A stretch of DNA of 64,000 bases from Eximiradius sp. (lineage in GTDB: Bacteria > Bacteroidota > Ignavibacteria > Kapaibacteriales > UBA2268), in the NCBI GenBank assembly GCA_937127445.1, contig CAKZLY010000015.1, positions 124,001-188,000 of the forward strand, written 5' to 3'. A program made the translations under genes and the position numbers. The notes beneath the pieces are model-generated. The model searched no databases. It saw only the letters and a list, made by a program, of their open reading frames with translations, and was not told where the DNA came from. Below, piece by piece: positions 1-64,000 of the stretch (the stretch's first letter is position 1; every line of letters starts with the position of its first letter).

Positions 1-986
1 TCAATATTAGTTTTGCAAGAATAAAGCAATTTCCCATATTCAAAATATATATTTTTTTCGTAACCTAAATTTTCAATATTAACAACTTTGCCCTTTATTG
101 AATTTATATTTTGAGTTTTCAAGATAAACAAATTTTCAGGTCTAATAGCAAGAGTAAACCTTTCTGGAAGTTCGTGTTTTGCAAGAATATTAATAATATC
201 GCCATTAGCAAGAGCAAAAGATGCTCGAAAATTGTTATATTCAAGAAGTTGGCAGTCGAAAAAATTAATTGGGGTAGAACCTACGAAACTTGCAACAAAT
301 TTATTTTTAGGTAAATTGTAGATTTCATCAGGAGTGCCAATTTGTTGAATTTTGCCATTATTAAGGATGATAATTTTGGTTGCCATTGTCATTGCTTCGA
401 TTTGGTCGTGAGTAACATAGATAGAAATTGCATTCAACGTGCGGTGCAACTTTGTTATTTCTGTTCTCATTTCAACACGCAACTTGGCATCTAAATTAGA
501 TAAGGGTTCGTCGAAGAGTAGAATTCGAGGTTGGCGAATTAATGCACGACCGAGAGCAACTCTTTGGCGTTGTCCGCCGGAAAGTTCCTTAGGTTTTTTA
601 TCGAGGCAATCATTAATTTTAAGGAGCTCAGCTATTTTTTCAACATTAGATTTTATTTGATTTTTTTTGAATTTTTGAATTTGCAACGGAAAAGCTAAGT
701 TCTCAAAAACAGTTAGATGTGGATAAAGGGCATAATTCTGGAAAACCATTCCAATGTTTCTATCCTTAGGAGACAAATCATTGATAATTTTATTGTCGAG
801 ATATATTTCACCTTGAGAGACGTCTTCCAAGCCAGCAATCATTCTCAAAATAGTTGTTTTGCCACAACCTGATGGGCCTACCAGAACAACAAATTCACCT
901 TCGGAGACTTCGAAAGAGATATTTTCAACTGCTTTGGTCCCGTTTGGATATACTTTTTCAATATTTAGTAATTTTAAATAAGCCAT
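1..986 (-). CDS. ABC transporter ATP-binding protein, sugar-importer type (3' end outside window)
   Basis: This is the cytoplasmic ATPase of an ABC importer of the MalK/UgpC/MsmX type. I translated 328 residues from an ATG at 986; the C-terminus lies beyond position 1. Seen in order: Walker A GPSGCGKTT at residues 37-45, signature LSGGQ at 135-139, Walker B ILLFDE at 155-160, H-loop histidine 193, and the start of a C-terminal regulatory (TOBE/OB) domain. The first gene to its right, murQ, is divergent, so co-transport of amino sugars is possible but no permease or binding protein is visible. A weak TAAATTTG -7 element lies at 1012-1005 on this strand. The family is certain; the substrate is not. 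Confidence 0.9.
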   Translation of the reverse strand, partial: MAYLKLLNIEKVYPNGTKAVENISFEVSEGEFVVLVGPSGCGKTTILRMIAGLEDVSQGEIYLDNKIINDLSPKDRNIGMVFQNYALYPHLTVFENLAFPLQIQKFKKNQIKSNVEKIAELLKINDCLDKKPKELSGGQRQRVALGRALIRQPRILLFDEPLSNLDAKLRVEMRTEITKLHRTLNAISIYVTHDQIEAMTMATKIIILNNGKIQQIGTPDEIYNLPKNKFVASFVGSTPINFFDCQLLEYNNFRASFALANGDIINILAKHELPERFTLAIRPENLFILKTQNINSIKGKVVNIENLGYEKNIYFEYGKLLYSCKTNI

Positions 987-1053
987 ACCTACAATTATAA
1001 AAAACAAATTTATTTATTTTTCATAGAATTTCATAAGAAAAGTATTTTTTTGT

Positions 1054-1061
1054 TAATTTTG
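1054..1061 (+). promoter_or_regulatory. -7 promoter element for murQ
   Basis: TAATTTTG matches the Bacteroidota TAnnTTTG -7 element. It lies 40 bases before the murQ start. The -33 element is poor (TTTC about 21 bases upstream). Confidence 0.5.
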
Positions 1062-1101
1062 GTATCAATTTTGAGAATTCTCACTAAAAAAGGGAAGTCC
1101 A

Positions 1102-2037
1102 TTGGAAAGGCAGGAACTATTTAAAAAACTATCTGCACTTGAGACAGAACAGATAAATCCAAACACATTGGATATTGATATAACCTCAATTGAAGAAACA
1201 ATAAGATTAATTAATAACGAAGACAAAAAAGTTGCGTTCGAAATAGAAAAGATTATCCCTGAAATCGCATTAGCAGTTGAAACGATTAAAAACGCTTTTG
1301 AAGTAGGTGGAAGATTATTATATTTTGGTGCCGGAACAAGTGGCAGACTTGGAATACTTGATGCTGCTGAATGCCCACCTACATTTGGGACTTCGTCAGA
1401 AATGGTGGTTGGGGTAATTGCGGGTGGCAAAGAAGCAGTTTTTGTTGCACAGGAAGGTGCAGAAGACAAACCAGAAAATGGTGCAACTGATGTCGAAAAA
1501 TATAATGTTTGCGAAAAAGATGTAGTATGCGGGATTGCAGCATCAGGAAGGACACCTTATGTTATCGGGGCACTGAAAAAAGCAAAAGAAATTGGTTGCA
1601 AAACAATATTAATTTCAACAGTAAGCAAAGAAACTGCAATTGACAATGGAACGATTACTGATATTATGATTTGTGTGCCAGTTGGTCCGGAAGTAATTGC
1701 TGGCTCAACACGTATGAAAAGTGGCACAGCCCAGAAGATGATATTAAATATACTTACAACAGCAAGCATGGTACATATTGGCAAAACATACGGGAATATT
1801 ATGATAGATTTGAAGCCAACGAATATTAAGTTGCAGGAAAGAGCAAAAAGGATTGTAATGAAATTGACAGGGGTTGAATATAATATTGCCGAGAAATATT
1901 TAATATCTACCAATTGGAGTATCAAACACTCTTTGCTTATGATATTAGGTAATATATCATATGAGGAAGCAGAAAGTTTATTGAAAAGTTCTAATGGAAA
2001 AGTGAGATTAGCACTGGGGAAAATACCTCAGAAGTAA
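1102..2037 (+). CDS. murQ: N-acetylmuramic acid 6-phosphate etherase MurQ
   Basis: MurQ cleaves the lactyl ether of MurNAc-6-phosphate to give GlcNAc-6-phosphate and D-lactate in cell-wall recycling, in the cytoplasm. The 311-residue protein has the usual family length and one SIS domain. The hallmark GAGTSGRLG is at residues 76-84, followed by LDAAECPPT, where Glu90 matches the proposed catalytic acid of E. coli MurQ. A second family motif, GPEVIAGSTRMKSGTAQK, is present. The start is a TTG; no in-frame ATG fits better and a purine-rich stretch lies just upstream. It stands alone with its own promoter element and ends in a strong hairpin. Confidence 0.96.
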   Translation: MERQELFKKLSALETEQINPNTLDIDITSIEETIRLINNEDKKVAFEIEKIIPEIALAVETIKNAFEVGGRLLYFGAGTSGRLGILDAAECPPTFGTSSEMVVGVIAGGKEAVFVAQEGAEDKPENGATDVEKYNVCEKDVVCGIAASGRTPYVIGALKKAKEIGCKTILISTVSKETAIDNGTITDIMICVPVGPEVIAGSTRMKSGTAQKMILNILTTASMVHIGKTYGNIMIDLKPTNIKLQERAKRIVMKLTGVEYNIAEKYLISTNWSIKHSLLMILGNISYEEAESLLKSSNGKVRLALGKIPQK

Positions 2038-2070
2038 CAAGTGATACATCGGTATATTAGTTTATATAAA

Positions 2071-2110
2071 AAATAATGTTGCTACAAATAGCAACATTAT
2101 TTTAATTTTT
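2071..2110. terminator. Hairpin terminator between convergent murQ and the tatD-barrel ORF
   Basis: A 13-bp perfect stem (2071-2083 with 2090-2102) around a 6-base loop, with T-rich flank on the right and A-rich flank on the left. It can stop transcripts from both sides. Confidence 0.85.
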
Positions 2111-2135
2111 AACATAGATTTATTTAACTCAATTA

Positions 2136-2885
2136 TCAAAATTTAGGATACCAAAGAATAGATAGGCGTGGAATTGAATAAAATGTTGAAATATCGGTTT
2201 TTCTAATATGATTTGGATCTTGTGGGTTTTTTCTTGGGTCGAATTCCAGATTAGTTTTTTGCAAAGCAAAATTTAGTTTCCATTCGAGCATAAAACATAA
2301 TATGCCTGCATTATTTAAGTCAATATTAACATTGAACCCTAATCCTGTATTTGCAGCTAATTTATTATCATTTTCATATTCTTTACGTCCGAATGGAAAT
2401 TCATCGGAATAAATTCTACGACCATATTTATTAATCAAGTAGGATAATCCAAGGATACCGTAAAAATTGACACGTCCATAAGGATTAGGAGAGATAAAAG
2501 AAGAGAATTCAATAGCGTGATGATGATTAGGGTCAACTTTGTATTTTTCGACATATTCAATACTTTTAGAATAATGATAAGAAGCAGCAACTGTTAAATA
2601 TTTAAGCACTCTGTAACTTGTAATAAACCCATATGAAACTAAACCATCATAAGAAATATCTTGCCCATCATCATAAGTTTCAACAATTGTATTAGTGCCG
2701 AGCATAGGACCAAAACCAAAAGTACGGGGATATAAATCGTAAATATCTTCTTTTGGTGAAGCATCTTCGAAATCATCATCATAAACTGTTGCTCTCGATT
2801 GAGCGAAAGCGGTTGTTGAGAAAAATAACAGGGAAATCAATAATATTGATAAATTAAAAAGCTTTTTTGCATTTTTAGTAGTCAT
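2136..2885 (-). CDS. Putative outer-membrane beta-barrel protein, internal in-frame start
   Basis: I propose that this 249-residue protein is translated separately from the ATG at 2885, codon 243 of the tatD ORF. In mRNA sense, a GAGG lies 8 bases before the ATG. From here the product has a textbook signal peptide: Lys-containing n-region (residues 2-9), a hydrophobic core ending STTAFA, and signal peptidase cleavage before Gln28. The mature part has alternating beta strands and ends in Lys-Phe, as outer-membrane barrels do. It resembles the outer-membrane beta-barrel proteins common in Bacteroidota; I cannot name its function. The n-region doubles as the conserved C-terminal helix of TatD. 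Translation as a fused protein only is the alternative. Confidence 0.7.
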   Translation of the reverse strand: MTTKNAKKLFNLSILLISLLFFSTTAFAQSRATVYDDDFEDASPKEDIYDLYPRTFGFGPMLGTNTIVETYDDGQDISYDGLVSYGFITSYRVLKYLTVAASYHYSKSIEYVEKYKVDPNHHHAIEFSSFISPNPYGRVNFYGILGLSYLINKYGRRIYSDEFPFGRKEYENDNKLAANTGLGFNVNIDLNNAGILCFMLEWKLNFALQKTNLEFDPRKNPQDPNHIRKTDISTFYSIPRLSILWYPKF

Positions 2886-3611
2886 CGAAATAACCTCATT
2901 TATTGGGATAGACTTTATTTCAGATATTTTCTGAGCAATTAATTTGAGAAACTTTGGTTCGTTACGCTTGCCACGATGTGGAATTGGAGCCATCCACGGA
3001 GCATCTGTTTCCAGAAGCAAGTTTTCGATAGGTGTTTGACGCACAACATTTGTTAGTTGAGTAGCATTTTTAAATGTAATATTTCCAGTAAAAGATATGA
3101 AAAAACCTAAATCAACGGCTTGCCGCATCATTTCTATATCGCCTGAAAAACAATGAAGAATACCACGCAAATTACCATCTTGATTTTGTTCCAGAATTTG
3201 CATCAAGTCTTCGTCGCTTTCACGGTTATGAATAATTATTGGCAGCTGTAAGTTTTTTGCGATAGCAATTTGGTCGGCAAAGCATTTTTTCTGAATATCA
3301 GTGGGAGAAAAGTCGTAATAGTAATCTAAGCCAATTTCTCCGATTGCAACAGTCTTATTATTTTCTTGAGCAATACTTTCTATTTCGTTTAAAACTTTCT
3401 TATTGACTTCAAAAGAATTATGTGGATGCACACCAATGCCGTTGAAAAGGCAATCGTAGCTGGAAACAATTTTCAGCAACGAAGCAAAAGTTTTAGGTTC
3501 GATGGCTGGAACGATAAGATATTCGACACCATCGTTAATTGCTTGATTTATAACATCATCTCGGTCTTTGTCAAATCTTTCTGTATCTATATGACAATGA
3601 GTATCAATCAT
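2136..3611 (-). CDS. TatD-family metal-dependent DNase fused in frame to an outer-membrane beta-barrel protein
   Basis: This 491-codon ORF holds two proteins. Residues 1 to about 254 are a full-length TatD/YcfH hydrolase, a cytoplasmic TIM-barrel metal nuclease. Metal ligands are visible: HCH at 5-7, Glu92 in GEIGLDY, His128, His153 in HCFSG and Asp203 in LETDAPW. The TatD fold should end near residue 254, but no stop codon follows. The frame runs straight on into a hydrophobic stretch, a cleavage-like AFA-Q site at 268-271 and a roughly 220-residue beta-rich C-terminal part ending in phenylalanine, typical of outer-membrane proteins. A shotgun fusion of nuclease and barrel makes little topological sense, so the barrel is probably made from the internal start at 2885 (separate entry). 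The 5' end overlaps bcp by 8 bases. Confidence 0.85.
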   Translation of the reverse strand: MIDTHCHIDTERFDKDRDDVINQAINDGVEYLIVPAIEPKTFASLLKIVSSYDCLFNGIGVHPHNSFEVNKKVLNEIESIAQENNKTVAIGEIGLDYYYDFSPTDIQKKCFADQIAIAKNLQLPIIIHNRESDEDLMQILEQNQDGNLRGILHCFSGDIEMMRQAVDLGFFISFTGNITFKNATQLTNVVRQTPIENLLLETDAPWMAPIPHRGKRNEPKFLKLIAQKISEIKSIPINEVISMTTKNAKKLFNLSILLISLLFFSTTAFAQSRATVYDDDFEDASPKEDIYDLYPRTFGFGPMLGTNTIVETYDDGQDISYDGLVSYGFITSYRVLKYLTVAASYHYSKSIEYVEKYKVDPNHHHAIEFSSFISPNPYGRVNFYGILGLSYLINKYGRRIYSDEFPFGRKEYENDNKLAANTGLGFNVNIDLNNAGILCFMLEWKLNFALQKTNLEFDPRKNPQDPNHIRKTDISTFYSIPRLSILWYPKF

Positions 3612-4074
3612 TTTGTAGTTTTTTTAGTTCTTCAATAATTTGCTGGGCATGGTTTTCAGGTTTAACTTTATAGTTAGCATACTTAATAATGCCGTCAGGC
3701 GAAATAATAAAAGTTGAGCGAATGACGCCAATATACTTTTTACCATACATAGATTTTTCGCCTATAGTATAAAATTTTTGACAAATTTCTTTACTTTCGT
3801 CGCTAATTAAATAAAAATTCAAATTAAATTTTTCAATAAATTTTTTGTGAGATAATGGGCTATCAGGGCTGATGCCAATGACGACAGCGCCAAGTTTGGT
3901 AATTTCTTCCATACCATCACGGAAAGAACAAGCTTCTTTAGTGCAACCAGAAGTATTATCTTTTGGATAGAAATACACAACAAGCCATTTCCCAGCGAAA
4001 TCATTACTACTAATAATTTCGCCATTAGCAGTATATCCGCTAAAATCGGGTGATTTATCATTAATTTTTAACAT
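3604..4074 (-). CDS. bcp: Thioredoxin-dependent thiol peroxidase, Bcp/PrxQ type
   Basis: A cytoplasmic peroxiredoxin that reduces hydrogen peroxide and organic peroxides with thioredoxin as donor. At 156 residues it has the normal PrxQ length. The peroxidatic Cys44 sits in KDNTSGCTKEAC and the resolving Cys49 is five residues on, which defines the atypical two-cysteine PrxQ class. An AGGAG lies at ideal distance before the ATG. The gene starts 8 bases after dnaX ends and overlaps tatD by 8 bases, so it is within the long minus-strand transcript. Confidence 0.95.
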   Translation of the reverse strand: MLKINDKSPDFSGYTANGEIISSNDFAGKWLVVYFYPKDNTSGCTKEACSFRDGMEEITKLGAVVIGISPDSPLSHKKFIEKFNLNFYLISDESKEICQKFYTIGEKSMYGKKYIGVIRSTFIISPDGIIKYANYKVKPENHAQQIIEELKKLQND

Positions 4075-4082
4075 AGATACTC

Positions 4083-5699
4083 CTATTTAATTTCAACTGC
4101 ACCAAATAAATCAATAATTTTTTTTTCAATGGGATGCTTTTCTTTATCATCCGTTATTTCGTTATTGAGGGACGATTTTTCTTGCGCTTCCGTGTTAATT
4201 TTGTCATTATTATGTTTTTGAAACACTTCAAGCACAATGTCGTCAATCAATACAAATTCGGATAAGTATTTTTGTAGTTCGGTTAAGTTTCGTTTTAATG
4301 TTTGGTAAATAATTTTGTTTTCGTGTTTAATCGATAGAATATTATTATTCAATTCAATATCGCAATTTATTAATTCAGCAAATATAGGATTACGTTTTGC
4401 GATTTCTTGGATTATGGAATTATTATTTGCTAAAAATTGTTGAACAGATATTTTTTCTGTTGCAATATTATGAGTTTCTGGTTTATTTATTGAAGATTTG
4501 ATCTTTTCAACTGACACAGAGCTCTCATTTGTTGTATAAATTACATAATTACCTGATTTAATTTGTCTTATTTCCTCGATTAGTGATTTTAATTCTATTG
4601 CTTTATCCATTTCAGCCATATTAATGAGTGCAAGTTCAAATCGGACACGAGGTTGAGGCAAGTATTTAATAGCTTGTTCTGTATTATTAATAATATGGAT
4701 GTAACGCAAAATATCAGATTTAGAGATTTTTTTTGATACTTCGAGATATTTCTTTTCAAATTCTTTGCTTGTATTTAGCAGTTTGGTATTTTTTGTAATA
4801 ATAACAGTTAAGATATTGCGAAAATGTTCGAGCAATCCGCTTAGAACTTCTTGAATTTCATAACCTTGTGAAATAACAATTTGAGACAGTTCAAAAACTT
4901 TGGCGGAATCTTTGTTTGAGATTGATTCTGATAATTGAAAGAAAAAATCTTCATCAAGCAAATGAAGTGATTTAGCCATTTCACTGTAACTAACATTTTT
5001 ACCACAAAGGGCAATTACTTGGTCGAAAATACTCTGGGAATCACGCATAGAGCCATCGGCTTTTTTTGCAATAGTAAACAGTGATTCTTCATCTATATTT
5101 ATTTCTTCTTTTTTGGCAATGTTTCGAAGTTGATATACAATATCGGGAATTTCCATACGGCGGAAGTCGAAACGCTGACAGCGACTAATGATGGTAGCAG
5201 GAACTTTATGAGCTTCGGTTGTGGCAAATACGAAGAGTAAATGAGATGGAGGCTCCTCCAATATTTTAAGAAGTGCGTTGAAAGCAGAAGTAGATAGCAT
5301 ATGAACTTCGTCGATAATGTACATTTTAAATTTGCCCTGCGACGGTGGATACTTGGCATTTTCACGAAGTGTTCGTACATCGTCAACACTATTGTTAGAA
5401 GCTCCGTCAATTTCAATGATATCAATAGAACGATTGTTCAATGCTGCTTCGCAATTAGTGCACTGATTACAAGGTTCGGAATCAACCAGTTGCGAACAAT
5501 TGACAGCACGGGCTAATATTCGTGCGGTGGTGGTCTTCCCTACTCCGCGTGGCCCGCAAAAAAGATAAGCGTGATGAATTCTACCAGTTTTAATGGCATT
5601 TTTCAAAGTTGTTGTGATATGCTCCTGCCCAACGACATTATTGAAAGTAAGTGGTCGCCATTTTCTTGCAGTTACAATAAACTCTTGGTTTTTATTCAT
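4083..5699 (-). CDS. dnaX: DNA polymerase III subunit gamma/tau
   Basis: The clamp-loader ATPase that links the replisome and loads the beta clamp. Of 538 residues, the first 370 are the conserved AAA+ and collar domains: Walker A GPRGVGKTT (49-57), a four-cysteine zinc module (Cys68, 77, 80, 83), Walker B IIDE (128-131) and the SRC motif (172-174). The remaining tail is low in similarity, Asn/Lys/Ile-rich and shorter than E. coli tau. A run of nine A near the very end of the gene, and one of eight in domain III, are the only slippage candidates; neither would make a sensible gamma form. Replication partners dnaE and holB lie elsewhere in this window. Confidence 0.96.
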   Translation of the reverse strand: MNKNQEFIVTARKWRPLTFNNVVGQEHITTTLKNAIKTGRIHHAYLFCGPRGVGKTTTARILARAVNCSQLVDSEPCNQCTNCEAALNNRSIDIIEIDGASNNSVDDVRTLRENAKYPPSQGKFKMYIIDEVHMLSTSAFNALLKILEEPPSHLLFVFATTEAHKVPATIISRCQRFDFRRMEIPDIVYQLRNIAKKEEINIDEESLFTIAKKADGSMRDSQSIFDQVIALCGKNVSYSEMAKSLHLLDEDFFFQLSESISNKDSAKVFELSQIVISQGYEIQEVLSGLLEHFRNILTVIITKNTKLLNTSKEFEKKYLEVSKKISKSDILRYIHIINNTEQAIKYLPQPRVRFELALINMAEMDKAIELKSLIEEIRQIKSGNYVIYTTNESSVSVEKIKSSINKPETHNIATEKISVQQFLANNNSIIQEIAKRNPIFAELINCDIELNNNILSIKHENKIIYQTLKRNLTELQKYLSEFVLIDDIVLEVFQKHNNDKINTEAQEKSSLNNEITDDKEKHPIEKKIIDLFGAVEIK

Positions 5700-5782
5700 A
5701 CGATGCTACCAATTGAAAAATACTATTGCAATATATAAAAAAAACATAAAACAAAAATTAAATTTATCAAAGCAGTCCAATA

Positions 5783-6958
5783 TTATAACAATTCAATGGC
5801 AGCATTAACCATTGTAAGTACACCTGTTTTCATTGCAAGTTCATCAGGATTAAGCTTTGAGTTATGCAATGGGATAATTTCGTTATCCAAAGCATTTTTC
5901 ACCCCAAGGAGCCAGAAAACTGAAGGGACTTCACGCGCAAAATATGCAAAGTCTTCAGCCCACATTTTTGGTTCAAAATTATGTACTTTATCATTGCCAA
6001 GCAAAGAAACAGTAATTGTTTTAAATTTTTCTGCTAATTCTGCATCATTAATTAAGGCGGGAAAACCTTTTCGGATTTCTACATTACATTTAACATCGAA
6101 TAGTGAAGATAATTGACGCGAATTATGTTCAATTAATTTATGGAGTTTTGAACGTAATTCTGCATCAAAAGTGCGTAATGTGCCTTGCATAGAAACAAAA
6201 TCTGGGAATACGTTTGTGGCTTTGCCACCAATGACAGATGTAACAGAAAGAACAGCGGGAGAAAAAGGATTTTTGTTTTTGTTGAGCATAGTTTGCAAAT
6301 GAATGATTAAATGAGCAGCAACAACAAGTGGGTCGTTGCCCATATGAGGCTGAGCTGCGTGAGAACCTTTCCCATACAAATTCCAATATAGTTCATCGGC
6401 GGCAGCCATAACCGGACCAGCCGAGACGGCAATCTCGCCTGTATTTAATTCAGGGTATATATGTTGCCCTAAAATAAATTTTGGGCGAGGATTATCGAGA
6501 ACACCTGCTTTAATCATTTTCAAAGCACCACCGGGAATTGATTCCTCGGAAGGCTGAAAAATAAGTTTGATGGTCCCATTGAGATGGTTTTCAAATTTTT
6601 TTAAAATAATTGCTGAGCCAAGAAGCATAGCAGTGTGAAGGTCATGACCACAAGCATGCATTATACCGTGATTTTGAGAAGCGAAAGGCACGTCTGTTTC
6701 TTCTTTGATAGGGAGCGCATCAATATCTGCACGCAAGGCAAGGCAATTTTTGCCATAACCGATAACCCCGACAACACCCGTTTCTGTAATTCGCTTATAT
6801 TCAATGTTATTTTCTTTTAAAATACTAATAATAAATTCAGTAGTAGCAAATTCCTTATTTGACAATTCAGGATTTTGGTGAATTTTTCGGCGAAAATCTA
6901 CCACTTGTTGGTAAATTTCTTCTACTTGATTATTAATCTCAATAATTGAAGGTTTCAT
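5783..6958 (-). CDS. M20-family amidohydrolase (N-acyl-amino-acid or hippurate hydrolase type)
   Basis: A zinc-dependent M20D hydrolase, probably releasing acyl groups from N-acylated amino acids in the cytoplasm. The 391-residue protein has the metal motif HACGHD at 101-106 (Cys103 and His105 as ligands), a QPSEES motif with the catalytic and metal-binding glutamates, and the inserted dimerisation domain. I start it at the ATG at 6958; a TTG three codons upstream is possible, and neither has a good ribosome site. It follows the receiver-kinase gene by about a dozen bases and precedes dnaX by 83. Exact substrate cannot be read from sequence. Confidence 0.9.
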   Translation of the reverse strand: MKPSIIEINNQVEEIYQQVVDFRRKIHQNPELSNKEFATTEFIISILKENNIEYKRITETGVVGVIGYGKNCLALRADIDALPIKEETDVPFASQNHGIMHACGHDLHTAMLLGSAIILKKFENHLNGTIKLIFQPSEESIPGGALKMIKAGVLDNPRPKFILGQHIYPELNTGEIAVSAGPVMAAADELYWNLYGKGSHAAQPHMGNDPLVVAAHLIIHLQTMLNKNKNPFSPAVLSVTSVIGGKATNVFPDFVSMQGTLRTFDAELRSKLHKLIEHNSRQLSSLFDVKCNVEIRKGFPALINDAELAEKFKTITVSLLGNDKVHNFEPKMWAEDFAYFAREVPSVFWLLGVKNALDNEIIPLHNSKLNPDELAMKTGVLTMVNAAIELL

Positions 6959-6970
6959 ATAAATCAAAAA

Positions 6971-8068
6971 TTAATTGATACATTTTAGTTTAATATTGAT
7001 TTTTGTATATTTATTTAATTCGCTTTCAATATTAAAAGTGCCTTCATAAATTTTAACTAAGCGCTGAATAATAGCAAGTCCGAGTCCTAATCCTTGCTGT
7101 TCGTAGAAATCTCGTTTAAATTGTTTCATAGCACTTAATTGCATAATTTCAGGGTTGCTAAGCCCTCTTCCGTTGTCAATACATTCGATTATATATTCAT
7201 TTCCAATAACTAATCCAGAAATATTAATATTATTAGTTTGTTCGTTGGAGAATTTAACAGCATTTTCAAGCAATTCTTTAATAATAAAGTTCAAATGTTC
7301 TTCGTAAATTTTAATATTGCTATTTTCGAAATTATAAGAAATATTATGCTTTTTCCCTTTTGTATTAATAAAACCGTGTATTAAATTTTCAATTCTATTT
7401 TTTGGAAGAAAAGAAACAGCATTTCGAGCGGTAACAAGCTTATCAACATCAGCAAGAATTATTTCAGTATCGACAAAAAGTAAGTATCGAATAATCAGTT
7501 CATTTAATCTATTGGCTGCTTGATACAAAACTTTGTAGAATTCATTCAGTTCCTGTTGAGAGAGTGTGTTGCCAAATTTCACCAAATAATCAGCTGAGCC
7601 AATAATTCCATTCAGAGGGGTGCGAAGTTCGTGCGGCAATGAACTTGCAAGATTAAGGCTTAACTGTTTTATTGAATTTTCGGAAATATATTTGATATCT
7701 TTAGTTTTTTTGAGTAGATTATCAATTTTAATCCATAGTGCTTCGGGAGTAAATGGCTTTGAGAGGAAATCATCTGCTCCAATATTGATGCTTTCCTGTA
7801 TTTGTTTCTTGTTTTCTAAAGTTGAAACTACGATGATTGGAATGCTAATTGTACTAATTGAACTTCTAAGATTTTTAATCAATTCAAAACCATTGAGTTC
7901 CGGCATCATTAAATCACAGACAATTAAATCTGGCTTAGATTCTAATGCCATTTTGAGTCCGGTTTTGCCATCAGTAGCTGTAATTACATTAAAACCTGTA
8001 GCGATAAGAACATCTTTTACATTTCTTAAGATGAGCTTATCATCATCTATAACTAAAATCGTTTTCAT
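6971..8068 (-). CDS. Receiver domain-histidine kinase hybrid (REC-HisKA-HATPase)
   Basis: A soluble signalling protein of 365 residues with no membrane segment. An N-terminal receiver has the acidic pair at 8-9, phospho-acceptor Asp52 and Lys104. A HisKA domain follows with His146 in SLPHELRTPLNG, then a HATPase domain with an N-box (LLENAVKFS), IDNGRGLS and a GLGLGLAI ATP lid. Receiver-first order suggests it is phosphorylated by another kinase, or that the receiver gates its own kinase. It is packed tightly between ubiE (1 base) and the M20 gene. A second protein of the same architecture is at 33265-34410. Confidence 0.93.
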   Translation of the reverse strand: MKTILVIDDDKLILRNVKDVLIATGFNVITATDGKTGLKMALESKPDLIVCDLMMPELNGFELIKNLRSSISTISIPIIVVSTLENKKQIQESINIGADDFLSKPFTPEALWIKIDNLLKKTKDIKYISENSIKQLSLNLASSLPHELRTPLNGIIGSADYLVKFGNTLSQQELNEFYKVLYQAANRLNELIIRYLLFVDTEIILADVDKLVTARNAVSFLPKNRIENLIHGFINTKGKKHNISYNFENSNIKIYEEHLNFIIKELLENAVKFSNEQTNNINISGLVIGNEYIIECIDNGRGLSNPEIMQLSAMKQFKRDFYEQQGLGLGLAIIQRLVKIYEGTFNIESELNKYTKINIKLKCIN

Positions 8069-8069
8069 A

Positions 8070-8750
8070 TTATTTTTCTAATATATATATATACGCTATA
8101 CCAAATGTCAGGCTGTAATAATTCATTTTTACAAAATCAGCAGAGTTTCGAGCTATATTAAAAAAATCATTCCTGCAAGGGAATTTGGCAGCAGTTTTAG
8201 GTAAATAGGTATAGGCTTCTTTTGAGCGGGCAAAAATTTTTCCGATAAATGGCATAATGTATTTAGAATAAATATTATAAATAAATCTAAAGAATGAATT
8301 TTTGGGTTGTCCGAACTCCAAAATAACGGCTTTACCACCTGGCTTAAGAACACGGTGCATTTCAGAAAGAGATTTATTAACATTATCAACATTTCTTATA
8401 CCAAAACCAATTGAAACGATGTCGAAAGTAGCATCTTCAAAAGGTAAATTTAGAGCATCACCTTGAATAAACTGGACAGAACTATTTCGTTTGCTTGCTT
8501 TTTGACGGGCAATTTCGAGCATTTCTCTGCAAAAATCAATACCGATAATATTTGGTGTAAAACGTTCGAATTCAAAGGCAAAATCCCCAGTACCACAAGC
8601 AATATCAAGCACTTTTGAACTATTGTCGGGCGAAGCTAAAAGAACTGATTTTCGTCTCCACTTTTTATGAATACCGAAAGAAAGAATATCGTTTAATAAA
8701 TCATACTTTTTTGAAATAGAAGCAAACATATTTTGGACGAATTGACTCAT
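8070..8750 (-). CDS. ubiE: Demethylmenaquinone methyltransferase UbiE/MenG
   Basis: SAM-dependent C-methyltransferase of the last step of menaquinone synthesis (possibly ubiquinone in other phyla; Bacteroidota use menaquinone). The 226 residues match family length. The SAM site VLDIACGTGDF is at about 47-57, followed by IGIDFCREML and the UbiE motifs GFGIRNV and EMHRVLKPGG. Its start overlaps the end of the TPR gene by 4 bases (ATGA), so translation is likely coupled. Confidence 0.95.
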   Translation of the reverse strand: MSQFVQNMFASISKKYDLLNDILSFGIHKKWRRKSVLLASPDNSSKVLDIACGTGDFAFEFERFTPNIIGIDFCREMLEIARQKASKRNSSVQFIQGDALNLPFEDATFDIVSIGFGIRNVDNVNKSLSEMHRVLKPGGKAVILEFGQPKNSFFRFIYNIYSKYIMPFIGKIFARSKEAYTYLPKTAAKFPCRNDFFNIARNSADFVKMNYYSLTFGIAYIYILEK

Positions 8751-9376
8751 TTATCAGCTCGATCAATAATTTTAAGAATTCGTAGTGCTTCATCTTGAAG
8801 ATTATCTTTATTAGCATTTAAAGAAATATAATTTTCAAGGTCTATTTTTGCAAGTGGGAATTTATTAGCCATATAATATGCGATTCCTCTACCATAGTAA
8901 GCAAGCCCAAAAGAAGGTTCTAAGTCGATCACGCGTGAATAATCTTCAATTGCTTCATTGTCCATTTGTAAAAAGTAGTAAGCATTTGCACGAGAATAAA
9001 GAAATTTTGTGTTGTTTGGAAGAATTGATAAAGCATCGGTAAAATATTTAATAGCATTTTTGTAATCGTTTAACTCAATTGAATTTAGTCCAGCAAGGAA
9101 AATAGCATCAGCATATTTGTTATCCAAAGAGATTGCTTTTTTGCAATCTTCAAGAGATTTGCTATAATTTTTTAATTTGTAGCTGGCTAGTGCACGACCA
9201 TAGAAAGCAGGTGCGTATTTTTGATTGTTGGCAAGAAACTTGTTATATAGATTTAAAGCAGCGGAATAATCACCGCTACGCAAAGCATTCAGTCCAGCAG
9301 TGATTTCACTATCCTGTGCACAGAAGATATAAGCAGAAGAAATTAACAAAAAGACAACTAATAATAATTTTTTCAT
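8747..9376 (-). CDS. Exported tetratricopeptide-repeat protein
   Basis: A 209-residue protein with an N-terminal signal peptide (residues 1-19, ending IFCA before Gln) followed by about four to five TPR units, seen as repeated A-Y-K-x-G-x-A-Y/L-Y-x-x-A and YGRALASYKLKNYSKSLEDC-type helices. TPRs bind other proteins; the location is probably periplasmic. It sits 8 bases after miaB and overlaps ubiE by 4. Partner and role are not visible. Confidence 0.85.
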   Translation of the reverse strand: MKKLLLVVFLLISSAYIFCAQDSEITAGLNALRSGDYSAALNLYNKFLANNQKYAPAFYGRALASYKLKNYSKSLEDCKKAISLDNKYADAIFLAGLNSIELNDYKNAIKYFTDALSILPNNTKFLYSRANAYYFLQMDNEAIEDYSRVIDLEPSFGLAYYGRGIAYYMANKFPLAKIDLENYISLNANKDNLQDEALRILKIIDRADK

Positions 9377-9384
9377 AGCTAGCC

Positions 9385-10722
9385 CTATATATTTTTTCCA
9401 AAGACTTCACCAAATAAAGTTGCTGATGTTGATTTTTTAACCAAAACATTAACATAATCACCGATTTTATAGATTCCATCGGGATTAGGGAAAATCACAA
9501 CTTTGTTAGAAGAGGAACGTCCCATCCATTCTTGTGGATTCTTTTTGCTTGGCGCTTCGACAAGCACTTCCAAAACTCGACCTTTTTCGAGTTGGTTTAA
9601 TTCTTTTGAAATAGCATTCTGCAAGTGAATGATTTCGTTCAAACGGCGAATTTTGGTTTCTTCGGGAACATCATCTTGTTCTTCGAAGGCACGAGTACCT
9701 TCGCGAGGAGAATATTTGAACATAAAAGCACCAGAGAAGCGGACTTGTCTCAATAGATTAAGTGTCTGTTGATGGTCTTCCTCAGTTTCAGAGGGATAGC
9801 CAGCAATAATATCGGTTGTAATAGCAGTATCTGGAATATCTGACTTTATTTTATCAATAATGGATAAATAATGTTCGACTGTATAGCGGCGGTTCATTTT
9901 TTTTAAAATGCGATTGGAACCAGATTGAACAGGTAGATGAATATGTTTACAAATATTTGGATAATCAGCAATAGTTTGGATTAACTTATCGCTCATATCA
10001 TGAGGGTGAGATGTGGTAAAACGAACACGAAGCAAAGGGCTTATTTCGGCAATTTTGCTAATTAATACATCGAAAGTTGCGCCAGTTGATTCATCTTTGT
10101 AGCTATTTACGTTTTGACCGAGCAAAGTAACTTCACGAAAGCCTTTCTGAAAGAGCTGTTGGATTTCATCAATTAAGGAGAGCATCGGACGGGAACGTTC
10201 TCGACCGCGGGTATATGGTACAACGCAATACGAACAAAAATTGTTGCATCCGCGCATAATAGAAAGCCAAGCTGAAATACCCTCGGTGCGAAGTGGAATA
10301 ATATCGTCGTAAGTTTCAACTGTGCTAAGTTCAACAGCCACAGCTTTGTTGCCTGATAAAGCTTGGTCGAGCAATACAGGCATACGACGATATTCGTCGG
10401 GACCGATAACAACATTAACGGAGTTTTCTAAATCAACTAAATGTTGATTGAAACGTTCTGCCATACAACCGATAATACCGATGATATAGCGTTTATTAAG
10501 TTTCTTAAATTTGTGGTTATATTGCTTCAAGCGCCTAATCACCCTGCTCTCCGCGTTTTCACGGACAGAACAAGTATTCAGCAAAACGGCGGTTGCTTCC
10601 TCTGGTGTAGGGACAATCTCCCAACCTGAATTCTTCATTATCGAAGCAACAATTTCAGTGTCGTTAAAATTCATCTGGCAGCCGTATGTTTCAATGTATA
10701 GTTTTTTCAATTTTTTATCCAA
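9385..10722 (-). CDS. miaB: tRNA-2-methylthio-N6-dimethylallyladenosine synthase MiaB
   Basis: Radical-SAM enzyme that adds the methylthio group to i6A37 of tRNAs, after MiaA. The 445-residue protein has the three-domain methylthiotransferase order: N-terminal cluster cysteines 15, 51 and 86, radical-SAM CxxxCxxC at Cys159, 163, 166, and a C-terminal TRAM domain. The first usable start is TTG at 10722; another TTG at 10710 would begin just before KKLYIETYGC. TATTTTTG, a -7-like element, covers the first start, so a leaderless message from a later codon is conceivable. Its partner miaA lies 5.5 kb upstream on the same strand, across the carotenoid genes. Confidence 0.96.
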   Translation of the reverse strand: MDKKLKKLYIETYGCQMNFNDTEIVASIMKNSGWEIVPTPEEATAVLLNTCSVRENAESRVIRRLKQYNHKFKKLNKRYIIGIIGCMAERFNQHLVDLENSVNVVIGPDEYRRMPVLLDQALSGNKAVAVELSTVETYDDIIPLRTEGISAWLSIMRGCNNFCSYCVVPYTRGRERSRPMLSLIDEIQQLFQKGFREVTLLGQNVNSYKDESTGATFDVLISKIAEISPLLRVRFTTSHPHDMSDKLIQTIADYPNICKHIHLPVQSGSNRILKKMNRRYTVEHYLSIIDKIKSDIPDTAITTDIIAGYPSETEEDHQQTLNLLRQVRFSGAFMFKYSPREGTRAFEEQDDVPEETKIRRLNEIIHLQNAISKELNQLEKGRVLEVLVEAPSKKNPQEWMGRSSSNKVVIFPNPDGIYKIGDYVNVLVKKSTSATLFGEVFGKNI

Positions 10723-10771
10723 AAATACAATTAAATAGTATTAAATAGACGGTAATTATGATAATAAATTT

Positions 10772-12253
10772 TTATTTTTGAGCATAATGCACAATTCTTT
10801 CGAAAGCAAGTTTAGAGCTAATTATACCCATTGGGAGCCCAGCACCAGGATGAGTAGAGGCACCGGCATAAAAAACATTTTCGAAAACTTCATCATAATT
10901 TTTCGGTCGGAAAGCACCAATTTGCCACATATTATGAGCAAGTCCGAGCCCACTACCACGATAGAGATTAAATTTATTTTGCCAATCAATTGGAGTAAAA
11001 AATCTTTTAGCAATAATATGATTATTAATATTAATGCCTATTCTTTTTGAAAAATCCTGTATTATGCTATTGACTATCACATCTGCACCGTCCCAATTGT
11101 TCTTGTAGCGTAAATCTGGGACTGGACAAACGATAAAAACACTCTCGCAGCCAACAGGAGCAAGTTCAGAATTATGTTTTGAAATAACATTCACGTAATA
11201 ATAAGGTTTTTCTAATGTATCAGGATTGCGATAAACATTTTTAGCGTAATCAGTATAGTTTTCACCTAAAAAGTAGTTGTGGTGGGCAACATTATTTAGT
11301 TTTATGTTTAGTCCAAGGTATATTGTAAGGTATCCCATAGTCCACTGCATTTTGTCTAGTTGAGATTGAGAAAAATCTTTTCTTTTAAGAACTTTACCAC
11401 GAAAATAAGCAGCATCAGAGTTGATTAGATATATATCAGCTGACCAACTATTGCCATTGTTGTCAATAAATGCTGATAATTTAGATCCATTTGATTGAAA
11501 ATCAACTATTTCTGTATTAAAATAAATTTTTACATTGTGCTTTTTTAATTCTTCGAGGATACCTTCGACGATTTTATACATTCCACCTATTACATTATGG
11601 TAGCCATCGTGCTTAAACTCTGTGTAAGAAAGCAAGGTGTAAATTCCCATAGTATCAAATGGTGTTCTTCCAAGGAAGAAAGCAACAAGTGAGATAATTT
11701 GTTTAACAGTATCAGAGTCAAAGTATCGGGAAACTTGATTATAAAAATTTCTCATAAGAACTGGCAAATGGCTTGGATTGACTTTCATTAAATTCCGGCA
11801 ATAATGTAGATAACTATCGAAGTTTGATTTTATAACAATATTGATAGTATCGTGAAACATATCGCCTGCTTTAGATAGATATTTATTGAATTTTTGTTCA
11901 AATTCTGGTTCAATATCTTTAAACTGTTCGGCAAGTTTTGCTTCGTTTTTGAAGAGATGAAAATATTTAGGATTATTGCTCAAATTGACTACATAAAGTG
12001 GGTCGAGCGGATAGTATTTGAAAGGAAGGTTGATTTTACAATCTTTTGCAAATTGTTCAAATTCGTAGGACATGCTAAAAAAACTCGGACCTGTATCGAA
12101 AGAAAAGCCGTCGAATGAGAGTTTGTTTAGCCTTCCACCAGCAGTAGCGGCTTTTTCGACAATTGTAACTTGAAAGCCATTTGTTGCAAGGCGTAGTGCG
12201 GCAGCAAGTCCAGAAATGCCAGCACCGACAACCAGAACAGATTTATTTTGCAT
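10772..12253 (-). CDS. CrtI-family carotenoid desaturase
   Basis: A FAD-dependent phytoene-desaturase-family enzyme of 493 residues, the usual CrtI/CrtD length. The N-terminal dinucleotide fold VGAGISGLAAALRLA is at about 9-23, with EKAATAGGRL following; the C-terminal family signature STHPGAGLPMG is present. It overlaps the upstream TPR gene by 11 bases and ends the carotenoid block. As the only CrtI-type gene here it may be the phytoene desaturase; a CrtD-like 3,4-desaturase role next to the CruF-type hydratase is equally possible from sequence alone. Confidence 0.9.
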   Translation of the reverse strand: MQNKSVLVVGAGISGLAAALRLATNGFQVTIVEKAATAGGRLNKLSFDGFSFDTGPSFFSMSYEFEQFAKDCKINLPFKYYPLDPLYVVNLSNNPKYFHLFKNEAKLAEQFKDIEPEFEQKFNKYLSKAGDMFHDTINIVIKSNFDSYLHYCRNLMKVNPSHLPVLMRNFYNQVSRYFDSDTVKQIISLVAFFLGRTPFDTMGIYTLLSYTEFKHDGYHNVIGGMYKIVEGILEELKKHNVKIYFNTEIVDFQSNGSKLSAFIDNNGNSWSADIYLINSDAAYFRGKVLKRKDFSQSQLDKMQWTMGYLTIYLGLNIKLNNVAHHNYFLGENYTDYAKNVYRNPDTLEKPYYYVNVISKHNSELAPVGCESVFIVCPVPDLRYKNNWDGADVIVNSIIQDFSKRIGININNHIIAKRFFTPIDWQNKFNLYRGSGLGLAHNMWQIGAFRPKNYDEVFENVFYAGASTHPGAGLPMGIISSKLAFERIVHYAQK

Positions 12254-12983
12254 TTTTGCTCCAGATTTTTTTATTCAATTCTGGGTAAAGTTCGTTCTTT
12301 ACCCAGTGGAAATTCGGAAAAAGTGATAAAGCAGAGTCATAGTATTTTTTTGCTAAATCTAAATTATCGAGTTCGATATACGTATTAGCAATACTGACAA
12401 GAAGATTTAAATAATTCCAATTAGATTTATAAGTATTATTATCTTCAAGTAATCTTTTTGCGCGCAAATAAGAATTCAGAGCATCAGTTTTAGAACCACC
12501 GACAATAGAAGGAGTATAAAATTTTATATTACCCATTTGTAAATGAGCAAACCAATTATCTTGAGATAATTTAAGAGCATTTTCAACATTATTCACACTC
12601 TTGGGCCCTAAAAATGGAGCTTTCAGTGGAGACATCGCAACTTTGAATCCAATGAAAGCAGCTCTGTAAGCATAAACTGTTGATAGAGAAAATTTGATTT
12701 TTTCTAATTCTGTAAGAGTATTTTCGGCTTTTTCGATATATTTTCTTGCTTCATTATATTTTTTCTTACCGACACACCAAGCAATATATCCATATTGATA
12801 ATTAATAAACTCAAGTTTTAATTCAGGAGTACTTTGATACAGAATTTCATTATTGTCGATAAAATTCTTCCATTCGTTCATTTTATCAGAAATAAAATAA
12901 AATAATATTTTTTCATTACTTTGAGAAACAGCAAGCATTGGAAACAAAACAAAAAAAATTATTTTACATAACGACCTTTCCAT
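12243..12983 (-). CDS. Exported TPR-like protein in the carotenoid block
   Basis: 246 residues with an N-terminal signal peptide (about 1-20, cleavage after AVS) and helical repeats. The segment around 150-170 has the TPR-protein pattern P-S-x-V-G-G-S-x-x-x-A-L-x-S-Y. Its start overlaps the glycosyltransferase by 25 bases and its end overlaps the desaturase by 11, so it is firmly inside the operon, yet it is not a known carotenoid enzyme. A scaffold or envelope partner of the pigment genes is a guess. Confidence 0.75.
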   Translation of the reverse strand: MERSLCKIIFFVLFPMLAVSQSNEKILFYFISDKMNEWKNFIDNNEILYQSTPELKLEFINYQYGYIAWCVGKKKYNEARKYIEKAENTLTELEKIKFSLSTVYAYRAAFIGFKVAMSPLKAPFLGPKSVNNVENALKLSQDNWFAHLQMGNIKFYTPSIVGGSKTDALNSYLRAKRLLEDNNTYKSNWNYLNLLVSIANTYIELDNLDLAKKYYDSALSLFPNFHWVKNELYPELNKKIWSKNAK

Positions 12984-14059
12984 AAGTATCCTTTTTTCTT
13001 CCTTGCAATTAATGATTTGAAAATTAAATAAATTAAAACAATTTGACGAATAGGTTGAGTAAGTATGTTAAAAATAAATGATTGATTGCTGAGTACGAAA
13101 ATAATAAGCAATGTAAGTAATTGGATAATAAAAGCAGCGTAAAAATACTGAACATTTGAATAACATAACAAAAAAGGAAGTGCAAAGGTATTGATAACAA
13201 CATAAAACAAAGATAATAGAGCAGAATTTCTGAAAAATGAGATGATGTTTTTTGCAAATCCCTCAATTGCATCAAAAAAGGAAGAATACATACGACAAGT
13301 GATTTCATTGTCTCCTAGCAAACAAGCGATTGGCACTTTTTGTTGCTTTAAATAATAAGCAATAGCAATGTCCTCTGCCTTATTTGATTTGAAATACTGG
13401 TATGGTCGAAATTTATCATAAATATCGCGATTATACATCATAAATTGGCCATTTGCAGCAGAAAGAGATGGGAAAAAACGGGAACGGACCGTAATCAATG
13501 GTAGTAATGAAAGCAAAATAATATTCATTATTGGAACAACCAATTTTTCTCCAAACGTCATCATAATTTGTTTCGGGAAAATACTGATTAGGCCAAGTTT
13601 TTTTCTTTGCATATAGGAAATAGAACGACGGATGATCTTTCCAGAAATCCGAACATCTGCATCTAAATAAAGAAAAAAATCACCGTTTGCGTGTTTGCCT
13701 AAATTCCAGCAGGCATAGGTCTTCCCATACCAGCCGCTAGGAAGAGAGTTACCATTAATAACTTTGATAAAACTGTATTTTCTGGAAAATTCTTCTGCAA
13801 TTTTAAGTGTATTATCAGTTGAATCGTCGTTATAAATAATTATTTCAATATCTTTGTAGTTTTGGGATAAAATACTGTTGACAAGAGCGGGTAAATTATT
13901 TTCTTCGTTTCTTGCAGGGATTAAGATCGACACAAGAGGTTCTTGTTCGAATGTGAAATTCTTTCGAGGCAACTTATTACGAAAAAGTAAATTACTAAAT
14001 GCAACCAATAACTGGAGCAATAAAAACCCGATAATAAAATATATTATAAATTCTATCAT
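12959..14059 (-). CDS. Membrane family-2 glycosyltransferase, carotenoid (CruG/CruC-like)
   Basis: A 366-residue GT-A enzyme. One N-terminal membrane segment (about 3-22) precedes the GT2 domain: SILIPARNEENNL, IYNDDSTDNT, GWYGKTYACW and the metal-binding LDADVR. Three to four C-terminal membrane helices follow. The GWxGKxxAC element is typical of the carotenoid and hopanoid GT2 branch. Between an acyltransferase (4-base overlap) and a TPR gene, it probably adds a sugar to a hydroxylated carotenoid. The sugar donor and acceptor are not visible. Confidence 0.82.
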   Translation of the reverse strand: MIEFIIYFIIGFLLLQLLVAFSNLLFRNKLPRKNFTFEQEPLVSILIPARNEENNLPALVNSILSQNYKDIEIIIYNDDSTDNTLKIAEEFSRKYSFIKVINGNSLPSGWYGKTYACWNLGKHANGDFFLYLDADVRISGKIIRRSISYMQRKKLGLISIFPKQIMMTFGEKLVVPIMNIILLSLLPLITVRSRFFPSLSAANGQFMMYNRDIYDKFRPYQYFKSNKAEDIAIAYYLKQQKVPIACLLGDNEITCRMYSSFFDAIEGFAKNIISFFRNSALLSLFYVVINTFALPFLLCYSNVQYFYAAFIIQLLTLLIIFVLSNQSFIFNILTQPIRQIVLIYLIFKSLIARKKKGYLWKGRYVK

Positions 14060-14658
14060 TGGCGCGATGAAACCTTACATAACTCATAAAAGTCATTAAA
14101 ATCACTTTCAAGTGATTGAATATTACCAGGCTTCCACTCTTTATAATAAATAAATAGAGATAGCTTAGGATTTGAGAAATATTCGATAAAGTTACATACA
14201 AACAAAACTTGAATGTCGTTGCATTTATTTATTATTCTGCTAATTCCCTTCTCAAAATGAATATAATTTGTGTGAACACTTTGAATTTCGCCCTGTGGAA
14301 AAAGAAAAACAGCATTTTTAGGATTTTCGAGAAGTTTTATGGTGTAATTGAGAGAACGGACTGCATCTTTTGAGTTTTTCTTAATAGAGAATCCCCCAAT
14401 ATTATTAAAGAATCTGTGTTTTAGAAGTTGCTCTTCTAACATCATAAAGTACAACTTTCTGTGTGTAATTTTTTCGTTAAAGTAGTTGAGCCAAAATCCA
14501 TCCCACCAGCTTTGGTGATTTGCTAATATCAGAATTGGCTTTTTTCTATCATTGAAAGTGCCCTGCAGAGTTACTTTTTCAAAATTTCGATTAATCTTGA
14601 AAATAGTATAAAATTTAAAGAATAGGTAATATAAGTAATTATGCTTTGCTTCAATCAT
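14056..14658 (-). CDS. PlsC-like acyltransferase in the carotenoid block
   Basis: A 200-residue lysophosphatidate-acyltransferase-fold protein. Block I NHQSWWD (His48, Asp53) gives the catalytic HxxxxD, and block III FPQGE is at 120-124. It is short, without the membrane helices of housekeeping PlsC. It overlaps the CruF-type gene by 8 bases and the glycosyltransferase by 4. By analogy with CruD of green sulfur bacteria I infer that it acylates a carotenoid glycoside; a phospholipid role cannot be excluded. Confidence 0.8.
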   Translation of the reverse strand: MIEAKHNYLYYLFFKFYTIFKINRNFEKVTLQGTFNDRKKPILILANHQSWWDGFWLNYFNEKITHRKLYFMMLEEQLLKHRFFNNIGGFSIKKNSKDAVRSLNYTIKLLENPKNAVFLFPQGEIQSVHTNYIHFEKGISRIINKCNDIQVLFVCNFIEYFSNPKLSLFIYYKEWKPGNIQSLESDFNDFYELCKVSSRQ

Positions 14659-15307
14659 ATATAAAAATTTTCACAAAAAAGACAATTATTAAAAATGACA
14701 ATTGAGATAAATACACAACAGAAGACAATGGGTTGTTGAACTTAATTTTAGAAAAATGGAAAATATATTGAATGAGTAGAGCGATCGAAAACCACACAAC
14801 ATAATTTTGAATTGGAATAGTATTATTTTGCCAGTACCACATTCCTAAAAAATCGGCAACAAGTTCTACAAAAAAATCATACAATACCATCAAAAAAGAG
14901 GCAAAAACAACTTTAATCAACCAATTAGCATTAATCAAACGCTCAGCAATCGAGGCAGTAATATAAGAAAGAAAAAGCCAGTTAACACCAATCATTAAGG
15001 GTGTATCGAATAGTTTCGGGCCAAGTCCAATACCATAGTAGTATTTGCCGAAAATAATTCCAGTTTGAACACCTGTTACTTCTATGAAATAAGAAAACAA
15101 ATATACAAATGCAAAAGCAGTAATCTCTTTTGCTTTGATAATTTCTTGATGGAACTTAAAAATAAGGAAAGTTGTAAAAATCAGAGTGAATGGTGTTAAA
15201 TATTGAAAAAATTGACGAGAAAAATGAATGGAAAAACCCAGAGAACCTATAATGTATATTAAAATTATTAGTTTTTTTGCTTCGAATTCGCTTATTTTCA
15301 AAATCAT
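14651..15307 (-). CDS. cruF: Carotenoid biosynthesis protein, CruF-type hydratase family
   Basis: A 218-residue integral membrane protein with six to seven predicted helices. It shows the PF04240 pattern: YFIEVTGVQTGIIFGKYYY, LGPKLFDTPLMIGVNW, a DFFVE segment, and WYWQNNTIPIQNYVVWF. CruF members hydrate the 1',2' double bond of acyclic carotenoid ends (known in Deinococcus, cyanobacteria and haloarchaea). It overlaps crtB by 4 bases and the acyltransferase by 8. Family assignment is strong; the exact substrate is inferred. Confidence 0.86.
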   Translation of the reverse strand: MILKISEFEAKKLIILIYIIGSLGFSIHFSRQFFQYLTPFTLIFTTFLIFKFHQEIIKAKEITAFAFVYLFSYFIEVTGVQTGIIFGKYYYGIGLGPKLFDTPLMIGVNWLFLSYITASIAERLINANWLIKVVFASFLMVLYDFFVELVADFLGMWYWQNNTIPIQNYVVWFSIALLIQYIFHFSKIKFNNPLSSVVYLSQLSFLIIVFFVKIFIYD

Positions 15308-16152
15308 AATAATCTCAGCTTGTAAACTAAGAAGGATTTAATTGTAAGCAATATTTTGATAAAATTAGGAACGCTTACTCTTTGTTGCAATACTTCGTTT
15401 GCTGAGAGTTTATCAATACGATGAGTGAGAGAACGATAGTAATAATACGCCACTAAAACCGCGAAGCGGGCTCTTCCTTCCAGTTTTTTTATGCCTTTGA
15501 CTGCTTCCGAGAAATCGTTTTTAATAATATCAGAGATAATTTGCTTTTTTACTTCATCAGTGAATTCCTGGTCAATTAGCTCCGGAAAATATATTCTGTT
15601 GAGTTTATTACTATCGAAGTTTAAATCACGCAAGAAATTAACTTTTTGGAATGCAGAGCCTAATTTCATTGCTGGATGGTAAAGCTCTCGATATTTGTTT
15701 TCGTCGCCATCAACAAACACTTTTAAGCACATAAGCCCTACGACATCGGCAGAACCATAAATATAATTTCGAATTTCTTCTTCGGAAAAATAAATACTTT
15801 TAGTAATATCGCTTTTCATACTTGAGAGAAATGCATCAATAAGATCGTAAGAAATATTATACTTTTTTACAGTTTCAGCAAATGCAAAAAGCACAGGGTT
15901 AGAGCTCATCCCATTCTTAAGTGCATATTGTAGATCTTTTTCTAAATCGTTTAGCAAATACTCTTTATCAAAATTATGAAATGTATCTACAATTTCATCA
16001 GCAAGACGAACAAATCCATAAATAGCAAATATTGCATCTCGTTTTTCTTTCTCTAAAAAACTCGTGGCAAGAGAGAATGATGTACTATATTGTTTTGTAA
16101 TAATTTCACTAATTTTAAACGATACTGATTTATATAAATCAAGCATATTCAT
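15304..16152 (-). CDS. crtB: Phytoene synthase CrtB
   Basis: Head-to-head condensation of two geranylgeranyl diphosphates to phytoene, the committed carotenoid step. 282 residues from the ATG at 16152 (a TTG at 16155 and ATG at 16146 are alternatives). Both Asp-rich motifs are present: DEIVD at 52-56 and RDLNFD at 175-180, plus GSAFQKVNFLRD. It is 30 bases downstream of miaA and is the first gene of the pigment block. Squalene-synthase-family membership is certain; the phytoene assignment rests on the neighbours. Confidence 0.9.
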   Translation of the reverse strand: MNMLDLYKSVSFKISEIITKQYSTSFSLATSFLEKEKRDAIFAIYGFVRLADEIVDTFHNFDKEYLLNDLEKDLQYALKNGMSSNPVLFAFAETVKKYNISYDLIDAFLSSMKSDITKSIYFSEEEIRNYIYGSADVVGLMCLKVFVDGDENKYRELYHPAMKLGSAFQKVNFLRDLNFDSNKLNRIYFPELIDQEFTDEVKKQIISDIIKNDFSEAVKGIKKLEGRARFAVLVAYYYYRSLTHRIDKLSANEVLQQRVSVPNFIKILLTIKSFLVYKLRLL

Positions 16153-16185
16153 CAAATACTTGTAACTAAAAAAGTTAAATGAATA

Positions 16186-17124
16186 TTAAAATACAGATTT
16201 TTTCTTAATAAAATCAACAAGAAATTTTACATTTTCTGTTAAATTTTGATTTAACCATTTTATTTCAGGACATTGATTTTTGAACCAAGTAAGTTGCCGC
16301 TTAGCATAATGACGAGTGTTTTGTTGAATTCTAGAGATTGTATTTTTTTTGCTTAAATTACCTTTAATGAATAGAATAGTTTCTTTGTACCCGACAGTAT
16401 TAAGTGCATTTAAGTTTTCAGTGTACCCCATTTCGAGTAGTTTTATAGTTTCTTTAAGAAGTCCGTTGTTCCACATATTTACAGTTCTGAGATTAATTTT
16501 ATCGTAAAGTAGTTTTCGAGGAATATCTATTGCGAAATAATAACAATTATAGTTTTTTTCAATAAGTTGAGAACTGTGAGATACTGAAAAAGGAATGCCT
16601 GTGAGACGATAATAAGATAGGGCACGAATAACACGGCGAGGGTTCATATCTGAGTATTTTTGAGCAGAAATTGGGTCAACAGCTGATAGTTCTTGATAGA
16701 GTGCTAAACGCCCTTTTTCAGCTAATTCTTGTTCGAGTTGCTCTCTGATTGCAAGAAGTTCACTTGAAGAATTTTCATCTTGAAAAAATCCTTCGCAAAG
16801 CGCCTTTATGTATAACCCAGAACCACCAACAACAACAGGGATTTTACCGCGAGAAATAATTTCTTGAATGGTATTATCAGCATCTTTTTCAAACACACCA
16901 GCAGAATAGTATTCATCAGGATTTTTAATGTCAATAAAATGGTGAGGAACTCGACTGAGTTCATCTTTAGTTGGTTTTGCAGTGCCAATATCCATAAATC
17001 TATAAATTTGGCGAGAATCAGCTGAAATAATTTCTATGGGCAAGTAATCACTTAGAGCAAGAGCTAATTCTGTTTTTCCAGATGCAGTAGGACCTGTTAA
17101 CACAAACGAATCAATTTTATTCAT
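16186..17124 (-). CDS. miaA: tRNA dimethylallyltransferase MiaA
   Basis: Transfers dimethylallyl from DMAPP to A37 of tRNAs reading U-initial codons. I choose the ATG at 17124 (312 residues), where a GGAG precedes it and the P-loop GPTASGKT falls at residues 11-18; the open frame extends 30 codons upstream inside pcm but with no family similarity. DSRQIYR, GTAKP and VVGGSGLYIKAL motifs are all present. It overlaps pcm by 8 bases and precedes crtB by 30 bases. MiaA and carotenoid synthesis draw on the same isoprenoid pool. Confidence 0.96.
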   Translation of the reverse strand: MNKIDSFVLTGPTASGKTELALALSDYLPIEIISADSRQIYRFMDIGTAKPTKDELSRVPHHFIDIKNPDEYYSAGVFEKDADNTIQEIISRGKIPVVVGGSGLYIKALCEGFFQDENSSSELLAIREQLEQELAEKGRLALYQELSAVDPISAQKYSDMNPRRVIRALSYYRLTGIPFSVSHSSQLIEKNYNCYYFAIDIPRKLLYDKINLRTVNMWNNGLLKETIKLLEMGYTENLNALNTVGYKETILFIKGNLSKKNTISRIQQNTRHYAKRQLTWFKNQCPEIKWLNQNLTENVKFLVDFIKKKSVF

Positions 17125-17773
17125 TACTCCAACCTTCTTCACCGATAAGTGGAACAAATCTAAAAGAATCTTTTCTGATAATTTCGTATTTATTGGAAGA
17201 AGAACGAATAACAAGCGTCATTATTTGTTCATTTCGGGAACCCACAGGGATTACAATCTTTCCACCAATTTTTAGTTGGCTGATTAAAGAAGAAGGGATA
17301 TCTGGTGCAGCAGCGGTAACAATGATTCTATCGAAAGGGGCAAATTCAGGTAAACCTTTCGAACCATCGCCTAAAAACAAGTTTGCTTTAATATTAAAAC
17401 TAGCAAAAATTTTTTTGACTTTATTATGCAAAAATTCAATACGTTCAATAGAATAGATTTCACAACCAAGGACAGAGAGTATTGCACATTGATACCCGCT
17501 GCCAGTACCAATTTCCAAGACTTTGCATCCTTCGAAAGTATCAAGAAGTTCTGTCATATAAGCAACTGTATAAGGTTGAGAGATGCTTTGTCCACATTCA
17601 ATAGGAAGTGCATTATCAATGTATGCTTTTTCTTTTTGGTCGTCGGACACAAAAATTTCGCGCGGTACTTTCTCAATAGTAGTTAAAACTCGTTCATCTT
17701 TAATACCTTTACGACGAAGAGATTCAACCAACTTAATTCTTTCTTCCAAAAAGTATTTTGGATTAATAACCAA
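17117..17773 (-). CDS. pcm: Protein-L-isoaspartate O-methyltransferase
   Basis: Repairs isoaspartyl residues in damaged proteins with SAM, in the cytoplasm. 218 residues, usual length. The family N-terminal pattern RRKGIKDERVL...VPREIFV and the SAM motif VLEIGTGSGYQ are seen, with ALPIECGQSISQPYTVA between. The start is a TTG; an in-frame stop lies six codons upstream and there is no ATG to choose. It is the first gene of the long minus-strand run; the 163-base gap to divergent sucC is AT-rich and I could not find a clear promoter in it. Confidence 0.94.
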   Translation of the reverse strand: MVINPKYFLEERIKLVESLRRKGIKDERVLTTIEKVPREIFVSDDQKEKAYIDNALPIECGQSISQPYTVAYMTELLDTFEGCKVLEIGTGSGYQCAILSVLGCEIYSIERIEFLHNKVKKIFASFNIKANLFLGDGSKGLPEFAPFDRIIVTAAAPDIPSSLISQLKIGGKIVIPVGSRNEQIMTLVIRSSSNKYEIIRKDSFRFVPLIGEEGWSNE

Positions 17774-17936
17774 ATCGCTTAATGAATATTAACTAAATAA
17801 TTTATTAAAATAATGATTTTTCAAGATTTGAGAAAATAATTCTACTAAACTTTAAACTTATCAAAATAAAAAAAATATATATTCGATTAATAAAATTTGA
17901 AATACGATGCAAAACAAATAATATAAAGGTTATTTT

Positions 17937-19178
17937 ATGAAAATTCACGAGTATCAAGCAAAAGAGTTACTGAGAAAATACGATCTTCCAATCTTAAGAA
18001 GTGTAGTTGCTTATTCAGCAGAAGAAGCTGGCAAATTGACGTGGGACTTGTTTGAATCGCAAGGAGCAAGTGTAATTGCATTAAAAGCACAAATACACGC
18101 GGGAGGAAGAGGCAAGGGCATTATTTATAAAATAGATACAAATGAACCTGTAATTTTCGAAGAAAAGCAGCTACACGGAGTTACAATTATCAAGAACGGG
18201 CAATTAGCTGATAAAGCATATAGAATATCTAAAGAAATTTTGGGGAATAAACTTGTAACTTTACAAACAGGTTCAGAAGGCAAGGTTGTTAATAGAATAC
18301 TAATTGAAGAGGGATGCAATATTTCACGTGAATTTTATGTAGGGATAGTATTGGATCGCCAACTTGGGAAAAATACAATAATGGCATCTACCCAGGGAGG
18401 AATGGAAATCGAAAAAGTTGCAGAAGAGACACCAGAATTAATTTTGAAAGAGATTATTGACCCTAAAATTGGATTTCAGGATTATCAAGCACGACGTCTT
18501 GCATTTGGGTTAGGTTTAAAAGATAGAGCATTCAAAAATTTTGTAGAATTTATTCATAAATTAGTTCTTGCGTATGATGAGCTTGATTGCAGTTTGCTTG
18601 AAATAAATCCACTTGTTTTGACAAGCGATAATAGTTTTGTTTTACTCGATGCAAAAATTACTTTTGACGATAATGCTTTATTCAGACATCCAGACTATTT
18701 ATCATTACGCGATATAAGTGAAGAGGACCCATTAGAAGTAGAGGCCTCGAAATATGATTTAAATTATATAAAATTAGATGGAAATGTTGGCTGTATGGTG
18801 AACGGAGCTGGGCTTGCAATGGCGACAATGGATATGATAAAGCTTTCGGGGGGGTCACCGGCTAATTTTCTCGATGTCGGTGGTGGTGCAAACGTAGAAA
18901 GGATATCGAATGCATTTAGAATAATGATGAGCGATCCAAATGTTCGAGCAGTGTTAATAAATATTTTTGGTGGAATTGTTCGTTGCGATAAAGTTGCGAA
19001 CGGAATAGTAGAAGCATTGAAAACAGTTCAAGTAAATTTACCTGTAATAGTGCGATTAGACGGAACAAATGCAGAAGAAGGAAAGCAAATTTTATTGAAT
19101 TCAGGATTACAATTTGAAGTAGCTTCGGATTTGAAAGAAGCAGCTGAACTTGTAACAAAAGTATTAAGTAACAATTAG
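17937..19178 (+). CDS. sucC: Succinyl-CoA synthetase beta subunit
   Basis: ATP-grasp subunit of the TCA-cycle enzyme that makes succinate and ATP (or GTP) from succinyl-CoA. 413 residues, somewhat longer than E. coli SucC (about 390). The N-terminal MKIHEYQAKELL, AQIHAGGRGKG, the CoA-binding NGAGLAMATMD and NIFGGIVRCD segments are all family hallmarks. The alpha partner sucD is not adjacent, which is unusual; it must be elsewhere. An AAAGG lies 8 bases before the ATG. Succinyl-CoA could also be handled by the methylmalonyl-CoA-type decarboxylase encoded next door. Confidence 0.95.
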   Translation: MKIHEYQAKELLRKYDLPILRSVVAYSAEEAGKLTWDLFESQGASVIALKAQIHAGGRGKGIIYKIDTNEPVIFEEKQLHGVTIIKNGQLADKAYRISKEILGNKLVTLQTGSEGKVVNRILIEEGCNISREFYVGIVLDRQLGKNTIMASTQGGMEIEKVAEETPELILKEIIDPKIGFQDYQARRLAFGLGLKDRAFKNFVEFIHKLVLAYDELDCSLLEINPLVLTSDNSFVLLDAKITFDDNALFRHPDYLSLRDISEEDPLEVEASKYDLNYIKLDGNVGCMVNGAGLAMATMDMIKLSGGSPANFLDVGGGANVERISNAFRIMMSDPNVRAVLINIFGGIVRCDKVANGIVEALKTVQVNLPVIVRLDGTNAEEGKQILLNSGLQFEVASDLKEAAELVTKVLSNN

Positions 19179-19200
19179 CAATCACAAGATTATCACAATA

Positions 19201-19230
19201 AGACAGGGTTTCCGCCTGTCTTTTTTTATT
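19201..19230 (+). terminator. Rho-independent terminator of sucC
   Basis: Stem of 7 bp (19201-19207 with 19215-19221), a 7-base loop, then a T run. It lies 22 bases after the sucC stop and just before gmk, so gmk depends on readthrough or its own start site. Confidence 0.85.
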
Positions 19231-19241
19231 AGGTAATAAAA

Positions 19242-19814
19242 ATGGAAAATATGAGCAAAAAACAATTAATTGTAATTTCTGCACCAAGTGGTGGGGGAAA
19301 ATCAGTAGTGACAAGATACATATTAAGCAAATTTCCTAATGTGATTTTTTCTATTTCTGCAACTACACGTCCAAAACGTCCTAATGAGATAGACGGAAAA
19401 GACTATTATTTCCTTTCAAAAGATAAATTTCAAGAATTGATTTCACAAAATCAGCTAATCGAATGGGAGGAACTTTTCGGCAATTATTATGGCACACTGA
19501 AAAGCGAAGTTCAGAAAGCATTAGACAATAATAAAATCATGCTGTTTGATATTGACGTAAAAGGTGCTTTGTCTTTGAAAAAGCATTACCCAGACAATAC
19601 ACTATTAATTTTTTTAACACCACCATCGCGAGATGTTTTAATTGAAAGATTGAGGAAACGCGGTACAGAATCAGAAGAACAGTTGAAAAACAGACTTGCA
19701 CGAGCAGAAATGGAAATATCTATGAGCAAGGAGTTTGATTATATCGTAGTAAATGATATTTTAGAGGAGACATTGCAAAAAGTAGAACAGATATTTACAG
19801 AAAATTGCCAATAA
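19242..19814 (+). CDS. gmk: Guanylate kinase
   Basis: Phosphorylates GMP to GDP. 190 residues, full length. P-loop APSGGGKS near residue 14, then ATTRPKRPNEIDGKDY for GMP binding and the lid helix KRGTESEEQLKNRL. ATG at 19242 follows AGGTAA; a second in-frame ATG at 19254 is possible. It stands between two terminators and converges on the biotin-carrier gene. guaA, the preceding step in GMP supply, is also in the window. Confidence 0.96.
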   Translation: MENMSKKQLIVISAPSGGGKSVVTRYILSKFPNVIFSISATTRPKRPNEIDGKDYYFLSKDKFQELISQNQLIEWEELFGNYYGTLKSEVQKALDNNKIMLFDIDVKGALSLKKHYPDNTLLIFLTPPSRDVLIERLRKRGTESEEQLKNRLARAEMEISMSKEFDYIVVNDILEETLQKVEQIFTENCQ

Positions 19815-19818
19815 TAAT

Positions 19819-19856
19819 AGAGGCTGTCTTAGAGAGACAGCCTCTTTGTTTTTGTT
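19819..19856 (+). terminator. Rho-independent terminator of gmk
   Basis: Ten-bp GC-containing stem (19819-19828 with 19836-19845) and a T-rich tail. It starts 4 bases after the gmk stop. Confidence 0.9.
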
Positions 19857-19868
19857 AGAAGATAAATA

Positions 19869-20285
19869 TTATTTATAAGTAAGAAGAATTTGTCCCGATT
19901 CAACAGAATCATTAACTTTAACTTTAATATCGGCAATAACGCCATCGCGAGAAGAAGAAATATTAGTTTTCATTTTCATAGCTTCGAGAACAACGACAAC
20001 TTGTCCTTCTTTGACCGAATCACCAGGTTTGACAGGCACTTCGATAACGACACCATTCATAGGAGAAGTAAGCGAATTAGCATCAGAAGCGGAAGTGGAA
20101 GCTTTGAAAGCACCTTTCTGGCGTGGTTCTGATGCAAAAGCAGTAGGTGGCGGTGTCATAGGAGTAACCTGTGCGACAGGAGGCACAAAAGGAAGTTGAG
20201 GTACAGATGAAGAATCGGTATCTTCTAATACTTCAACTTCTACCTCGTATTCTTTTCCATTTACAGTTATTCTTAATTTTTTCAT
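19869..20285 (-). CDS. mmdC: Biotin carboxyl carrier subunit of a decarboxylase/carboxyltransferase
   Basis: A 138-residue biotin carrier. An N-terminal domain (about 1-25) is followed by a Pro/Ala/Thr-rich flexible linker (about 28-72) and a C-terminal biotinyl domain with EAMKM at 101-105, where Lys104 carries biotin. It is last in a three-gene operon after a small subunit and the carboxyltransferase. No biotin carboxylase gene is adjacent, which favours a sodium-pump decarboxylase (methylmalonyl-CoA type) over an ATP-driven carboxylase. The symbol mmdC is by role. Confidence 0.9.
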   Translation of the reverse strand: MKKLRITVNGKEYEVEVEVLEDTDSSSVPQLPFVPPVAQVTPMTPPPTAFASEPRQKGAFKASTSASDANSLTSPMNGVVIEVPVKPGDSVKEGQVVVVLEAMKMKTNISSSRDGVIADIKVKVNDSVESGQILLTYK

Positions 20286-20295
20286 AAAAAACCTT

Positions 20296-20595
20296 TTATT
20301 CTTGTGAACTAAATAATTTCAATTTCCCAATACGAGACCAAGAGGTATCAGCCTGGTCGTGAACAAATTTTATTTTACGTATATGAAAAGCACGACCGAG
20401 AACAAAACTTGCAGCAGCAGTAATAGCAGCAACAGTTTCTTTGTCAATTGCATTAGATTGCACATTTTCAGCATTATTCTCCTGGTTTGCAGAATTAAGT
20501 GATGAAGTCAGTGCTGCAATAACTTCTTTGCTATTCGGGTTTTGTGGAACAATAACAAGCACTAATGCGGCTTGTTCAATTAATTTATCGAGCAT
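20296..20595 (-). CDS. Small OadG/MmdD-like subunit without membrane anchor
   Basis: A 99-residue protein between the biotin carrier and the carboxyltransferase. Its C-terminal 50 residues resemble those of the protein at 29039-29323: a T-A-A-A/C helix, then I-K-F, then SWSRIGKL or AWSRIGKL near the end. That W-x-R-x-G-K/R ending is typical of the soluble tail of OadG/MmdD subunits, which bridges the carboxyltransferase to the membrane part. Unlike OadG, the N-terminus has only a short hydrophobic patch, too short to span a membrane. An AGGAG precedes the ATG. Role inferred from similarity and place. Confidence 0.7.
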   Translation of the reverse strand: MLDKLIEQAALVLVIVPQNPNSKEVIAALTSSLNSANQENNAENVQSNAIDKETVAAITAAASFVLGRAFHIRKIKFVHDQADTSWSRIGKLKLFSSQE

Positions 20596-20606
20596 AATAA
20601 CTCCTA

Positions 20607-22166
20607 TTATAAAGGAATAAGTCCGTGTTTCTTTTGTGGACGTAAATCTCTCTTGTTCTTCAAAGATTCGAGAGCAATAGAGAGATATTGTCTTGTTTTT
20701 ATAGGTTCAATAACAGCATCGACCAAACCAGCTTCAGCAGCTGGGTAGGGTGAAGCAAATTGAATTCTGTATTCTTCGATAAGTTCTCTGCGTTTAACTT
20801 TTGGGTCAGGTGCATTTTTTATTTCATCTTTGAAAAGAACAGAAACGGCACCTTCTGCACCCATAACAGCAATTTCAGCAGTGGGCCAAGCAGCGACACG
20901 ATCTGCCCCCAAGCTTTTAGCACTCATAGCAAGATAAGCCCCTCCATAAGCTTTACGCACAATAATAGTAACCTTTGGTACAGTAGCCGCAGAGAAAGAG
21001 AATAACATTTTCGCGCCGTGACGGATAATTCCGCCAAATTCTTGCTCAACACCTGGTAAGAAACCTGGGACATCAACAAAAGAAATAAGTGGGATATTAA
21101 ACGCATTGCAAAAACGAATAAAGCGAGAAGCTTTATCTGAAGCATCAATATCAATACAGCCAAATTTTTCTTTAGGTTGGTTAGCAACAATACCTACAAC
21201 ATTACCATTAAGGCGAGCAAAGGCAACAATCATGTTTTTAGCAAAATGTTCCTGCACCTCCATAATACTACTCGGATCGAAAACGCGAAGCAGTATTTCC
21301 ATCATATCATATGCCTCACGATGGTCATCAGGAACAATCTCATTTAGATAAGGATCTTCTATTATCTGAATTGTACCATCGCCGTAAGAAGGAGGATTTT
21401 CAGTATTGTTTTGAGGCATATATGAAAGCAATTTTTTGCAAATTTCAATTGCTTCAGCATCATTTTGAGCAACAAAATGAACATTACCACTATGGCTTGC
21501 TTGCGCCATCGCTCCGCCAAGTTCTTCGGCAGAGATTGCAACACCAGTAGCCTCTTTTACAACATTAGGACCGGCAATAAACAATTTTCCAATACCTTGA
21601 ACCATAATAATAAAGTCCATCAAAGCTGGGGAATAAGCAGCTCCACCAGCACAAGGGCCAGCTATAATTGCAATCTGAGGCACAACCCCCGATAGCAAAA
21701 CATTGTGGTAGAAAATTTCACCGTAACCGCGAAGCGAATTAATAGGTTCTTGGATTCGAGCACCACCACTATCGTTAAACGCTATATAAGGAACTCCGTT
21801 TTTTAATGCCCTGTGCATAACTTCGCAAATTTTCCAGGCATGGCGTCCTCCGACACTCCCACCCATAACTGTAAAGTCCTGGGATGAAGCATAAGCAAGG
21901 CGACCGTTAATTGCCCCCATTGCTGTAACAACGCCATCACCCGGTAATTTTTTACCTTCCATCCCAAAAGCATCACCGGAATGCTCAACAAATTTGTTAA
22001 TTTCATCGTAAAAACCATTATCAAATAATAGATGAAGTCTTTCACGTGCAAGTAATTTACCTGCATTGTGTTGAGCTTCAATTTTGTCGATACCTCCACC
22101 AAGAAGGATTTCTGCTTCTTTTTTCTTAAGCTCTTCGATTTTTTCTTTTACTGTTGCCATACTCAT
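20607..22166 (-). CDS. mmdA: Acyl-CoA carboxyltransferase subunit, methylmalonyl-CoA decarboxylase alpha type
   Basis: Removes the carboxyl group from (probably) methylmalonyl-CoA and passes it to biotin. 519 residues, like MmdA and propionyl-CoA carboxylase beta. N-half oxyanion region FNDSGGARIQE and GPCAGGAAYSPAL; C-half FVDVPGFLPG, GAKMLFSFSAATVPK and KAYGGAYLAMSAK. First gene of the operon (11 bases to the small subunit). Without a biotin carboxylase gene nearby and with an OadB-type pump gene 5.5 kb away, decarboxylation coupled to sodium export is the best reading; a PccB role is the alternative. Confidence 0.9.
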   Translation of the reverse strand: MSMATVKEKIEELKKKEAEILLGGGIDKIEAQHNAGKLLARERLHLLFDNGFYDEINKFVEHSGDAFGMEGKKLPGDGVVTAMGAINGRLAYASSQDFTVMGGSVGGRHAWKICEVMHRALKNGVPYIAFNDSGGARIQEPINSLRGYGEIFYHNVLLSGVVPQIAIIAGPCAGGAAYSPALMDFIIMVQGIGKLFIAGPNVVKEATGVAISAEELGGAMAQASHSGNVHFVAQNDAEAIEICKKLLSYMPQNNTENPPSYGDGTIQIIEDPYLNEIVPDDHREAYDMMEILLRVFDPSSIMEVQEHFAKNMIVAFARLNGNVVGIVANQPKEKFGCIDIDASDKASRFIRFCNAFNIPLISFVDVPGFLPGVEQEFGGIIRHGAKMLFSFSAATVPKVTIIVRKAYGGAYLAMSAKSLGADRVAAWPTAEIAVMGAEGAVSVLFKDEIKNAPDPKVKRRELIEEYRIQFASPYPAAEAGLVDAVIEPIKTRQYLSIALESLKNKRDLRPQKKHGLIPL

Positions 22167-22199
22167 TAATTGTTTTTTAGAAAAACGATTTTAATGATA

Positions 22200-22231
22200 C
22201 AAAACTATAAAATATATCTTACTTATACAAC
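22200..22231 (-). promoter_or_regulatory. Promoter of the mmdA operon
   Basis: On the minus strand, GTTG (22231-22228), a 20-base spacer and TAGTTTTG (22207-22200) match the Bacteroidota -33/-7 pattern. Expected start of transcription is near 22194, giving a leader of about 28 bases. Confidence 0.65.
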
Positions 22232-22420
22232 TTTTTGATACAAATTTATCGATAATTCTCTATTCTCAATACACCCAATATTTTCAAAGACTTACAAAGT
22301 TTTATTAATGTTTTTTAATATTTTGATGATTTTTATCGAGATAATAATATCAATAAATCATTATCAAATTAAATTTTTCCACAATTTAAAATCTATCGTT
22401 ATTGAATTTTTAATATTCAT

Positions 22421-22428
22421 TATATTTG
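22421..22428 (+). promoter_or_regulatory. -7 promoter element for dnaE
   Basis: TATATTTG matches TAnnTTTG, 34 bases before the dnaE ATG. No good -33 element at the right distance. The 296-base gap 22167-22462 between mmdA and dnaE otherwise holds only AT-rich sequence. Confidence 0.45.
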
Positions 22429-22462
22429 TTAGGTTACATTGATGAATTATTAAGGGTAAAAA

Positions 22463-25400
22463 ATGCCTCAATTTGTTCATTTGCACAATCATAGTCATTA
22501 TTCAATATTAGATGCACTACCAACGATAAAGGAATTAGTTGCTGCTGCTGTCGAGGATAGACAACCGGCAATAGCATTGACTGACCACGGAGTAATGTAT
22601 GGAACAATAGAATTTTACCAGGAAGTTTTGAATGTAAATAAAAGTTTAAAGGAAAAAGGAGAAGAATATCAAATTAAGCCAATTATTGGTTTTGAAGCGT
22701 ATATAGCAAGTGGCTCGCGTTTCGACAAGACATCACTGAAAGCAGATACAAAAAAGAAAAATTATTATCATCTCTTATTGTTAGCAAAAGATATAAAGGG
22801 ATACAAAAACTTAATTAAGTTGACTTCAATTGGGCATCTGGAAGGATTTTATTACAGACCAAGAATTGACAAAGAGGTGCTTGAAAAATATAGCGAGGGT
22901 CTCATTTGCACATCGGCTTGTCTTGGTGGAGTAGTTTCATCTCACTTGCTAAAAGGGGATTATGAAAAAGCAAAAGAAGAGGCGAAATATTATAAAGAAC
23001 TGTTTGGAAATGATTTTTACTTAGAAATTCAAAATCATTTTTACGACGAGGATAAAATTGTGCTTCGGGATATGCCTAAATTAGCAAAAGAGCTTGGAAT
23101 AAAGCTTGTCGCCACAAATGATATTCATTACTTGAAGCAGGAAGAAGCAATTGCTCATAATATTATGTTGCATATCAGAGATACCTCCGGTAACGAAGCA
23201 GTTGATTACAAAAAGTTACGATATAGAACACCTGAATTTTACTTTAAGACTTCTGCTCAAATGGTGGACATATTCAAGGAGTTTCCTGAGGCAATTGCTT
23301 CTACACTTGAAATTACTGAAAAATGCAACTGTCAGATTGATTTAAAAACACTGTATATGCCGGAATTTCCAATTCCAGTTAATTCTAAATCTGAAACATT
23401 AGATGATTATTTGCGAGAACTTGTTTTCCAAGGATTAAATAAAAAATATGAAAAATTAACTGAGGAAATTGTTCAAAGAGCAGAGTACGAACTCGAAATA
23501 ATTAAAAATATGAAATTCCCTGGTTATTTTTTGATTGTGTGGGATTTCATCCGAGCAGCAAAGGAACGTGGCGTTAGAGTAGGTCCGGGACGAGGTTCAG
23601 CTGCGGGAAGTATCGTAGCATACGCTCTTGATATTACGAATGTAGATCCGCTAAAGTATAATTTGCTTTTCGAAAGATTTTTAAATCCGGATAGAATTTC
23701 AATGCCAGATATAGATATTGATTTTGCAGACGACAAGAGATACAAGGTAATTGAATACGTCAAAGAAAAATATGGTGCGAATGCAGTTGCACAAATTATT
23801 ACGTTTAGTAAATTATCGAGCCGAGCTGTTTTGACTGATGTAGCAAGAGTATTGAGTATCCCACTGAACACAGTAAAAGAGATAACTTCTAAAATACCGG
23901 TTATTCTTGGAAAAGTAATGCCAATAGCTGAAGCAATAGAACTGCCTGATCTAAAGTGGCTGAAAGAAACTAAAGATGAGAAACTCCAGGAATTCATTGA
24001 ATATTCAAAAATGCTGGAAAATCGAAACAGAGGTGTTTCTACTCATGCAGCAGGAGTTGTGATTGCGCCGGGGGAAATTACTGATTTTGTCCCGGTTGTT
24101 CCACCTGCCAAAGGTGATAAAGAGTCGAATGACGTTGTTACACAATATTCTATGGCGGAACTGGAATCAGCGGGACTTGTCAAGATGGACTTTTTGGGTT
24201 TAAAAACTCTTTCTGTAATAGAAAACACGCTAAATATGATAAAGGAAAATCATAACATTGAAATAGATATTGACAAAATTGATTTTTATGACCCAGATAC
24301 ATATAATTTGATCAGCGAGGGACATACACTTGCTGTATTTCAATTTGAATCGGACGGGATGCAAGATTATTTGAGGAAGTTGAAGCCACAGAATTTAGAA
24401 GAACTTACTGCTATGAACGCTTTGTATAGACCAGGACCAATGGAGAACATTCCTGAATTTATTGATAGAAAATTTGGGCGAAAACCGATTGAATATTTGC
24501 ACCCATATATGGAAGAATCGCTGAAAAACACATATGGAATTATCGTTTATCAGGAACAAGTGATGCAACTTGTTCAAAAAATTGCAGGATTCTCACTTGG
24601 GCAAGCAGATATTTTGCGAAGGGCAATGGGTAAAAAGAAAAAATCAGAAATGGATAAAATGAAGCCGCTATTTATCGAAGGAGCGAAGAAAAATGGTATA
24701 AATGAAAAGTTGGCACAGGAAATATTTGATTTAATTGAGAAGTTTGCAAATTATGGCTTTAATAAGTCACATTCGCTTGCATATTCATATCTTGCATTCC
24801 AGACAGCATGGCTAAAAACGCACTATCCTGCTGAATTTTTAGCTGCAAATATGACAAACGAAATTAATAATCAGGACAAGATAGTTGAATTAATTGATGA
24901 GGCAAAAAAGTTTAAAATTAAAGTATTAGCACCGGACATAAATCAATCTAAAACAAATTTTATTGCAAGAGGAAATGTAATTTATTTCGGGTTAGCAGCC
25001 ATAAAAAATGTTGGGATTCCAGCAGTGGAAAATATAGTTCAGGCAAGAGAGAGTAGAGATTTCACTTCGTTTTTTGATTTTGTGCGGCGTGTCGATACAT
25101 CTCTTATAAATCGGAGGACAATTGAAGCACTGATTTGTGCCGGTGCATTTGATAAACTTCACCCAAATAGCAGAGCTTCGTTATTTGAATCGATTGACAT
25201 TGCATTAAATTATACCAAGGCATACCAAAATTACAAAGCAGATGCAACTGATAGCTTATTCGGCGGCCAAAGCGATGCAGAACCCAAAATGCCGAAATTA
25301 ACAAATATAGAAGAATGGGAACAAAGTAAAAAATTAGAAAAGGAAAAGGAATACTTGAACTTTTATATTTCGGGACATCCTCTGGAAGAATATGAAATAA

Positions 25401-26002
25401 TTTTGAAGTCAGTGAATAATTTTTATTTTGCTGATGTAGTTAATCCTCAAATTGGTGATTACCTACGAGTTATGGGGCTTGTTTCTGAAATTAGAACTAG
25501 ATTGGATAAAAATAAAAATACTGTTGGATTTGTTACTTTGGAGGATTTCAACAGCAAATTGCGGGTGATTTTTTGGAGCGACGCTTATAGCCAATATCAA
25601 AGCGTAATTGAAAAGGACAAACCGCTGATAGTAGTTGGTAACTCGTCTTTTAACGGTGAGTTTATTGAAATTGTTGCTGACCAGGTATTCAGTATTGAAG
25701 AATTTGTCCAGAAATTCGTGGAAGGTTTCAAAATATGGATTGATGTTGATAAAATAACTGAAAATGATATAGAAAAGATGGCAAATAATCTTGAAAAGTC
25801 AGACAAAGAAATAAAAATTCAATTTTTTATAAAAAACGGAAATGTAAAGAAAAATTACATAGCATTTAATCAGTACTTTTCTACAAGCAAGAAGAATATT
25901 GATTTATTAAATGAAATTTTTGGCGAAGAGAATGTAAGATTACTTATTTCCAGTTTTGAAAAGCCATCAAAGAAAAATGGAAACCGATGGAATAAAAATT
26001 AA
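22463..26002 (+). CDS. dnaE: DNA polymerase III alpha subunit DnaE
   Basis: The replicative polymerase, 1179 residues, standard DnaE1 length. N-terminal PHP domain (HLHNHSHYSILD, DHGVMYG), palm with catalytic acidic motif PDIDIDFAD and GPGRGSAAGS, fingers with KKKKSEMDKMKPLF, then a helix-hairpin-helix and an OB domain. The PHP start motif HNHSHYS keeps metal-binding residues. The 3' end overlaps the next ORF's chosen start by 26 bases. It is divergent from mmdA. Confidence 0.97.
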   Translation: MPQFVHLHNHSHYSILDALPTIKELVAAAVEDRQPAIALTDHGVMYGTIEFYQEVLNVNKSLKEKGEEYQIKPIIGFEAYIASGSRFDKTSLKADTKKKNYYHLLLLAKDIKGYKNLIKLTSIGHLEGFYYRPRIDKEVLEKYSEGLICTSACLGGVVSSHLLKGDYEKAKEEAKYYKELFGNDFYLEIQNHFYDEDKIVLRDMPKLAKELGIKLVATNDIHYLKQEEAIAHNIMLHIRDTSGNEAVDYKKLRYRTPEFYFKTSAQMVDIFKEFPEAIASTLEITEKCNCQIDLKTLYMPEFPIPVNSKSETLDDYLRELVFQGLNKKYEKLTEEIVQRAEYELEIIKNMKFPGYFLIVWDFIRAAKERGVRVGPGRGSAAGSIVAYALDITNVDPLKYNLLFERFLNPDRISMPDIDIDFADDKRYKVIEYVKEKYGANAVAQIITFSKLSSRAVLTDVARVLSIPLNTVKEITSKIPVILGKVMPIAEAIELPDLKWLKETKDEKLQEFIEYSKMLENRNRGVSTHAAGVVIAPGEITDFVPVVPPAKGDKESNDVVTQYSMAELESAGLVKMDFLGLKTLSVIENTLNMIKENHNIEIDIDKIDFYDPDTYNLISEGHTLAVFQFESDGMQDYLRKLKPQNLEELTAMNALYRPGPMENIPEFIDRKFGRKPIEYLHPYMEESLKNTYGIIVYQEQVMQLVQKIAGFSLGQADILRRAMGKKKKSEMDKMKPLFIEGAKKNGINEKLAQEIFDLIEKFANYGFNKSHSLAYSYLAFQTAWLKTHYPAEFLAANMTNEINNQDKIVELIDEAKKFKIKVLAPDINQSKTNFIARGNVIYFGLAAIKNVGIPAVENIVQARESRDFTSFFDFVRRVDTSLINRRTIEALICAGAFDKLHPNSRASLFESIDIALNYTKAYQNYKADATDSLFGGQSDAEPKMPKLTNIEEWEQSKKLEKEKEYLNFYISGHPLEEYEIILKSVNNFYFADVVNPQIGDYLRVMGLVSEIRTRLDKNKNTVGFVTLEDFNSKLRVIFWSDAYSQYQSVIEKDKPLIVVGNSSFNGEFIEIVADQVFSIEEFVQKFVEGFKIWIDVDKITENDIEKMANNLEKSDKEIKIQFFIKNGNVKKNYIAFNQYFSTSKKNIDLLNEIFGEENVRLLISSFEKPSKKNGNRWNKN

Positions 26003-27515
26003 AACCATAGAAATACGCTTACCGATTGAGTATTCTAAAGGCGAATTGGAACAGGAAATTGCTCGAATTGTGGGTAGTAATTTATTTTTTTATGATATTA
26101 TTTTGAAAAGTCTTGATGCACGGAACAAAAAAGACATTCACTGGAAAATGAGAATAAATGTAATTGAAGGCGAAAGTAAATATCACTTCAAAAGTAATAC
26201 TTTAGAAATACCATATAGAAAAAGACATAAAAAAATATGTGTTGTCGGGAGTGGTCCGGCAGGATTTTTTGCAGCATATGTTCTTCAAAAAGCTGGATAT
26301 GAGACAATTATTATCGAAAGAGGGAGTGAAGTAGCGAAAAGAAGCAAGCAGATTAGCAATTTCGAGCAAAAAGGTGAATTTTCTGAAAGTGCAAACTATG
26401 CATATGGTGAAGGTGGAGCAGGAACTTTTTCAGACGGGAAGCTTACTTCTCGAACAAAAAATATTGATAGAGAAAAAAACTTTGTAATAGAAAGTTATAT
26501 TGAAGCCGGGGCACCAGAAGAAATACGGTATTTATCGCATCCACATATTGGGACTAACAATTTAATAAAGGTTGTAAGAAATTTAAGGGACAAGTTTGAA
26601 GAAATTGGAGGCAAAATTCTATTTGAGACGACACTACAAAATATTGAAATAAACGATAGCCAAGTAGTAGCAATTGAAACAGATAAAGGGAAGATAGACT
26701 GTGATTATTTATTCGTTGCAAGTGGTCATTCAGCGTATGATACATATCGATTGTTATTGCATAAAGGCGTAAAATTTCAAAATAAAGCATTTGCTATTGG
26801 TTCAAGAGTAGAACACTTACAGGAAGTAATCAACCTTTCGCAATGGGGCAAGCGAAAAATTAAAGGCCTCAAAGCAGCAGAGTACAAATTAACTCATAAA
26901 GCGAAGAATGCTCTTCCAGTTTATTCATTTTGTATGTGTCCGGGTGGCAAAGTAGTTCAAGCAAGTCCTAGAAATGGACTTAGCATAGTAAACGGGATGA
27001 GCTATTACAGTAGAAGTTCACCTTGGGCAAATTCAGCAATAGTTGCAGGAATTTATTTGCCGGAATTATTGAACAAGGAAATAACACCTAGCGAAGCACT
27101 TGATTGGCTTGAAAAAAAAGAACAAGTTTTTTTTGAGCTACACAATAATTTTGAGCTACCGGCAAATATTATTCAAAACTTTATTGAAGGAAAAGGAAGC
27201 AATAAGTTCCCTGAGACAAGTTATTCCTTTGGAGTTTTTGATTATGATTTTCGCGAATTATTTCCAGATGCGATATATCAGTCTTTAAGAAAATCATTAA
27301 TAGATTTTTCAAGGAAAATAAGAGGGTTCGAGGAAGGATTGCTGATGGGATTTGAGAGCAAAACTTCATCACCAATACAAGTGATAAGAAATGAGAATTA
27401 TTTAGCAGCAGGATTCACAAATCTATATGTGATTGGAGAAGGAAGTGGAAGAGCAGGTGGAATAATAAGTTCAGCGGTTGATGGAATAAAGGCATCTACG
27501 ACTTTGATTGAGTAG
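25977..27515 (+). CDS. Uncharacterised FAD-dependent oxidoreductase (COG2509 type)
   Basis: A widespread flavoprotein of unknown substrate, 512 residues from the ATG at 25977 (a TTG at 25956 extends it by seven). N-terminal about 75 residues form a small ferredoxin-like domain; then comes the FAD fold VVGSGPAGFFAAY, the family motif YGEGGAGTFSDGKL, CMCPGGKVV and a C-terminal GEGSGRAGGI. Start overlaps dnaE, so the two are probably cotranscribed. The 3' end runs 20 bases into the convergent small gene. Confidence 0.88.
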   Translation: METDGIKIKTIEIRLPIEYSKGELEQEIARIVGSNLFFYDIILKSLDARNKKDIHWKMRINVIEGESKYHFKSNTLEIPYRKRHKKICVVGSGPAGFFAAYVLQKAGYETIIIERGSEVAKRSKQISNFEQKGEFSESANYAYGEGGAGTFSDGKLTSRTKNIDREKNFVIESYIEAGAPEEIRYLSHPHIGTNNLIKVVRNLRDKFEEIGGKILFETTLQNIEINDSQVVAIETDKGKIDCDYLFVASGHSAYDTYRLLLHKGVKFQNKAFAIGSRVEHLQEVINLSQWGKRKIKGLKAAEYKLTHKAKNALPVYSFCMCPGGKVVQASPRNGLSIVNGMSYYSRSSPWANSAIVAGIYLPELLNKEITPSEALDWLEKKEQVFFELHNNFELPANIIQNFIEGKGSNKFPETSYSFGVFDYDFRELFPDAIYQSLRKSLIDFSRKIRGFEEGLLMGFESKTSSPIQVIRNENYLAAGFTNLYVIGEGSGRAGGIISSAVDGIKASTTLIE

Positions 27516-27675
27516 AATTTCGCTTAATGCCAAAAGCAATGATCGAAAGACCTGTAAAAGCAAGTATATAACCGGCAGAGTTCCAAAGAGAACCTGCCGG
27601 TAATGTCTTTGTAAGTATAATACCCAAAAAAGAAGTAAGAATTCCTATTATCCAGTATAAATAATATTTTCTCAT
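27496..27675 (-). CDS. Small two-helix membrane protein coupled to mmdB
   Basis: A 59-residue protein. Two hydrophobic helices (about residues 5-21 and 33-49) are joined by a short turn with Pro-Ala-Gly; the tail is polar. Its ATG overlaps the mmdB stop in an ATGA, the classic sign of coupled translation. I do not recognise the family. Its place suggests an accessory or assembly factor of the sodium pump. The 3' end overlaps the convergent FAD gene by 20 bases. Confidence 0.65.
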   Translation of the reverse strand: MRKYYLYWIIGILTSFLGIILTKTLPAGSLWNSAGYILAFTGLSIIAFGIKRNSTQSKS

Positions 27676-28880
27676 TTGAGCAATGTTACAAAAATTGCAG
27701 CAATAATTGCACTTGTAATAACACCGGAAATGTTTGCTCCCAATGCATCTGGCATAACTATAGAATTTGGATTTTCTTTGAAAACTGATTTTTGAGCTAC
27801 TTTTGCTGTTGTTGGGACGCAACTAACACCCGCAATTCCAATGACAGGGTTAAATTTGCCTTTTGTAATGAAAAACATGATGTATCCGCCAAGAATGCCA
27901 CCAATACCTGAAAGCAACAATGCTAAAATACCCAGCACAAGAAGCTTAAAAACAGCAGGATTTAAAATAATGCTCGCTTCACATAACACACCTAAAAGAA
28001 CACCCAGAAAGAGTGTCGCAGTATATAACATTGGTCCGCTAACAAGAGAGATATAATGATTGATACCAGATTCGCGTATAGCTACACCTAAAAACAGAGA
28101 AAAGAAAAGTGGCGCGGCAACGGGAAAGAGCAAGCACAGCACTACACACGTAACAAATGAAAATGCTAATTTTTCGTTAGAAGTAATTACTAACACTTTT
28201 TTTGGTGGTGGCATTTTTATTGCTCGCAATTCTTTGGGAACCATTAGTTTTATCAAATACGGATAACCGCCATAAGTTAATCCAAGATAGAGATATGCAA
28301 CAACTGTAATTGGAATGAAAAGATTTTTCGATAGCATAAGCGAAGCAAAAAGCACCATAGGACCATCAGCACCACCCACCATAGCAATGGAAGCAGCATC
28401 GTTTGGCGAAAGCCCCATCCAAACGGCAATTGGAAAAGTAAGAATTGTTCCAAGCTCAGCACATAATGCAATAAACATACTGGTAAAAGGTCTTGCCAGA
28501 AGGAAGCCAACATCAAGCAAAGTGCCAATACCCATAAAAACAACACAAGCAATTAATCCATTGCTAAAAGTATACGTAAAAACAGGTTGAAGGAAATCAA
28601 TTTGTAACACAGTGAGAAGTTCATTGTAATCGGAAATCATAGGATTGATAAAGAGAGTACCATGAGCACCATTATCGAGAATTAATACACCAGCATTAAT
28701 AGCTGCCATTCCTAAACCCATAGGAATCATTAAAAGTGGTTCGAGAATTTCTTTCCTTCCTAAATAAACAAGCAACCCACCTAAACAAATCAAGAAAATT
28801 CTGCCAATTGAAATAAGAATTGGAGCAGAAAAAAAAGTAGAAATACCTTGAAACATATTGACAATATCAAAATCGCCCAT
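27672..28880 (-). CDS. mmdB: Sodium-pumping decarboxylase beta subunit (OadB/MmdB)
   Basis: The integral membrane subunit that decarboxylates carboxybiotin and exports sodium. 402 residues, about nine to eleven helices. Family signs: SIGRIFLICLGGLLVYLG, IPMGLGMAAINAGV, and VGGADGPMVLF, where the aspartate matches a residue needed for sodium transport in OadB. It lies away from the alpha and biotin subunits at 19869-22166, with dnaE and the FAD gene between on the other strand. Confidence 0.94.
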   Translation of the reverse strand: MGDFDIVNMFQGISTFFSAPILISIGRIFLICLGGLLVYLGRKEILEPLLMIPMGLGMAAINAGVLILDNGAHGTLFINPMISDYNELLTVLQIDFLQPVFTYTFSNGLIACVVFMGIGTLLDVGFLLARPFTSMFIALCAELGTILTFPIAVWMGLSPNDAASIAMVGGADGPMVLFASLMLSKNLFIPITVVAYLYLGLTYGGYPYLIKLMVPKELRAIKMPPPKKVLVITSNEKLAFSFVTCVVLCLLFPVAAPLFFSLFLGVAIRESGINHYISLVSGPMLYTATLFLGVLLGVLCEASIILNPAVFKLLVLGILALLLSGIGGILGGYIMFFITKGKFNPVIGIAGVSCVPTTAKVAQKSVFKENPNSIVMPDALGANISGVITSAIIAAIFVTLLK

Positions 28881-28892
28881 TTGCAGAAATCC

Positions 28893-29012
28893 CTAATTTT
28901 TTTTAATAATTTTTAAGAAGGAATACACTGATTTAATAACCAAAACCACGAAAAATGAGATTAAAGATGCAATTGCATAAACTATAAGTGAAAGTACAAG
29001 CGGATTTTTCAT
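28893..29012 (-). CDS. 39-residue single-helix membrane protein between pump genes
   Basis: I translated this ORF myself: it begins MKNPLVLSLIVYAIASLISF, continues as one hydrophobic helix to about residue 26, and ends in a Lys-rich tail (KIIKKN). It lies 12 bases before mmdB and 26 bases after the OadG-like gene, on the same strand. It could be a tiny extra subunit, in the way Veillonella has a small MmdE, but I see no similarity to MmdE. Position and composition support that it is real; function unknown. Confidence 0.6.
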   Translation of the reverse strand: MKNPLVLSLIVYAIASLISFFVVLVIKSVYSFLKIIKKN

Positions 29013-29038
29013 AACAAAACATCTATAATATTAACAAA

Positions 29039-29323
29039 TTATCTTAAATAATGAGATTGCATAATATGAAGTTTACCAATTCGAGACCAAGCAGAATCAT
29101 TTGAGTTTTGGAGAAATTTAATGCTTTTGACGACCACAGATTTATTAAGCACTGATTCGCAAGCAGCTGTTAAGATTGCAATAAGTTCGTCGTCTGAAAT
29201 TTCGTTTTTCTCTAAAAATTTCTTTTCTTCAATATTTTTGATTTTGTAATAATACTTTAAGCCGAAAAATCTAAATAGCCAAGTAATAATGGCCAATATT
29301 GCCAAAACCAACAAAATTTCCAT
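29039..29323 (-). CDS. OadG/MmdD-like subunit with membrane anchor
   Basis: 94 residues: an N-terminal membrane helix (about 2-20), a charged linker, then the soluble tail with AAC helix, SIKFLQ and AWSRIGKL. This matches the layout of OadG/MmdD, which ties the carboxyltransferase to the beta subunit. It is the anchored counterpart of the protein at 20296-20595. AGGAAA precedes the ATG. First gene of the mmdB operon; a TAATTTTG element sits far upstream at 29450-29443. Confidence 0.75.
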   Translation of the reverse strand: MEILLVLAILAIITWLFRFFGLKYYYKIKNIEEKKFLEKNEISDDELIAILTAACESVLNKSVVVKSIKFLQNSNDSAWSRIGKLHIMQSHYLR

Positions 29324-29490
29324 TTTTCCTGCCTTGAAATAATAAAAAAGATATTATTTGTGATAAATAGTCTGTTTTTGAGTTGCTACTATGACTATTA
29401 TCTGCAATCATATAATAAAAAACTTTACAATTTAAATATATACAAAATTAGAAGAAAATTATGTATAAAAAAATACCGAGAAAAAAAACT

Positions 29491-30150
29491 TCATACACCG
29501 CGGGTGTTGGGTTCCCAAATGTATTTATGAATTTGGAGTTGCAATCTGATATTCAGATGTGAGGAAAGCACTAATTCGGCTAATTTACGAGGTTCAAATA
29601 GTCCGAAAGCGGGAGAAACTAAAACGGCACCGACGCGGTAGACAAGATCATACTGTTTAATAATATCGACAGCCCAACAGAAGTCGTTTTCGTCAGAAAT
29701 GACAAACTTAACTTCGTCTTTTTTGTCAAGGTAATTGATGTTGGAATAATTGTTGAATTTGCTCATTCCTGAACCAGGGCATTTGAGGTCTAAAATTTTG
29801 ATAACACGGCTGTCAAGTTTGGAAACATCTGCATGTCCGTTTGTTTCAATAGCAACCTGATAGCCTGAATCGCACAAGTATTTAGCAAGAATGTATGTAT
29901 TTTCCTGAGCAAGTGGTTCGCCACCAGTAAGTTCGACAAACTGGCAGTTGTAGGATTTAATTTTTTCAATAATTTCAGCAATTGACATAATATGTTTGTT
30001 TTCACGTAGCTCAAGAGCATAGTCGGTGTCGCACCAACGGCAACGAAGCATACATCCCTGCATTCGAATAAAAACACAAGGCAAGCCGGCACGTATTCCT
30101 TCGCCCTGAATTGAAAAGAAAATTTCGTTTATATTTAATTTCTCTGTCAT
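29491..30150 (-). CDS. queE: 7-carboxy-7-deazaguanine synthase QueE
   Basis: Radical-SAM enzyme of the queuosine pathway that rearranges carboxytetrahydropterin to 7-carboxy-7-deazaguanine. 219 residues. Cluster cysteines 33, 37 and 40 (CMLRCRWC), N-terminal FFSIQGEGIRAGLPCVFIR and TGGEP are present. It overlaps murA by 4 bases. No other queuosine gene is in the window. Confidence 0.95.
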   Translation of the reverse strand: MTEKLNINEIFFSIQGEGIRAGLPCVFIRMQGCMLRCRWCDTDYALELRENKHIMSIAEIIEKIKSYNCQFVELTGGEPLAQENTYILAKYLCDSGYQVAIETNGHADVSKLDSRVIKILDLKCPGSGMSKFNNYSNINYLDKKDEVKFVISDENDFCWAVDIIKQYDLVYRVGAVLVSPAFGLFEPRKLAELVLSSHLNIRLQLQIHKYIWEPNTRGV

Positions 30151-31409
30151 ATTAAATCGGTTTTAACTCTTTTGATATTAGCACCAATGGATTGAAGTCT
30201 TTGTTCGAAATTTTCATAACCACGGTCAATATGATAAACACGAAGCACCTCAGTAGTACCTTCTGCGATAAGAGAGGCAAGCACAAGCGAAGCCCCAGCA
30301 CGAAGGTCGGAAGCCATAACTGTTGCACCAGAAAGTTTCCGGCCACCTATAACAATTGCTGAATTATCAACAACTTCCACATTAGCACCCAAACGAATTA
30401 ATTCAGGGACGTGCTTAAATCTATCAGGATAAATTGTATCAATGATTTTTGAAGTGCCATCAGCAGCAAGCATTAATGCTGTCCATTGAGCTTGGACGTC
30501 TGTTGGGAATCCGGGGTAAATAGTTGCAGTAATATCAACTGGTTTGGGCTTTCCGTTCATTTCAATAGAAATTTTATCGGCATTCACATCAATATCACAA
30601 CCGGCTTCTTCTAATTTAGCAATAATAGCAGTTAAATGATACGGGTTAGTGTTTTCAAGTTCTAATTTGCCACCAGTAATTGCAGCTGCAATTAAGTAAG
30701 TAGCAGTTTCAATCCTATCGGGAATAGTAATTTCGTCGGCGGGACGAAGAGAATCAACGCCTTCAATTTCAAGTTGCGGTGTGCCTATACCATCAATTTT
30801 AGCCCCCATTTTTACAAGGAAGCGAGCTAAAGCGGTAATTTCAGGTTCAGTTGCAGCATTAGTAAGAAGAGTAGTACCTTTTGCAAGCACAGCAGCCATA
30901 AGCAAATTACCTGTTGCTCCAACGCTTGAAACGTCAAAATGGAAGCGGTTGCCAATTAGACGTTCGGCTTTAGCAACAACGTAACCGCTTTCGAGTGAAA
31001 TTTCAGCACCGAGTTTTTCAAGACCTTTCAGATGTAAATCAACGGGACGAGGTCCCCAAGCACAACCACCAGGCATAGAAACTTTTGCAAATCCATAACG
31101 GGAGACAAGCGGTCCAAGGACATAAAAAGAAGCACGCATTTTTTTAACGTGCTCGTAAGGCGCCTCAAAACTTGTAATATTAGTTGTATCAATGAACAAT
31201 TCGTTGCCATTAAGTTCGCAGAAAGCACCTAAACTGTTCATAAGCCGGGACATAGTCCAGACATCGCGTAAATTTGGCGTATTTTTCAAATGGTAGGTTC
31301 CGGGTGCCAATAGAGTTGCAGGCATGAGAGCCAGAGAACCGTTTTTTGCACCGGAAATTTTCACACGACCGACTAATCTATTTCCACCTTGAATAACAAA
31401 TTTATCCAT
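30147..31409 (-). CDS. murA: UDP-N-acetylglucosamine 1-carboxyvinyltransferase MurA
   Basis: First committed step of peptidoglycan synthesis: enolpyruvyl transfer from PEP to UDP-GlcNAc. 420 residues. Lys22-Asn23 in KISGAKN, and the catalytic Cys116 in [15 protein letters not shown], so the enzyme is the fosfomycin-sensitive cysteine type by residue. The second half has [14 protein letters not shown]. Sits between guaA (16 bases) and queE. Confidence 0.97.
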
Positions 31410-31425
31410 AACTATTCCTTTTAAA

Positions 31426-32958
31426 TTATTCCCATTCGATAGTTCCGGGTGGTTTGCTTGTTATATCATAAACAACGCGATTTATGCCCCGAATTTCATT
31501 AATTATTCTATTGCTAATTTTTGCCAATACATCATAATGGAACTGGAACCAATCAGCAGTCATACCATCGACAGATGTAACTGCACGTAATGCACAGACG
31601 TTTTCATAGGTTCTTTCGTCGCCCATCACACCAACACTTTGAACTGGCAACAAAACAGCAAAAGCTTGCCAAATTTTATCGTATAATCCAGCTTCGGTAA
31701 TTTCTTGAATGTATATATCATCTGCTTTTTGCAATATTTCAATACGTTCTTGGGTTATCTCACCGATAATTCTAATTGCAAGTCCGGGTCCAGGGAAAGG
31801 ATGGCGACGAATAAACCACTCGGGAACACCAAGTTGGCGACCAACAGCACGAACCTCGTCTTTGAACAATTCTCGAAACGGCTCGATTAATTTAAGTCCC
31901 ATTTTTTCAGGTAAGCCGCCAACGTTATGGTGCGATTTGATTACTGCCGAGGGTCCTTTGACACTAACAGATTCAATCACATCGGGATAGAGAGTTCCTT
32001 GGGCAAGCCATTTTGCGTTATTAAACTTTTTTGCTTCAATTTCGAAAAGTTCAATAAAAGTATTGCCTATTGTTTTTCTTTTTTGTTCGGGGTCGGTAAC
32101 ACCTTTCAAACGAGCAAGGAAAATATCGCTTGCATTGACTAAATCAATTGAAATATTGAAATTATCATTAAACAATTTCATTAATTTTTCACTTTCCTGA
32201 AGTCTCATCAAGCCGGTATCTATATGGATGCAATGTAGTTTATTTCCGATTGCCTTGCTAAGCAGCACAGCGAGCACAGTTGAATCGACACCACCCGAAA
32301 GGGCACAAATAATTTCGCTTGTTCCGACTTCCTCTTGAATTTTCTTAATGGCACTATCAACAAAAGAGTGCATATCCCAAACTTCTTTGCAAAGACAAAT
32401 TTTTCGGACAAAGTTTTCAAGAATCTTTATTCCTTCGAGCGAATGATGCACTTCGGGATGGAACTGAACCCCGTATATTTTTTTATCTTGATTGCGAATA
32501 GCTGCAATTGGGGCATTTTCAGTATGAGCAATAATTTCAAAACCGTCAGGAATTTTAGTAAGAGAATCACCGTGGCTCATCCAGACTTGTGAATTTTTCG
32601 ATACATCTTGAAAAATCAAATCAGATTTATCAATAATGAGGTTTGCTCTCCCATATTCACGTTTTGCAGCTTTGTTGACTTCGCCACCTAACTGATAAGC
32701 AATAAGTTGCAAACCATAGCAAATACCCAATATAGGCACATCCAAGGAAAAAACATCAAATTTTGGAATAGGTGCGTTTTCAGAATAAACACTCGAAGGG
32801 CCACCTGATAGGATAATGCCATTGGGGACAATGGACGTAATAGTATCGATATCTATTGAAAATGGATGAATTTCAGCATAAACATTTAATTCTCTAATTT
32901 TACGTGCGATAATTTGAGTATATTGAGAACCAAAATCTAAAATTACAATTTTTTCCAT
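31426..32958 (-). CDS. guaA: GMP synthase (glutamine-hydrolysing)
   Basis: Converts XMP to GMP. 510 residues. N-terminal class-I amidotransferase with nucleophile Cys80 (GICYGLQ), His167 and Glu169 (FHPEV); C-terminal ATP pyrophosphatase with SGGVDST at 221-227 and the dimerisation domain ending PPGTIEWE. First gene of the guaA-murA-queE set; a TATTTTTG element lies at 32994-32987 upstream with no clear -33. Confidence 0.97.
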
Positions 32959-33050
32959 AATAACCTAAGAATGAGAAATAAAAAAGCAAAAATAATAAAA
33001 GTGGAATAAATAAAAAATTAATAAAAAAATCGAGGAATGGTGATTTTTTT

Positions 33051-33082
33051 CTTGCATAGTTAAAAAAAAGAATTTATTTTTG
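33051..33082 (+). promoter_or_regulatory. Promoter of tRNA-Gly
   Basis: CTTG (33051-33054), a 20-base spacer and TATTTTTG (33075-33082). Predicted start near 33088, 26 bases before the tRNA. Confidence 0.6.
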
Positions 33083-33113
33083 CATTCACCAAACGGTTGT
33101 TCTTTGGTATAAA

Positions 33114-33186
33114 GCGAAAGTAGCTCAGTTGGTAGAGCACAACCTTGCCAAGGTTGGGGTCGCGAGTTCGAGTCTCGTCTTTCGCT
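33114..33186 (+). tRNA. tRNA-Gly (anticodon GCC)
   Basis: A 73-base cloverleaf. The acceptor arms GCGAAAG and CTTTCGC pair fully; D-arm AGCTCAGTTGGTAGAGC, a five-pair anticodon stem with GCC at 33147-33149, and T-arm GTTCGAGTC are clear. The 3' CCA is not encoded. Confidence 0.97.
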
Positions 33187-33187
33187 C

Positions 33188-33266
33188 GACGAACAAAGTT
33201 CGTCTCTTCCTCTTTATGCTGCGTGCCTTGCTGTCACAATCCCCCCGATAGCAGGGCTTTTTTATT
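33188..33266 (+). terminator. Terminator region after tRNA-Gly
   Basis: Two hairpins in series: a 7-bp stem (33188-33194 with 33198-33204), and an 11-bp stem (33225-33235 with 33247-33257) followed by a T run. The second is a full rho-independent signal, next to the end of the convergent kinase gene. Confidence 0.8.
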
Positions 33267-34410
33267 ATGTGCTATTTTGAGTTGGCTTCGGAAGCTTAAC
33301 ATAAAATGTGGTACCCTTATTAAGTTCAGTTTCGAAATATAAAGCACCATTTTGTTTTTCAGCAAGTTCTTTGCATAGGACAAGTCCGAGACCAGTGCCG
33401 GGTTCGTTTTGGGTTCCGGGAGTAGTATATTTAGATTCGATGCGAAATACTTTATCTTTGGCTTCGTCTGGGAGTCCAACACCAAAATCTTTAACATAAA
33501 TTTCGACGCTATCGCCTAAGTCGCGAGCACCAAGGATAATTTTGCTGTTTGCATAGGAAAACTTAATTGCGTTGGAAACTAAGTTCCGGATTATGGTGTT
33601 TGCTTGATAATTATCTGCCCAGATGAACAATTTATCTTGCACTTCTTTTACAAGCTCGATGTTTTTGTTGTCGGCGTTGTCTTTGAAAAGACTTGATACT
33701 CTATCGAAAATGTCATTTACATCTATGATAGTTGGATTGTACTGCAAGCCTCCAATTTGCGAGCGGGACCATTCGAGCAAATTTTCAAGAAATTCGAATA
33801 ATTTTTTAGCTGCAGAATTCATACTATTAGCAATTTGCTGTATATCATCGCGTTCTAATGAATCGTAGGCATCAACTAAAAGTTCGGATAGACCAATGAA
33901 ACCTGTAAAAGGACCCCGCAAGTCGTGAGCAATAATAGAAAAGAACTTATCACGTTGTGCAATTGCTTGTTTAAGTTCAGATTGTGCTTTTTCGAGTTCC
34001 TTACTATAACGAACAACATTGTCGTGCGAACATTTTAAATCCAAATGAGTTTTTACTCTACTTAGTAACTCAACAATATTGAAAGGTTTTGTAATATAAT
34101 CAACGGCACCCAGTCGAAATCCTAACACAATATCTTCGGTCTCGATCCTGCCGGTAATAAAAATAATTGGAATATTTTTGGTTATAGAATTATTTTTAAG
34201 TTTTTTACAGACTTCAAATCCATTGATATCCGGTAGATTGATATCCAACAGAATTAAATCTGGGTTCTGAATTTGAGCAATTTCAATAGTTTGTTTGCCA
34301 GTAGATGCAAATAAAACAGTATAGCCTTCTTTATATAGGGCTGTACTTAATATTTGCAAGTTTTTGGGATTGTCATCAACCACAAGAATTAGAAATTCAT
34401 TATTTATCAT
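33265..34410 (-). CDS. Receiver domain-histidine kinase hybrid
   Basis: 381 residues from the ATG at 34410; the frame stays open 31 codons upstream but the receiver begins right after this ATG. Receiver with DLILLDINLP (acceptor Asp) and DYITKPF, a coiled linker (SKELEKAQSELKQAIAQRD), HisKA with His in SIIAHDLRGPFTG, and HATPase with NLVSNAIKFS, KDFGVGLPD and GTGLGL. No membrane segment. Same layout as the protein at 6971-8068 but a different HisKA branch. Stand-alone gene; partner regulators unknown. Confidence 0.92.
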   Translation of the reverse strand: MINNEFLILVVDDNPKNLQILSTALYKEGYTVLFASTGKQTIEIAQIQNPDLILLDINLPDINGFEVCKKLKNNSITKNIPIIFITGRIETEDIVLGFRLGAVDYITKPFNIVELLSRVKTHLDLKCSHDNVVRYSKELEKAQSELKQAIAQRDKFFSIIAHDLRGPFTGFIGLSELLVDAYDSLERDDIQQIANSMNSAAKKLFEFLENLLEWSRSQIGGLQYNPTIIDVNDIFDRVSSLFKDNADNKNIELVKEVQDKLFIWADNYQANTIIRNLVSNAIKFSYANSKIILGARDLGDSVEIYVKDFGVGLPDEAKDKVFRIESKYTTPGTQNEPGTGLGLVLCKELAEKQNGALYFETELNKGTTFYVKLPKPTQNST

Positions 34411-34743
34411 AATAAGCTCGATAGATTGTGATGCATAATTGGGAATGATTTTAAATTTGTTGACGCAAGAAATATATAGAAATTGAAAATAATTAATAAA
34501 CAAACTGTTAATTTATGATAATTTTTTTAAAATATTACAGTGGGCAATTAGTTTGAGAATAGACTAATTTAACTATACCATAAACGATATAACTATAAAC
34601 ATAATTAAGCAAATAAGTAAAAACGTAAAACATATCTAATATTAAAATCAACAAATAGATAATAAAATATGGTGGCATAATAATTGAGGTGATTAATTAC
34701 AAATTATTTGTAGGCTTGAAACATACATATTATCGAGCAAAAA
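34411..34743. other. 333-base AT-rich intergenic region
   Basis: Between the divergent kinase and PorV-like genes. I find no ORF or RNA. One inverted repeat with 7-base arms (34546-34552 and 34563-34569) may be a protein or hairpin site. No clear TAnnTTTG element. Confidence 0.5.
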
Positions 34744-35829
34744 ATGAAAAAGGAAGAAAATACATTGTGCAATATTAGCCAAATCAGTAAAAAAAACTGG
34801 CTGCTAATGATATTGTTGATTGCAATAAATTATCTCCCGCTGTATTCGGTGCAAACGTCTGGCGGCTATTCACAATCGTGGTTATCAAGAAATGTTGGAG
34901 GCAGAGGACTTGCTATGGGTGGAGCATTTACAGCAATTGCAAACGACCCTTTTGCAATATACTATAATCCCGCAGGAGTGGGATTTTTCTCGCCAACACC
35001 AATCGTTGCATCATCTGCTTCGAATTTAGGCTTCGATAGGACAAATGTAACGCTTGCTTATGCTCAGAAAGTTACCGACAATGTGGGAATTGGATTTGGT
35101 GTGAATAGCCAATATGCGGGTTCATTTACTCAAAGGGATATTCGAGGCAATCCGTATAAGCAACTTTCTTCGTATCAATATAATATTGGTGCTTATAGTG
35201 CGTACAGTATGGAGTTTGCAAGCATTGGATTTGGATTGAAGTATTTAATAGACAATCTAACCGGAGTACCGACCGAAGCAACAGGTATAGCGCTTGATGT
35301 AGGTGCAAAATTTAACGTATTTGATTTGTTTTCATTTGGTTTAGCGGTTCAGAATATTGGCGGAACCATGCTATGGAACACACAAAACTATAGCACGGAA
35401 AACATTCCATACACGATTAGAGCTGGTATTGGGCTTGAATTTGGATTTAACGAGCAAATCTATACAATGCGTTCAACCACTGATGGTGAAGAGGAAACCG
35501 TATATATACCGCCAACAAGATATTTGATTTTATCAATGGATGCAGTTTATAATCAATATGATTTGACGCCAACATTTATTGTTGGAACAGAGATGGTACT
35601 ACACGAATTGATTGGGATACGTGGTGGAATTTCTGTTTATGGTAATAAATATGGCAAACCGCAGTTCTTCCCAAATACGTATTGGGGAACTGGTATTTCA
35701 TTAAGACCGAAGTTAGGCGAGCTATTTCCGAATATTCCTTTCAAATCACACATTGATTATACAGTTGGGAAAGAAATAAATGCAGAAAGCGGATTACTGC
35801 ATAACATTTCATTAGTATTTGAATTTTAA
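34744..35829 (+). CDS. PorV/PorQ-family outer-membrane beta-barrel protein (T9SS-linked)
   Basis: 361 residues. An N-terminal hydrophobic export segment (about 19-34) is followed by the FadL-like barrel family start: SRNVGGRGLAMGGAFTAIA then DPFAIYYNPAGVGF, the hallmark of PorV/PorQ and related proteins. PorV shuttles T9SS cargo from the translocon to the attachment complex at the cell surface. The end VFEF fits outer-membrane insertion. Which branch (PorV, PorQ, or a general member) cannot be decided here. The gene end overlaps the convergent CTD protein by 4 bases. Confidence 0.82.
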   Translation: MKKEENTLCNISQISKKNWLLMILLIAINYLPLYSVQTSGGYSQSWLSRNVGGRGLAMGGAFTAIANDPFAIYYNPAGVGFFSPTPIVASSASNLGFDRTNVTLAYAQKVTDNVGIGFGVNSQYAGSFTQRDIRGNPYKQLSSYQYNIGAYSAYSMEFASIGFGLKYLIDNLTGVPTEATGIALDVGAKFNVFDLFSFGLAVQNIGGTMLWNTQNYSTENIPYTIRAGIGLEFGFNEQIYTMRSTTDGEEETVYIPPTRYLILSMDAVYNQYDLTPTFIVGTEMVLHELIGIRGGISVYGNKYGKPQFFPNTYWGTGISLRPKLGELFPNIPFKSHIDYTVGKEINAESGLLHNISLVFEF

Positions 35830-36710
35830 TATAAATTAAGAAATTTTCGGGTAATCAAATCACTGGTTGAATAATCGTAAATTGAAAAAATTAGGAATCC
35901 TTTTGGCAGAATACTTTTGGGTATTTCGCAAAGCGAACTTGCTTCTGAGCTATAAATCAAGATACCTTGCAAATTATAAACACTGATTGTGCCTCTGATA
36001 AGGTTAATGACAAATCTATCATTCATTTCTTGAATTGACAGTTTAGTGTCAGTTTGGTCAATAATTGATGAATAATCAGGATATAGGACAGCAACAGCAT
36101 CTAAATCAAATCCGGAGACTAAAAAAGATGGTTGATAATATGGATGAGTTTCGTTTATTGAGACAATCAAAGATGCATCTTTGATTTTAATATGAGTTAT
36201 ATAATCCAGCCCAACATTGTTTAAATCAAAGCCATCACCGCCACAATTTGGATAGTCGAATGATGATATTTGACCATTGGTAGGTGTTTTCCCTGCCATA
36301 CCTTCGAGCGTCCATTCGTTATAAGGAAAAGTAATGAAATTCACACCATCTTGGCTGACAGAAACAATAGCTGGTTCAGCAAAGATTTTATCATCTATAA
36401 GTCTTTGAAAAGCATTTTCAAAAATAATAAAATCAACCCCTTCCCCATTTCGTATTACTCCATTTTTTATACCTACTATTATTTCACCGCCAATACCTAT
36501 GGAGCAAAGTTCTTCGGGACGCGACTCAGGAATAGTCCAGGATGCGACACAAGATGGAGTCCCGAAAATATTTTTTGGGAAATATTCAGATGATTGTCCA
36601 GCGTTCTGCCCTGTTCCAGGAATAAACGAATATACAGTATCTATAAAAGTTCCGCAATGTAGAAATGAATTGCTTAGTAAAAACACCAAAATAAATAAAA
36701 ATCTTTTCAT
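35826..36710 (-). CDS. Secreted protein with a T9SS-like C-terminal domain
   Basis: 294 residues. Signal peptide about 1-19 (ends LHCG). The middle has a beta-rich domain with EGVDFIIFENAF and SFLVSGFDLDAVAVLYP, a pattern seen in cell-surface proteins of unknown role. The last 70 residues look like a shortened type-A sorting domain: ISVYNLQGILIYSS, then LPKGFLIFSIYD, and a basic FLNLY end, but the usual YPNP start motif is missing. It has its own strong promoter. Confidence 0.72.
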   Translation of the reverse strand: MKRFLFILVFLLSNSFLHCGTFIDTVYSFIPGTGQNAGQSSEYFPKNIFGTPSCVASWTIPESRPEELCSIGIGGEIIVGIKNGVIRNGEGVDFIIFENAFQRLIDDKIFAEPAIVSVSQDGVNFITFPYNEWTLEGMAGKTPTNGQISSFDYPNCGGDGFDLNNVGLDYITHIKIKDASLIVSINETHPYYQPSFLVSGFDLDAVAVLYPDYSSIIDQTDTKLSIQEMNDRFVINLIRGTISVYNLQGILIYSSEASSLCEIPKSILPKGFLIFSIYDYSTSDLITRKFLNLY

Positions 36711-36734
36711 ATTTTTTTCACCAATTCGTTAATA

Positions 36735-36765
36735 CAAATTTATTGAGAACATTAATTTTAACAAA
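36735..36765 (-). promoter_or_regulatory. Promoter of the secreted CTD-protein gene
   Basis: On the minus strand, TTTG (36765-36762), a 19-base spacer and TAAATTTG (36742-36735). Expected transcript start near 36729, 19 bases before the ATG. Confidence 0.75.
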
Positions 36766-36782
36766 GCAATATTAAACCTCTT

Positions 36783-37424
36783 ATGAATGATAAACAGAGA
36801 ATGGTTAAAATATTAGATATTTTATCAAAAGAATATCCTGATGTCAAAATACAGTTGCATTTTTCTAATCCGTTTGAATTATTAATTGCAACGATACTAT
36901 CAGCACAATGCACAGATGAGAGAGTAAACAAAGTTACACCATCACTTTTCAAGAAATATAAAGGACCCGAGGATTATGTAAATACTCCGATTGAAGTGTT
37001 AGAGAAAGAGATTTTCTCGACTGGATATTATAAAGCAAAAGCAAAGTATATAAAAGAAATGAGTAAAATGCTACTGGGACAATACAACGGAGAAGTACCC
37101 ACACAATTGGAAGAATTAATAAAATTACCAGGTGTGGGACGTAAAACCGCTAATGTGGTACTTGGACATTGCTATAACGTTCCGGCGATTGTTGTCGACA
37201 CACACGTAATTAAGCTAAGCAATAGATTAGGATTTGTTTCAACAAAAAACGCTGAATTTATTGAAAGAAAACTTACGGAATTAATACCAAAAAAGAAATG
37301 GGTAATATTTACTCATTATTTTATTAGCCACGGACGAAAGGTATGCACAGCAAGAAATCCAAAATGCAATGAGTGTGTGATTTCGCAATACTGTAAATAT
37401 TATTTGGAAAATATTAAGAATTAA
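36783..37424 (+). CDS. nth: Endonuclease III
   Basis: DNA glycosylase/AP lyase for oxidised pyrimidines. 213 residues. Helix-hairpin-helix LPGVGRKTANVV with catalytic Lys121, catalytic Asp139 in VVDTH, and the iron-sulfur cluster cysteines 188, 195, 198 and 204 (C-x6-C-x2-C-x5-C). All key residues are there. It begins 18 bases from the divergent promoter. Confidence 0.97.
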   Translation: MNDKQRMVKILDILSKEYPDVKIQLHFSNPFELLIATILSAQCTDERVNKVTPSLFKKYKGPEDYVNTPIEVLEKEIFSTGYYKAKAKYIKEMSKMLLGQYNGEVPTQLEELIKLPGVGRKTANVVLGHCYNVPAIVVDTHVIKLSNRLGFVSTKNAEFIERKLTELIPKKKWVIFTHYFISHGRKVCTARNPKCNECVISQYCKYYLENIKN

Positions 37425-37463
37425 GATAAATTAATTTTGTTTTATTACTCATTCTGTCTTGTT

Positions 37464-38501
37464 ATGAAACTATTAGTAATATTAAGTGGATTTAGTTTAG
37501 CAATCGTGATTGGATTTTACAAAGGTCTAAAACAAGAGAAACCTGTAATTTGGAAATTAGGAGCCATGTTCTTGCTACTTTTAGGTGCGTTTTTGACTTT
37601 ATATCCGCGTGTAGCTGCATCAATATCGGAAATTGACGAAATTGCACCATATATAAATAAGATGCCCATTCCAGCTGAAATTTTCATCAAAGACCATACT
37701 GTTTATGAGCAAGACAGCAGAAAGTTTTTGGAGATTTATGGGACTAAAAATTATGTAGATAAACCTCACAGACTACTTCTTGATGAAAATGACATGGAAA
37801 TTTTGAAAAAATCAAATCATTGGGTAATAAAAGTTCAGGTTATCGAAGAGAACGAATTTTTATTGCGGGAAATAGTCCAGTCAAGTCCGTGGATTAGTTA
37901 TCCATTTATATTATCGCTGGATGATAGAATAAAAATACTCAACTTTCACGTACCAATGGCTTGGATAGCTGTATTGGCATATTTTATTTCAATGCATTTT
38001 GCTGTGAAGTATTTGAGAGGAAAAGATATAAGTGATGATGTAATGGCTGCAACATCAGCTTCGTTAGGGACGCTTTTTGCTATTCTTGCAACAGTCACAG
38101 GTTCAATATGGGCAAAATTCAACTGGGGAAGTTTCTGGAATTGGGACCCAAGAGAAACATCAATTTTTATACTATTGTTAATATATTTCGCATATTTTGC
38201 ATTGCGTGGAAGCATTGAACGAGAAGATATTCGGGCAAAAGCTTCGGCTGTATATTCAATAATAGCATTTATTACAGTACCATTCCTTGTTTTTGTATTG
38301 CCAAGAATAACTTCGGGGCTACATCCTGGTTCGCAAGGCGGTGGGATGAGTGGTCCAATTTTAAGCGCACAGAAAGGGATGCTTGATTCATCATTAATGT
38401 TTTCTTTTTCATTGTGTGTAATTGGCTTTACTTTGTTTTTCTTCTGGATGCTAAATGTAAATTATAGAGCAAACATATTAAAGAAAAGAGTGGAGGATTA
38501 A
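37464..38501 (+). CDS. Cytochrome c biogenesis protein CcsA/CcmC family
   Basis: Haem-handling membrane protein. 345 residues from the ATG at 37464 (a TTG at 37437 adds nine). About eight helices. Two membrane segments come first, then a periplasmic loop of about 100 residues, then the six-helix core with the Trp-rich haem motif WGSFWNWDPRE and conserved histidines (FHVPMAW, GLHPGSQG). CcmC would be about 240 residues; the N-terminal addition makes this a CcsA-like hybrid. Directly followed by a CcmD-like gene, which supports haem delivery for c-type cytochromes. Confidence 0.88.
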   Translation: MKLLVILSGFSLAIVIGFYKGLKQEKPVIWKLGAMFLLLLGAFLTLYPRVAASISEIDEIAPYINKMPIPAEIFIKDHTVYEQDSRKFLEIYGTKNYVDKPHRLLLDENDMEILKKSNHWVIKVQVIEENEFLLREIVQSSPWISYPFILSLDDRIKILNFHVPMAWIAVLAYFISMHFAVKYLRGKDISDDVMAATSASLGTLFAILATVTGSIWAKFNWGSFWNWDPRETSIFILLLIYFAYFALRGSIEREDIRAKASAVYSIIAFITVPFLVFVLPRITSGLHPGSQGGGMSGPILSAQKGMLDSSLMFSFSLCVIGFTLFFFWMLNVNYRANILKKRVED

Positions 38502-38502
38502 A

Positions 38503-38661
38503 ATGGAACAATTTTTTCACGATAATTCGATATTTATTGTATTAACTATCGTTCTAATTATTATTTTCGGAATAGGTATGTATATGTTTTCGATAGATAG
38601 AAAGCTTACAAAAATTGAAAAAAATTGTAAAGAATATGTTGAGCAAAATATTAACGAGTAA
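38503..38661 (+). CDS. CcmD-like small membrane protein
   Basis: A 52-residue protein that I translated directly. One membrane helix (about residues 10-30) is followed by FSIDRKLTKIEK, the R-L/K-x-x-I/L-E tail pattern of the CcmD family. CcmD holds haem-loaded CcmE with CcmC in known systems. It starts one base after the ccsA stop, with GGAGG just upstream. Confidence 0.8.
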   Translation: MEQFFHDNSIFIVLTIVLIIIFGIGMYMFSIDRKLTKIEKNCKEYVEQNINE

Positions 38662-38663
38662 CA

Positions 38664-39992
38664 ATGCAGCACGACCGAGAACAAAAATATAAAGATGAAA
38701 TTGCTGAACTTAAGAGAAAAGTTTTGATTTTAGAAGATAAATGCAATGAGGTATTGCAAAATGCCGAAATGGCAATTGTTGAGACACGTGCCGATATGAG
38801 AATAATTAATGCAGAAGGTGCAATTGATCTAATATTTGAAGAAGCGATTGACGATTTTGAACGCGGCGAAAACCTATTAAAAGTAATATACAAAATAACG
38901 CATAATATTAAAGCAACAAGCAAAGAGCTTCCTAATAGTACTGAACAAGGAGACTCAATTGAAGAATTGATTAACAAATTTGTCGAAGGAACACTTGAAG
39001 AAAAAGTAATACGAATTGTCGGCGAAAAGGAAAGCGGTGAATTATTTTTATTAACTTGGAAAATAAAGCGATTAGGCAAGAACTTTAAATCATTTTTTAA
39101 GATAATTCCTACAAATCAAATAATTAAATCCGCACAGGATAAGCATATTGAAGAAATCAATGAAATGAAAAAAGTGGTACGGGACACACTTAATATTATC
39201 GAGGAAGGCGTTTTTATTCTGAATATGAAAAATGAAATTGAGTTTATGAATAATTCTGCAAAGAGATTTTTTTTCAGTAATAATATTAATTTGCTAAAAA
39301 CTGCGCCAATCGAAGGGAGATTATACAATGAAATATTCATAAATGAAAGCGTTGACGAAATCAAGCATAGAATTGAGCAAAATGCAAGATGCATTTCCTC
39401 GAAAAAGCCTATCAAATACGCTGTTAAAAACAATGATCAGCAATTTGAATTTACTATTTTCCCACATTTTAACCACAAGAAAGAAGTTATCGGAACAATC
39501 ACAATAATCAAAGACGATATTCCTATTTTTTCAGCAAATTCGCCAAAAGATGAAATTGAGAAGCTCTCAAAGGCTCTGAAATATTACTCCAAAATTGCAA
39601 AACAGTCCGAAGCAAGACTTTTAGAACTTGAAAACAACCAAAAATGGCTAATGAATAAAAACACTGAATACCAAATGTTGATTAGGTCATTAAATACATT
39701 TTTAGATCATATTCCGGCGCCTATTGCAATCTTATCACTTCCTGCAAGGAAATATGAATATGTGAATAATAGCTTTGTGCAAAAGTTCAGCATTTCTAAA
39801 GAACAAATAAAAGGAAAAACTGACGAAGATATTTTTAGTAAGGAAGATGTTGACGTTTTTGACACTAAAACAATTGAGACAATAGAAACAAAGGAAATTG
39901 TCAAGATATCTACTCCTAATTTTTATGCTAAACAAGTTGTATTAGTTAATTCCAGTAATAAACCAATAAATATTATTAGAATGTTTCTGTAG
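38664..39992 (+). CDS. PAS-domain protein without an output domain
   Basis: 442 residues, soluble. A coiled-coil start (about 5-30) leads into three PAS-like segments: around 32-165, 170-300 (NIIEEGVFILNMKNEIEFMN, then TIFPHFNHKKEVIGTITIIKD) and 350-442 (HIPAPIAILSLP...EYVNNSF, GKTDEDIF). A coiled coil with LLELENNQ joins the last two. There is no kinase, GGDEF, or DNA-binding domain. It starts 2 bases after the CcmD-like gene and stands 137 bases before porX. A partner of PorX or of a separate kinase is a reasonable guess. Confidence 0.75.
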   Translation: MQHDREQKYKDEIAELKRKVLILEDKCNEVLQNAEMAIVETRADMRIINAEGAIDLIFEEAIDDFERGENLLKVIYKITHNIKATSKELPNSTEQGDSIEELINKFVEGTLEEKVIRIVGEKESGELFLLTWKIKRLGKNFKSFFKIIPTNQIIKSAQDKHIEEINEMKKVVRDTLNIIEEGVFILNMKNEIEFMNNSAKRFFFSNNINLLKTAPIEGRLYNEIFINESVDEIKHRIEQNARCISSKKPIKYAVKNNDQQFEFTIFPHFNHKKEVIGTITIIKDDIPIFSANSPKDEIEKLSKALKYYSKIAKQSEARLLELENNQKWLMNKNTEYQMLIRSLNTFLDHIPAPIAILSLPARKYEYVNNSFVQKFSISKEQIKGKTDEDIFSKEDVDVFDTKTIETIETKEIVKISTPNFYAKQVVLVNSSNKPINIIRMFL

Positions 39993-40080
39993 AATCTGTT
40001 TCATATAATTTGAAAAAGATTTAATACTACAAATTAATTTTATCATAAACTCGTCATTGAAAAACAAATAAGGGAGTTTT

Positions 40081-40116
40081 ATGAAGCAATTCAAAACCAC
40101 TGTTCTATTATTTTAA
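40081..40116 (+). other. Eleven-codon open frame upstream of porX
   Basis: A minimal ORF coding MKQFKTTVLLF then stop, with AAGGGAG at good distance before its ATG and 13 bases from its stop to the porX ATG. It may be a leader peptide or a relic of a lost gene. Confidence 0.4.
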
Positions 40117-40129
40117 GGAAAAAATTAAG

Positions 40130-41707
40130 ATGAAAAAAGGAAAAATTTTGTGGATCGACGATGAAATCGAATTGCTTAAGCCACACATAATTTTACTTAA
40201 TCAGCGTGGTTTCGAAACAGAAACAGCCACAAACGGCGAAGATGCGATAGAGATGGTTCACCGAACTCATTACGACTTGATTTTTTTAGATGAAATGATG
40301 GTTGGCATAAGTGGTCTTGAAACTCTATCCCGTATAAAAGAAATCGACTCTACAACACCAATTGTAATGGTTACGAAAAACGAAGCAGAAAGTGTGATGG
40401 AAGAAGCCATTGGTAAGAAGATAGACGATTATCTTACAAAACCTGTAAATCCGACACAAATATTACTTGCCTGCAAAAAATTTATTGAAGGTGAGCGCAT
40501 TGAAAAGGAAAAATTCACACAAGACTATCTTTCGGGGTTCGCCCAATTATCGATTAAGATGTTAGAACCACTTAACTGGGGGGATTGGCGAGACATATAT
40601 ATTCAGCTGGTGAATTGGTCAATAGAACTCGACCGACATAACGAAGAGGGATTAATTCAAACTTTACAAGACAAATGGCGTGAGTGCAATACTGAATTTT
40701 CAAAATTTGTGGAAAATAACTATATAGATTGGATTAATCATCCCGATGACAAACGAAATGATGATTATCCGGTATTATCCCCACACGTATCGGATTATTA
40801 TGTACTGCCACATCTACGTGAAGGCAAAAAAGTATTTTATTTCGTAATTGATTGTATGAGATTAGACCAATGGTTGATGATGAAAGAACTTCTTCAACCA
40901 TATTATACATTCAAAATAAATTATTATTCCTCTATTCTTCCGACAGCCACACCTTATGCTCGAAATTCAATATTCGCGGGGCTATATCCTATTGATATAA
41001 AGAAATACTTTCCACAGTGGTGGAATGTTGATTCGAATACAGAAGACCACAAGCAAAATGCCTACGAAAGGGAATTGCTCGAAACCTGGTTAGAAAGAAG
41101 ACGAATAAAAACTAATGGAAAAGTTGGATTTATTAAGATTTTCGATACAGATTTTGGGCGGAAAATCGAACGAGAAATTAATGATTACGTCGATAATGCA
41201 ATCACAGCAGTTGTTATCAATGCAGTGGATATGATTGCCCATAGCCGTTCTGATTACGCAATTTTGAAAGAGATTGCGCCCGACGAAGCCGCATATAGAA
41301 GTTTGACAAGTTCGTGGTTTAGGCATTCCAGTTTGTTCGGGATACTAAAATCATTATCAGAAAGAAAAGACATTAAAATAATAATAACTACTGACCACGG
41401 TTCGATACGTTGTATGCGAGGAGTGAAGGTATTGGGAGATAGAGACACATCTACAAACCTACGCTATAAATTTGGAAAGAATGTCAAAGCCGATAAGCGA
41501 CATGCTATGCAAATACCTGATCTAACTAAATATAAAATACCATCATTAGGAATTTCTGTAAACAACATTATTGCTAAAGAGGATTACTACTTTGTTTATC
41601 CAACGGATTATCATCAATATTTGAATAGATACAAAGACAGCTTGCAGCACGGCGGTATTTCGCTTGAAGAAATGATAGTTCCAATAATTGAGCTCGAACA
41701 AAGATAA
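40130..41707 (+). CDS. porX: PorX-type response regulator with PglZ domain
   Basis: Regulator of the type IX secretion system. 525 residues. Receiver domain (1-120) with acidic DDE at 10-12, acceptor Asp54 and Lys104, then a helical linker with WGDWRDIYIQLVNW, then an alkaline-phosphatase-fold PglZ domain: YFVIDCMRLDQW, LPTATPYARNSIF, VDMIAHSR, TTDHGSI and QHGGISLEEMIVP, which carry the metal-binding Asp, Thr and His residues. PorX in Porphyromonas and Flavobacterium has this order and hydrolyses oligonucleotides, and works with PorY and SigP. Neither of those is here. Confidence 0.93.
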   Translation: MKKGKILWIDDEIELLKPHIILLNQRGFETETATNGEDAIEMVHRTHYDLIFLDEMMVGISGLETLSRIKEIDSTTPIVMVTKNEAESVMEEAIGKKIDDYLTKPVNPTQILLACKKFIEGERIEKEKFTQDYLSGFAQLSIKMLEPLNWGDWRDIYIQLVNWSIELDRHNEEGLIQTLQDKWRECNTEFSKFVENNYIDWINHPDDKRNDDYPVLSPHVSDYYVLPHLREGKKVFYFVIDCMRLDQWLMMKELLQPYYTFKINYYSSILPTATPYARNSIFAGLYPIDIKKYFPQWWNVDSNTEDHKQNAYERELLETWLERRRIKTNGKVGFIKIFDTDFGRKIEREINDYVDNAITAVVINAVDMIAHSRSDYAILKEIAPDEAAYRSLTSSWFRHSSLFGILKSLSERKDIKIIITTDHGSIRCMRGVKVLGDRDTSTNLRYKFGKNVKADKRHAMQIPDLTKYKIPSLGISVNNIIAKEDYYFVYPTDYHQYLNRYKDSLQHGGISLEEMIVPIIELEQR

Positions 41708-41711
41708 CTTG

Positions 41712-41742
41712 TTTGCAATTTTATACATAATTTGTATATTTG
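41712..41742 (+). promoter_or_regulatory. Promoter of tsaE
   Basis: TTTG (41712-41715), a 19-base spacer, and TATATTTG (41735-41742). The tsaE ATG begins 5 bases after the -7 element, so the message would be leaderless or nearly so. Confidence 0.7.
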
Positions 41743-41746
41743 AAGA

Positions 41747-42196
41747 ATGGAAACACAAACATATACAACAAAGAGCGAAGACGAAACAATTGAGCTTGGC
41801 AAAAAGTTCGCAGAGAACTTGAAAAAAGGTGACGTTGTGCTTTTTTATGGTGATATTGGAGTTGGGAAAACTGAGTTTATTAAGGGAATTTGCAAGTATT
41901 TCAATGTGGAAGAAATTGTTACAAGTCCGACTTTCACAATAATTAATCAATATAATGGGACGAAAGATGGCGAGAGTATTGCTATTTTTCATATTGACCT
42001 ATACAGAGTGAAAGACAAGAAGGAATTACTGGAAATTGGATTTGAAGAATGTTTATATTCAGCTGACTCAATAAAACTTGTCGAATGGTCAGAAAATTCT
42101 TTTGAAATTGTTAAGTTCGTTAATTATAGAATTGTTATTAAAGCTGATTTTGAAAATGTGAATGAGAGATTAATTGAGATCACATCAGAAAATTAA
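41747..42196 (+). CDS. tsaE: tRNA threonylcarbamoyladenosine synthesis ATPase TsaE
   Basis: Helper ATPase of the TsaBD complex that makes t6A37 in tRNA. 149 residues, usual size. P-loop GDIGVGKT at 35-42, SPTFTIINQY, HIDLYR and VEWSEN are family landmarks. Stands alone between porX (39 bases) and a terminator. Confidence 0.95.
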   Translation: METQTYTTKSEDETIELGKKFAENLKKGDVVLFYGDIGVGKTEFIKGICKYFNVEEIVTSPTFTIINQYNGTKDGESIAIFHIDLYRVKDKKELLEIGFEECLYSADSIKLVEWSENSFEIVKFVNYRIVIKADFENVNERLIEITSEN

Positions 42197-42214
42197 TTTA
42201 TTGATTTTATTATA

Positions 42215-42250
42215 AAAAAGGGGTTGCCTAAATTAGACAGCCCCTTTTTT
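42215..42250. terminator. Bidirectional terminator between tsaE and aspS
   Basis: A GC-rich hairpin (about 14-bp stem with one mismatch and one GU pair) with an A run on the left and a T run on the right. It serves the two convergent genes. Confidence 0.9.
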
Positions 42251-42253
42251 GAT

Positions 42254-44023
42254 TTATAATTTCAGCGAAATACCTAATTCATCGAGCTGAGATTGGTCAA
42301 CTTCTGATGGAGCACCATCCATAAGAGAAAGCCCCGTGGTTGTTTTAGGGAAGGCAATAACATCGCGAATATTATCCGTCCCTGTTAAAATCATAACTAA
42401 TCTATCTAATCCTAATGCTATTCCGCCGTGTGGAGGTGCGCCAAATTTCAAGGCTTTAAGCAAAAATCCAAATTTATTTTCGGCAGATTTTTCGTCCAAT
42501 CCAATTAGTTCGAACATTTTTTTCTGTATTTCCCCATCGTGAATACGAATACTACCTCCACCAACTTCGGAACCATTGATAACTAAATCATAAGCTTTTG
42601 CTCTCACTTTATCCGGTGAAACATCTAAAAGTGGAATATCTTCGTCCATTGGAGAAGTAAAAGGATGGTGCATCGCTACGTAACGGTTAGTTTCTTCATC
42701 AAATTCAAAGAGGGGGAAATCAACGACCCAATGGAAGCTGAATTTATTTTTCACAGCGCCCAAAACTCCAGTTCTACGAGCAATTTCCAAACGCAAAGCA
42801 CCCAAAATTGTCAATGCTTTATATTTTTTATCTGAAGAAATCAGAACCAAGTCTCCATTTTCTGCTTCAAGTACAGATTTGATAGAGTTCATTTCATTTT
42901 CGGATAAAAATTTGGCGATTGGTGAGTTGATTTCACCATTTTGCATAAATTTAATATATGCAAGACCTTTTGCACCGTATTTTTTAGCAAATTCAGTAAT
43001 TTCATCAATTTGTTTTCGAGAAAAATCTGAGCAGTTTTTTGCATTAATTGCAAAAATTTTGCCACCGCTTTGGAGAGTGTCAGTAAATACTTTAAACTTT
43101 GAATTTGCAACAATATCAGATAAATCTTTTATTTCTATGTCGAAACGTAGGTCTGGCTTGTCGCTACCGAAGCGTGTCATAGCTTCTTCGTAGCTCATTT
43201 TTGTAAAAGACGTTGGGATTTCGATATTTAGTATTTCTTTCCAAACGCGAGCGATATATTTTTCGATAAGATTGAGGACATCATCTCTATCAACGAAGGA
43301 CATTTCAACGTCGATCTGAGTAAATTCGGGTTGGCGATCTGAGCGAAGGTCTTCATCACGGAAGCATTTAACAATTTGCATATATCTATCGAAGCCAGAA
43401 ACCATCAAAATTTGTTTGTAAATTTGAGGAGATTGAGGCAAAGCATAGAATTTGCCTTTGTTTATTCGGCTGGGAACAAGAAAGTCCCGAGCACCTTCGG
43501 GAGTAGATTTCATCAAAATGGGAGTTTCCATTTCGATAAAATCATTTTCGAAAAAATAATTATGAGTAATATGATATAATTTATTTCGAACAATAAAATA
43601 GTTCTGCATAATCGGGCGGCGCAAGTCAAGATAACGATAGCGAAGTTTAATTTCCTCATTAGTGCCGATATTATTTTTAATTTCAAAAGGAGGTACTTCT
43701 GATTTATTAATTATGCCGAAATCATTTGCAAGAATTTCGAACAAGCCAGTTGGGATATTATGATTGGGATTCTCGCGCTCTCTGACAACGCCTTTAAGCC
43801 AGATAACATATTCCGAACGAAGTTCTTTTGCACGTTCGGCAAGTTCCGTATTATTTTCTGGTTCGATTACTGCCTGAACTAAACCGTATCTATCGCGAAC
43901 ATCGAAAAATATCATTCCTCCCATATTTCTAACAGTATCGACCCAACCGTTAATTATCACTTCATTATTCAGATAAGAGCTTGAAATTTCTCCACATTTG
44001 ATATTTCTTTTGCGCCAATTCAT
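42254..44023 (-). CDS. aspS: Aspartyl-tRNA synthetase
   Basis: Class II synthetase, 589 residues. N-terminal OB anticodon domain (GWVDTVRNMGGMIFFDVRD), motif 2 CFRDEDLRSDRQPEFTQID, the bacterial GAD insert, and motif 3 GGIALGLDRLVMIL. Length is the bacterial type. Whether it is discriminating or not (Asp only or Asp/Asn) cannot be told here. Confidence 0.97.
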   Translation of the reverse strand: MNWRKRNIKCGEISSSYLNNEVIINGWVDTVRNMGGMIFFDVRDRYGLVQAVIEPENNTELAERAKELRSEYVIWLKGVVRERENPNHNIPTGLFEILANDFGIINKSEVPPFEIKNNIGTNEEIKLRYRYLDLRRPIMQNYFIVRNKLYHITHNYFFENDFIEMETPILMKSTPEGARDFLVPSRINKGKFYALPQSPQIYKQILMVSGFDRYMQIVKCFRDEDLRSDRQPEFTQIDVEMSFVDRDDVLNLIEKYIARVWKEILNIEIPTSFTKMSYEEAMTRFGSDKPDLRFDIEIKDLSDIVANSKFKVFTDTLQSGGKIFAINAKNCSDFSRKQIDEITEFAKKYGAKGLAYIKFMQNGEINSPIAKFLSENEMNSIKSVLEAENGDLVLISSDKKYKALTILGALRLEIARRTGVLGAVKNKFSFHWVVDFPLFEFDEETNRYVAMHHPFTSPMDEDIPLLDVSPDKVRAKAYDLVINGSEVGGGSIRIHDGEIQKKMFELIGLDEKSAENKFGFLLKALKFGAPPHGGIALGLDRLVMILTGTDNIRDVIAFPKTTTGLSLMDGAPSEVDQSQLDELGISLKL

Positions 44024-44087
44024 ATTTACACCAAGTAATTTTATAAAGATTGTTAAATTAAGTAAATTTCAAGTTATTTCAAAAAAT

Positions 44088-44118
44088 TTTGTATTTATCA
44101 AATATTTTGTTAATTTTG
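44088..44118 (+). promoter_or_regulatory. Promoter of the SRP RNA
   Basis: TTTG (44088-44091), a 19-base spacer and TAATTTTG (44111-44118). This is the cleanest consensus promoter in the window. Confidence 0.8.
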
Positions 44119-44129
44119 TAGTCCTTAAA

Positions 44130-44240
44130 GAAATATTTCGGGTCAAGCCCCTAACAGCTAAGAGTTGCCAAACCCCGCCAGGTTCGGAAGGAAGCAACGG
44201 TAGGCAAAATCTTAGAGTGTTCAGGTAAGCTTGGCCTTAA
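44130..44240 (+). ncRNA. ffs: Small bacterial signal recognition particle RNA
   Basis: Core at 44141-44236. The ends pair (GGTCAAGC with GCTTGGCC). The domain IV loop GTTCGGAAGGAAGCA has the universal GGAA tetraloop (44186-44189) and the asymmetric loop that binds Ffh. About 100 bases, no Alu domain, so the 4.5S type. The exact 5' end is inferred from the promoter. A T-rich stretch follows. This fills most of the 362-base gap between aspS and the porin gene. Confidence 0.95.
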
Positions 44241-44385
44241 TTTTTTATTTCTAGTTTCAATTACACAATTCAATACAATTCAATAAAATTAACTTTGGAT
44301 TAATTTTTTCTCATAAAATAATAAATATTAGATTAATCCTTTATTATATTTATGTAATTGATTTTTCAAACAAAAAGGAGCTCTT

Positions 44386-45630
44386 ATGAAAGTTTCTAAA
44401 ATTTTAATTGCAACAATTGCAGCTGTATTAATTGCGAACTTAGGTTTGTTTGCCCAAAGTGATGCTTTTAGCATTAAGTTTTCAGGATTTGTTAAAACCG
44501 ATGCATTTTATAACACGCGGAGTATGGTTTCAATTAGAGAGGATCACATTACTTTATGGCCTAGCAATAAGAATCCAGACAAGAATAATGAAGATCTAAA
44601 CGAAATTGGTAACTTTCACATACTTTCGATTCAAACACGATTAGGAGCTAAGATTGATGGGCCGGGGATATTCGGTGGAAAAACATCTGGATATGTTGAA
44701 ACTGAGTTTTTAGGTACAACTGATGCTGACATAAATTCATTAAGACTGCGCCATGCTTATGTCGATTTGATTTTCGATAATACGACAATACGTGCAGGGC
44801 AATTCTGGCATCCTTTATTTGCAACTGAGAATTTCCCAGATGTGTTAAATTTCAATACTGGTATTCCTTTAATTCCATTTAATCGTTCTCCTCAAATTAG
44901 GTTAACTCATAAATTTGATCAATTGAGTGTTTTTGCTGCTATTAACACTCAGCGTGACTTTACAATCGATGGTCCGGATGGATATTCGAATAAATATGTG
45001 AGAAATTCGGGAATTCCAGAAGCAAGTTTCGGTATTAATTATTCCACACCTGAATTTTACGCAGGAGTTGCTGCATCTACTAAAACATTTCGTCCTTTTA
45101 CATATTATTCAGTAGGAACAGACAAATATAAAAACGAAGACAAAGCAACAACGTTTTCTGCTACTGGGAATATAAAAGTTAAAATTGATAAATTCCAAAT
45201 TAAAGCACAAGGCAATTATTTCCAGAACAATCCTGACTTTCTGACAGTTGGAGGATATGGAATAAAATCAATTGATAACATAAATCATAAATATGAATTT
45301 ACTCCAATTTCATCAGTAGCAGGCTGGATGGAACTAATGTACAAAGACGAGTGGGAATTTGGTATTGTTGGTGGTTATTTGCAAAATTTAGGTGCTGCTG
45401 ATGATATTGCTCAATCGGGAAGTGTTTACGGTCGTGGTCTTGACATTGAAAAAATCATCAAAGTATTCCCAAGAATTGCTTATAATTATAATAAATCAAA
45501 GATCGGTTTTGAAACTGAATGGACTTCTGCTTATTATGGGAAAAAGATTTCTCCATTGAATAAAAAAGTTGAAGATGCTGAGGCTGTTAATAGTTTAAGA
45601 TTTTTGTTAGCCTTTTACTTGTTCTTTTAG
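44386..45630 (+). CDS. Outer-membrane porin-like beta-barrel protein
   Basis: 414 residues. Signal peptide 1-23 with cleavage after LFA, then a barrel with many short amphipathic strands: GFVKTDAFYNTR, HAYVDLIFDNTTIRAGQFWHPLF, and a C-terminal LAFYLFF with terminal Phe. AAGGAG precedes the ATG. A TAACTTTG element is at 44290-44297, so a leader of some 80 bases is likely. Substrate unknown; the family is common in Bacteroidota and Chlorobiota. Confidence 0.85.
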   Translation: MKVSKILIATIAAVLIANLGLFAQSDAFSIKFSGFVKTDAFYNTRSMVSIREDHITLWPSNKNPDKNNEDLNEIGNFHILSIQTRLGAKIDGPGIFGGKTSGYVETEFLGTTDADINSLRLRHAYVDLIFDNTTIRAGQFWHPLFATENFPDVLNFNTGIPLIPFNRSPQIRLTHKFDQLSVFAAINTQRDFTIDGPDGYSNKYVRNSGIPEASFGINYSTPEFYAGVAASTKTFRPFTYYSVGTDKYKNEDKATTFSATGNIKVKIDKFQIKAQGNYFQNNPDFLTVGGYGIKSIDNINHKYEFTPISSVAGWMELMYKDEWEFGIVGGYLQNLGAADDIAQSGSVYGRGLDIEKIIKVFPRIAYNYNKSKIGFETEWTSAYYGKKISPLNKKVEDAEAVNSLRFLLAFYLFF

Positions 45631-45651
45631 TTAGTATTTATGAGAATAGTG

Positions 45652-45685
45652 GAGAGTGTCAAATCATTTGGCACTCTCTTTTTAT
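45652..45685. terminator. Terminator after the porin gene
   Basis: Nine-bp stem (45652-45660 with 45670-45678), extendable by A-T pairs into the loop, then a T run. It overlaps the end of the convergent aspartokinase-like gene. Confidence 0.85.
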
Positions 45686-46827
45686 TTACTAACAACTATT
45701 TCGTGAAATAGTTGCAATAATTTAGGAGTCAATTGCTGACTGAAGAAGAGAACCAAGAAGTTATCCTCGCTGGAATAATTCATTGCAAATGATAAGTTAC
45801 ACGAATTAAGAAAATTTATGATATTCGTCAATAGAGTATTATTCACGTTCGCTACAGCAATATAAGATATTGGCTTTGTACAATTGAGCAAAAGTGAATA
45901 AATATCTTTATCAATCATTTCGTTATAACAAACAATTGGAATGCTAACGTCAGCAACAGTGGGAGAAATCAAAGTCGTCCGAATATTATTTAGCGAAGTA
46001 TATTTTAACAAGATATCTTTATTTTCAATACCCTCTATCATTTGACGATGGATTAATTTAAGACCAAATTTCGAAAGTAGTTTAGCCGTTCTGCTGCTAA
46101 TTCTTTCAATGGGAATTGTTTTTTTGATCAGTTTGGGGTCAGCAGAGTAAATACAATCAACGTCAGAAATAATAGTAATAGAATTAGCATCGAATACAGA
46201 AGCCAAAAGTGCAGCAGTTAAATTTGAGCTTTCGTAACCCATAGTTGTGATTTCACCATTAAGTGTCGAACCGTAAAATCCAGCAATTAGATAAATTTTA
46301 TCTTGTATTGCAAGATTTTCTAATCTTTTTTTTGTTTTTTCAATAATTGGACTTGCTGACCCAAAATTATTATCGGTAATGATATAATCATCTGCGTCAA
46401 TCAAAGAAACAGGGAAATTGTTGTTGGTTAAGTAATGATACACAATAATGGAACTTAATATTTCACCTTTTGCTAAAATTTTATCTACAATTTTATTATT
46501 GAGTTCTCTTGTTATAGAAATACCTTTGATAAGATTTTGAATTTCGATAAATGCATTATTTAATTGGATATTAACATCATTTTCTGCAACAAATAAGTTC
46601 CTGAGAATTGATAGATGCAATTCTTTTATTGCGTTAATTATTTCGATAGCACTTTCATAATTATTTTCGAAAGCTAAATATGCAGCTTTTTGCAAAAGTC
46701 GGGTTGTTTTTCCAATGGCTGAAATAACAATAAAAGTAGGTTTCGAGAATTCTTCGAGAAATTTCTTGAATTTATCGTAATTAGCAAAATCACTCAGAAG
46801 AATACCGCCAATTTTAATGATGTTCAT
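45682..46827 (-). CDS. Divergent aspartokinase-family protein
   Basis: 381 residues of amino-acid-kinase fold. The N-terminal K-F-G-G motif reads KIGG. GFYGSTLNGEITTMGYESSNLTAALL lines up with the aspartokinase segment where G-R-G-G-S-D is usual; here it is GYESSN, so the conserved Asp is lost. ISDVDCIYSADPKL is well kept. The C-terminal 110 residues hold ACT-like sequence. It starts 14 bases inside truA. It may still be an active aspartokinase, a monofunctional relic, or a regulator; a standard copy elsewhere would decide. Confidence 0.78.
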   Translation of the reverse strand: MNIIKIGGILLSDFANYDKFKKFLEEFSKPTFIVISAIGKTTRLLQKAAYLAFENNYESAIEIINAIKELHLSILRNLFVAENDVNIQLNNAFIEIQNLIKGISITRELNNKIVDKILAKGEILSSIIVYHYLTNNNFPVSLIDADDYIITDNNFGSASPIIEKTKKRLENLAIQDKIYLIAGFYGSTLNGEITTMGYESSNLTAALLASVFDANSITIISDVDCIYSADPKLIKKTIPIERISSRTAKLLSKFGLKLIHRQMIEGIENKDILLKYTSLNNIRTTLISPTVADVSIPIVCYNEMIDKDIYSLLLNCTKPISYIAVANVNNTLLTNIINFLNSCNLSFAMNYSSEDNFLVLFFSQQLTPKLLQLFHEIVVSK

Positions 46828-47599
46828 AATTCATTAACTGCTTGTTATTGAAAAATATTTCGTTTGGATAATAAATTTTATTAAGATATAAGCCAGAAGC
46901 AGGTGCAAGAGCCGAAATATTATTTCTGGATAAATTATTTAGTGCTTCGACAATAATTTCCTTTGATTTATATCCACGAGCGTAGTCAATCATAGTTCCA
47001 ATAATTGTGCGAACCATACCATAAATAAATCTGTTTGCTTTAATAGTGAAAAAATAATGATAATTATCGATTTTTTCCCAAAAAGACTTTTCAACATTAC
47101 AAATATATGATTTTGTATCAGGATTATTTTTTGAAAAGGAAGTAAAATTGAATGAACCAACAAAAATGGCAGAAATTTCGAAAAGCTTATCAATATCAAT
47201 TTTGAATGGGATGAAATGGCAGAAATTTCTCTCAAAAACAGAAAATTTAGTGGAAATTTTATAGATATATTCACGAGCAATTGCAGAATAGCGGGCATTA
47301 AAATCATCAGGGACATAATTTGCGTTTAATATTCTAATATCTGGATAAAGCAAAGAGTTAATTGCTTTTGGAATTTTTTTAATTGGGATAGGATTATTCT
47401 CTACCTTGAAATTAGCAACTTGACCATATGAATGAACTCCCGCATCGGTTCTTCCAGCGGAAACAACTGATACTTTTGTTTTATAGATATTTTGCAAAGC
47501 TTTTTCTATCGCTTCTTGAATTGAAATAGCATTTGGCTGGAATTGCCATCCAGCATAGTTTGTCCCATCATACTCTATTAGTAAAGCAATATTCGGCAT
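46814..47599 (-). CDS. truA: tRNA pseudouridine synthase A
   Basis: Makes pseudouridine at 38-40 of tRNAs. 261 residues. IEYDGTNYAGWQFQP, catalytic Asp52 in SAGRTDAGVHSYGQ, and RFIYGMVRTIIG are present. Its start overlaps the hpt stop by one base and it runs 14 bases into the aspartokinase-like gene. Confidence 0.96.
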   Translation of the reverse strand: MPNIALLIEYDGTNYAGWQFQPNAISIQEAIEKALQNIYKTKVSVVSAGRTDAGVHSYGQVANFKVENNPIPIKKIPKAINSLLYPDIRILNANYVPDDFNARYSAIAREYIYKISTKFSVFERNFCHFIPFKIDIDKLFEISAIFVGSFNFTSFSKNNPDTKSYICNVEKSFWEKIDNYHYFFTIKANRFIYGMVRTIIGTMIDYARGYKSKEIIVEALNNLSRNNISALAPASGLYLNKIYYPNEIFFNNKQLMNYEHH

Positions 47600-48147
47600 T
47601 ATTCTTTAAGGACATAAACAGCAGAGAGGTTCCTTCCAAGTTCGGCATAGTCCAGCCCGTAGCCTACAACAAAATCAGGAGGAATTTCAATTCCAACGTA
47701 ATCAATTTCAACAGGATTGCTAATCATAGAAGGTTTCATAAGAAAAGTAGCAACACGAATAGAATTTGGCTTGTATAGTTCAAGTTCTCTTCTTAATTGA
47801 AAAATAGTAAGCCCCGTATCAACAATGTCTTCGACAATAATCACATCTTTTCCAGAAATATTTCCAGTCATCTGAGAAATAAGCACACTACCACCTGAAA
47901 CCATACCTGATCCATAGCTTTTTGCTCTGATAGTTTCAATTTCACAGTCAATTTGAATTTTTTTAAGCAAATCAACAGCAAAAATAATAGCACCTTTCAA
48001 AGTTACAATAAAAACAGGTTTTTTATCTTTATAATCATGATTGATTTGTTTAGCAATTTTGTCAATTGCATCCTGGATTTGTTCAGGATAAATAAGAATT
48101 TTGAATTTTTTATCATTCAAAATCACTTCATTTTTTAGTTCTAACAT
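47599..48147 (-). CDS. hpt: Hypoxanthine phosphoribosyltransferase
   Basis: Purine salvage enzyme. 182 residues. PRPP-binding motif VIIVEDIVDTGLTI and TLKGAIIFAVDLLK, then VDYVGIEIPPDFVVGYGLDYAE are family signatures. Lies between tilS (7 bases) and truA (1-base overlap). The tilS-hpt pair is a common bacterial arrangement (often with ftsH). Confidence 0.96.
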   Translation of the reverse strand: MLELKNEVILNDKKFKILIYPEQIQDAIDKIAKQINHDYKDKKPVFIVTLKGAIIFAVDLLKKIQIDCEIETIRAKSYGSGMVSGGSVLISQMTGNISGKDVIIVEDIVDTGLTIFQLRRELELYKPNSIRVATFLMKPSMISNPVEIDYVGIEIPPDFVVGYGLDYAELGRNLSAVYVLKE

Positions 48148-48154
48148 ATCAAAC

Positions 48155-49858
48155 TCACAATTTAATTAGTTCAATTTTTAAAAATCGCTTAGTGCCTTCA
48201 GTAATCTTATATTTATCGTTAATTCTTTTACCAATAATCCAAATTATATCATTTTTAGAACACAAAACTAAAACTTTTGAACGCTCTAAAAAAGAAATTT
48301 TTTGATTAGTAAGGAAATCGGAAATTTTCATTGTCCCTTGCATTCCCAAAGGCTGGAAACTATCGCCTTCTTTCCAGTTTCTAACATAAAGAAGCGAAGG
48401 TACTAAATCAAAATCTAAGTATTCTTCGTTTGGAGAGTTTGAAAGCTTCACCTGTCGTTTATTTACTTCCTGTAAATTTATTTTGTAACCATTAATAGTA
48501 TGAGTTCCGATTTTGCTAATAATTAAATTAACATCTTTTTTTTCGAAATTTTTGAAGAAAACTAGATAATTTCTATCTTTTGCAACAGTAATAGATTTAG
48601 TTATTTCGAAAAATGCACCAGTTTCGGAATCGATCAAGTCAAGTATTCTATCAATCTTAGCAAGCGTGGGTGGAGTAAGGCGGAAATACTTTAAGAAAGC
48701 AGTTTGTATCATTTCGCCCTGAACAAACTTATCGAAAGTTGAGAAAATAGGGATATTTATGTAGAAGCTATCAGGTGAGACATTTTCGATAACATCGGAT
48801 AAATGTTTTTTTACGTAACTATGAATAATTTTATCAGCAGATTGTATCAATTTAGTCGTTCGATTAATAACATCAACAATCGAAGGATTGAAATCATTTT
48901 CTAATTTAGGGATTAAGTCTAGTCTCACTTTATTTCGAGTATATTCAAGCAAAGAGTTTGAGCTATCTTCACGCCATTTTATGTTTCTAATATTTGCATA
49001 TTCGATAAGTTGGCTTTTTTTGAAATCAATTAAAGGTCTGATTAAGAGAACATCTTTGATAAATTGCCTGCGGAATGGAATACCGCAAAGTCCTGTGAGC
49101 CCGGAACCTCTGAAAAGATTGATAAAAAAGGTCTCAACGGAATCATTGGCAGTATGAGCGGTTGCAACGAAATCAGCATTAAAATTACGAGAAACTCTTT
49201 CGAAGAAATTGTATCGAAGGATGCGAGCAGCAGTTTCAATGCTAATACTGTTTTTTTCAGCGTATTTTTTTACTTTGCCACTTGCACAATAAAAAGGGAG
49301 ACCATATTCTTTAGCTTCGTTTTTGACAAATTCTAAGTCTTTATTTGAATCAGCACCACGCAAATTATGATTGAAATGTGCAACAGCAAGTTTGAATTGA
49401 TATTTCTCAGCAAGTATAGCCATCACATCCAGAAGCGTCATTGAATCGACACCTCCGCTTACAGCCAGAACAATTTTTGAAGTACCGTCAATCAGCATAT
49501 CATTGATTAGGAAGTGCTCAATTTTTTGGACAAATTTTAGAAAAATTGGATTATTTTTTGGGTTGTTCGATAAAGATTTGCTTTTAGGTAATCGAAAAAC
49601 TGTAATAGCATCAATTTTGTTTTTTTTGATAGATTTAGAGATATTTTTTGATTTGTCATTGATTTTTGCAGGTTTATCTAGTAATTTTGACAGCGTTTCT
49701 TTTCTATTTACATATTTTAATTTTTTCTCAAATTTCTTTTCAGTTTTTTCTGATAAATCAGAAGTAATTGGAGGTTCATTATTCTCTTCTAAAACCGGGT
49801 TTTCAGCTAAAAGAGCTAATAATTCTTCATCTGATAATATTTTCTTTTTTTTAGCCAT
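48155..49858 (-). CDS. tilS: tRNA(Ile)-lysidine synthase with an N-terminal extension
   Basis: Adds lysine to C34 of tRNA-Ile(CAU). 567 residues. The catalytic PP-loop SGGVDS is at 134-139, while in most TilS it lies about 25-35 residues from the start. The extra first 105 or so are Lys/Ser/Asn-rich with no clear fold (EELLALLAENPVL, then a basic KKNK region). The rest is standard: HFNHNLRG, AHTANDSVET, and the C-terminal ligand domains. TATTTTTG lies upstream at 49892-49885. First gene of tilS-hpt-truA-aspartokinase. Confidence 0.95.
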   Translation of the reverse strand: MAKKKKILSDEELLALLAENPVLEENNEPPITSDLSEKTEKKFEKKLKYVNRKETLSKLLDKPAKINDKSKNISKSIKKNKIDAITVFRLPKSKSLSNNPKNNPIFLKFVQKIEHFLINDMLIDGTSKIVLAVSGGVDSMTLLDVMAILAEKYQFKLAVAHFNHNLRGADSNKDLEFVKNEAKEYGLPFYCASGKVKKYAEKNSISIETAARILRYNFFERVSRNFNADFVATAHTANDSVETFFINLFRGSGLTGLCGIPFRRQFIKDVLLIRPLIDFKKSQLIEYANIRNIKWREDSSNSLLEYTRNKVRLDLIPKLENDFNPSIVDVINRTTKLIQSADKIIHSYVKKHLSDVIENVSPDSFYINIPIFSTFDKFVQGEMIQTAFLKYFRLTPPTLAKIDRILDLIDSETGAFFEITKSITVAKDRNYLVFFKNFEKKDVNLIISKIGTHTINGYKINLQEVNKRQVKLSNSPNEEYLDFDLVPSLLYVRNWKEGDSFQPLGMQGTMKISDFLTNQKISFLERSKVLVLCSKNDIIWIIGKRINDKYKITEGTKRFLKIELIKL

Positions 49859-49971
49859 TAGTTATTTTTTAAAAATAATAAATGCAAAAATAAAGATTTT
49901 TACTGTAAATATTAAATAAATCTGATAATTAATAATGAGAGGTATTCTAAAAGTTTATCGATAATAAATTT

Positions 49972-50003
49972 TTTGGCAAAAAGACAAAATATCACTAATT
50001 TTG
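49972..50003 (+). promoter_or_regulatory. Promoter of the tRNA-Ser/tRNA-Leu unit
   Basis: TTTG (49972-49975), a 20-base spacer and TAATTTTG (49996-50003), 10 bases before tRNA-Ser. Confidence 0.75.
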
Positions 50004-50012
50004 TAGCTTATA

Positions 50013-50102
<90 letters not shown>

Positions 50103-50107
50103 AAGTA

Positions 50108-50191
50108 GCCCGGATGGCGAAATTGGCAGACGCGCTACATTCAGGGTGTAGTGAGAGTAATCTCGTGCAGGTTCAAGTCCTGTTCCGGGCA
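50108..50191 (+). tRNA. tRNA-Leu (anticodon CAG)
   Basis: Acceptor GCCCGGA pairs with TCCGGGC; CAG anticodon at 50142-50144; long variable arm (TGAGAGTAATCTCGT); A73 as expected for leucine. CCA is not encoded. Five bases after tRNA-Ser, so cotranscribed. Confidence 0.97.
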
Positions 50192-50201
50192 CAAGTAAAA
50201 T

Positions 50202-50240
50202 AAAAATGGACTGATAAATTTTATCAGCCCATTTTTTGTA
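50202..50240. terminator. Terminator after the tRNA pair
   Basis: Eight-bp stem (50211-50218 with 50220-50227, tip unpaired) lengthened by flanking A/T and GG/CC pairs, with T run right and A run left. Also serves the convergent fibronectin gene. Confidence 0.85.
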
Positions 50241-50250
50241 TTGACTACTG

Positions 50251-52905
50251 CTATCTGGCTATTGTAAGATAACCGGATAGAATTTCTCCATCAATAATTA
50301 TTTGCCACAAATATAATCCATTAGGAAGACCGCTAACATCAAATTTGATAGAGTTGTTACCTGATTGAACAAAGTATTGATTTTTCGTTAATACCTTTAC
50401 ACCGTTAAAATTGTAAATAGATGCATTAGCGATTGCAGATTTCGGGAAATCAAATGAAAAATGAACCTGGTTGTTTGCAGGATTTGGATAAATATTCATA
50501 TTATACTTGTTAATAAACATTTCTGATACAGATGTCAAATCCATAGTTGTAAAATTATACGGTTCAGACCAATTACCTTCTCCAGCTTCATTCCATGCTT
50601 TAACTTTCCAATAGTATTTTGTCCTTGGTGATAAGTTATAGAGATTTAAATAGGTAAGGTATACATCTGGTTCATTAACAAAAAGGTTTTGAAATTCTGC
50701 ATCAGTAGCAACCTGAACTCTATATCCCTCGGCACGCTGAACAGGCAGCCAGCTAATTCTCAAACCTAAAGGTTGATTAATAGCACCATTAGCTGGAATT
50801 GTTAAATCAGGAGACGTAGTTGGAGGAACATTAATTGTTCTAAAAGCAAAAGGAACAGACCAATCCGAAGGACCACCTTGATTTATGGCTCTAACTCTAA
50901 ATAGATATACGGTATAGTTTTCTAAATTATTTAGAATATATGTTGTATCAATTAAATTGGTGACATTAACAACAAGTTGTTGAGTGAAATCAGGAAGTTT
51001 AGTAACTTGAAGCTGATAAGTTTGGGCTCTAAAAGCAGAATGCCAAACAAGTTTCAATCCATTGATTGGATGTTTAGTAGACTCGTTTGCCGGCGAAATG
51101 ATCACAGGAGCTTCTGGTAAGAAATACCCAGTTGTAAAAGTGAATACAGACGACCAGTCGCTTGCACCTTCTTCGTTGACAGCCCTTACTCGCCAATAAT
51201 AGATTGTATTTTCATTCAAAGTTTGGACAAGTCGCAATTCATTAGTTGGGATATTAGTGCGAGTAATTGCAGTAGAAAAGTTGCTTTTAGTATCGAGCAT
51301 AAATTCATAGTTGCTGGCACCTGAAATAGGTTTCCAAGTAAAAGTTGGGGTATGATTTACATTTGAAGCGTTATTCTCAGGTGTTTGCAGAACAGGCGCA
51401 GGAAGTTTTGTTCTAAATACAAATGGTTTTGACCAATTGCTTGTGCAACCATTTAGCTCAGTACGAACTCGCCAGTAGTAATATTTGAAATGTTCTGTAT
51501 GATAAACAGTGAAAGTTCTTTCTGTTAAGTTATTAACATCAACTATTAAATTCGAAAAATCTGCTTTATCAGAAACCTGCAGGCGATACTTTGCACCTAC
51601 ACCTTTATTTTTCCAAACATAGTGAACAGTAAGCGGATAACCACCTTTTTTATCTACTGGATATTCGTAATCCGGTGGCATCAAATTTGTAGTAAAAGTA
51701 TATGGAGCAGACCAATAGCCGTTATTCCTGTTGTCTATTGCACGCACTCGCCAATGGTAAACAGATAGTTCTCTATCAAATGGAAATGCAATAAGTGTGT
51801 CAGTAATACCTGTTTTAAAATGCAAAGTATCAGAAAAATCCATTTTGCTTGATACGAGAACCTCGTATGAAGAAGCACCGTTAATTTTGTTCCATATCAA
51901 TGGTTGTTCGAAATCAACACAAGTTGAATTATTCTCAGGAGAAAGTAAAGTAGGAGCTGAGTAAGGAGTCTTGAAACTATTCCAATTAGAGAATTCTGTA
52001 AAGCAATTCAAACTATCATTTACTATATGAGCTCGAACACGCCAATAATAATTCTTATTATAGGCGAAATTTGCTAAATTGATATTGACTGATGTATCGC
52101 TAACGGTTGTTTCATATAATATTGAATCGGACTGAATAAAATCGGTAACCTGAATATGATATAAATTTGCACCAGGAACACTTGCCCAAACAAAATTCAC
52201 ATTAAATTGACCAGCATTTGGTAAAATGTCAACACCAGAGGCAGCATTTGCAGGTTTTAATAAAACCATTGGAGCAGGAACAGTTCTGAAAGTTTTAGAC
52301 GCGGACCAATAGCCATCGCAATCACCGTATAAGGCACGCACACGCCACCAATACCGGGTATTTGGAAGTAGATTAGTAATAAATTTAGTTGTATCAATGG
52401 ATATTGTATCGTATGTTACAGTTGGTCCTACAAAGGTTGGTACGCGTGAAATCTGCAAAACATATTTTACAGCATAAGGAGCAGAATTCCAAACAAACTT
52501 TGTAGATTTTGTTACACAATATGAACTATCAATAGGAAACAAAGTCGTTGCTGGACGCGCGAGAGTTGTGAAATTCCAAATTTCAGAAACCAAAGTTGTA
52601 TCACCAGCAGTTCGCCAAGCAGCAACCTGCCAATAGTATTTGGTTGAGTAGTTTAAGTTTTCAACATCTTCGTACAAAATTGTAATACTATCTTTCAAAT
52701 AGACAACATTGGTTAAATTAGTATCTGTTGCAACAACAAGACGATAGAAATTAAATCCAGGAGCAGCATTCCAAGCAAGATGAATGTTTGGAGGAGCACA
52801 TTTAACATTGTTAGGTGGAGAGAATAATCCAAAGTTTTGAGCATTTGCAAAGGTAGAAATAAATAAAAATGCAGCTAAAACAGCAAACAACTTGTTTTTT
52901 TTCAT
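50251..52905 (-). CDS. Cell-surface fibronectin-III repeat protein with T9SS sorting domain
   Basis: 884 residues. Signal peptide 1-22 (ends TFANA). I count eight FN3-like repeats of about 95 residues, each with a W core, Y-x-L-Q-V-x strand and a closing YYWRVRA...W-S-x-x-F-x-F-x-T. The last 80 residues are a type-A sorting domain: NIYPNPANNQVHFSF, ASIYNFNGVKVL, LPNGLYLWQI and a basic end. Such domains target proteins through T9SS and are cleaved at the surface. An adhesin or carbohydrate-facing role is an inference. 32 bases after the subtilisin gene. Confidence 0.92.
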   Translation of the reverse strand: MKKNKLFAVLAAFLFISTFANAQNFGLFSPPNNVKCAPPNIHLAWNAAPGFNFYRLVVATDTNLTNVVYLKDSITILYEDVENLNYSTKYYWQVAAWRTAGDTTLVSEIWNFTTLARPATTLFPIDSSYCVTKSTKFVWNSAPYAVKYVLQISRVPTFVGPTVTYDTISIDTTKFITNLLPNTRYWWRVRALYGDCDGYWSASKTFRTVPAPMVLLKPANAASGVDILPNAGQFNVNFVWASVPGANLYHIQVTDFIQSDSILYETTVSDTSVNINLANFAYNKNYYWRVRAHIVNDSLNCFTEFSNWNSFKTPYSAPTLLSPENNSTCVDFEQPLIWNKINGASSYEVLVSSKMDFSDTLHFKTGITDTLIAFPFDRELSVYHWRVRAIDNRNNGYWSAPYTFTTNLMPPDYEYPVDKKGGYPLTVHYVWKNKGVGAKYRLQVSDKADFSNLIVDVNNLTERTFTVYHTEHFKYYYWRVRTELNGCTSNWSKPFVFRTKLPAPVLQTPENNASNVNHTPTFTWKPISGASNYEFMLDTKSNFSTAITRTNIPTNELRLVQTLNENTIYYWRVRAVNEEGASDWSSVFTFTTGYFLPEAPVIISPANESTKHPINGLKLVWHSAFRAQTYQLQVTKLPDFTQQLVVNVTNLIDTTYILNNLENYTVYLFRVRAINQGGPSDWSVPFAFRTINVPPTTSPDLTIPANGAINQPLGLRISWLPVQRAEGYRVQVATDAEFQNLFVNEPDVYLTYLNLYNLSPRTKYYWKVKAWNEAGEGNWSEPYNFTTMDLTSVSEMFINKYNMNIYPNPANNQVHFSFDFPKSAIANASIYNFNGVKVLTKNQYFVQSGNNSIKFDVSGLPNGLYLWQIIIDGEILSGYLTIAR

Positions 52906-52937
52906 AATTAGATCCTTTTATTGATGAGCAAAAATTA

Positions 52938-55790
52938 TCATTTTGATATTATTAACTTTTTAAAATAAATACTATTTTCTAATGAAATCTGAATGAAATA
53001 AATCCCATTCTGAAATTTCGAAATATTAAAGAATTCATCATTGCTAACACTTGACTTTTCAAAAATAAGATTACCAATATAATTATAAATTTTCAGATTA
53101 TAAACAAGTGATTTTGGGTTAGAAATTTTAAAGAAATTTGAAGCAGGGTTTGGGAACAATTCGAATTCATCTAAACCATCAAATTCATCAATTGAATTGT
53201 AAGTTGAATCAACACAAATTTTCAATAGATTAGCCAAACCTAAACGAGCAGAATCAATTCCAATGCAGATATAACAATGAATAACTTCGCCCGGAAGCAA
53301 GGTATTATTAAAGTTCATTCCGACAACAAAACCAATGTCCGTAAGCAAGGAAGTTTGAATATTTCTACCGGAAGAAAGCAATTGCACCTGACGTGATTGG
53401 CTAAGTCCACCTTGGTTATAGACATCATCCATATTAATTCCAGCAGATTGAGCAATTGTGATTGGGTTATCAGAAAATGCAACAGCACCGATATATGTTT
53501 TTTTATCAACTGAATAAGCAATTTCAGCAGAGATATTAGAATTATCGACAAATTTCGGGGGAATGGCATCGGGGAAATACTCAACATAATTTTTCGATGC
53601 TTTCTGGTCTATATCCCAATCGAAAATATAACCAATTGCAGGTTGAAATATCGCAATATTTCCAACATTTTTAAGAGTTAATTTATTTTTCACAACGGGT
53701 TGATTTTGATTTGGGAATAGGAATTCAGAGGTAATTTGCATTCCCAAGACTTCATTAAATATTGCTGAAATAGTTCTTTTAGCTTCAACAATTCCAACAT
53801 TATCCGGATTAATAAATTGCTTGACAGAAGTAAAATCGTTCCCTGAAAAGTCTTGGCCATACAAAGAGCTGAAAGCATAGGCAGTATTTCCAGTTGCCAT
53901 TAATCCACCACGAAACAGATGATTGCCAACCGAGAAGGACTCAAATCCTACGCCATTTTTTCTATCATTATCATAGCCAAATGTGCCAAAGTCGCCAACT
54001 GAAAAGCGTAGAGCGTTATTCGACAATGTAGTAACTTCTTTTCCGAAATAGAATGGGATTTTGGCGAAATCTCTATATTTTTCATCTGCTGTTCTTATAT
54101 CAAGGCGTAAAATAAACAGTTGCTTGAAATTAGAATTTACTATAAACTTAAAATTGTCAATGATTAATTCTTCTTTTTCATAGACTTTCGGAATGAAAAC
54201 ATTAGAATTGATGAACTCGATATTTTCCTGCAGAGCATAGCCTAATGATAAACTAAAATAAACGCTATCAGCAGCACCTAAATGATTTTTTAACTTTAAG
54301 ACTAAACGAATGGTATCGTTTGCTAGGAATCTATCAATAATTTCGTTGTTTGAATTCATAAAATGGAAGTCTTCCACAGTAAGAGCACAATAGGAATATG
54401 GATTGCGAGCAAGAGCATTATATAGATTAATTCTATTTGGAATAAGTTTGCTATCGCTAAAGTTAATATCTGTAATATTATCACCATTTATGCGAAGCCA
54501 TTCGGTTGCTTGCCGGGCAGATAATTCAGGGAAATGAGCACGTATAATTCCTAAGGCACCAGCAACAACAGGGGACGAATAGGAAGTTCCGTTGGATACA
54601 AAAACATAGCCATTTCCTGATGTAGTTAAATTGCCTTTTCCAGGTGCCATAATTCTAACACCAGCTGAAAGAGAAGTAGTAAAATAAGTAACTTTGTCAT
54701 TTTGGTCAACTTCACCCACAGATAGAACACCACGATAAGCGCCGGGATAGAAATCTTCGTATTGAGTAATTCCCGAACGAATATTTCCAGCTGCAGCAAC
54801 GATTGCCAAATCATTTGCAATTGCATAATCAATAATAGATTGCTCTATTACAGAGAAAGGTTTTACACCGCCCCAGCTACAATTGATTACATTGAAACCT
54901 CGAATTGCGGCGTAAACAATAGACTGATAGCCATAAATAATACCATCAAAGCTATTATTTGGCGAGCACTTAATGGGGAAAAATTTACAACTGTATCCCA
55001 CACCTGCAATTCCTATGCCGTTGTTAGTTGTCGCAGAAGCAATTCCAGCAATTTCTGTTCCATGAGAATCGATGTGATATGTGCTACCGGGTTGAGTGCC
55101 ATCATCGAGCCAAGCCAAATTGCAGCCAATGTAGTCATCAACATATCCATTACCATCATTATCAATTCCATCGTCTGGTATCTCAGCAGTATTAATAGCA
55201 ATATTATCAATTAAATCAGAATGGTTTTGAAAAATGCCGTTATCGCTTATTGCAATAATAACATCAGGTGACCCTGTTGAAATATTATAAGCATCAATTG
55301 CTTTTATTTTTGTGAACAGATACTGCTCGTTAAATCTTGGGTCGTTAGGTATTGACATAGTTTGATAGACATAATAAGGTTCAGCGATTTCAATACGCGG
55401 GTCAATTTTTTTAATTTTTTCGGCAAAATCAAATGGATGCTTTTGCGAGTTGTATTCAACTACAAATGTTCTCAATAAAGGTTCTTCATAGCGTTCAATT
55501 TTGGCAACTTTGTCTGATGGGAAATTATGTTTTCTATTCGTAATTTTAGCACTATATGGAAGAATAGAAGCCAATATCTTGTAATTCTCACTATCATAAG
55601 AATGGGATTTATTCTTCGAACTGTAAAAATTTTGCTTGTATCTAATAAGCAAGGTATTAGACAAAACAGGTGTTGCAAGCCGATGTTCACGGTAAGAATT
55701 TAATAACTTTTTAGAATGGATATTCAAATATGAATTAGCCGGGCTAATAGCAAATAAGGAAATAAAGAAAAGAAGAAAGATTTTTTTCAT
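52938..55790 (-). CDS. Subtilisin-family (S8) serine protease with T9SS sorting domain
   Basis: 950 residues from the ATG at 55790 (the frame is open 23 codons further but the signal peptide begins here). Signal peptide 1-20, a prodomain (about 30-145), then S8 catalytic residues Asp183 (ISDNGI), His243 (DSHGTEIAG), oxyanion Asn336 (AAAGN) and Ser403 (SNGTSYSSP). A long beta-rich middle follows. The tail is a sorting domain: ELFPNPASNFFKISN, LKIYNYIGNLIFEKS, FQNGIYFIQI. All active-site residues are intact, so it is a likely active secreted protease. Confidence 0.94.
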   Translation of the reverse strand: MKKIFLLFFISLFAISPANSYLNIHSKKLLNSYREHRLATPVLSNTLLIRYKQNFYSSKNKSHSYDSENYKILASILPYSAKITNRKHNFPSDKVAKIERYEEPLLRTFVVEYNSQKHPFDFAEKIKKIDPRIEIAEPYYVYQTMSIPNDPRFNEQYLFTKIKAIDAYNISTGSPDVIIAISDNGIFQNHSDLIDNIAINTAEIPDDGIDNDGNGYVDDYIGCNLAWLDDGTQPGSTYHIDSHGTEIAGIASATTNNGIGIAGVGYSCKFFPIKCSPNNSFDGIIYGYQSIVYAAIRGFNVINCSWGGVKPFSVIEQSIIDYAIANDLAIVAAAGNIRSGITQYEDFYPGAYRGVLSVGEVDQNDKVTYFTTSLSAGVRIMAPGKGNLTTSGNGYVFVSNGTSYSSPVVAGALGIIRAHFPELSARQATEWLRINGDNITDINFSDSKLIPNRINLYNALARNPYSYCALTVEDFHFMNSNNEIIDRFLANDTIRLVLKLKNHLGAADSVYFSLSLGYALQENIEFINSNVFIPKVYEKEELIIDNFKFIVNSNFKQLFILRLDIRTADEKYRDFAKIPFYFGKEVTTLSNNALRFSVGDFGTFGYDNDRKNGVGFESFSVGNHLFRGGLMATGNTAYAFSSLYGQDFSGNDFTSVKQFINPDNVGIVEAKRTISAIFNEVLGMQITSEFLFPNQNQPVVKNKLTLKNVGNIAIFQPAIGYIFDWDIDQKASKNYVEYFPDAIPPKFVDNSNISAEIAYSVDKKTYIGAVAFSDNPITIAQSAGINMDDVYNQGGLSQSRQVQLLSSGRNIQTSLLTDIGFVVGMNFNNTLLPGEVIHCYICIGIDSARLGLANLLKICVDSTYNSIDEFDGLDEFELFPNPASNFFKISNPKSLVYNLKIYNYIGNLIFEKSSVSNDEFFNISKFQNGIYFIQISLENSIYFKKLIISK

Positions 55791-55856
55791 AACCAGCTCT
55801 GAATAATAAAAACAAAAGCCATCTATTAAACCGTTGAATTGATTTAAAAGATGACA

Positions 55857-55888
55857 CAAAAATATTAATAATTAAGCAACGAAACAAC
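55857..55888 (-). promoter_or_regulatory. Promoter of the protease gene
   Basis: On the minus strand GTTG (55888-55885), a 20-base spacer and TATTTTTG (55864-55857). Leader about 60 bases. Confidence 0.65.
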
Positions 55889-56115
55889 TATACTTTAATA
55901 TCGAGATAGCCTTTTTCGAGCTGCTTTTGAGCAGTTTGTTGTGGATTTTGGTTAGTTTGCTGCGACGAAACAAGCATTTGAAGCATTTGGTTTTGGATAC
56001 TTGTAGCTCCCATAGTAGCTTCTTTGAAAACTTGCTTTTGCAGCTCCATTTGAACATTATTCTGTGGCTTCTCGGGTATAGTTGGTTCTGGATATTTTAC
56101 ACCATCTACTGTCAT
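55888..56115 (-). CDS. Small Gln-rich hypothetical protein
   Basis: 75 residues, no signal peptide or membrane helix. Polar, rich in Gln, Asn and Met, likely helical (QMELQKQVFKEATMG, then QNQMLQMLVSSQQTNQNPQQ), with a Pro-rich N-terminus (YPEPTIPEKP). A perfect AGGAGGAG ribosome site lies before its ATG, one of the best in the window. Stops just above the protease promoter. I do not recognise it. The composition recalls small flagellar or assembly chaperone-like proteins, but this is only an impression. Confidence 0.7.
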   Translation of the reverse strand: MTVDGVKYPEPTIPEKPQNNVQMELQKQVFKEATMGATSIQNQMLQMLVSSQQTNQNPQQTAQKQLEKGYLDIKV

Positions 56116-56230
56116 AGATAACTCCTCCTATTTTAGGTATTTAACGTCTATAGATAATAAATATTTTAAATATTTCAAAATAATTTTTGATTAAAAGAAA
56201 ATAATTTTACATTCATTATTCAAAAATTAT

Positions 56231-56238
56231 TAAATTTG
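56231..56238 (+). promoter_or_regulatory. -7 promoter element for the proline dehydrogenase gene
   Basis: TAAATTTG, 36 bases before the ATG; the -33 site is only a T run. Confidence 0.5.
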
Positions 56239-56274
56239 TAGCATCAATTTCAAAATTATATTGCGGTCGGAACT

Positions 56275-57171
56275 ATGATTAATGAATTAATTATTAAAAC
56301 TTTACCATTAGTACCAAAATCCTTGGTCTATGTTTTTGCAAAAAAATACATTGCTGGCGAAACACTTGATGATGCGGTTCGAGTAACAAAAGAATTCGCT
56401 CAATTAGGCGGGATGACAACTATTGATGTATTGGGTGAGTTTGTTCGTTCCAGAGAAAGAGCACTGCAAGAAAGGGAAGAATGCGTTAAAGTTATTGATG
56501 CAATTGTAAAGCATAATTTACCGACGTATCTTTCTATAAAGCCTACTTCGCTTGGATTAGATGTAGATTTCGATTTCTGTTATGAAAACATCAAGTATTT
56601 AGGAACAATAGCAAAAGAAAAAGGGATTTTCATCCGTATTGATATGGAAAATTCTCCATATACAACAAACACGTTGAAAATTTACAAAATGTTGCGTGAG
56701 GAGGGATTTGACAATTTTGGATTTGTAATCCAAGCGTATATGAAAAGAAGTATGGACGACTTGAAGAATTTAGCAGAATATAAGCCGAATGTGCGTCTTT
56801 GCAAAGGTATTTATGTTGAATCTGAGACCATTGCTTATAAAGACAAGGAAAAAATTCGGGATAACTACAAGGAATTGCTTGTATATATGTTTGAAAACGG
56901 GTACTATCCAGCAATTGCAACTCACGATGAACCATTAATAAAATTTGCAGAAGATTATATCAAAAAGAATTCAATAGACAAAAGTCGGTATGAGTTTCAA
57001 ATGCTTCTTGGAGTGAGGGAATATAGAAGGGATGAATTATTAAAAGTAGGGCATAACGTTAGAATATATGTGCCTTTCGGAGAAGATTGGTACGGGTATT
57101 CGACTCGTAGGTTGAAAGAAAATCCGCAAATCGCGGGACATATAGTAAAAGCAATTTTTGGGATATCATAA
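56275..57171 (+). CDS. Proline dehydrogenase
   Basis: FAD-dependent oxidation of proline to pyrroline-5-carboxylate. 298 residues, the short monofunctional form (PRODH, about 300) rather than the large PutA. Barrel motifs: LSIKPTSLGLD, IFIRIDMENSPYTT, VIQAYMKRS, VRLCKGIYVES, IATHDEP, MLLGVREY and the C-terminal YVPFGEDWYGYSTRRLKEN, where the arginines bind the proline carboxylate. The matching P5C dehydrogenase is not here. Overlaps the next gene by 1 base. Confidence 0.95.
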   Translation: MINELIIKTLPLVPKSLVYVFAKKYIAGETLDDAVRVTKEFAQLGGMTTIDVLGEFVRSRERALQEREECVKVIDAIVKHNLPTYLSIKPTSLGLDVDFDFCYENIKYLGTIAKEKGIFIRIDMENSPYTTNTLKIYKMLREEGFDNFGFVIQAYMKRSMDDLKNLAEYKPNVRLCKGIYVESETIAYKDKEKIRDNYKELLVYMFENGYYPAIATHDEPLIKFAEDYIKKNSIDKSRYEFQMLLGVREYRRDELLKVGHNVRIYVPFGEDWYGYSTRRLKENPQIAGHIVKAIFGIS

Positions 57172-58064
57172 TGAAAAAATCTATATATTTTTTACTGACA
57201 ATACTGATTTTCAGTACTTGCTTTTCTTCTTGTTTGTCAAATCCAAAACAAAATTTTTCGGATAGCACTGTTGTAAAAATTGGGACTTTTAACATTGAAT
57301 GGCTTGGCGACGGGATTAAAGATACAAAACCCCGAACAGAAGAGGAATACAAATTTGTTGCCGAAGCAATTGCTTCAACTGGTTTTGAAATTTTTGGATT
57401 GCAAGAAATTGAAAATATTGACGCTCTAAACCGGATTCTAAAGTATCTACCTGAATATAAAGGATTTGTGCTGGGAAAAAGTGGCAACCAGAATTTAGGA
57501 TGTATTTATAAAAATACCATCAAAGTAGATACTTTCTATGAATACTCACCAATTGCAATAGATCCTTCGAGAAACAGACCAGGACTGGTTATTTATGCTC
57601 GCAAAGGAAATTTTGATTGGATAATGGTGGTAGTGCATTTTAAAGCATCAACAAAATTCGACGATACAGAAGAGAAAAGAATAAAAAGTATAGAGACGAG
57701 AATGAAGCAATCTGAAATTTTGTCTCATTGGATTGATAGTGTGCTAACAAATTCAAAAGAACAGGATATAATTGTTGTCGGTGATTTTAATGATAATCCG
57801 ACAAGAAAACAGTCTGGATTAGTACCACTGATTAGCAATGGAAACATTAAATTTTTGACCGAAAATGAGAGAAGTTGCAAAAATGAGAAATGGGACATTA
57901 TCGACCACATAGTTGTATCAAGTTCAGCTAAGAATCGTGTTTTCATAGAAACATTAGTTATCGAAAACCACTATTATAAGTATGACGAACAAATTGCAAA
58001 ACAAATTTCTGACCATTGTCCGGTAGGCATAGCTTTTGATATTGTCCAGCCCGACAATGATTAG
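57171..58064 (+). CDS. Endonuclease/exonuclease/phosphatase-family lipoprotein
   Basis: 297 residues. A lipoprotein signal ends at FSSC (Cys about 21), so the mature protein is anchored in a membrane. The EEP fold has its metal residues: GTFNIEWLGDG, GLQEIEN, VVGDFNDNP, DIIDHIVVSSS and SDHCPVG. Substrates in the family range from DNA to phospholipids; which one is unknown. Starts on the last base of the proline dehydrogenase stop, so likely coupled. Confidence 0.88.
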   Translation: MKKSIYFLLTILIFSTCFSSCLSNPKQNFSDSTVVKIGTFNIEWLGDGIKDTKPRTEEEYKFVAEAIASTGFEIFGLQEIENIDALNRILKYLPEYKGFVLGKSGNQNLGCIYKNTIKVDTFYEYSPIAIDPSRNRPGLVIYARKGNFDWIMVVVHFKASTKFDDTEEKRIKSIETRMKQSEILSHWIDSVLTNSKEQDIIVVGDFNDNPTRKQSGLVPLISNGNIKFLTENERSCKNEKWDIIDHIVVSSSAKNRVFIETLVIENHYYKYDEQIAKQISDHCPVGIAFDIVQPDND

Positions 58065-58090
58065 GAGCTATTTAGGAAATAAAAACAATA

Positions 58091-58127
58091 AAAAAATCGC
58101 AAAACCAAATATTTTGCGATTTTTTCG
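58091..58127. terminator. Terminator after the EEP lipoprotein gene
   Basis: Perfect 14-bp stem (58091-58104 with 58112-58125) with a CCAAATA loop and T-rich tail. Confidence 0.9.
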
Positions 58128-58170
58128 TTTTTAGGGAATGATTTTTTGAATAAAATGAGGAGAGAAGAAA

Positions 58171-59169
58171 ATGAGCACAAGATTCAAAGCGTTAGTCAGT
58201 AGATATATTGATGAAATTAATGTTACGAAAAATATTGAGTTAAAAGATATTTCGGAACTACCACAAAACGATACTTTAATTAAAGTCGAGTATTCATCTC
58301 TGAATTATAAGGATACTTTATCTGCAAATGGGCATAAAGGAATAACACGCAATTATCCACATACACCGGGAATTGATGCTGCTGGTATGGTTGTCGAAAC
58401 AAAGGGTAAAAAGTTTAAATCAGGTGATAAAGTAATTGTTACAGGTTATGATTTAGGAATGAACACTTCGGGAGGATTTGCTGAATATATTAGAGTGCCG
58501 GAAGATTGGATTGTTCCACTGCCTAATGATATTTCAACAAAAGAGGCAATGATTTATGGTACTGCAGGATTTACTGCTGCAACTGCAATAAATGAGTTTC
58601 AGAAACACGGAATAGTCCCAGAAAGTGGGAAAGTGTTGGTAACTGGTGCTACTGGTGGAGTTGGAACGCTTGCTATCGCTATGTTAGCAAAACTTGGCTA
58701 TAAAGTAGTTGCATCAACAGGGAAAATGAATTTATCCGGTTACCTGACAAAATTAGGAGCAAGTGAAATAATTCAAAGAGATGAAATCAATGATAAAACG
58801 GAAAAACCTTTGCTTGCAAAACAATGGATAGCAAGCTTAGACAACGTTGGCGGCAACACTTTGGCAACAATCCTGAGATCTACATTTGAGCATGGGATTG
58901 TTTGTAATTGCGGTATGGTCGAAGGAATTACTCTAAATACTAACATATTCCCATTTATATTGCGGGGAGTGCGGTTGGTTGGTATTGCTTCGGCAGAAAC
59001 CCCAATGAAAAGAAGATTAGAAATCTGGAACAAAATTTTCAACGAATATCGTTTGGCGGAATATAATTTCAATATAAAGGAAGTAACACTGGAAGAACTA
59101 CCAAATGAAATAGATTTAATGGCAAAAGGAGAGCAAGTTGGAAAAATACTTGTGAAAATTTCTAATTAG
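58171..59169 (+). CDS. YhdH/AcuI-type NADPH-dependent oxidoreductase
   Basis: Zinc-free MDR-family enzyme. 332 residues. YSSLNYKDTLSANGHKGI, HTPGIDAAG, GTAGFTAATAI and the nucleotide site TGATGGVGTLAIAML are typical of the YhdH/YhfP branch, which includes acryloyl-CoA reductase AcuI. An acryloyl-CoA role would fit propionyl-CoA metabolism with the methylmalonyl-type decarboxylase, but this is inference. Strong GAGGAGAG before the ATG. Its end overlaps the convergent HD gene by 8 bases. Confidence 0.9.
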   Translation: MSTRFKALVSRYIDEINVTKNIELKDISELPQNDTLIKVEYSSLNYKDTLSANGHKGITRNYPHTPGIDAAGMVVETKGKKFKSGDKVIVTGYDLGMNTSGGFAEYIRVPEDWIVPLPNDISTKEAMIYGTAGFTAATAINEFQKHGIVPESGKVLVTGATGGVGTLAIAMLAKLGYKVVASTGKMNLSGYLTKLGASEIIQRDEINDKTEKPLLAKQWIASLDNVGGNTLATILRSTFEHGIVCNCGMVEGITLNTNIFPFILRGVRLVGIASAETPMKRRLEIWNKIFNEYRLAEYNFNIKEVTLEELPNEIDLMAKGEQVGKILVKISN

Positions 59170-59755
59170 TGATTTTATTTTTTAAATTGATTAATTCCTC
59201 AATTAAGTAATAGACTGATTTTGAAGAACTTCTGCGAGCCAATGGCAGAAGTTTTTCATTTAATTGACACAAACGACTGACTAAATTTAGTTCGACATTG
59301 TGTATTCCATTTCGAAATACATCAACTTCTTCGGCTAATTTTATTATTAAGTAATCATCAAAAGGAATTTTCGCTTCGTAGGAGAAGTTTTCGGAAATAT
59401 AAGCGGCTTCCTCTGTATCAAGCGAAAGCAAATCAACAAGGTAGGTAAGATATGCACCAAAATTGAAAGTAAGAATTTCCTTCGAAATATAATTCGAAAT
59501 GATTGAATAATCGTGGAGAAGTGCAGCAACAATAATATCAGCGTCATAAATTTCGAGTTCAGTCAGAATTACCCGAGCGACACGGGTAAGGTGGTAGAAA
59601 AACGGAGTTCCATCTATGAAGACTGCATCTTTGAAAGCTTCTTCGCTCATTTCATAGCCGGCAATAATCTTATTAATATCGAGAGGGCTTGCTTTACCGG
59701 CAAGATATTCGTGAAGTTCATCAAGGCTCATCATTGAAGTATTTGCATCACTCAT
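59162..59755 (-). CDS. HD-domain protein, RelA/SpoT-hydrolase-like
   Basis: 197 residues from the ATG at 59755. The segment GTPFFYHLTRVARVILTEL, then DADIIVAALLHDY resembles the start of the SpoT-type HD hydrolase (histidine, then HD). The following E-D-T of active ppGpp hydrolases is absent (HDYSII instead). No synthetase domain. Possibly a degenerate small alarmone-hydrolase-like protein. It overlaps recN by 8 bases, so the two are coupled. Confidence 0.7.
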   Translation of the reverse strand: MSDANTSMMSLDELHEYLAGKASPLDINKIIAGYEMSEEAFKDAVFIDGTPFFYHLTRVARVILTELEIYDADIIVAALLHDYSIISNYISKEILTFNFGAYLTYLVDLLSLDTEEAAYISENFSYEAKIPFDDYLIIKLAEEVDVFRNGIHNVELNLVSRLCQLNEKLLPLARRSSSKSVYYLIEELINLKNKITN

Positions 59756-61472
59756 AGGCAACCGATTTGATTAGTTCTTTAGCATTTTTTATTGCATATT
59801 CGCTAATTTTCTCGCCACTAAGCATTTTGGCAATTTCTTTGACCTTCTCTTCAGCATTCAGGGCTTTGCTTCGGACGATTGTATCATCAAGCAAAGGAAT
59901 TTTTTCAACAATGAAATTTCTATCGCCTGCGGCAGCGACCTGCGGAAGATGCGTAATAGCAATAATCTGATGAAATTTTGAGAGTTCTTTCATTTCTTGA
60001 GCTACTTTCTGTGCAATTTTCCCGCTTATTCCGGTATCAATTTCGTCGAAAATAAGCAGAGGAATATTGTCGGCTTTTGCAATAATGCTTTTAATTGCAA
60101 GCATAATACGAGAAATTTCGCCACCTGAAGCAACATTTTTTAGTGGCTGTACACTAAACCCCGGATTTGTAGAAATCAAAAACTCACAGTGAGAAATACC
60201 ATTAGAAAAAGTTTTGTAATAATGATCTTCAATAATAGCACAAGGTTGCTCAAAAATTTCTTCAAAACCGTAGGCAGGTGATTGAGTGAAGCTAACTTCA
60301 AATTGGGCTTTCTCAATACCAAGATTTTTAAGTTTTTCGACAATTTCAGCTGACAATTTATTAGATCTTTCTTTTCTACGAGCATCAATTTTTTGAGCAA
60401 TATCGCCTAATTGTTTGGACGTTGCAATAATTTTATCTTTAATTTCTGCAATCTTTTCATCAAATTTGTCGATGAGTTCTAATTCTTGACGAAGAGTTTG
60501 GCGAGCATCGATAGCATTTTCGAGTGAGCCAAATTGTCGAATAAGTTTCTTCAATTCAGCATATCGTTCTCTGAGTTGTTCAATTTCAAGCGGATTAAAA
60601 TCAATGCTATCTAAAAAACTTTTGACAAAGACAGAAAATTCTTTTAAACTAATCGCAATTGAATTGAGTTCTGATTCATATTCGTTGAATTTTTCTTCGT
60701 ATTTGGATAGATTGTCGATAATTTTTCTGGCACGATTAAGTTGTTGGTAGCATGAGAAATCGCCATCAAAAACAATGTTATACAATTCATTACCTAAAGA
60801 ACTCAGAAATTCAGAATTTTCGATTTTTTTCAGTTTTGCGTTAATTTCTTCATCCTCATTAGGTAATGGATTAACTTTATTGAGAAGGTTAATATTGGCA
60901 ACAATTTCATCTTTTTTATGGAAAATATCGTTCCTTTTGGAATAATATTCTTTCAGATGATAAATTAGCTCAGACAATTCGGTTAAAACCCGCTGATATT
61001 CAGAGATGAGCGAATGATTCTCTGCAAAATTATCTAAAATATGAAGCTGTTTCGAACTATATAATAAAGTTTGATGTTCGTGTTGTCCAAGGAAATCGAT
61101 TAGCAAATCAGATAGCTCACGTAATTTGCTTGTTGGGACGGGCGTATCATTAATGAAACAACGAGAATTGCCTTTAATTGGAATTTCTCGGCGAACAATA
61201 AGTTCGTTGTCATCAATAAATTCATTAAAGCCACTTAAATCTATTCTTTCCTTGATATTCGATAAATCAAATATGCATTCGACAATAGATTTGTTTGCGC
61301 CATTTCTTATTAAGTCGCTTGAAGCACGTTCACCAAAAGCAACAGAAATAGCATCAACAATAATGGATTTTCCGGCACCAGTTTCACCGGTAAGGATATT
61401 CAGTCCCTTACTGAATTCTAATTCAATTTCTTCGATAATAGCGAAATTCTTTATATAAATACTTTTAAGCAT
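59748..61472 (-). CDS. recN: DNA repair protein RecN
   Basis: SMC-like ATPase for double-strand break repair. 574 residues. Walker A GETGAGKS at 29-36, LGQHEHQTLL, two long coiled-coil arms (about 160-220 and 290-360), signature ASGGEISRIMLAIK, and Walker B LLIFDEIDTGISG. 22 bases after holB. Confidence 0.96.
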   Translation of the reverse strand: MLKSIYIKNFAIIEEIELEFSKGLNILTGETGAGKSIIVDAISVAFGERASSDLIRNGANKSIVECIFDLSNIKERIDLSGFNEFIDDNELIVRREIPIKGNSRCFINDTPVPTSKLRELSDLLIDFLGQHEHQTLLYSSKQLHILDNFAENHSLISEYQRVLTELSELIYHLKEYYSKRNDIFHKKDEIVANINLLNKVNPLPNEDEEINAKLKKIENSEFLSSLGNELYNIVFDGDFSCYQQLNRARKIIDNLSKYEEKFNEYESELNSIAISLKEFSVFVKSFLDSIDFNPLEIEQLRERYAELKKLIRQFGSLENAIDARQTLRQELELIDKFDEKIAEIKDKIIATSKQLGDIAQKIDARRKERSNKLSAEIVEKLKNLGIEKAQFEVSFTQSPAYGFEEIFEQPCAIIEDHYYKTFSNGISHCEFLISTNPGFSVQPLKNVASGGEISRIMLAIKSIIAKADNIPLLIFDEIDTGISGKIAQKVAQEMKELSKFHQIIAITHLPQVAAAGDRNFIVEKIPLLDDTIVRSKALNAEEKVKEIAKMLSGEKISEYAIKNAKELIKSVAYE

Positions 61473-61494
61473 AAAGATATTTTTGCAAAATTAA

Positions 61495-62637
61495 CTATTT
61501 AGACAATAAATTTAATCGAATTTTCAAAAATAGCGAAAATACAATTAGTTGAAGGTTGACATTTCTACGAATTAAATAAATGGAATTTTCAATTTCATTG
61601 ATGATTTTCAAGTAATCGGCATTTGGGAATAATTCAGCGAATTTAATTATCCTATCAAGCAAATCTAAATTTATTATACGTTCCTTAGAACAAGTGGTAA
61701 TCAAAATAAAGCAGTCACGGAACCAATTCTGAAGAAGTCGCAAAGAATTTTCAAGAAACAGCTTATTTTTTGTATTGATTAATTCTTCAATTTTTTCAGA
61801 AAGCTCAGTTCTATATGTATTTTTCAGAGAGATACGTAGAATTTCAACAATATTATCGCGATATTCAGAAATATTGCTATCTAAAAATTCCTTTGCAGTA
61901 TTGATAGACCCCTGAGCAAAATTAGCAATAATTTTGGCTTCTGCTTGCGAAATATTATATTCTTCAATCAAGCAATTTTCAATTATTGCATCAGGAATAG
62001 GTTCGAAATAAAGTTGTTGACAACGTGAGACAATTGTTTGAAGCAGCATTTCTTTCTTTGAAGAAATGAGAATAATTGTTGTGCGTTCGTGAGGTTCTTC
62101 TAATGTTTTGAGAAAAGCGTTCGAAGCTTCTGTTGTCATTTCCTCAGCATTAAATATTATTGCAACACGCCAACCTAAAATATTCGAGGTCATTGTTAAG
62201 TTACGTTTTAATTCTCGAATAGCACTTATTTTTATTTGCGTTGCATTTGGAATAGAAATTTTATGGTAAATATTTTGTGATTTAGCTAAAATCTGTTCTC
62301 TAACTAATTCAATTTGTTCATCGGATAATTTAGAAACGGCACTATCGACACTATCAGCATTCTTGGCTGGTGGGAGCGAGAAAATCAAATGCAAATTTGG
62401 ATGTGAAAGATTTGCGAATTGCTTACAGGAACGACAATTGTCGCAAGCTGAGATAGAGTTTTCTTTGACAATAGGGTTTTGGCAGTTAAGAGTTTTTGCG
62501 AATTCAATGGCAACTGCTGATTTACCAATCCCCTCTATCCCCCAGAAAAGATATGCACCTGCAACCTTTTTTTCGAGGATAGACTTTTGCAATATTTTCT
62601 TACTTCTTTCGTGAGATATAATGTTTTTCCAAGACAT
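61495..62637 (-). CDS. holB: DNA polymerase III delta' subunit
   Basis: Clamp-loader subunit. 380 residues from the ATG at 62637 (a TTG two codons before is possible). GIEGIGKS at 33-40, a cysteine cluster (CDNCRSCKQF), NAEEMTTEASNAFLKTLEEP and SRCQQLYF. It keeps a P-loop-like motif, unlike E. coli delta'. Third polymerase III gene in the window after dnaX and dnaE. Confidence 0.92.
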   Translation of the reverse strand: MSWKNIISHERSKKILQKSILEKKVAGAYLFWGIEGIGKSAVAIEFAKTLNCQNPIVKENSISACDNCRSCKQFANLSHPNLHLIFSLPPAKNADSVDSAVSKLSDEQIELVREQILAKSQNIYHKISIPNATQIKISAIRELKRNLTMTSNILGWRVAIIFNAEEMTTEASNAFLKTLEEPHERTTIILISSKKEMLLQTIVSRCQQLYFEPIPDAIIENCLIEEYNISQAEAKIIANFAQGSINTAKEFLDSNISEYRDNIVEILRISLKNTYRTELSEKIEELINTKNKLFLENSLRLLQNWFRDCFILITTCSKERIINLDLLDRIIKFAELFPNADYLKIINEIENSIYLIRRNVNLQLIVFSLFLKIRLNLLSK

Positions 62638-62713
62638 TTTCAATGTTTCAAAATATTTTTTGCGAAAATTTTAAGTAAATATAAATGTTTTTTTTAATAT
62701 TTCAGAGAACAAT

Positions 62714-64000
62714 ATGGCAAAGAAAACTCAACCAATCAAAAAAAAATCCAATGAAGACTCACCTGAAAAAATAATGAGAAAAGCAATAGAAGACTCTAAT
62801 AAAGATTCACCTTGCACCAAAACAGATGGAGAAAGCTGTTCCTCTAAAAATGTATATATTTCTAAGAAAGATAAAAATACGTATAAGGAATTAGGACTGA
62901 CAAAAGATGATTTGACAAGAGCACTCAAAAACATGATGATGGCACGCTACACAGATGAAAAACATCTTACGCTTGTCAAACAAGGTAAATCATATTTTCA
63001 CATTGGTGGTAGCGGACACGAAGCAGTACAGACAGCAATTGGATTCCATCTTGAGAAATCTGCTTGGGGCTGGACTTATTATAGAGATTTAGCATTCGTA
63101 TATTCTCGTGGATTTACCCCAAAGGATTATTTCTTGCTGGCTTTCGGTAAAAAAGACGATCCTGCAACAGGTGGTAGACAAATGCCGGGACATTATGGAC
63201 ATCCGAAACTCAATTTACCAACTCAATCCTCACCAACAGGCACACAATTTTTAAACGCAGTGGGAACCGCTCTTGCCTCAAAAAAACTTGGTACAAATGA
63301 GATTGTTTACGTTGCATCGGGTGAAGGGACTACAAGCCAGGGTGAATTTTATGAAGCGGTGAATTGGGCATCGAGAGATAAATTGCCTGTTATTTTCTGT
63401 ATTCAAGATAATGGATATGCTATTTCTGTGCCCAAAGAAAAGCAATCAATGGGGGAAAGTGTAGGTCACACATTCTGCTGTTACCAAAATTTGAAAATGC
63501 TTACTTTCGATGGGACTGACTATCTTGCTTCTGTAAAAGCAGCTAAAGAAGCAATTGAATATATCAATAGCGGACGAGGACCGGTACTTCTGCATGCACT
63601 TGTGGAGAGACTTTTGCCACATTCTTCTTCTGACGACCATAGGAAATACAGAAAAGAAGATGAGTTAAATCGAATTTATACTGAGAATGATTGTATTAAA
63701 ATTTTGTCTAATTATCTTGTTGATTTTAATTTATCAAATGAAGACGAAATAAATAAACTATGGGATGAAGTAAAGAAAGAAATTGATGAGGCAGCAGATT
63801 GGGCTTGGGAGCAACCAGACCCAGTTGCAGAAGAATCAACTTTACACATTTTTGCACCCGAAGAAACAAGAAGTCTTCCTTATGCTGAAAGCGAACCAAC
63901 AGAAGGACAACCAATTGTGCTTGTAGATGCAGTCAATCATGCATTAGCAGAAGAAATGCGGCTTAATCCAAAGATGTTGATTTTCGGCGAGGACATAGCC
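62714..64000 (+). CDS. 2-oxoacid dehydrogenase E1, fused alpha-beta subunits (3' end outside window)
   Basis: Thiamine-diphosphate enzyme of a 2-oxoacid (probably branched-chain) dehydrogenase. 429 residues are visible. The first 65 are a Lys/Ser-rich extension with paired cysteines. The alpha domain follows: GKSYFHIGGSGHEA, TGGRQMPGHYGH, the TPP motif GEGTTSQGEFYEA...DNGYAIS and HALVERLLPHSSSDDHRKYR. Near 398 the beta domain begins (GQPIVLVDAVNHALAEEMR), and the window ends at GEDIA. The fused form is common in Bacteroidota. Substrate is inferred from family. Confidence 0.92.
   Translation, partial: MAKKTQPIKKKSNEDSPEKIMRKAIEDSNKDSPCTKTDGESCSSKNVYISKKDKNTYKELGLTKDDLTRALKNMMMARYTDEKHLTLVKQGKSYFHIGGSGHEAVQTAIGFHLEKSAWGWTYYRDLAFVYSRGFTPKDYFLLAFGKKDDPATGGRQMPGHYGHPKLNLPTQSSPTGTQFLNAVGTALASKKLGTNEIVYVASGEGTTSQGEFYEAVNWASRDKLPVIFCIQDNGYAISVPKEKQSMGESVGHTFCCYQNLKMLTFDGTDYLASVKAAKEAIEYINSGRGPVLLHALVERLLPHSSSDDHRKYRKEDELNRIYTENDCIKILSNYLVDFNLSNEDEINKLWDEVKKEIDEAADWAWEQPDPVAEESTLHIFAPEETRSLPYAESEPTEGQPIVLVDAVNHALAEEMRLNPKMLIFGEDIA

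Follow-up and report, generated by a model that had tools for sequence, protein, structure and literature searches.

A conserved single reading frame joins a TatD family protein to a predicted outer-membrane barrel and may yield two products

The DNA analyzed here (the window) is a stretch of 64,000 nucleotides from contig CAKZLY010000015.1 of Eximiradius sp., order Kapaibacteriales, class Ignavibacteria. Its minus strand carries an open reading frame in which a TatD domain, a signal peptide, and a predicted outer-membrane barrel follow one another:

2136..3611, minus strand: complete TatD-signal peptide-outer membrane barrel open reading frame (ORF), ATG start, 491 amino acids, no internal stop; single frame kept in relatives
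2853..3611, minus strand: TatD nuclease domain, residues 1-253, from profile matches
2859..2903, minus strand: last TatD helix, residues 237-251, from an AlphaFold2 model of the full length
2893..2897, minus strand: putative internal Shine-Dalgarno sequence GAGGT (codons Glu239-Val240), from GAG codon conservation across genera
2883..2885, minus strand: putative internal start codon ATG (Met243), Met conserved in relatives
2802..2885, minus strand: barrel signal peptide, 28 residues, cleavage site AFA before Q, from sequence; hydrophobic core and signal peptidase I-like site in nearly all fusions
2136..2801, minus strand: mature outer-membrane protein, predicted 8-strand barrel, Phe-terminated, stop codon included, from AlphaFold2 and Foldseek
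3604..4074, minus strand: upstream gene, putative peroxiredoxin (bcp-like), from the ORF list and sequence
2070..2103, strand unassigned (scanned as the plus strand): terminator-like hairpin, 15-bp stem, near-palindromic, A/T runs on either side

The upstream gene, which we take from its sequence to be a bcp-like peroxiredoxin, runs 8 nt into the TatD gene before its stop codon ends, and no Shine-Dalgarno sequence precedes the TatD start (ATG 3611). The hairpin lies directly downstream of the fusion ORF and before a convergent SIS-domain (murQ-like) gene, and it is likely to be a bidirectional terminator, an inference made from sequence alone.

The first half of the protein is a complete member of the TatD family. 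Residues 1-253 match TIGR00010 over profile positions 1-252 of 253 with 289.8 bits (curated cut-off, 206), and the match to PF01026 (286 bits) reaches the end of that profile. The metal-site residues H5, H7, E92, H128, H153, and D203 are invariant in the 70 fusions compared, and a search of the window's own genome found only one TatD, the fused copy. Nuclease activity is inferred from these sequence features, without an assay. The N terminus, MIDTHCHID, carries no signal peptide of its own. In an AlphaFold2 model of the full-length chain, a confident TatD fold ends in a last helix (residues 237-251) that includes Met243, and this is followed by a signal helix at 254-268, a disordered stretch, and an 8-strand barrel; pLDDT falls below 50 at residues 268-289, a flexible, low-confidence stretch after the signal.

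The residues beyond TatD read LSILLISLLFFSTTAFA up to the cleavage point, then Q and a domain of some 200 residues with WYPKF at its end. The product that would begin at Met243 reads MTTKNAKKLFNLSILLISLLFFSTTAFA up to the same point, then Q, with the same C terminus, and thus has both a Sec signal peptide (AFA before Q) and a C-terminal aromatic residue. Signal peptides were called by hydropathy, a regular-expression check of the cleavage site, and the structure model, not by SignalP. Modeled alone, the internal product gives a signal helix and an 8-strand barrel (mean pLDDT, 90.8), for which Foldseek returned OmpA (9fzd, E = 3e-7) as the best match and Ail and NspA as the next. The barrel half is accordingly a small OmpA-like 8-strand outer-membrane barrel as far as a model, not a solved structure, can predict. 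Against the Pfam families OMP_b-brl/OmpA_membrane the window protein scores 15 bits versus a gathering score of 21; PF13505 is matched by 16 of 76 relatives (best E = 6e-7). No match to the barrel was found in the plasmid collection. Its function is inferred rather than known, and the OmpA-like fold suggests that it could possibly be a small structural or adhesive protein of the envelope.

Searches recovered the fusion protein from all 40 relatives and, within the order, from 120 of 123 genomes, where every complete locus, with the exception of that in genome G212, is one open frame. When 117 TatD loci were oriented (from the order, from families f13 and f19 of the class, and from the named relative L031, Ignavibacteriae bacterium HGW-Ignavibacteriae-4, which is nearly identical to family member G193 and so places the window's family in Ignavibacteriota), all but G212 were open through the barrel, so that the two parts run together without a stop in more than 110 loci from 10 families of the order and from f13 and f19. 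Because relatives lack a stop, the continuous frame is not a sequencing error. An assembly or sequencing artefact, or a stop lost in one strain, is all but excluded: the same frame, also present in single-contig assemblies (e.g., G025, G033, G172, and G189), recurs at about 40 to 50% identity across more than 110 independent genomes, and no support for an artefact was found. G212 is a natural fission: its TatD has a stop codon after HFFDVK, and the barrel, equipped with a signal peptide of its own, is encoded on a separate contig, which shows that the split state is viable.

An earlier reading of the window, made without database searches (the sequence-only reading), had proposed that the TatD frame runs unbroken into a signal peptide, that ATG 2885 lies within TatD with GAGG 8 bases before it, and that the product has an AFA cleavage site and a barrel ending in Phe. 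All three points held, G212 alone among the relatives having the two genes apart. Two details are corrected: the strand is minus, and in the internal product the mature N terminus falls at Gln29 rather than Gln28.

Several lines of evidence indicate that the internal start is under selection. GAGG occupies 2897-2894, separated by an 8-nt spacer from the ATG at 2885-2883 (Met243). Codon choice was compared in 33 genera of four families (f1, f8, f9, and f10), one representative per genus, with the expected GAG count taken from each genome's own usage in the fusion ORF. Glu239 is encoded by GAG in 23 of 26 genera, whereas 6.2 would be expected (P = 4e-13), a result that ranks first of 935 codon-by-column tests across the ORF (runner-up, 1e-4); in an earlier version of the test the Glu239 column was first of 65. 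Glu codons at other columns are near saturated (agreement of 0.68 versus 0.64 if independent), so the genera can be treated as nearly independent. Met243 is present in 57 of 63 copies (41 of 47 in f1, 12 of 12 in f9, 3 of 3 in f8, and 1 of 1 in f10), whereas none of 60 unrelated control TatDs has Met at this position, and the GAG bias at the Glu239 position is likewise absent from unrelated TatDs (0.46 versus 0.42). Resampling of synonymous codons within genomes was not significant for most single genomes, but that test is underpowered because GAG makes up about one-fifth to one-quarter of Glu codons, and the cross-genus column test was used instead.

In f1, the predicted Shine-Dalgarno strength is -6.3 kcal/mol at the internal start versus -0.8 kcal/mol at TatD's own start, and a sequence this strong precedes only 2.3% of in-frame internal ATGs in the window. 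Shine-Dalgarno use is weak in the window's genome as a whole, with such a sequence at 13 of 47 first ATGs. The CCUCC anti-Shine-Dalgarno was found in relatives G186, G189, G033, and G036; the pattern had no hit in the assembly that contains the window, which probably lacks a complete 16S end. Together, these data show that the internal Shine-Dalgarno and start are conserved beyond coding need in f1, f8, f9, and f10, while the short product itself is inferred, there being no expression data.

In other lineages the pair has moved or is missing. G193 to G196 and L031 carry it elsewhere, as GAGGTTAAGAATATG; G033 has AAAGGA..ATG and G154 has CGAGGAG..GTG; and family f2 has GCGGAG..ATG 8 codons upstream of the window's position (range, 6 to 8 codons). 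The codon-column test in f2 gave P = 9e-6, which does not exceed the background that relatedness produces elsewhere in f2 and f7, and the relocated f2 Shine-Dalgarno is therefore suggestive only. The internal Shine-Dalgarno-start pair is weak or absent in f4, f5, f6, most or all of f7, f13, f19, and most of f3, and six f5 genomes and G209 lack the internal ATG and keep the frame. The basic n-region, hydrophobic core, and cleavage site are nevertheless kept in f4, f5, f6, most of f7, f13, f19, and G209. Internal initiation is therefore not universal and not the whole story, and in f5, which has frame and signal without an internal ATG, the full-length chain must be productive.

These observations bear on two rival explanations. 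In the first, the barrel would come exclusively from Met243, and the full-length chain would be a tolerated by-product, degraded or left as a tailed TatD, with the fusion persisting by frame lock. The strong Shine-Dalgarno-ATG pairs in f1, f8, f10, and part of f9 (suggestively in f2) and the weakness of TatD's own start favor it; we consider it unlikely, as the f5 genomes and G209 retain frame and signal peptide without the ATG, and a TatD with invariant catalytic residues that is the sole copy here implies that the long form must be tolerated or used. In the second, solely the full-length chain would be made and split by signal peptidase, the internal ATG and GAGG being incidental. Retention of frame and signal in f4 to f7, f13, and f19 without the internal start supports this pure polyprotein, and the hepatitis C virus (HCV) core-E1 junction is a precedent (PMC5402940), but it too is improbable, for it leaves both the selection on GAG239 and the presence of Met243 in relatives but not in controls unexplained.

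The reading that we prefer, and regard as likely, is a dual-output gene, in which a full-length chain is cut by signal peptidase and internal initiation adds barrel in most lineages. The frame, its conservation, the selection on the internal Shine-Dalgarno, and the anatomy of the signal peptide are shown; translation of both products, cleavage, the fate of the TatD tail, and the ratio of products are inferred, and the barrel fold is predicted. Translation from ATG 3611 would give a cytosolic TatD fold, an internal signal peptide, and a β-barrel; the signal would insert as a hairpin, the barrel would be exported, and signal peptidase I would cut after Ala270 of the long chain, leaving TatD in the inner membrane by its hydrophobic tail and releasing the mature outer-membrane barrel. 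Independent initiation at Met243 through the GAGGT within TatD would give the barrel precursor (MTTKNAKKLF...AFA, cleaved before Q), so that two routes would lead to one identical mature barrel, made in excess of TatD, with internal initiation possibly gained or retained in lineages that need more barrel. The layout is that of a polyprotein, with an internal signal peptide and cleavage site downstream of a TatD that has no signal, although cleavage is inferred without proteomics; both the membrane-tailed TatD and the cutting of the long fusion are inferences beyond the reach of sequence tests. The window also encodes a bacterial small SRP RNA (44141-44239; RF00169, 64 bits), so cotranslational targeting is available to the organism.

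In the dual-output model, the motif T-x-N-A-K-K-L-F of the C-terminal TatD helix would serve as the basic n-region of the export signal. A single stretch of codons, read in one frame, encodes both the last helix of the enzyme and the export signal, so a stop codon restored between the parts for one gene would break the other; placed after the TatD helix, it would fall inside the signal peptide, which explains why none is present. The sequence-only reading had proposed that this helix is read twice, which is supported by the position of Met243 within it, and that one mRNA could make a tailed cytoplasmic nuclease and an exported barrel. The latter is supported with amendments and without expression evidence: what trails TatD in the primary product is the whole barrel, and signal peptidase cleavage of the full-length chain is thus needed or likely.

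Conservation of the frame would also be accounted for if the fusion stayed uncleaved and worked as a nuclease anchored across the envelope by an outer-membrane barrel. This reading is very unlikely given that TatD has no N-terminal signal, that the signal peptidase-like site is conserved, that a flexible, low-confidence stretch (268-289) follows the signal, and that the two parts are split in G212. A bolder, order-wide version of the dual-output model, in which the twice-used helix and two routes converge on one outer-membrane protein and TatD is held at the inner membrane by its leftover signal, coupling a DNA repair-type nuclease to envelope biogenesis, remains tentative, and we lean slightly against it.

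Nested genes with internal initiation are known, such as ClpB-short and SsaQ-short (PMC11005335) and the Ms6 endolysin embedded in lysA (PMC3111421). Like these "genes within genes," the locus has an internal start in the same frame and a common stop codon; the precedents, however, usually yield a shortened form of the same protein, whereas the short product of this locus would be a different protein bound elsewhere, and the shared residues would form a helix of the enzyme in the long product but a cleavable signal in the short one. The fbcH gene of Bradyrhizobium, encoding cytochromes b and c1, is a bacterial polyprotein cleaved by signal peptidase. It shares with our locus two proteins in one frame and an internal signal peptide between them, but it joins two subunits of one membrane complex, whereas here a soluble nuclease precedes a barrel, and fbcH is not known to have an internal start. 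At the HCV core-E1 junction the C terminus of a cytosolic protein is likewise the signal peptide of the next (PMC5402940), but that system is viral, uses the eukaryotic endoplasmic reticulum, and lacks internal initiation. No relevant publication on a TatD-outer-membrane fusion or on Kapabacteria proteomics was found in the literature searched. With translation and cleavage inferred, the locus appears to be a new, clade-wide variant of both in-frame nested genes and signal peptidase-cleaved polyproteins.

The locus is a testable example, spanning a clade, in which two unrelated proteins bound for different places share codons within one frame. It illustrates how a signal peptide can arise from the basic C-terminal helix of an enzyme, and a nuclease with a membrane tail is among its predictions. 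Gene finders that keep the longest frame would record only one long TatD, which would leave the outer-membrane protein invisible in these genomes; scanning for conserved internal Shine-Dalgarno sequences before internal signal peptides could reveal similar hidden exports.

Outside the order, f13 of the class also carries the TatD-barrel fusion, and a barrel search of 198 genomes of the phylum found it only in the order and f13, apart from two hits elsewhere at E of about 5e-4 that span just 43 to 63 positions, mostly the signal-peptide end. In the f19 fusions (L127-L131, L221, L222, and L228), the signal peptide is followed by a long coiled-coil-like stretch rich in Arg and Glu and then by a distant or different barrel, at best distantly related to that of the window (E = 4e-4). 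TatD elsewhere in the class stands alone or continues in frame into a radical SAM domain, and the barrel was not found in the solo-TatD and radical SAM families searched. TatD-radical SAM fusions occur in f14, f16, f18, f20, f21, f23, f24, and f25 (L209-L218, L223, L224, and L037); like the window fusion they are in-frame C-terminal extensions of the same TatD, but the partner is a cytosolic enzyme and there is no signal peptide. Their presence in many related families makes TatD a fusion hotspot in the class. In a FastTree TatD tree, the solo families f11, f26, and f27 adjoin f13 and fall, with moderate support, among the fused copies, a placement consistent with an old fusion and later losses. 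The solo TatD of f11 (L213, L220, L226, and L227) is directly followed by an ABC ATPase gene resembling lptB, an envelope-biogenesis gene.
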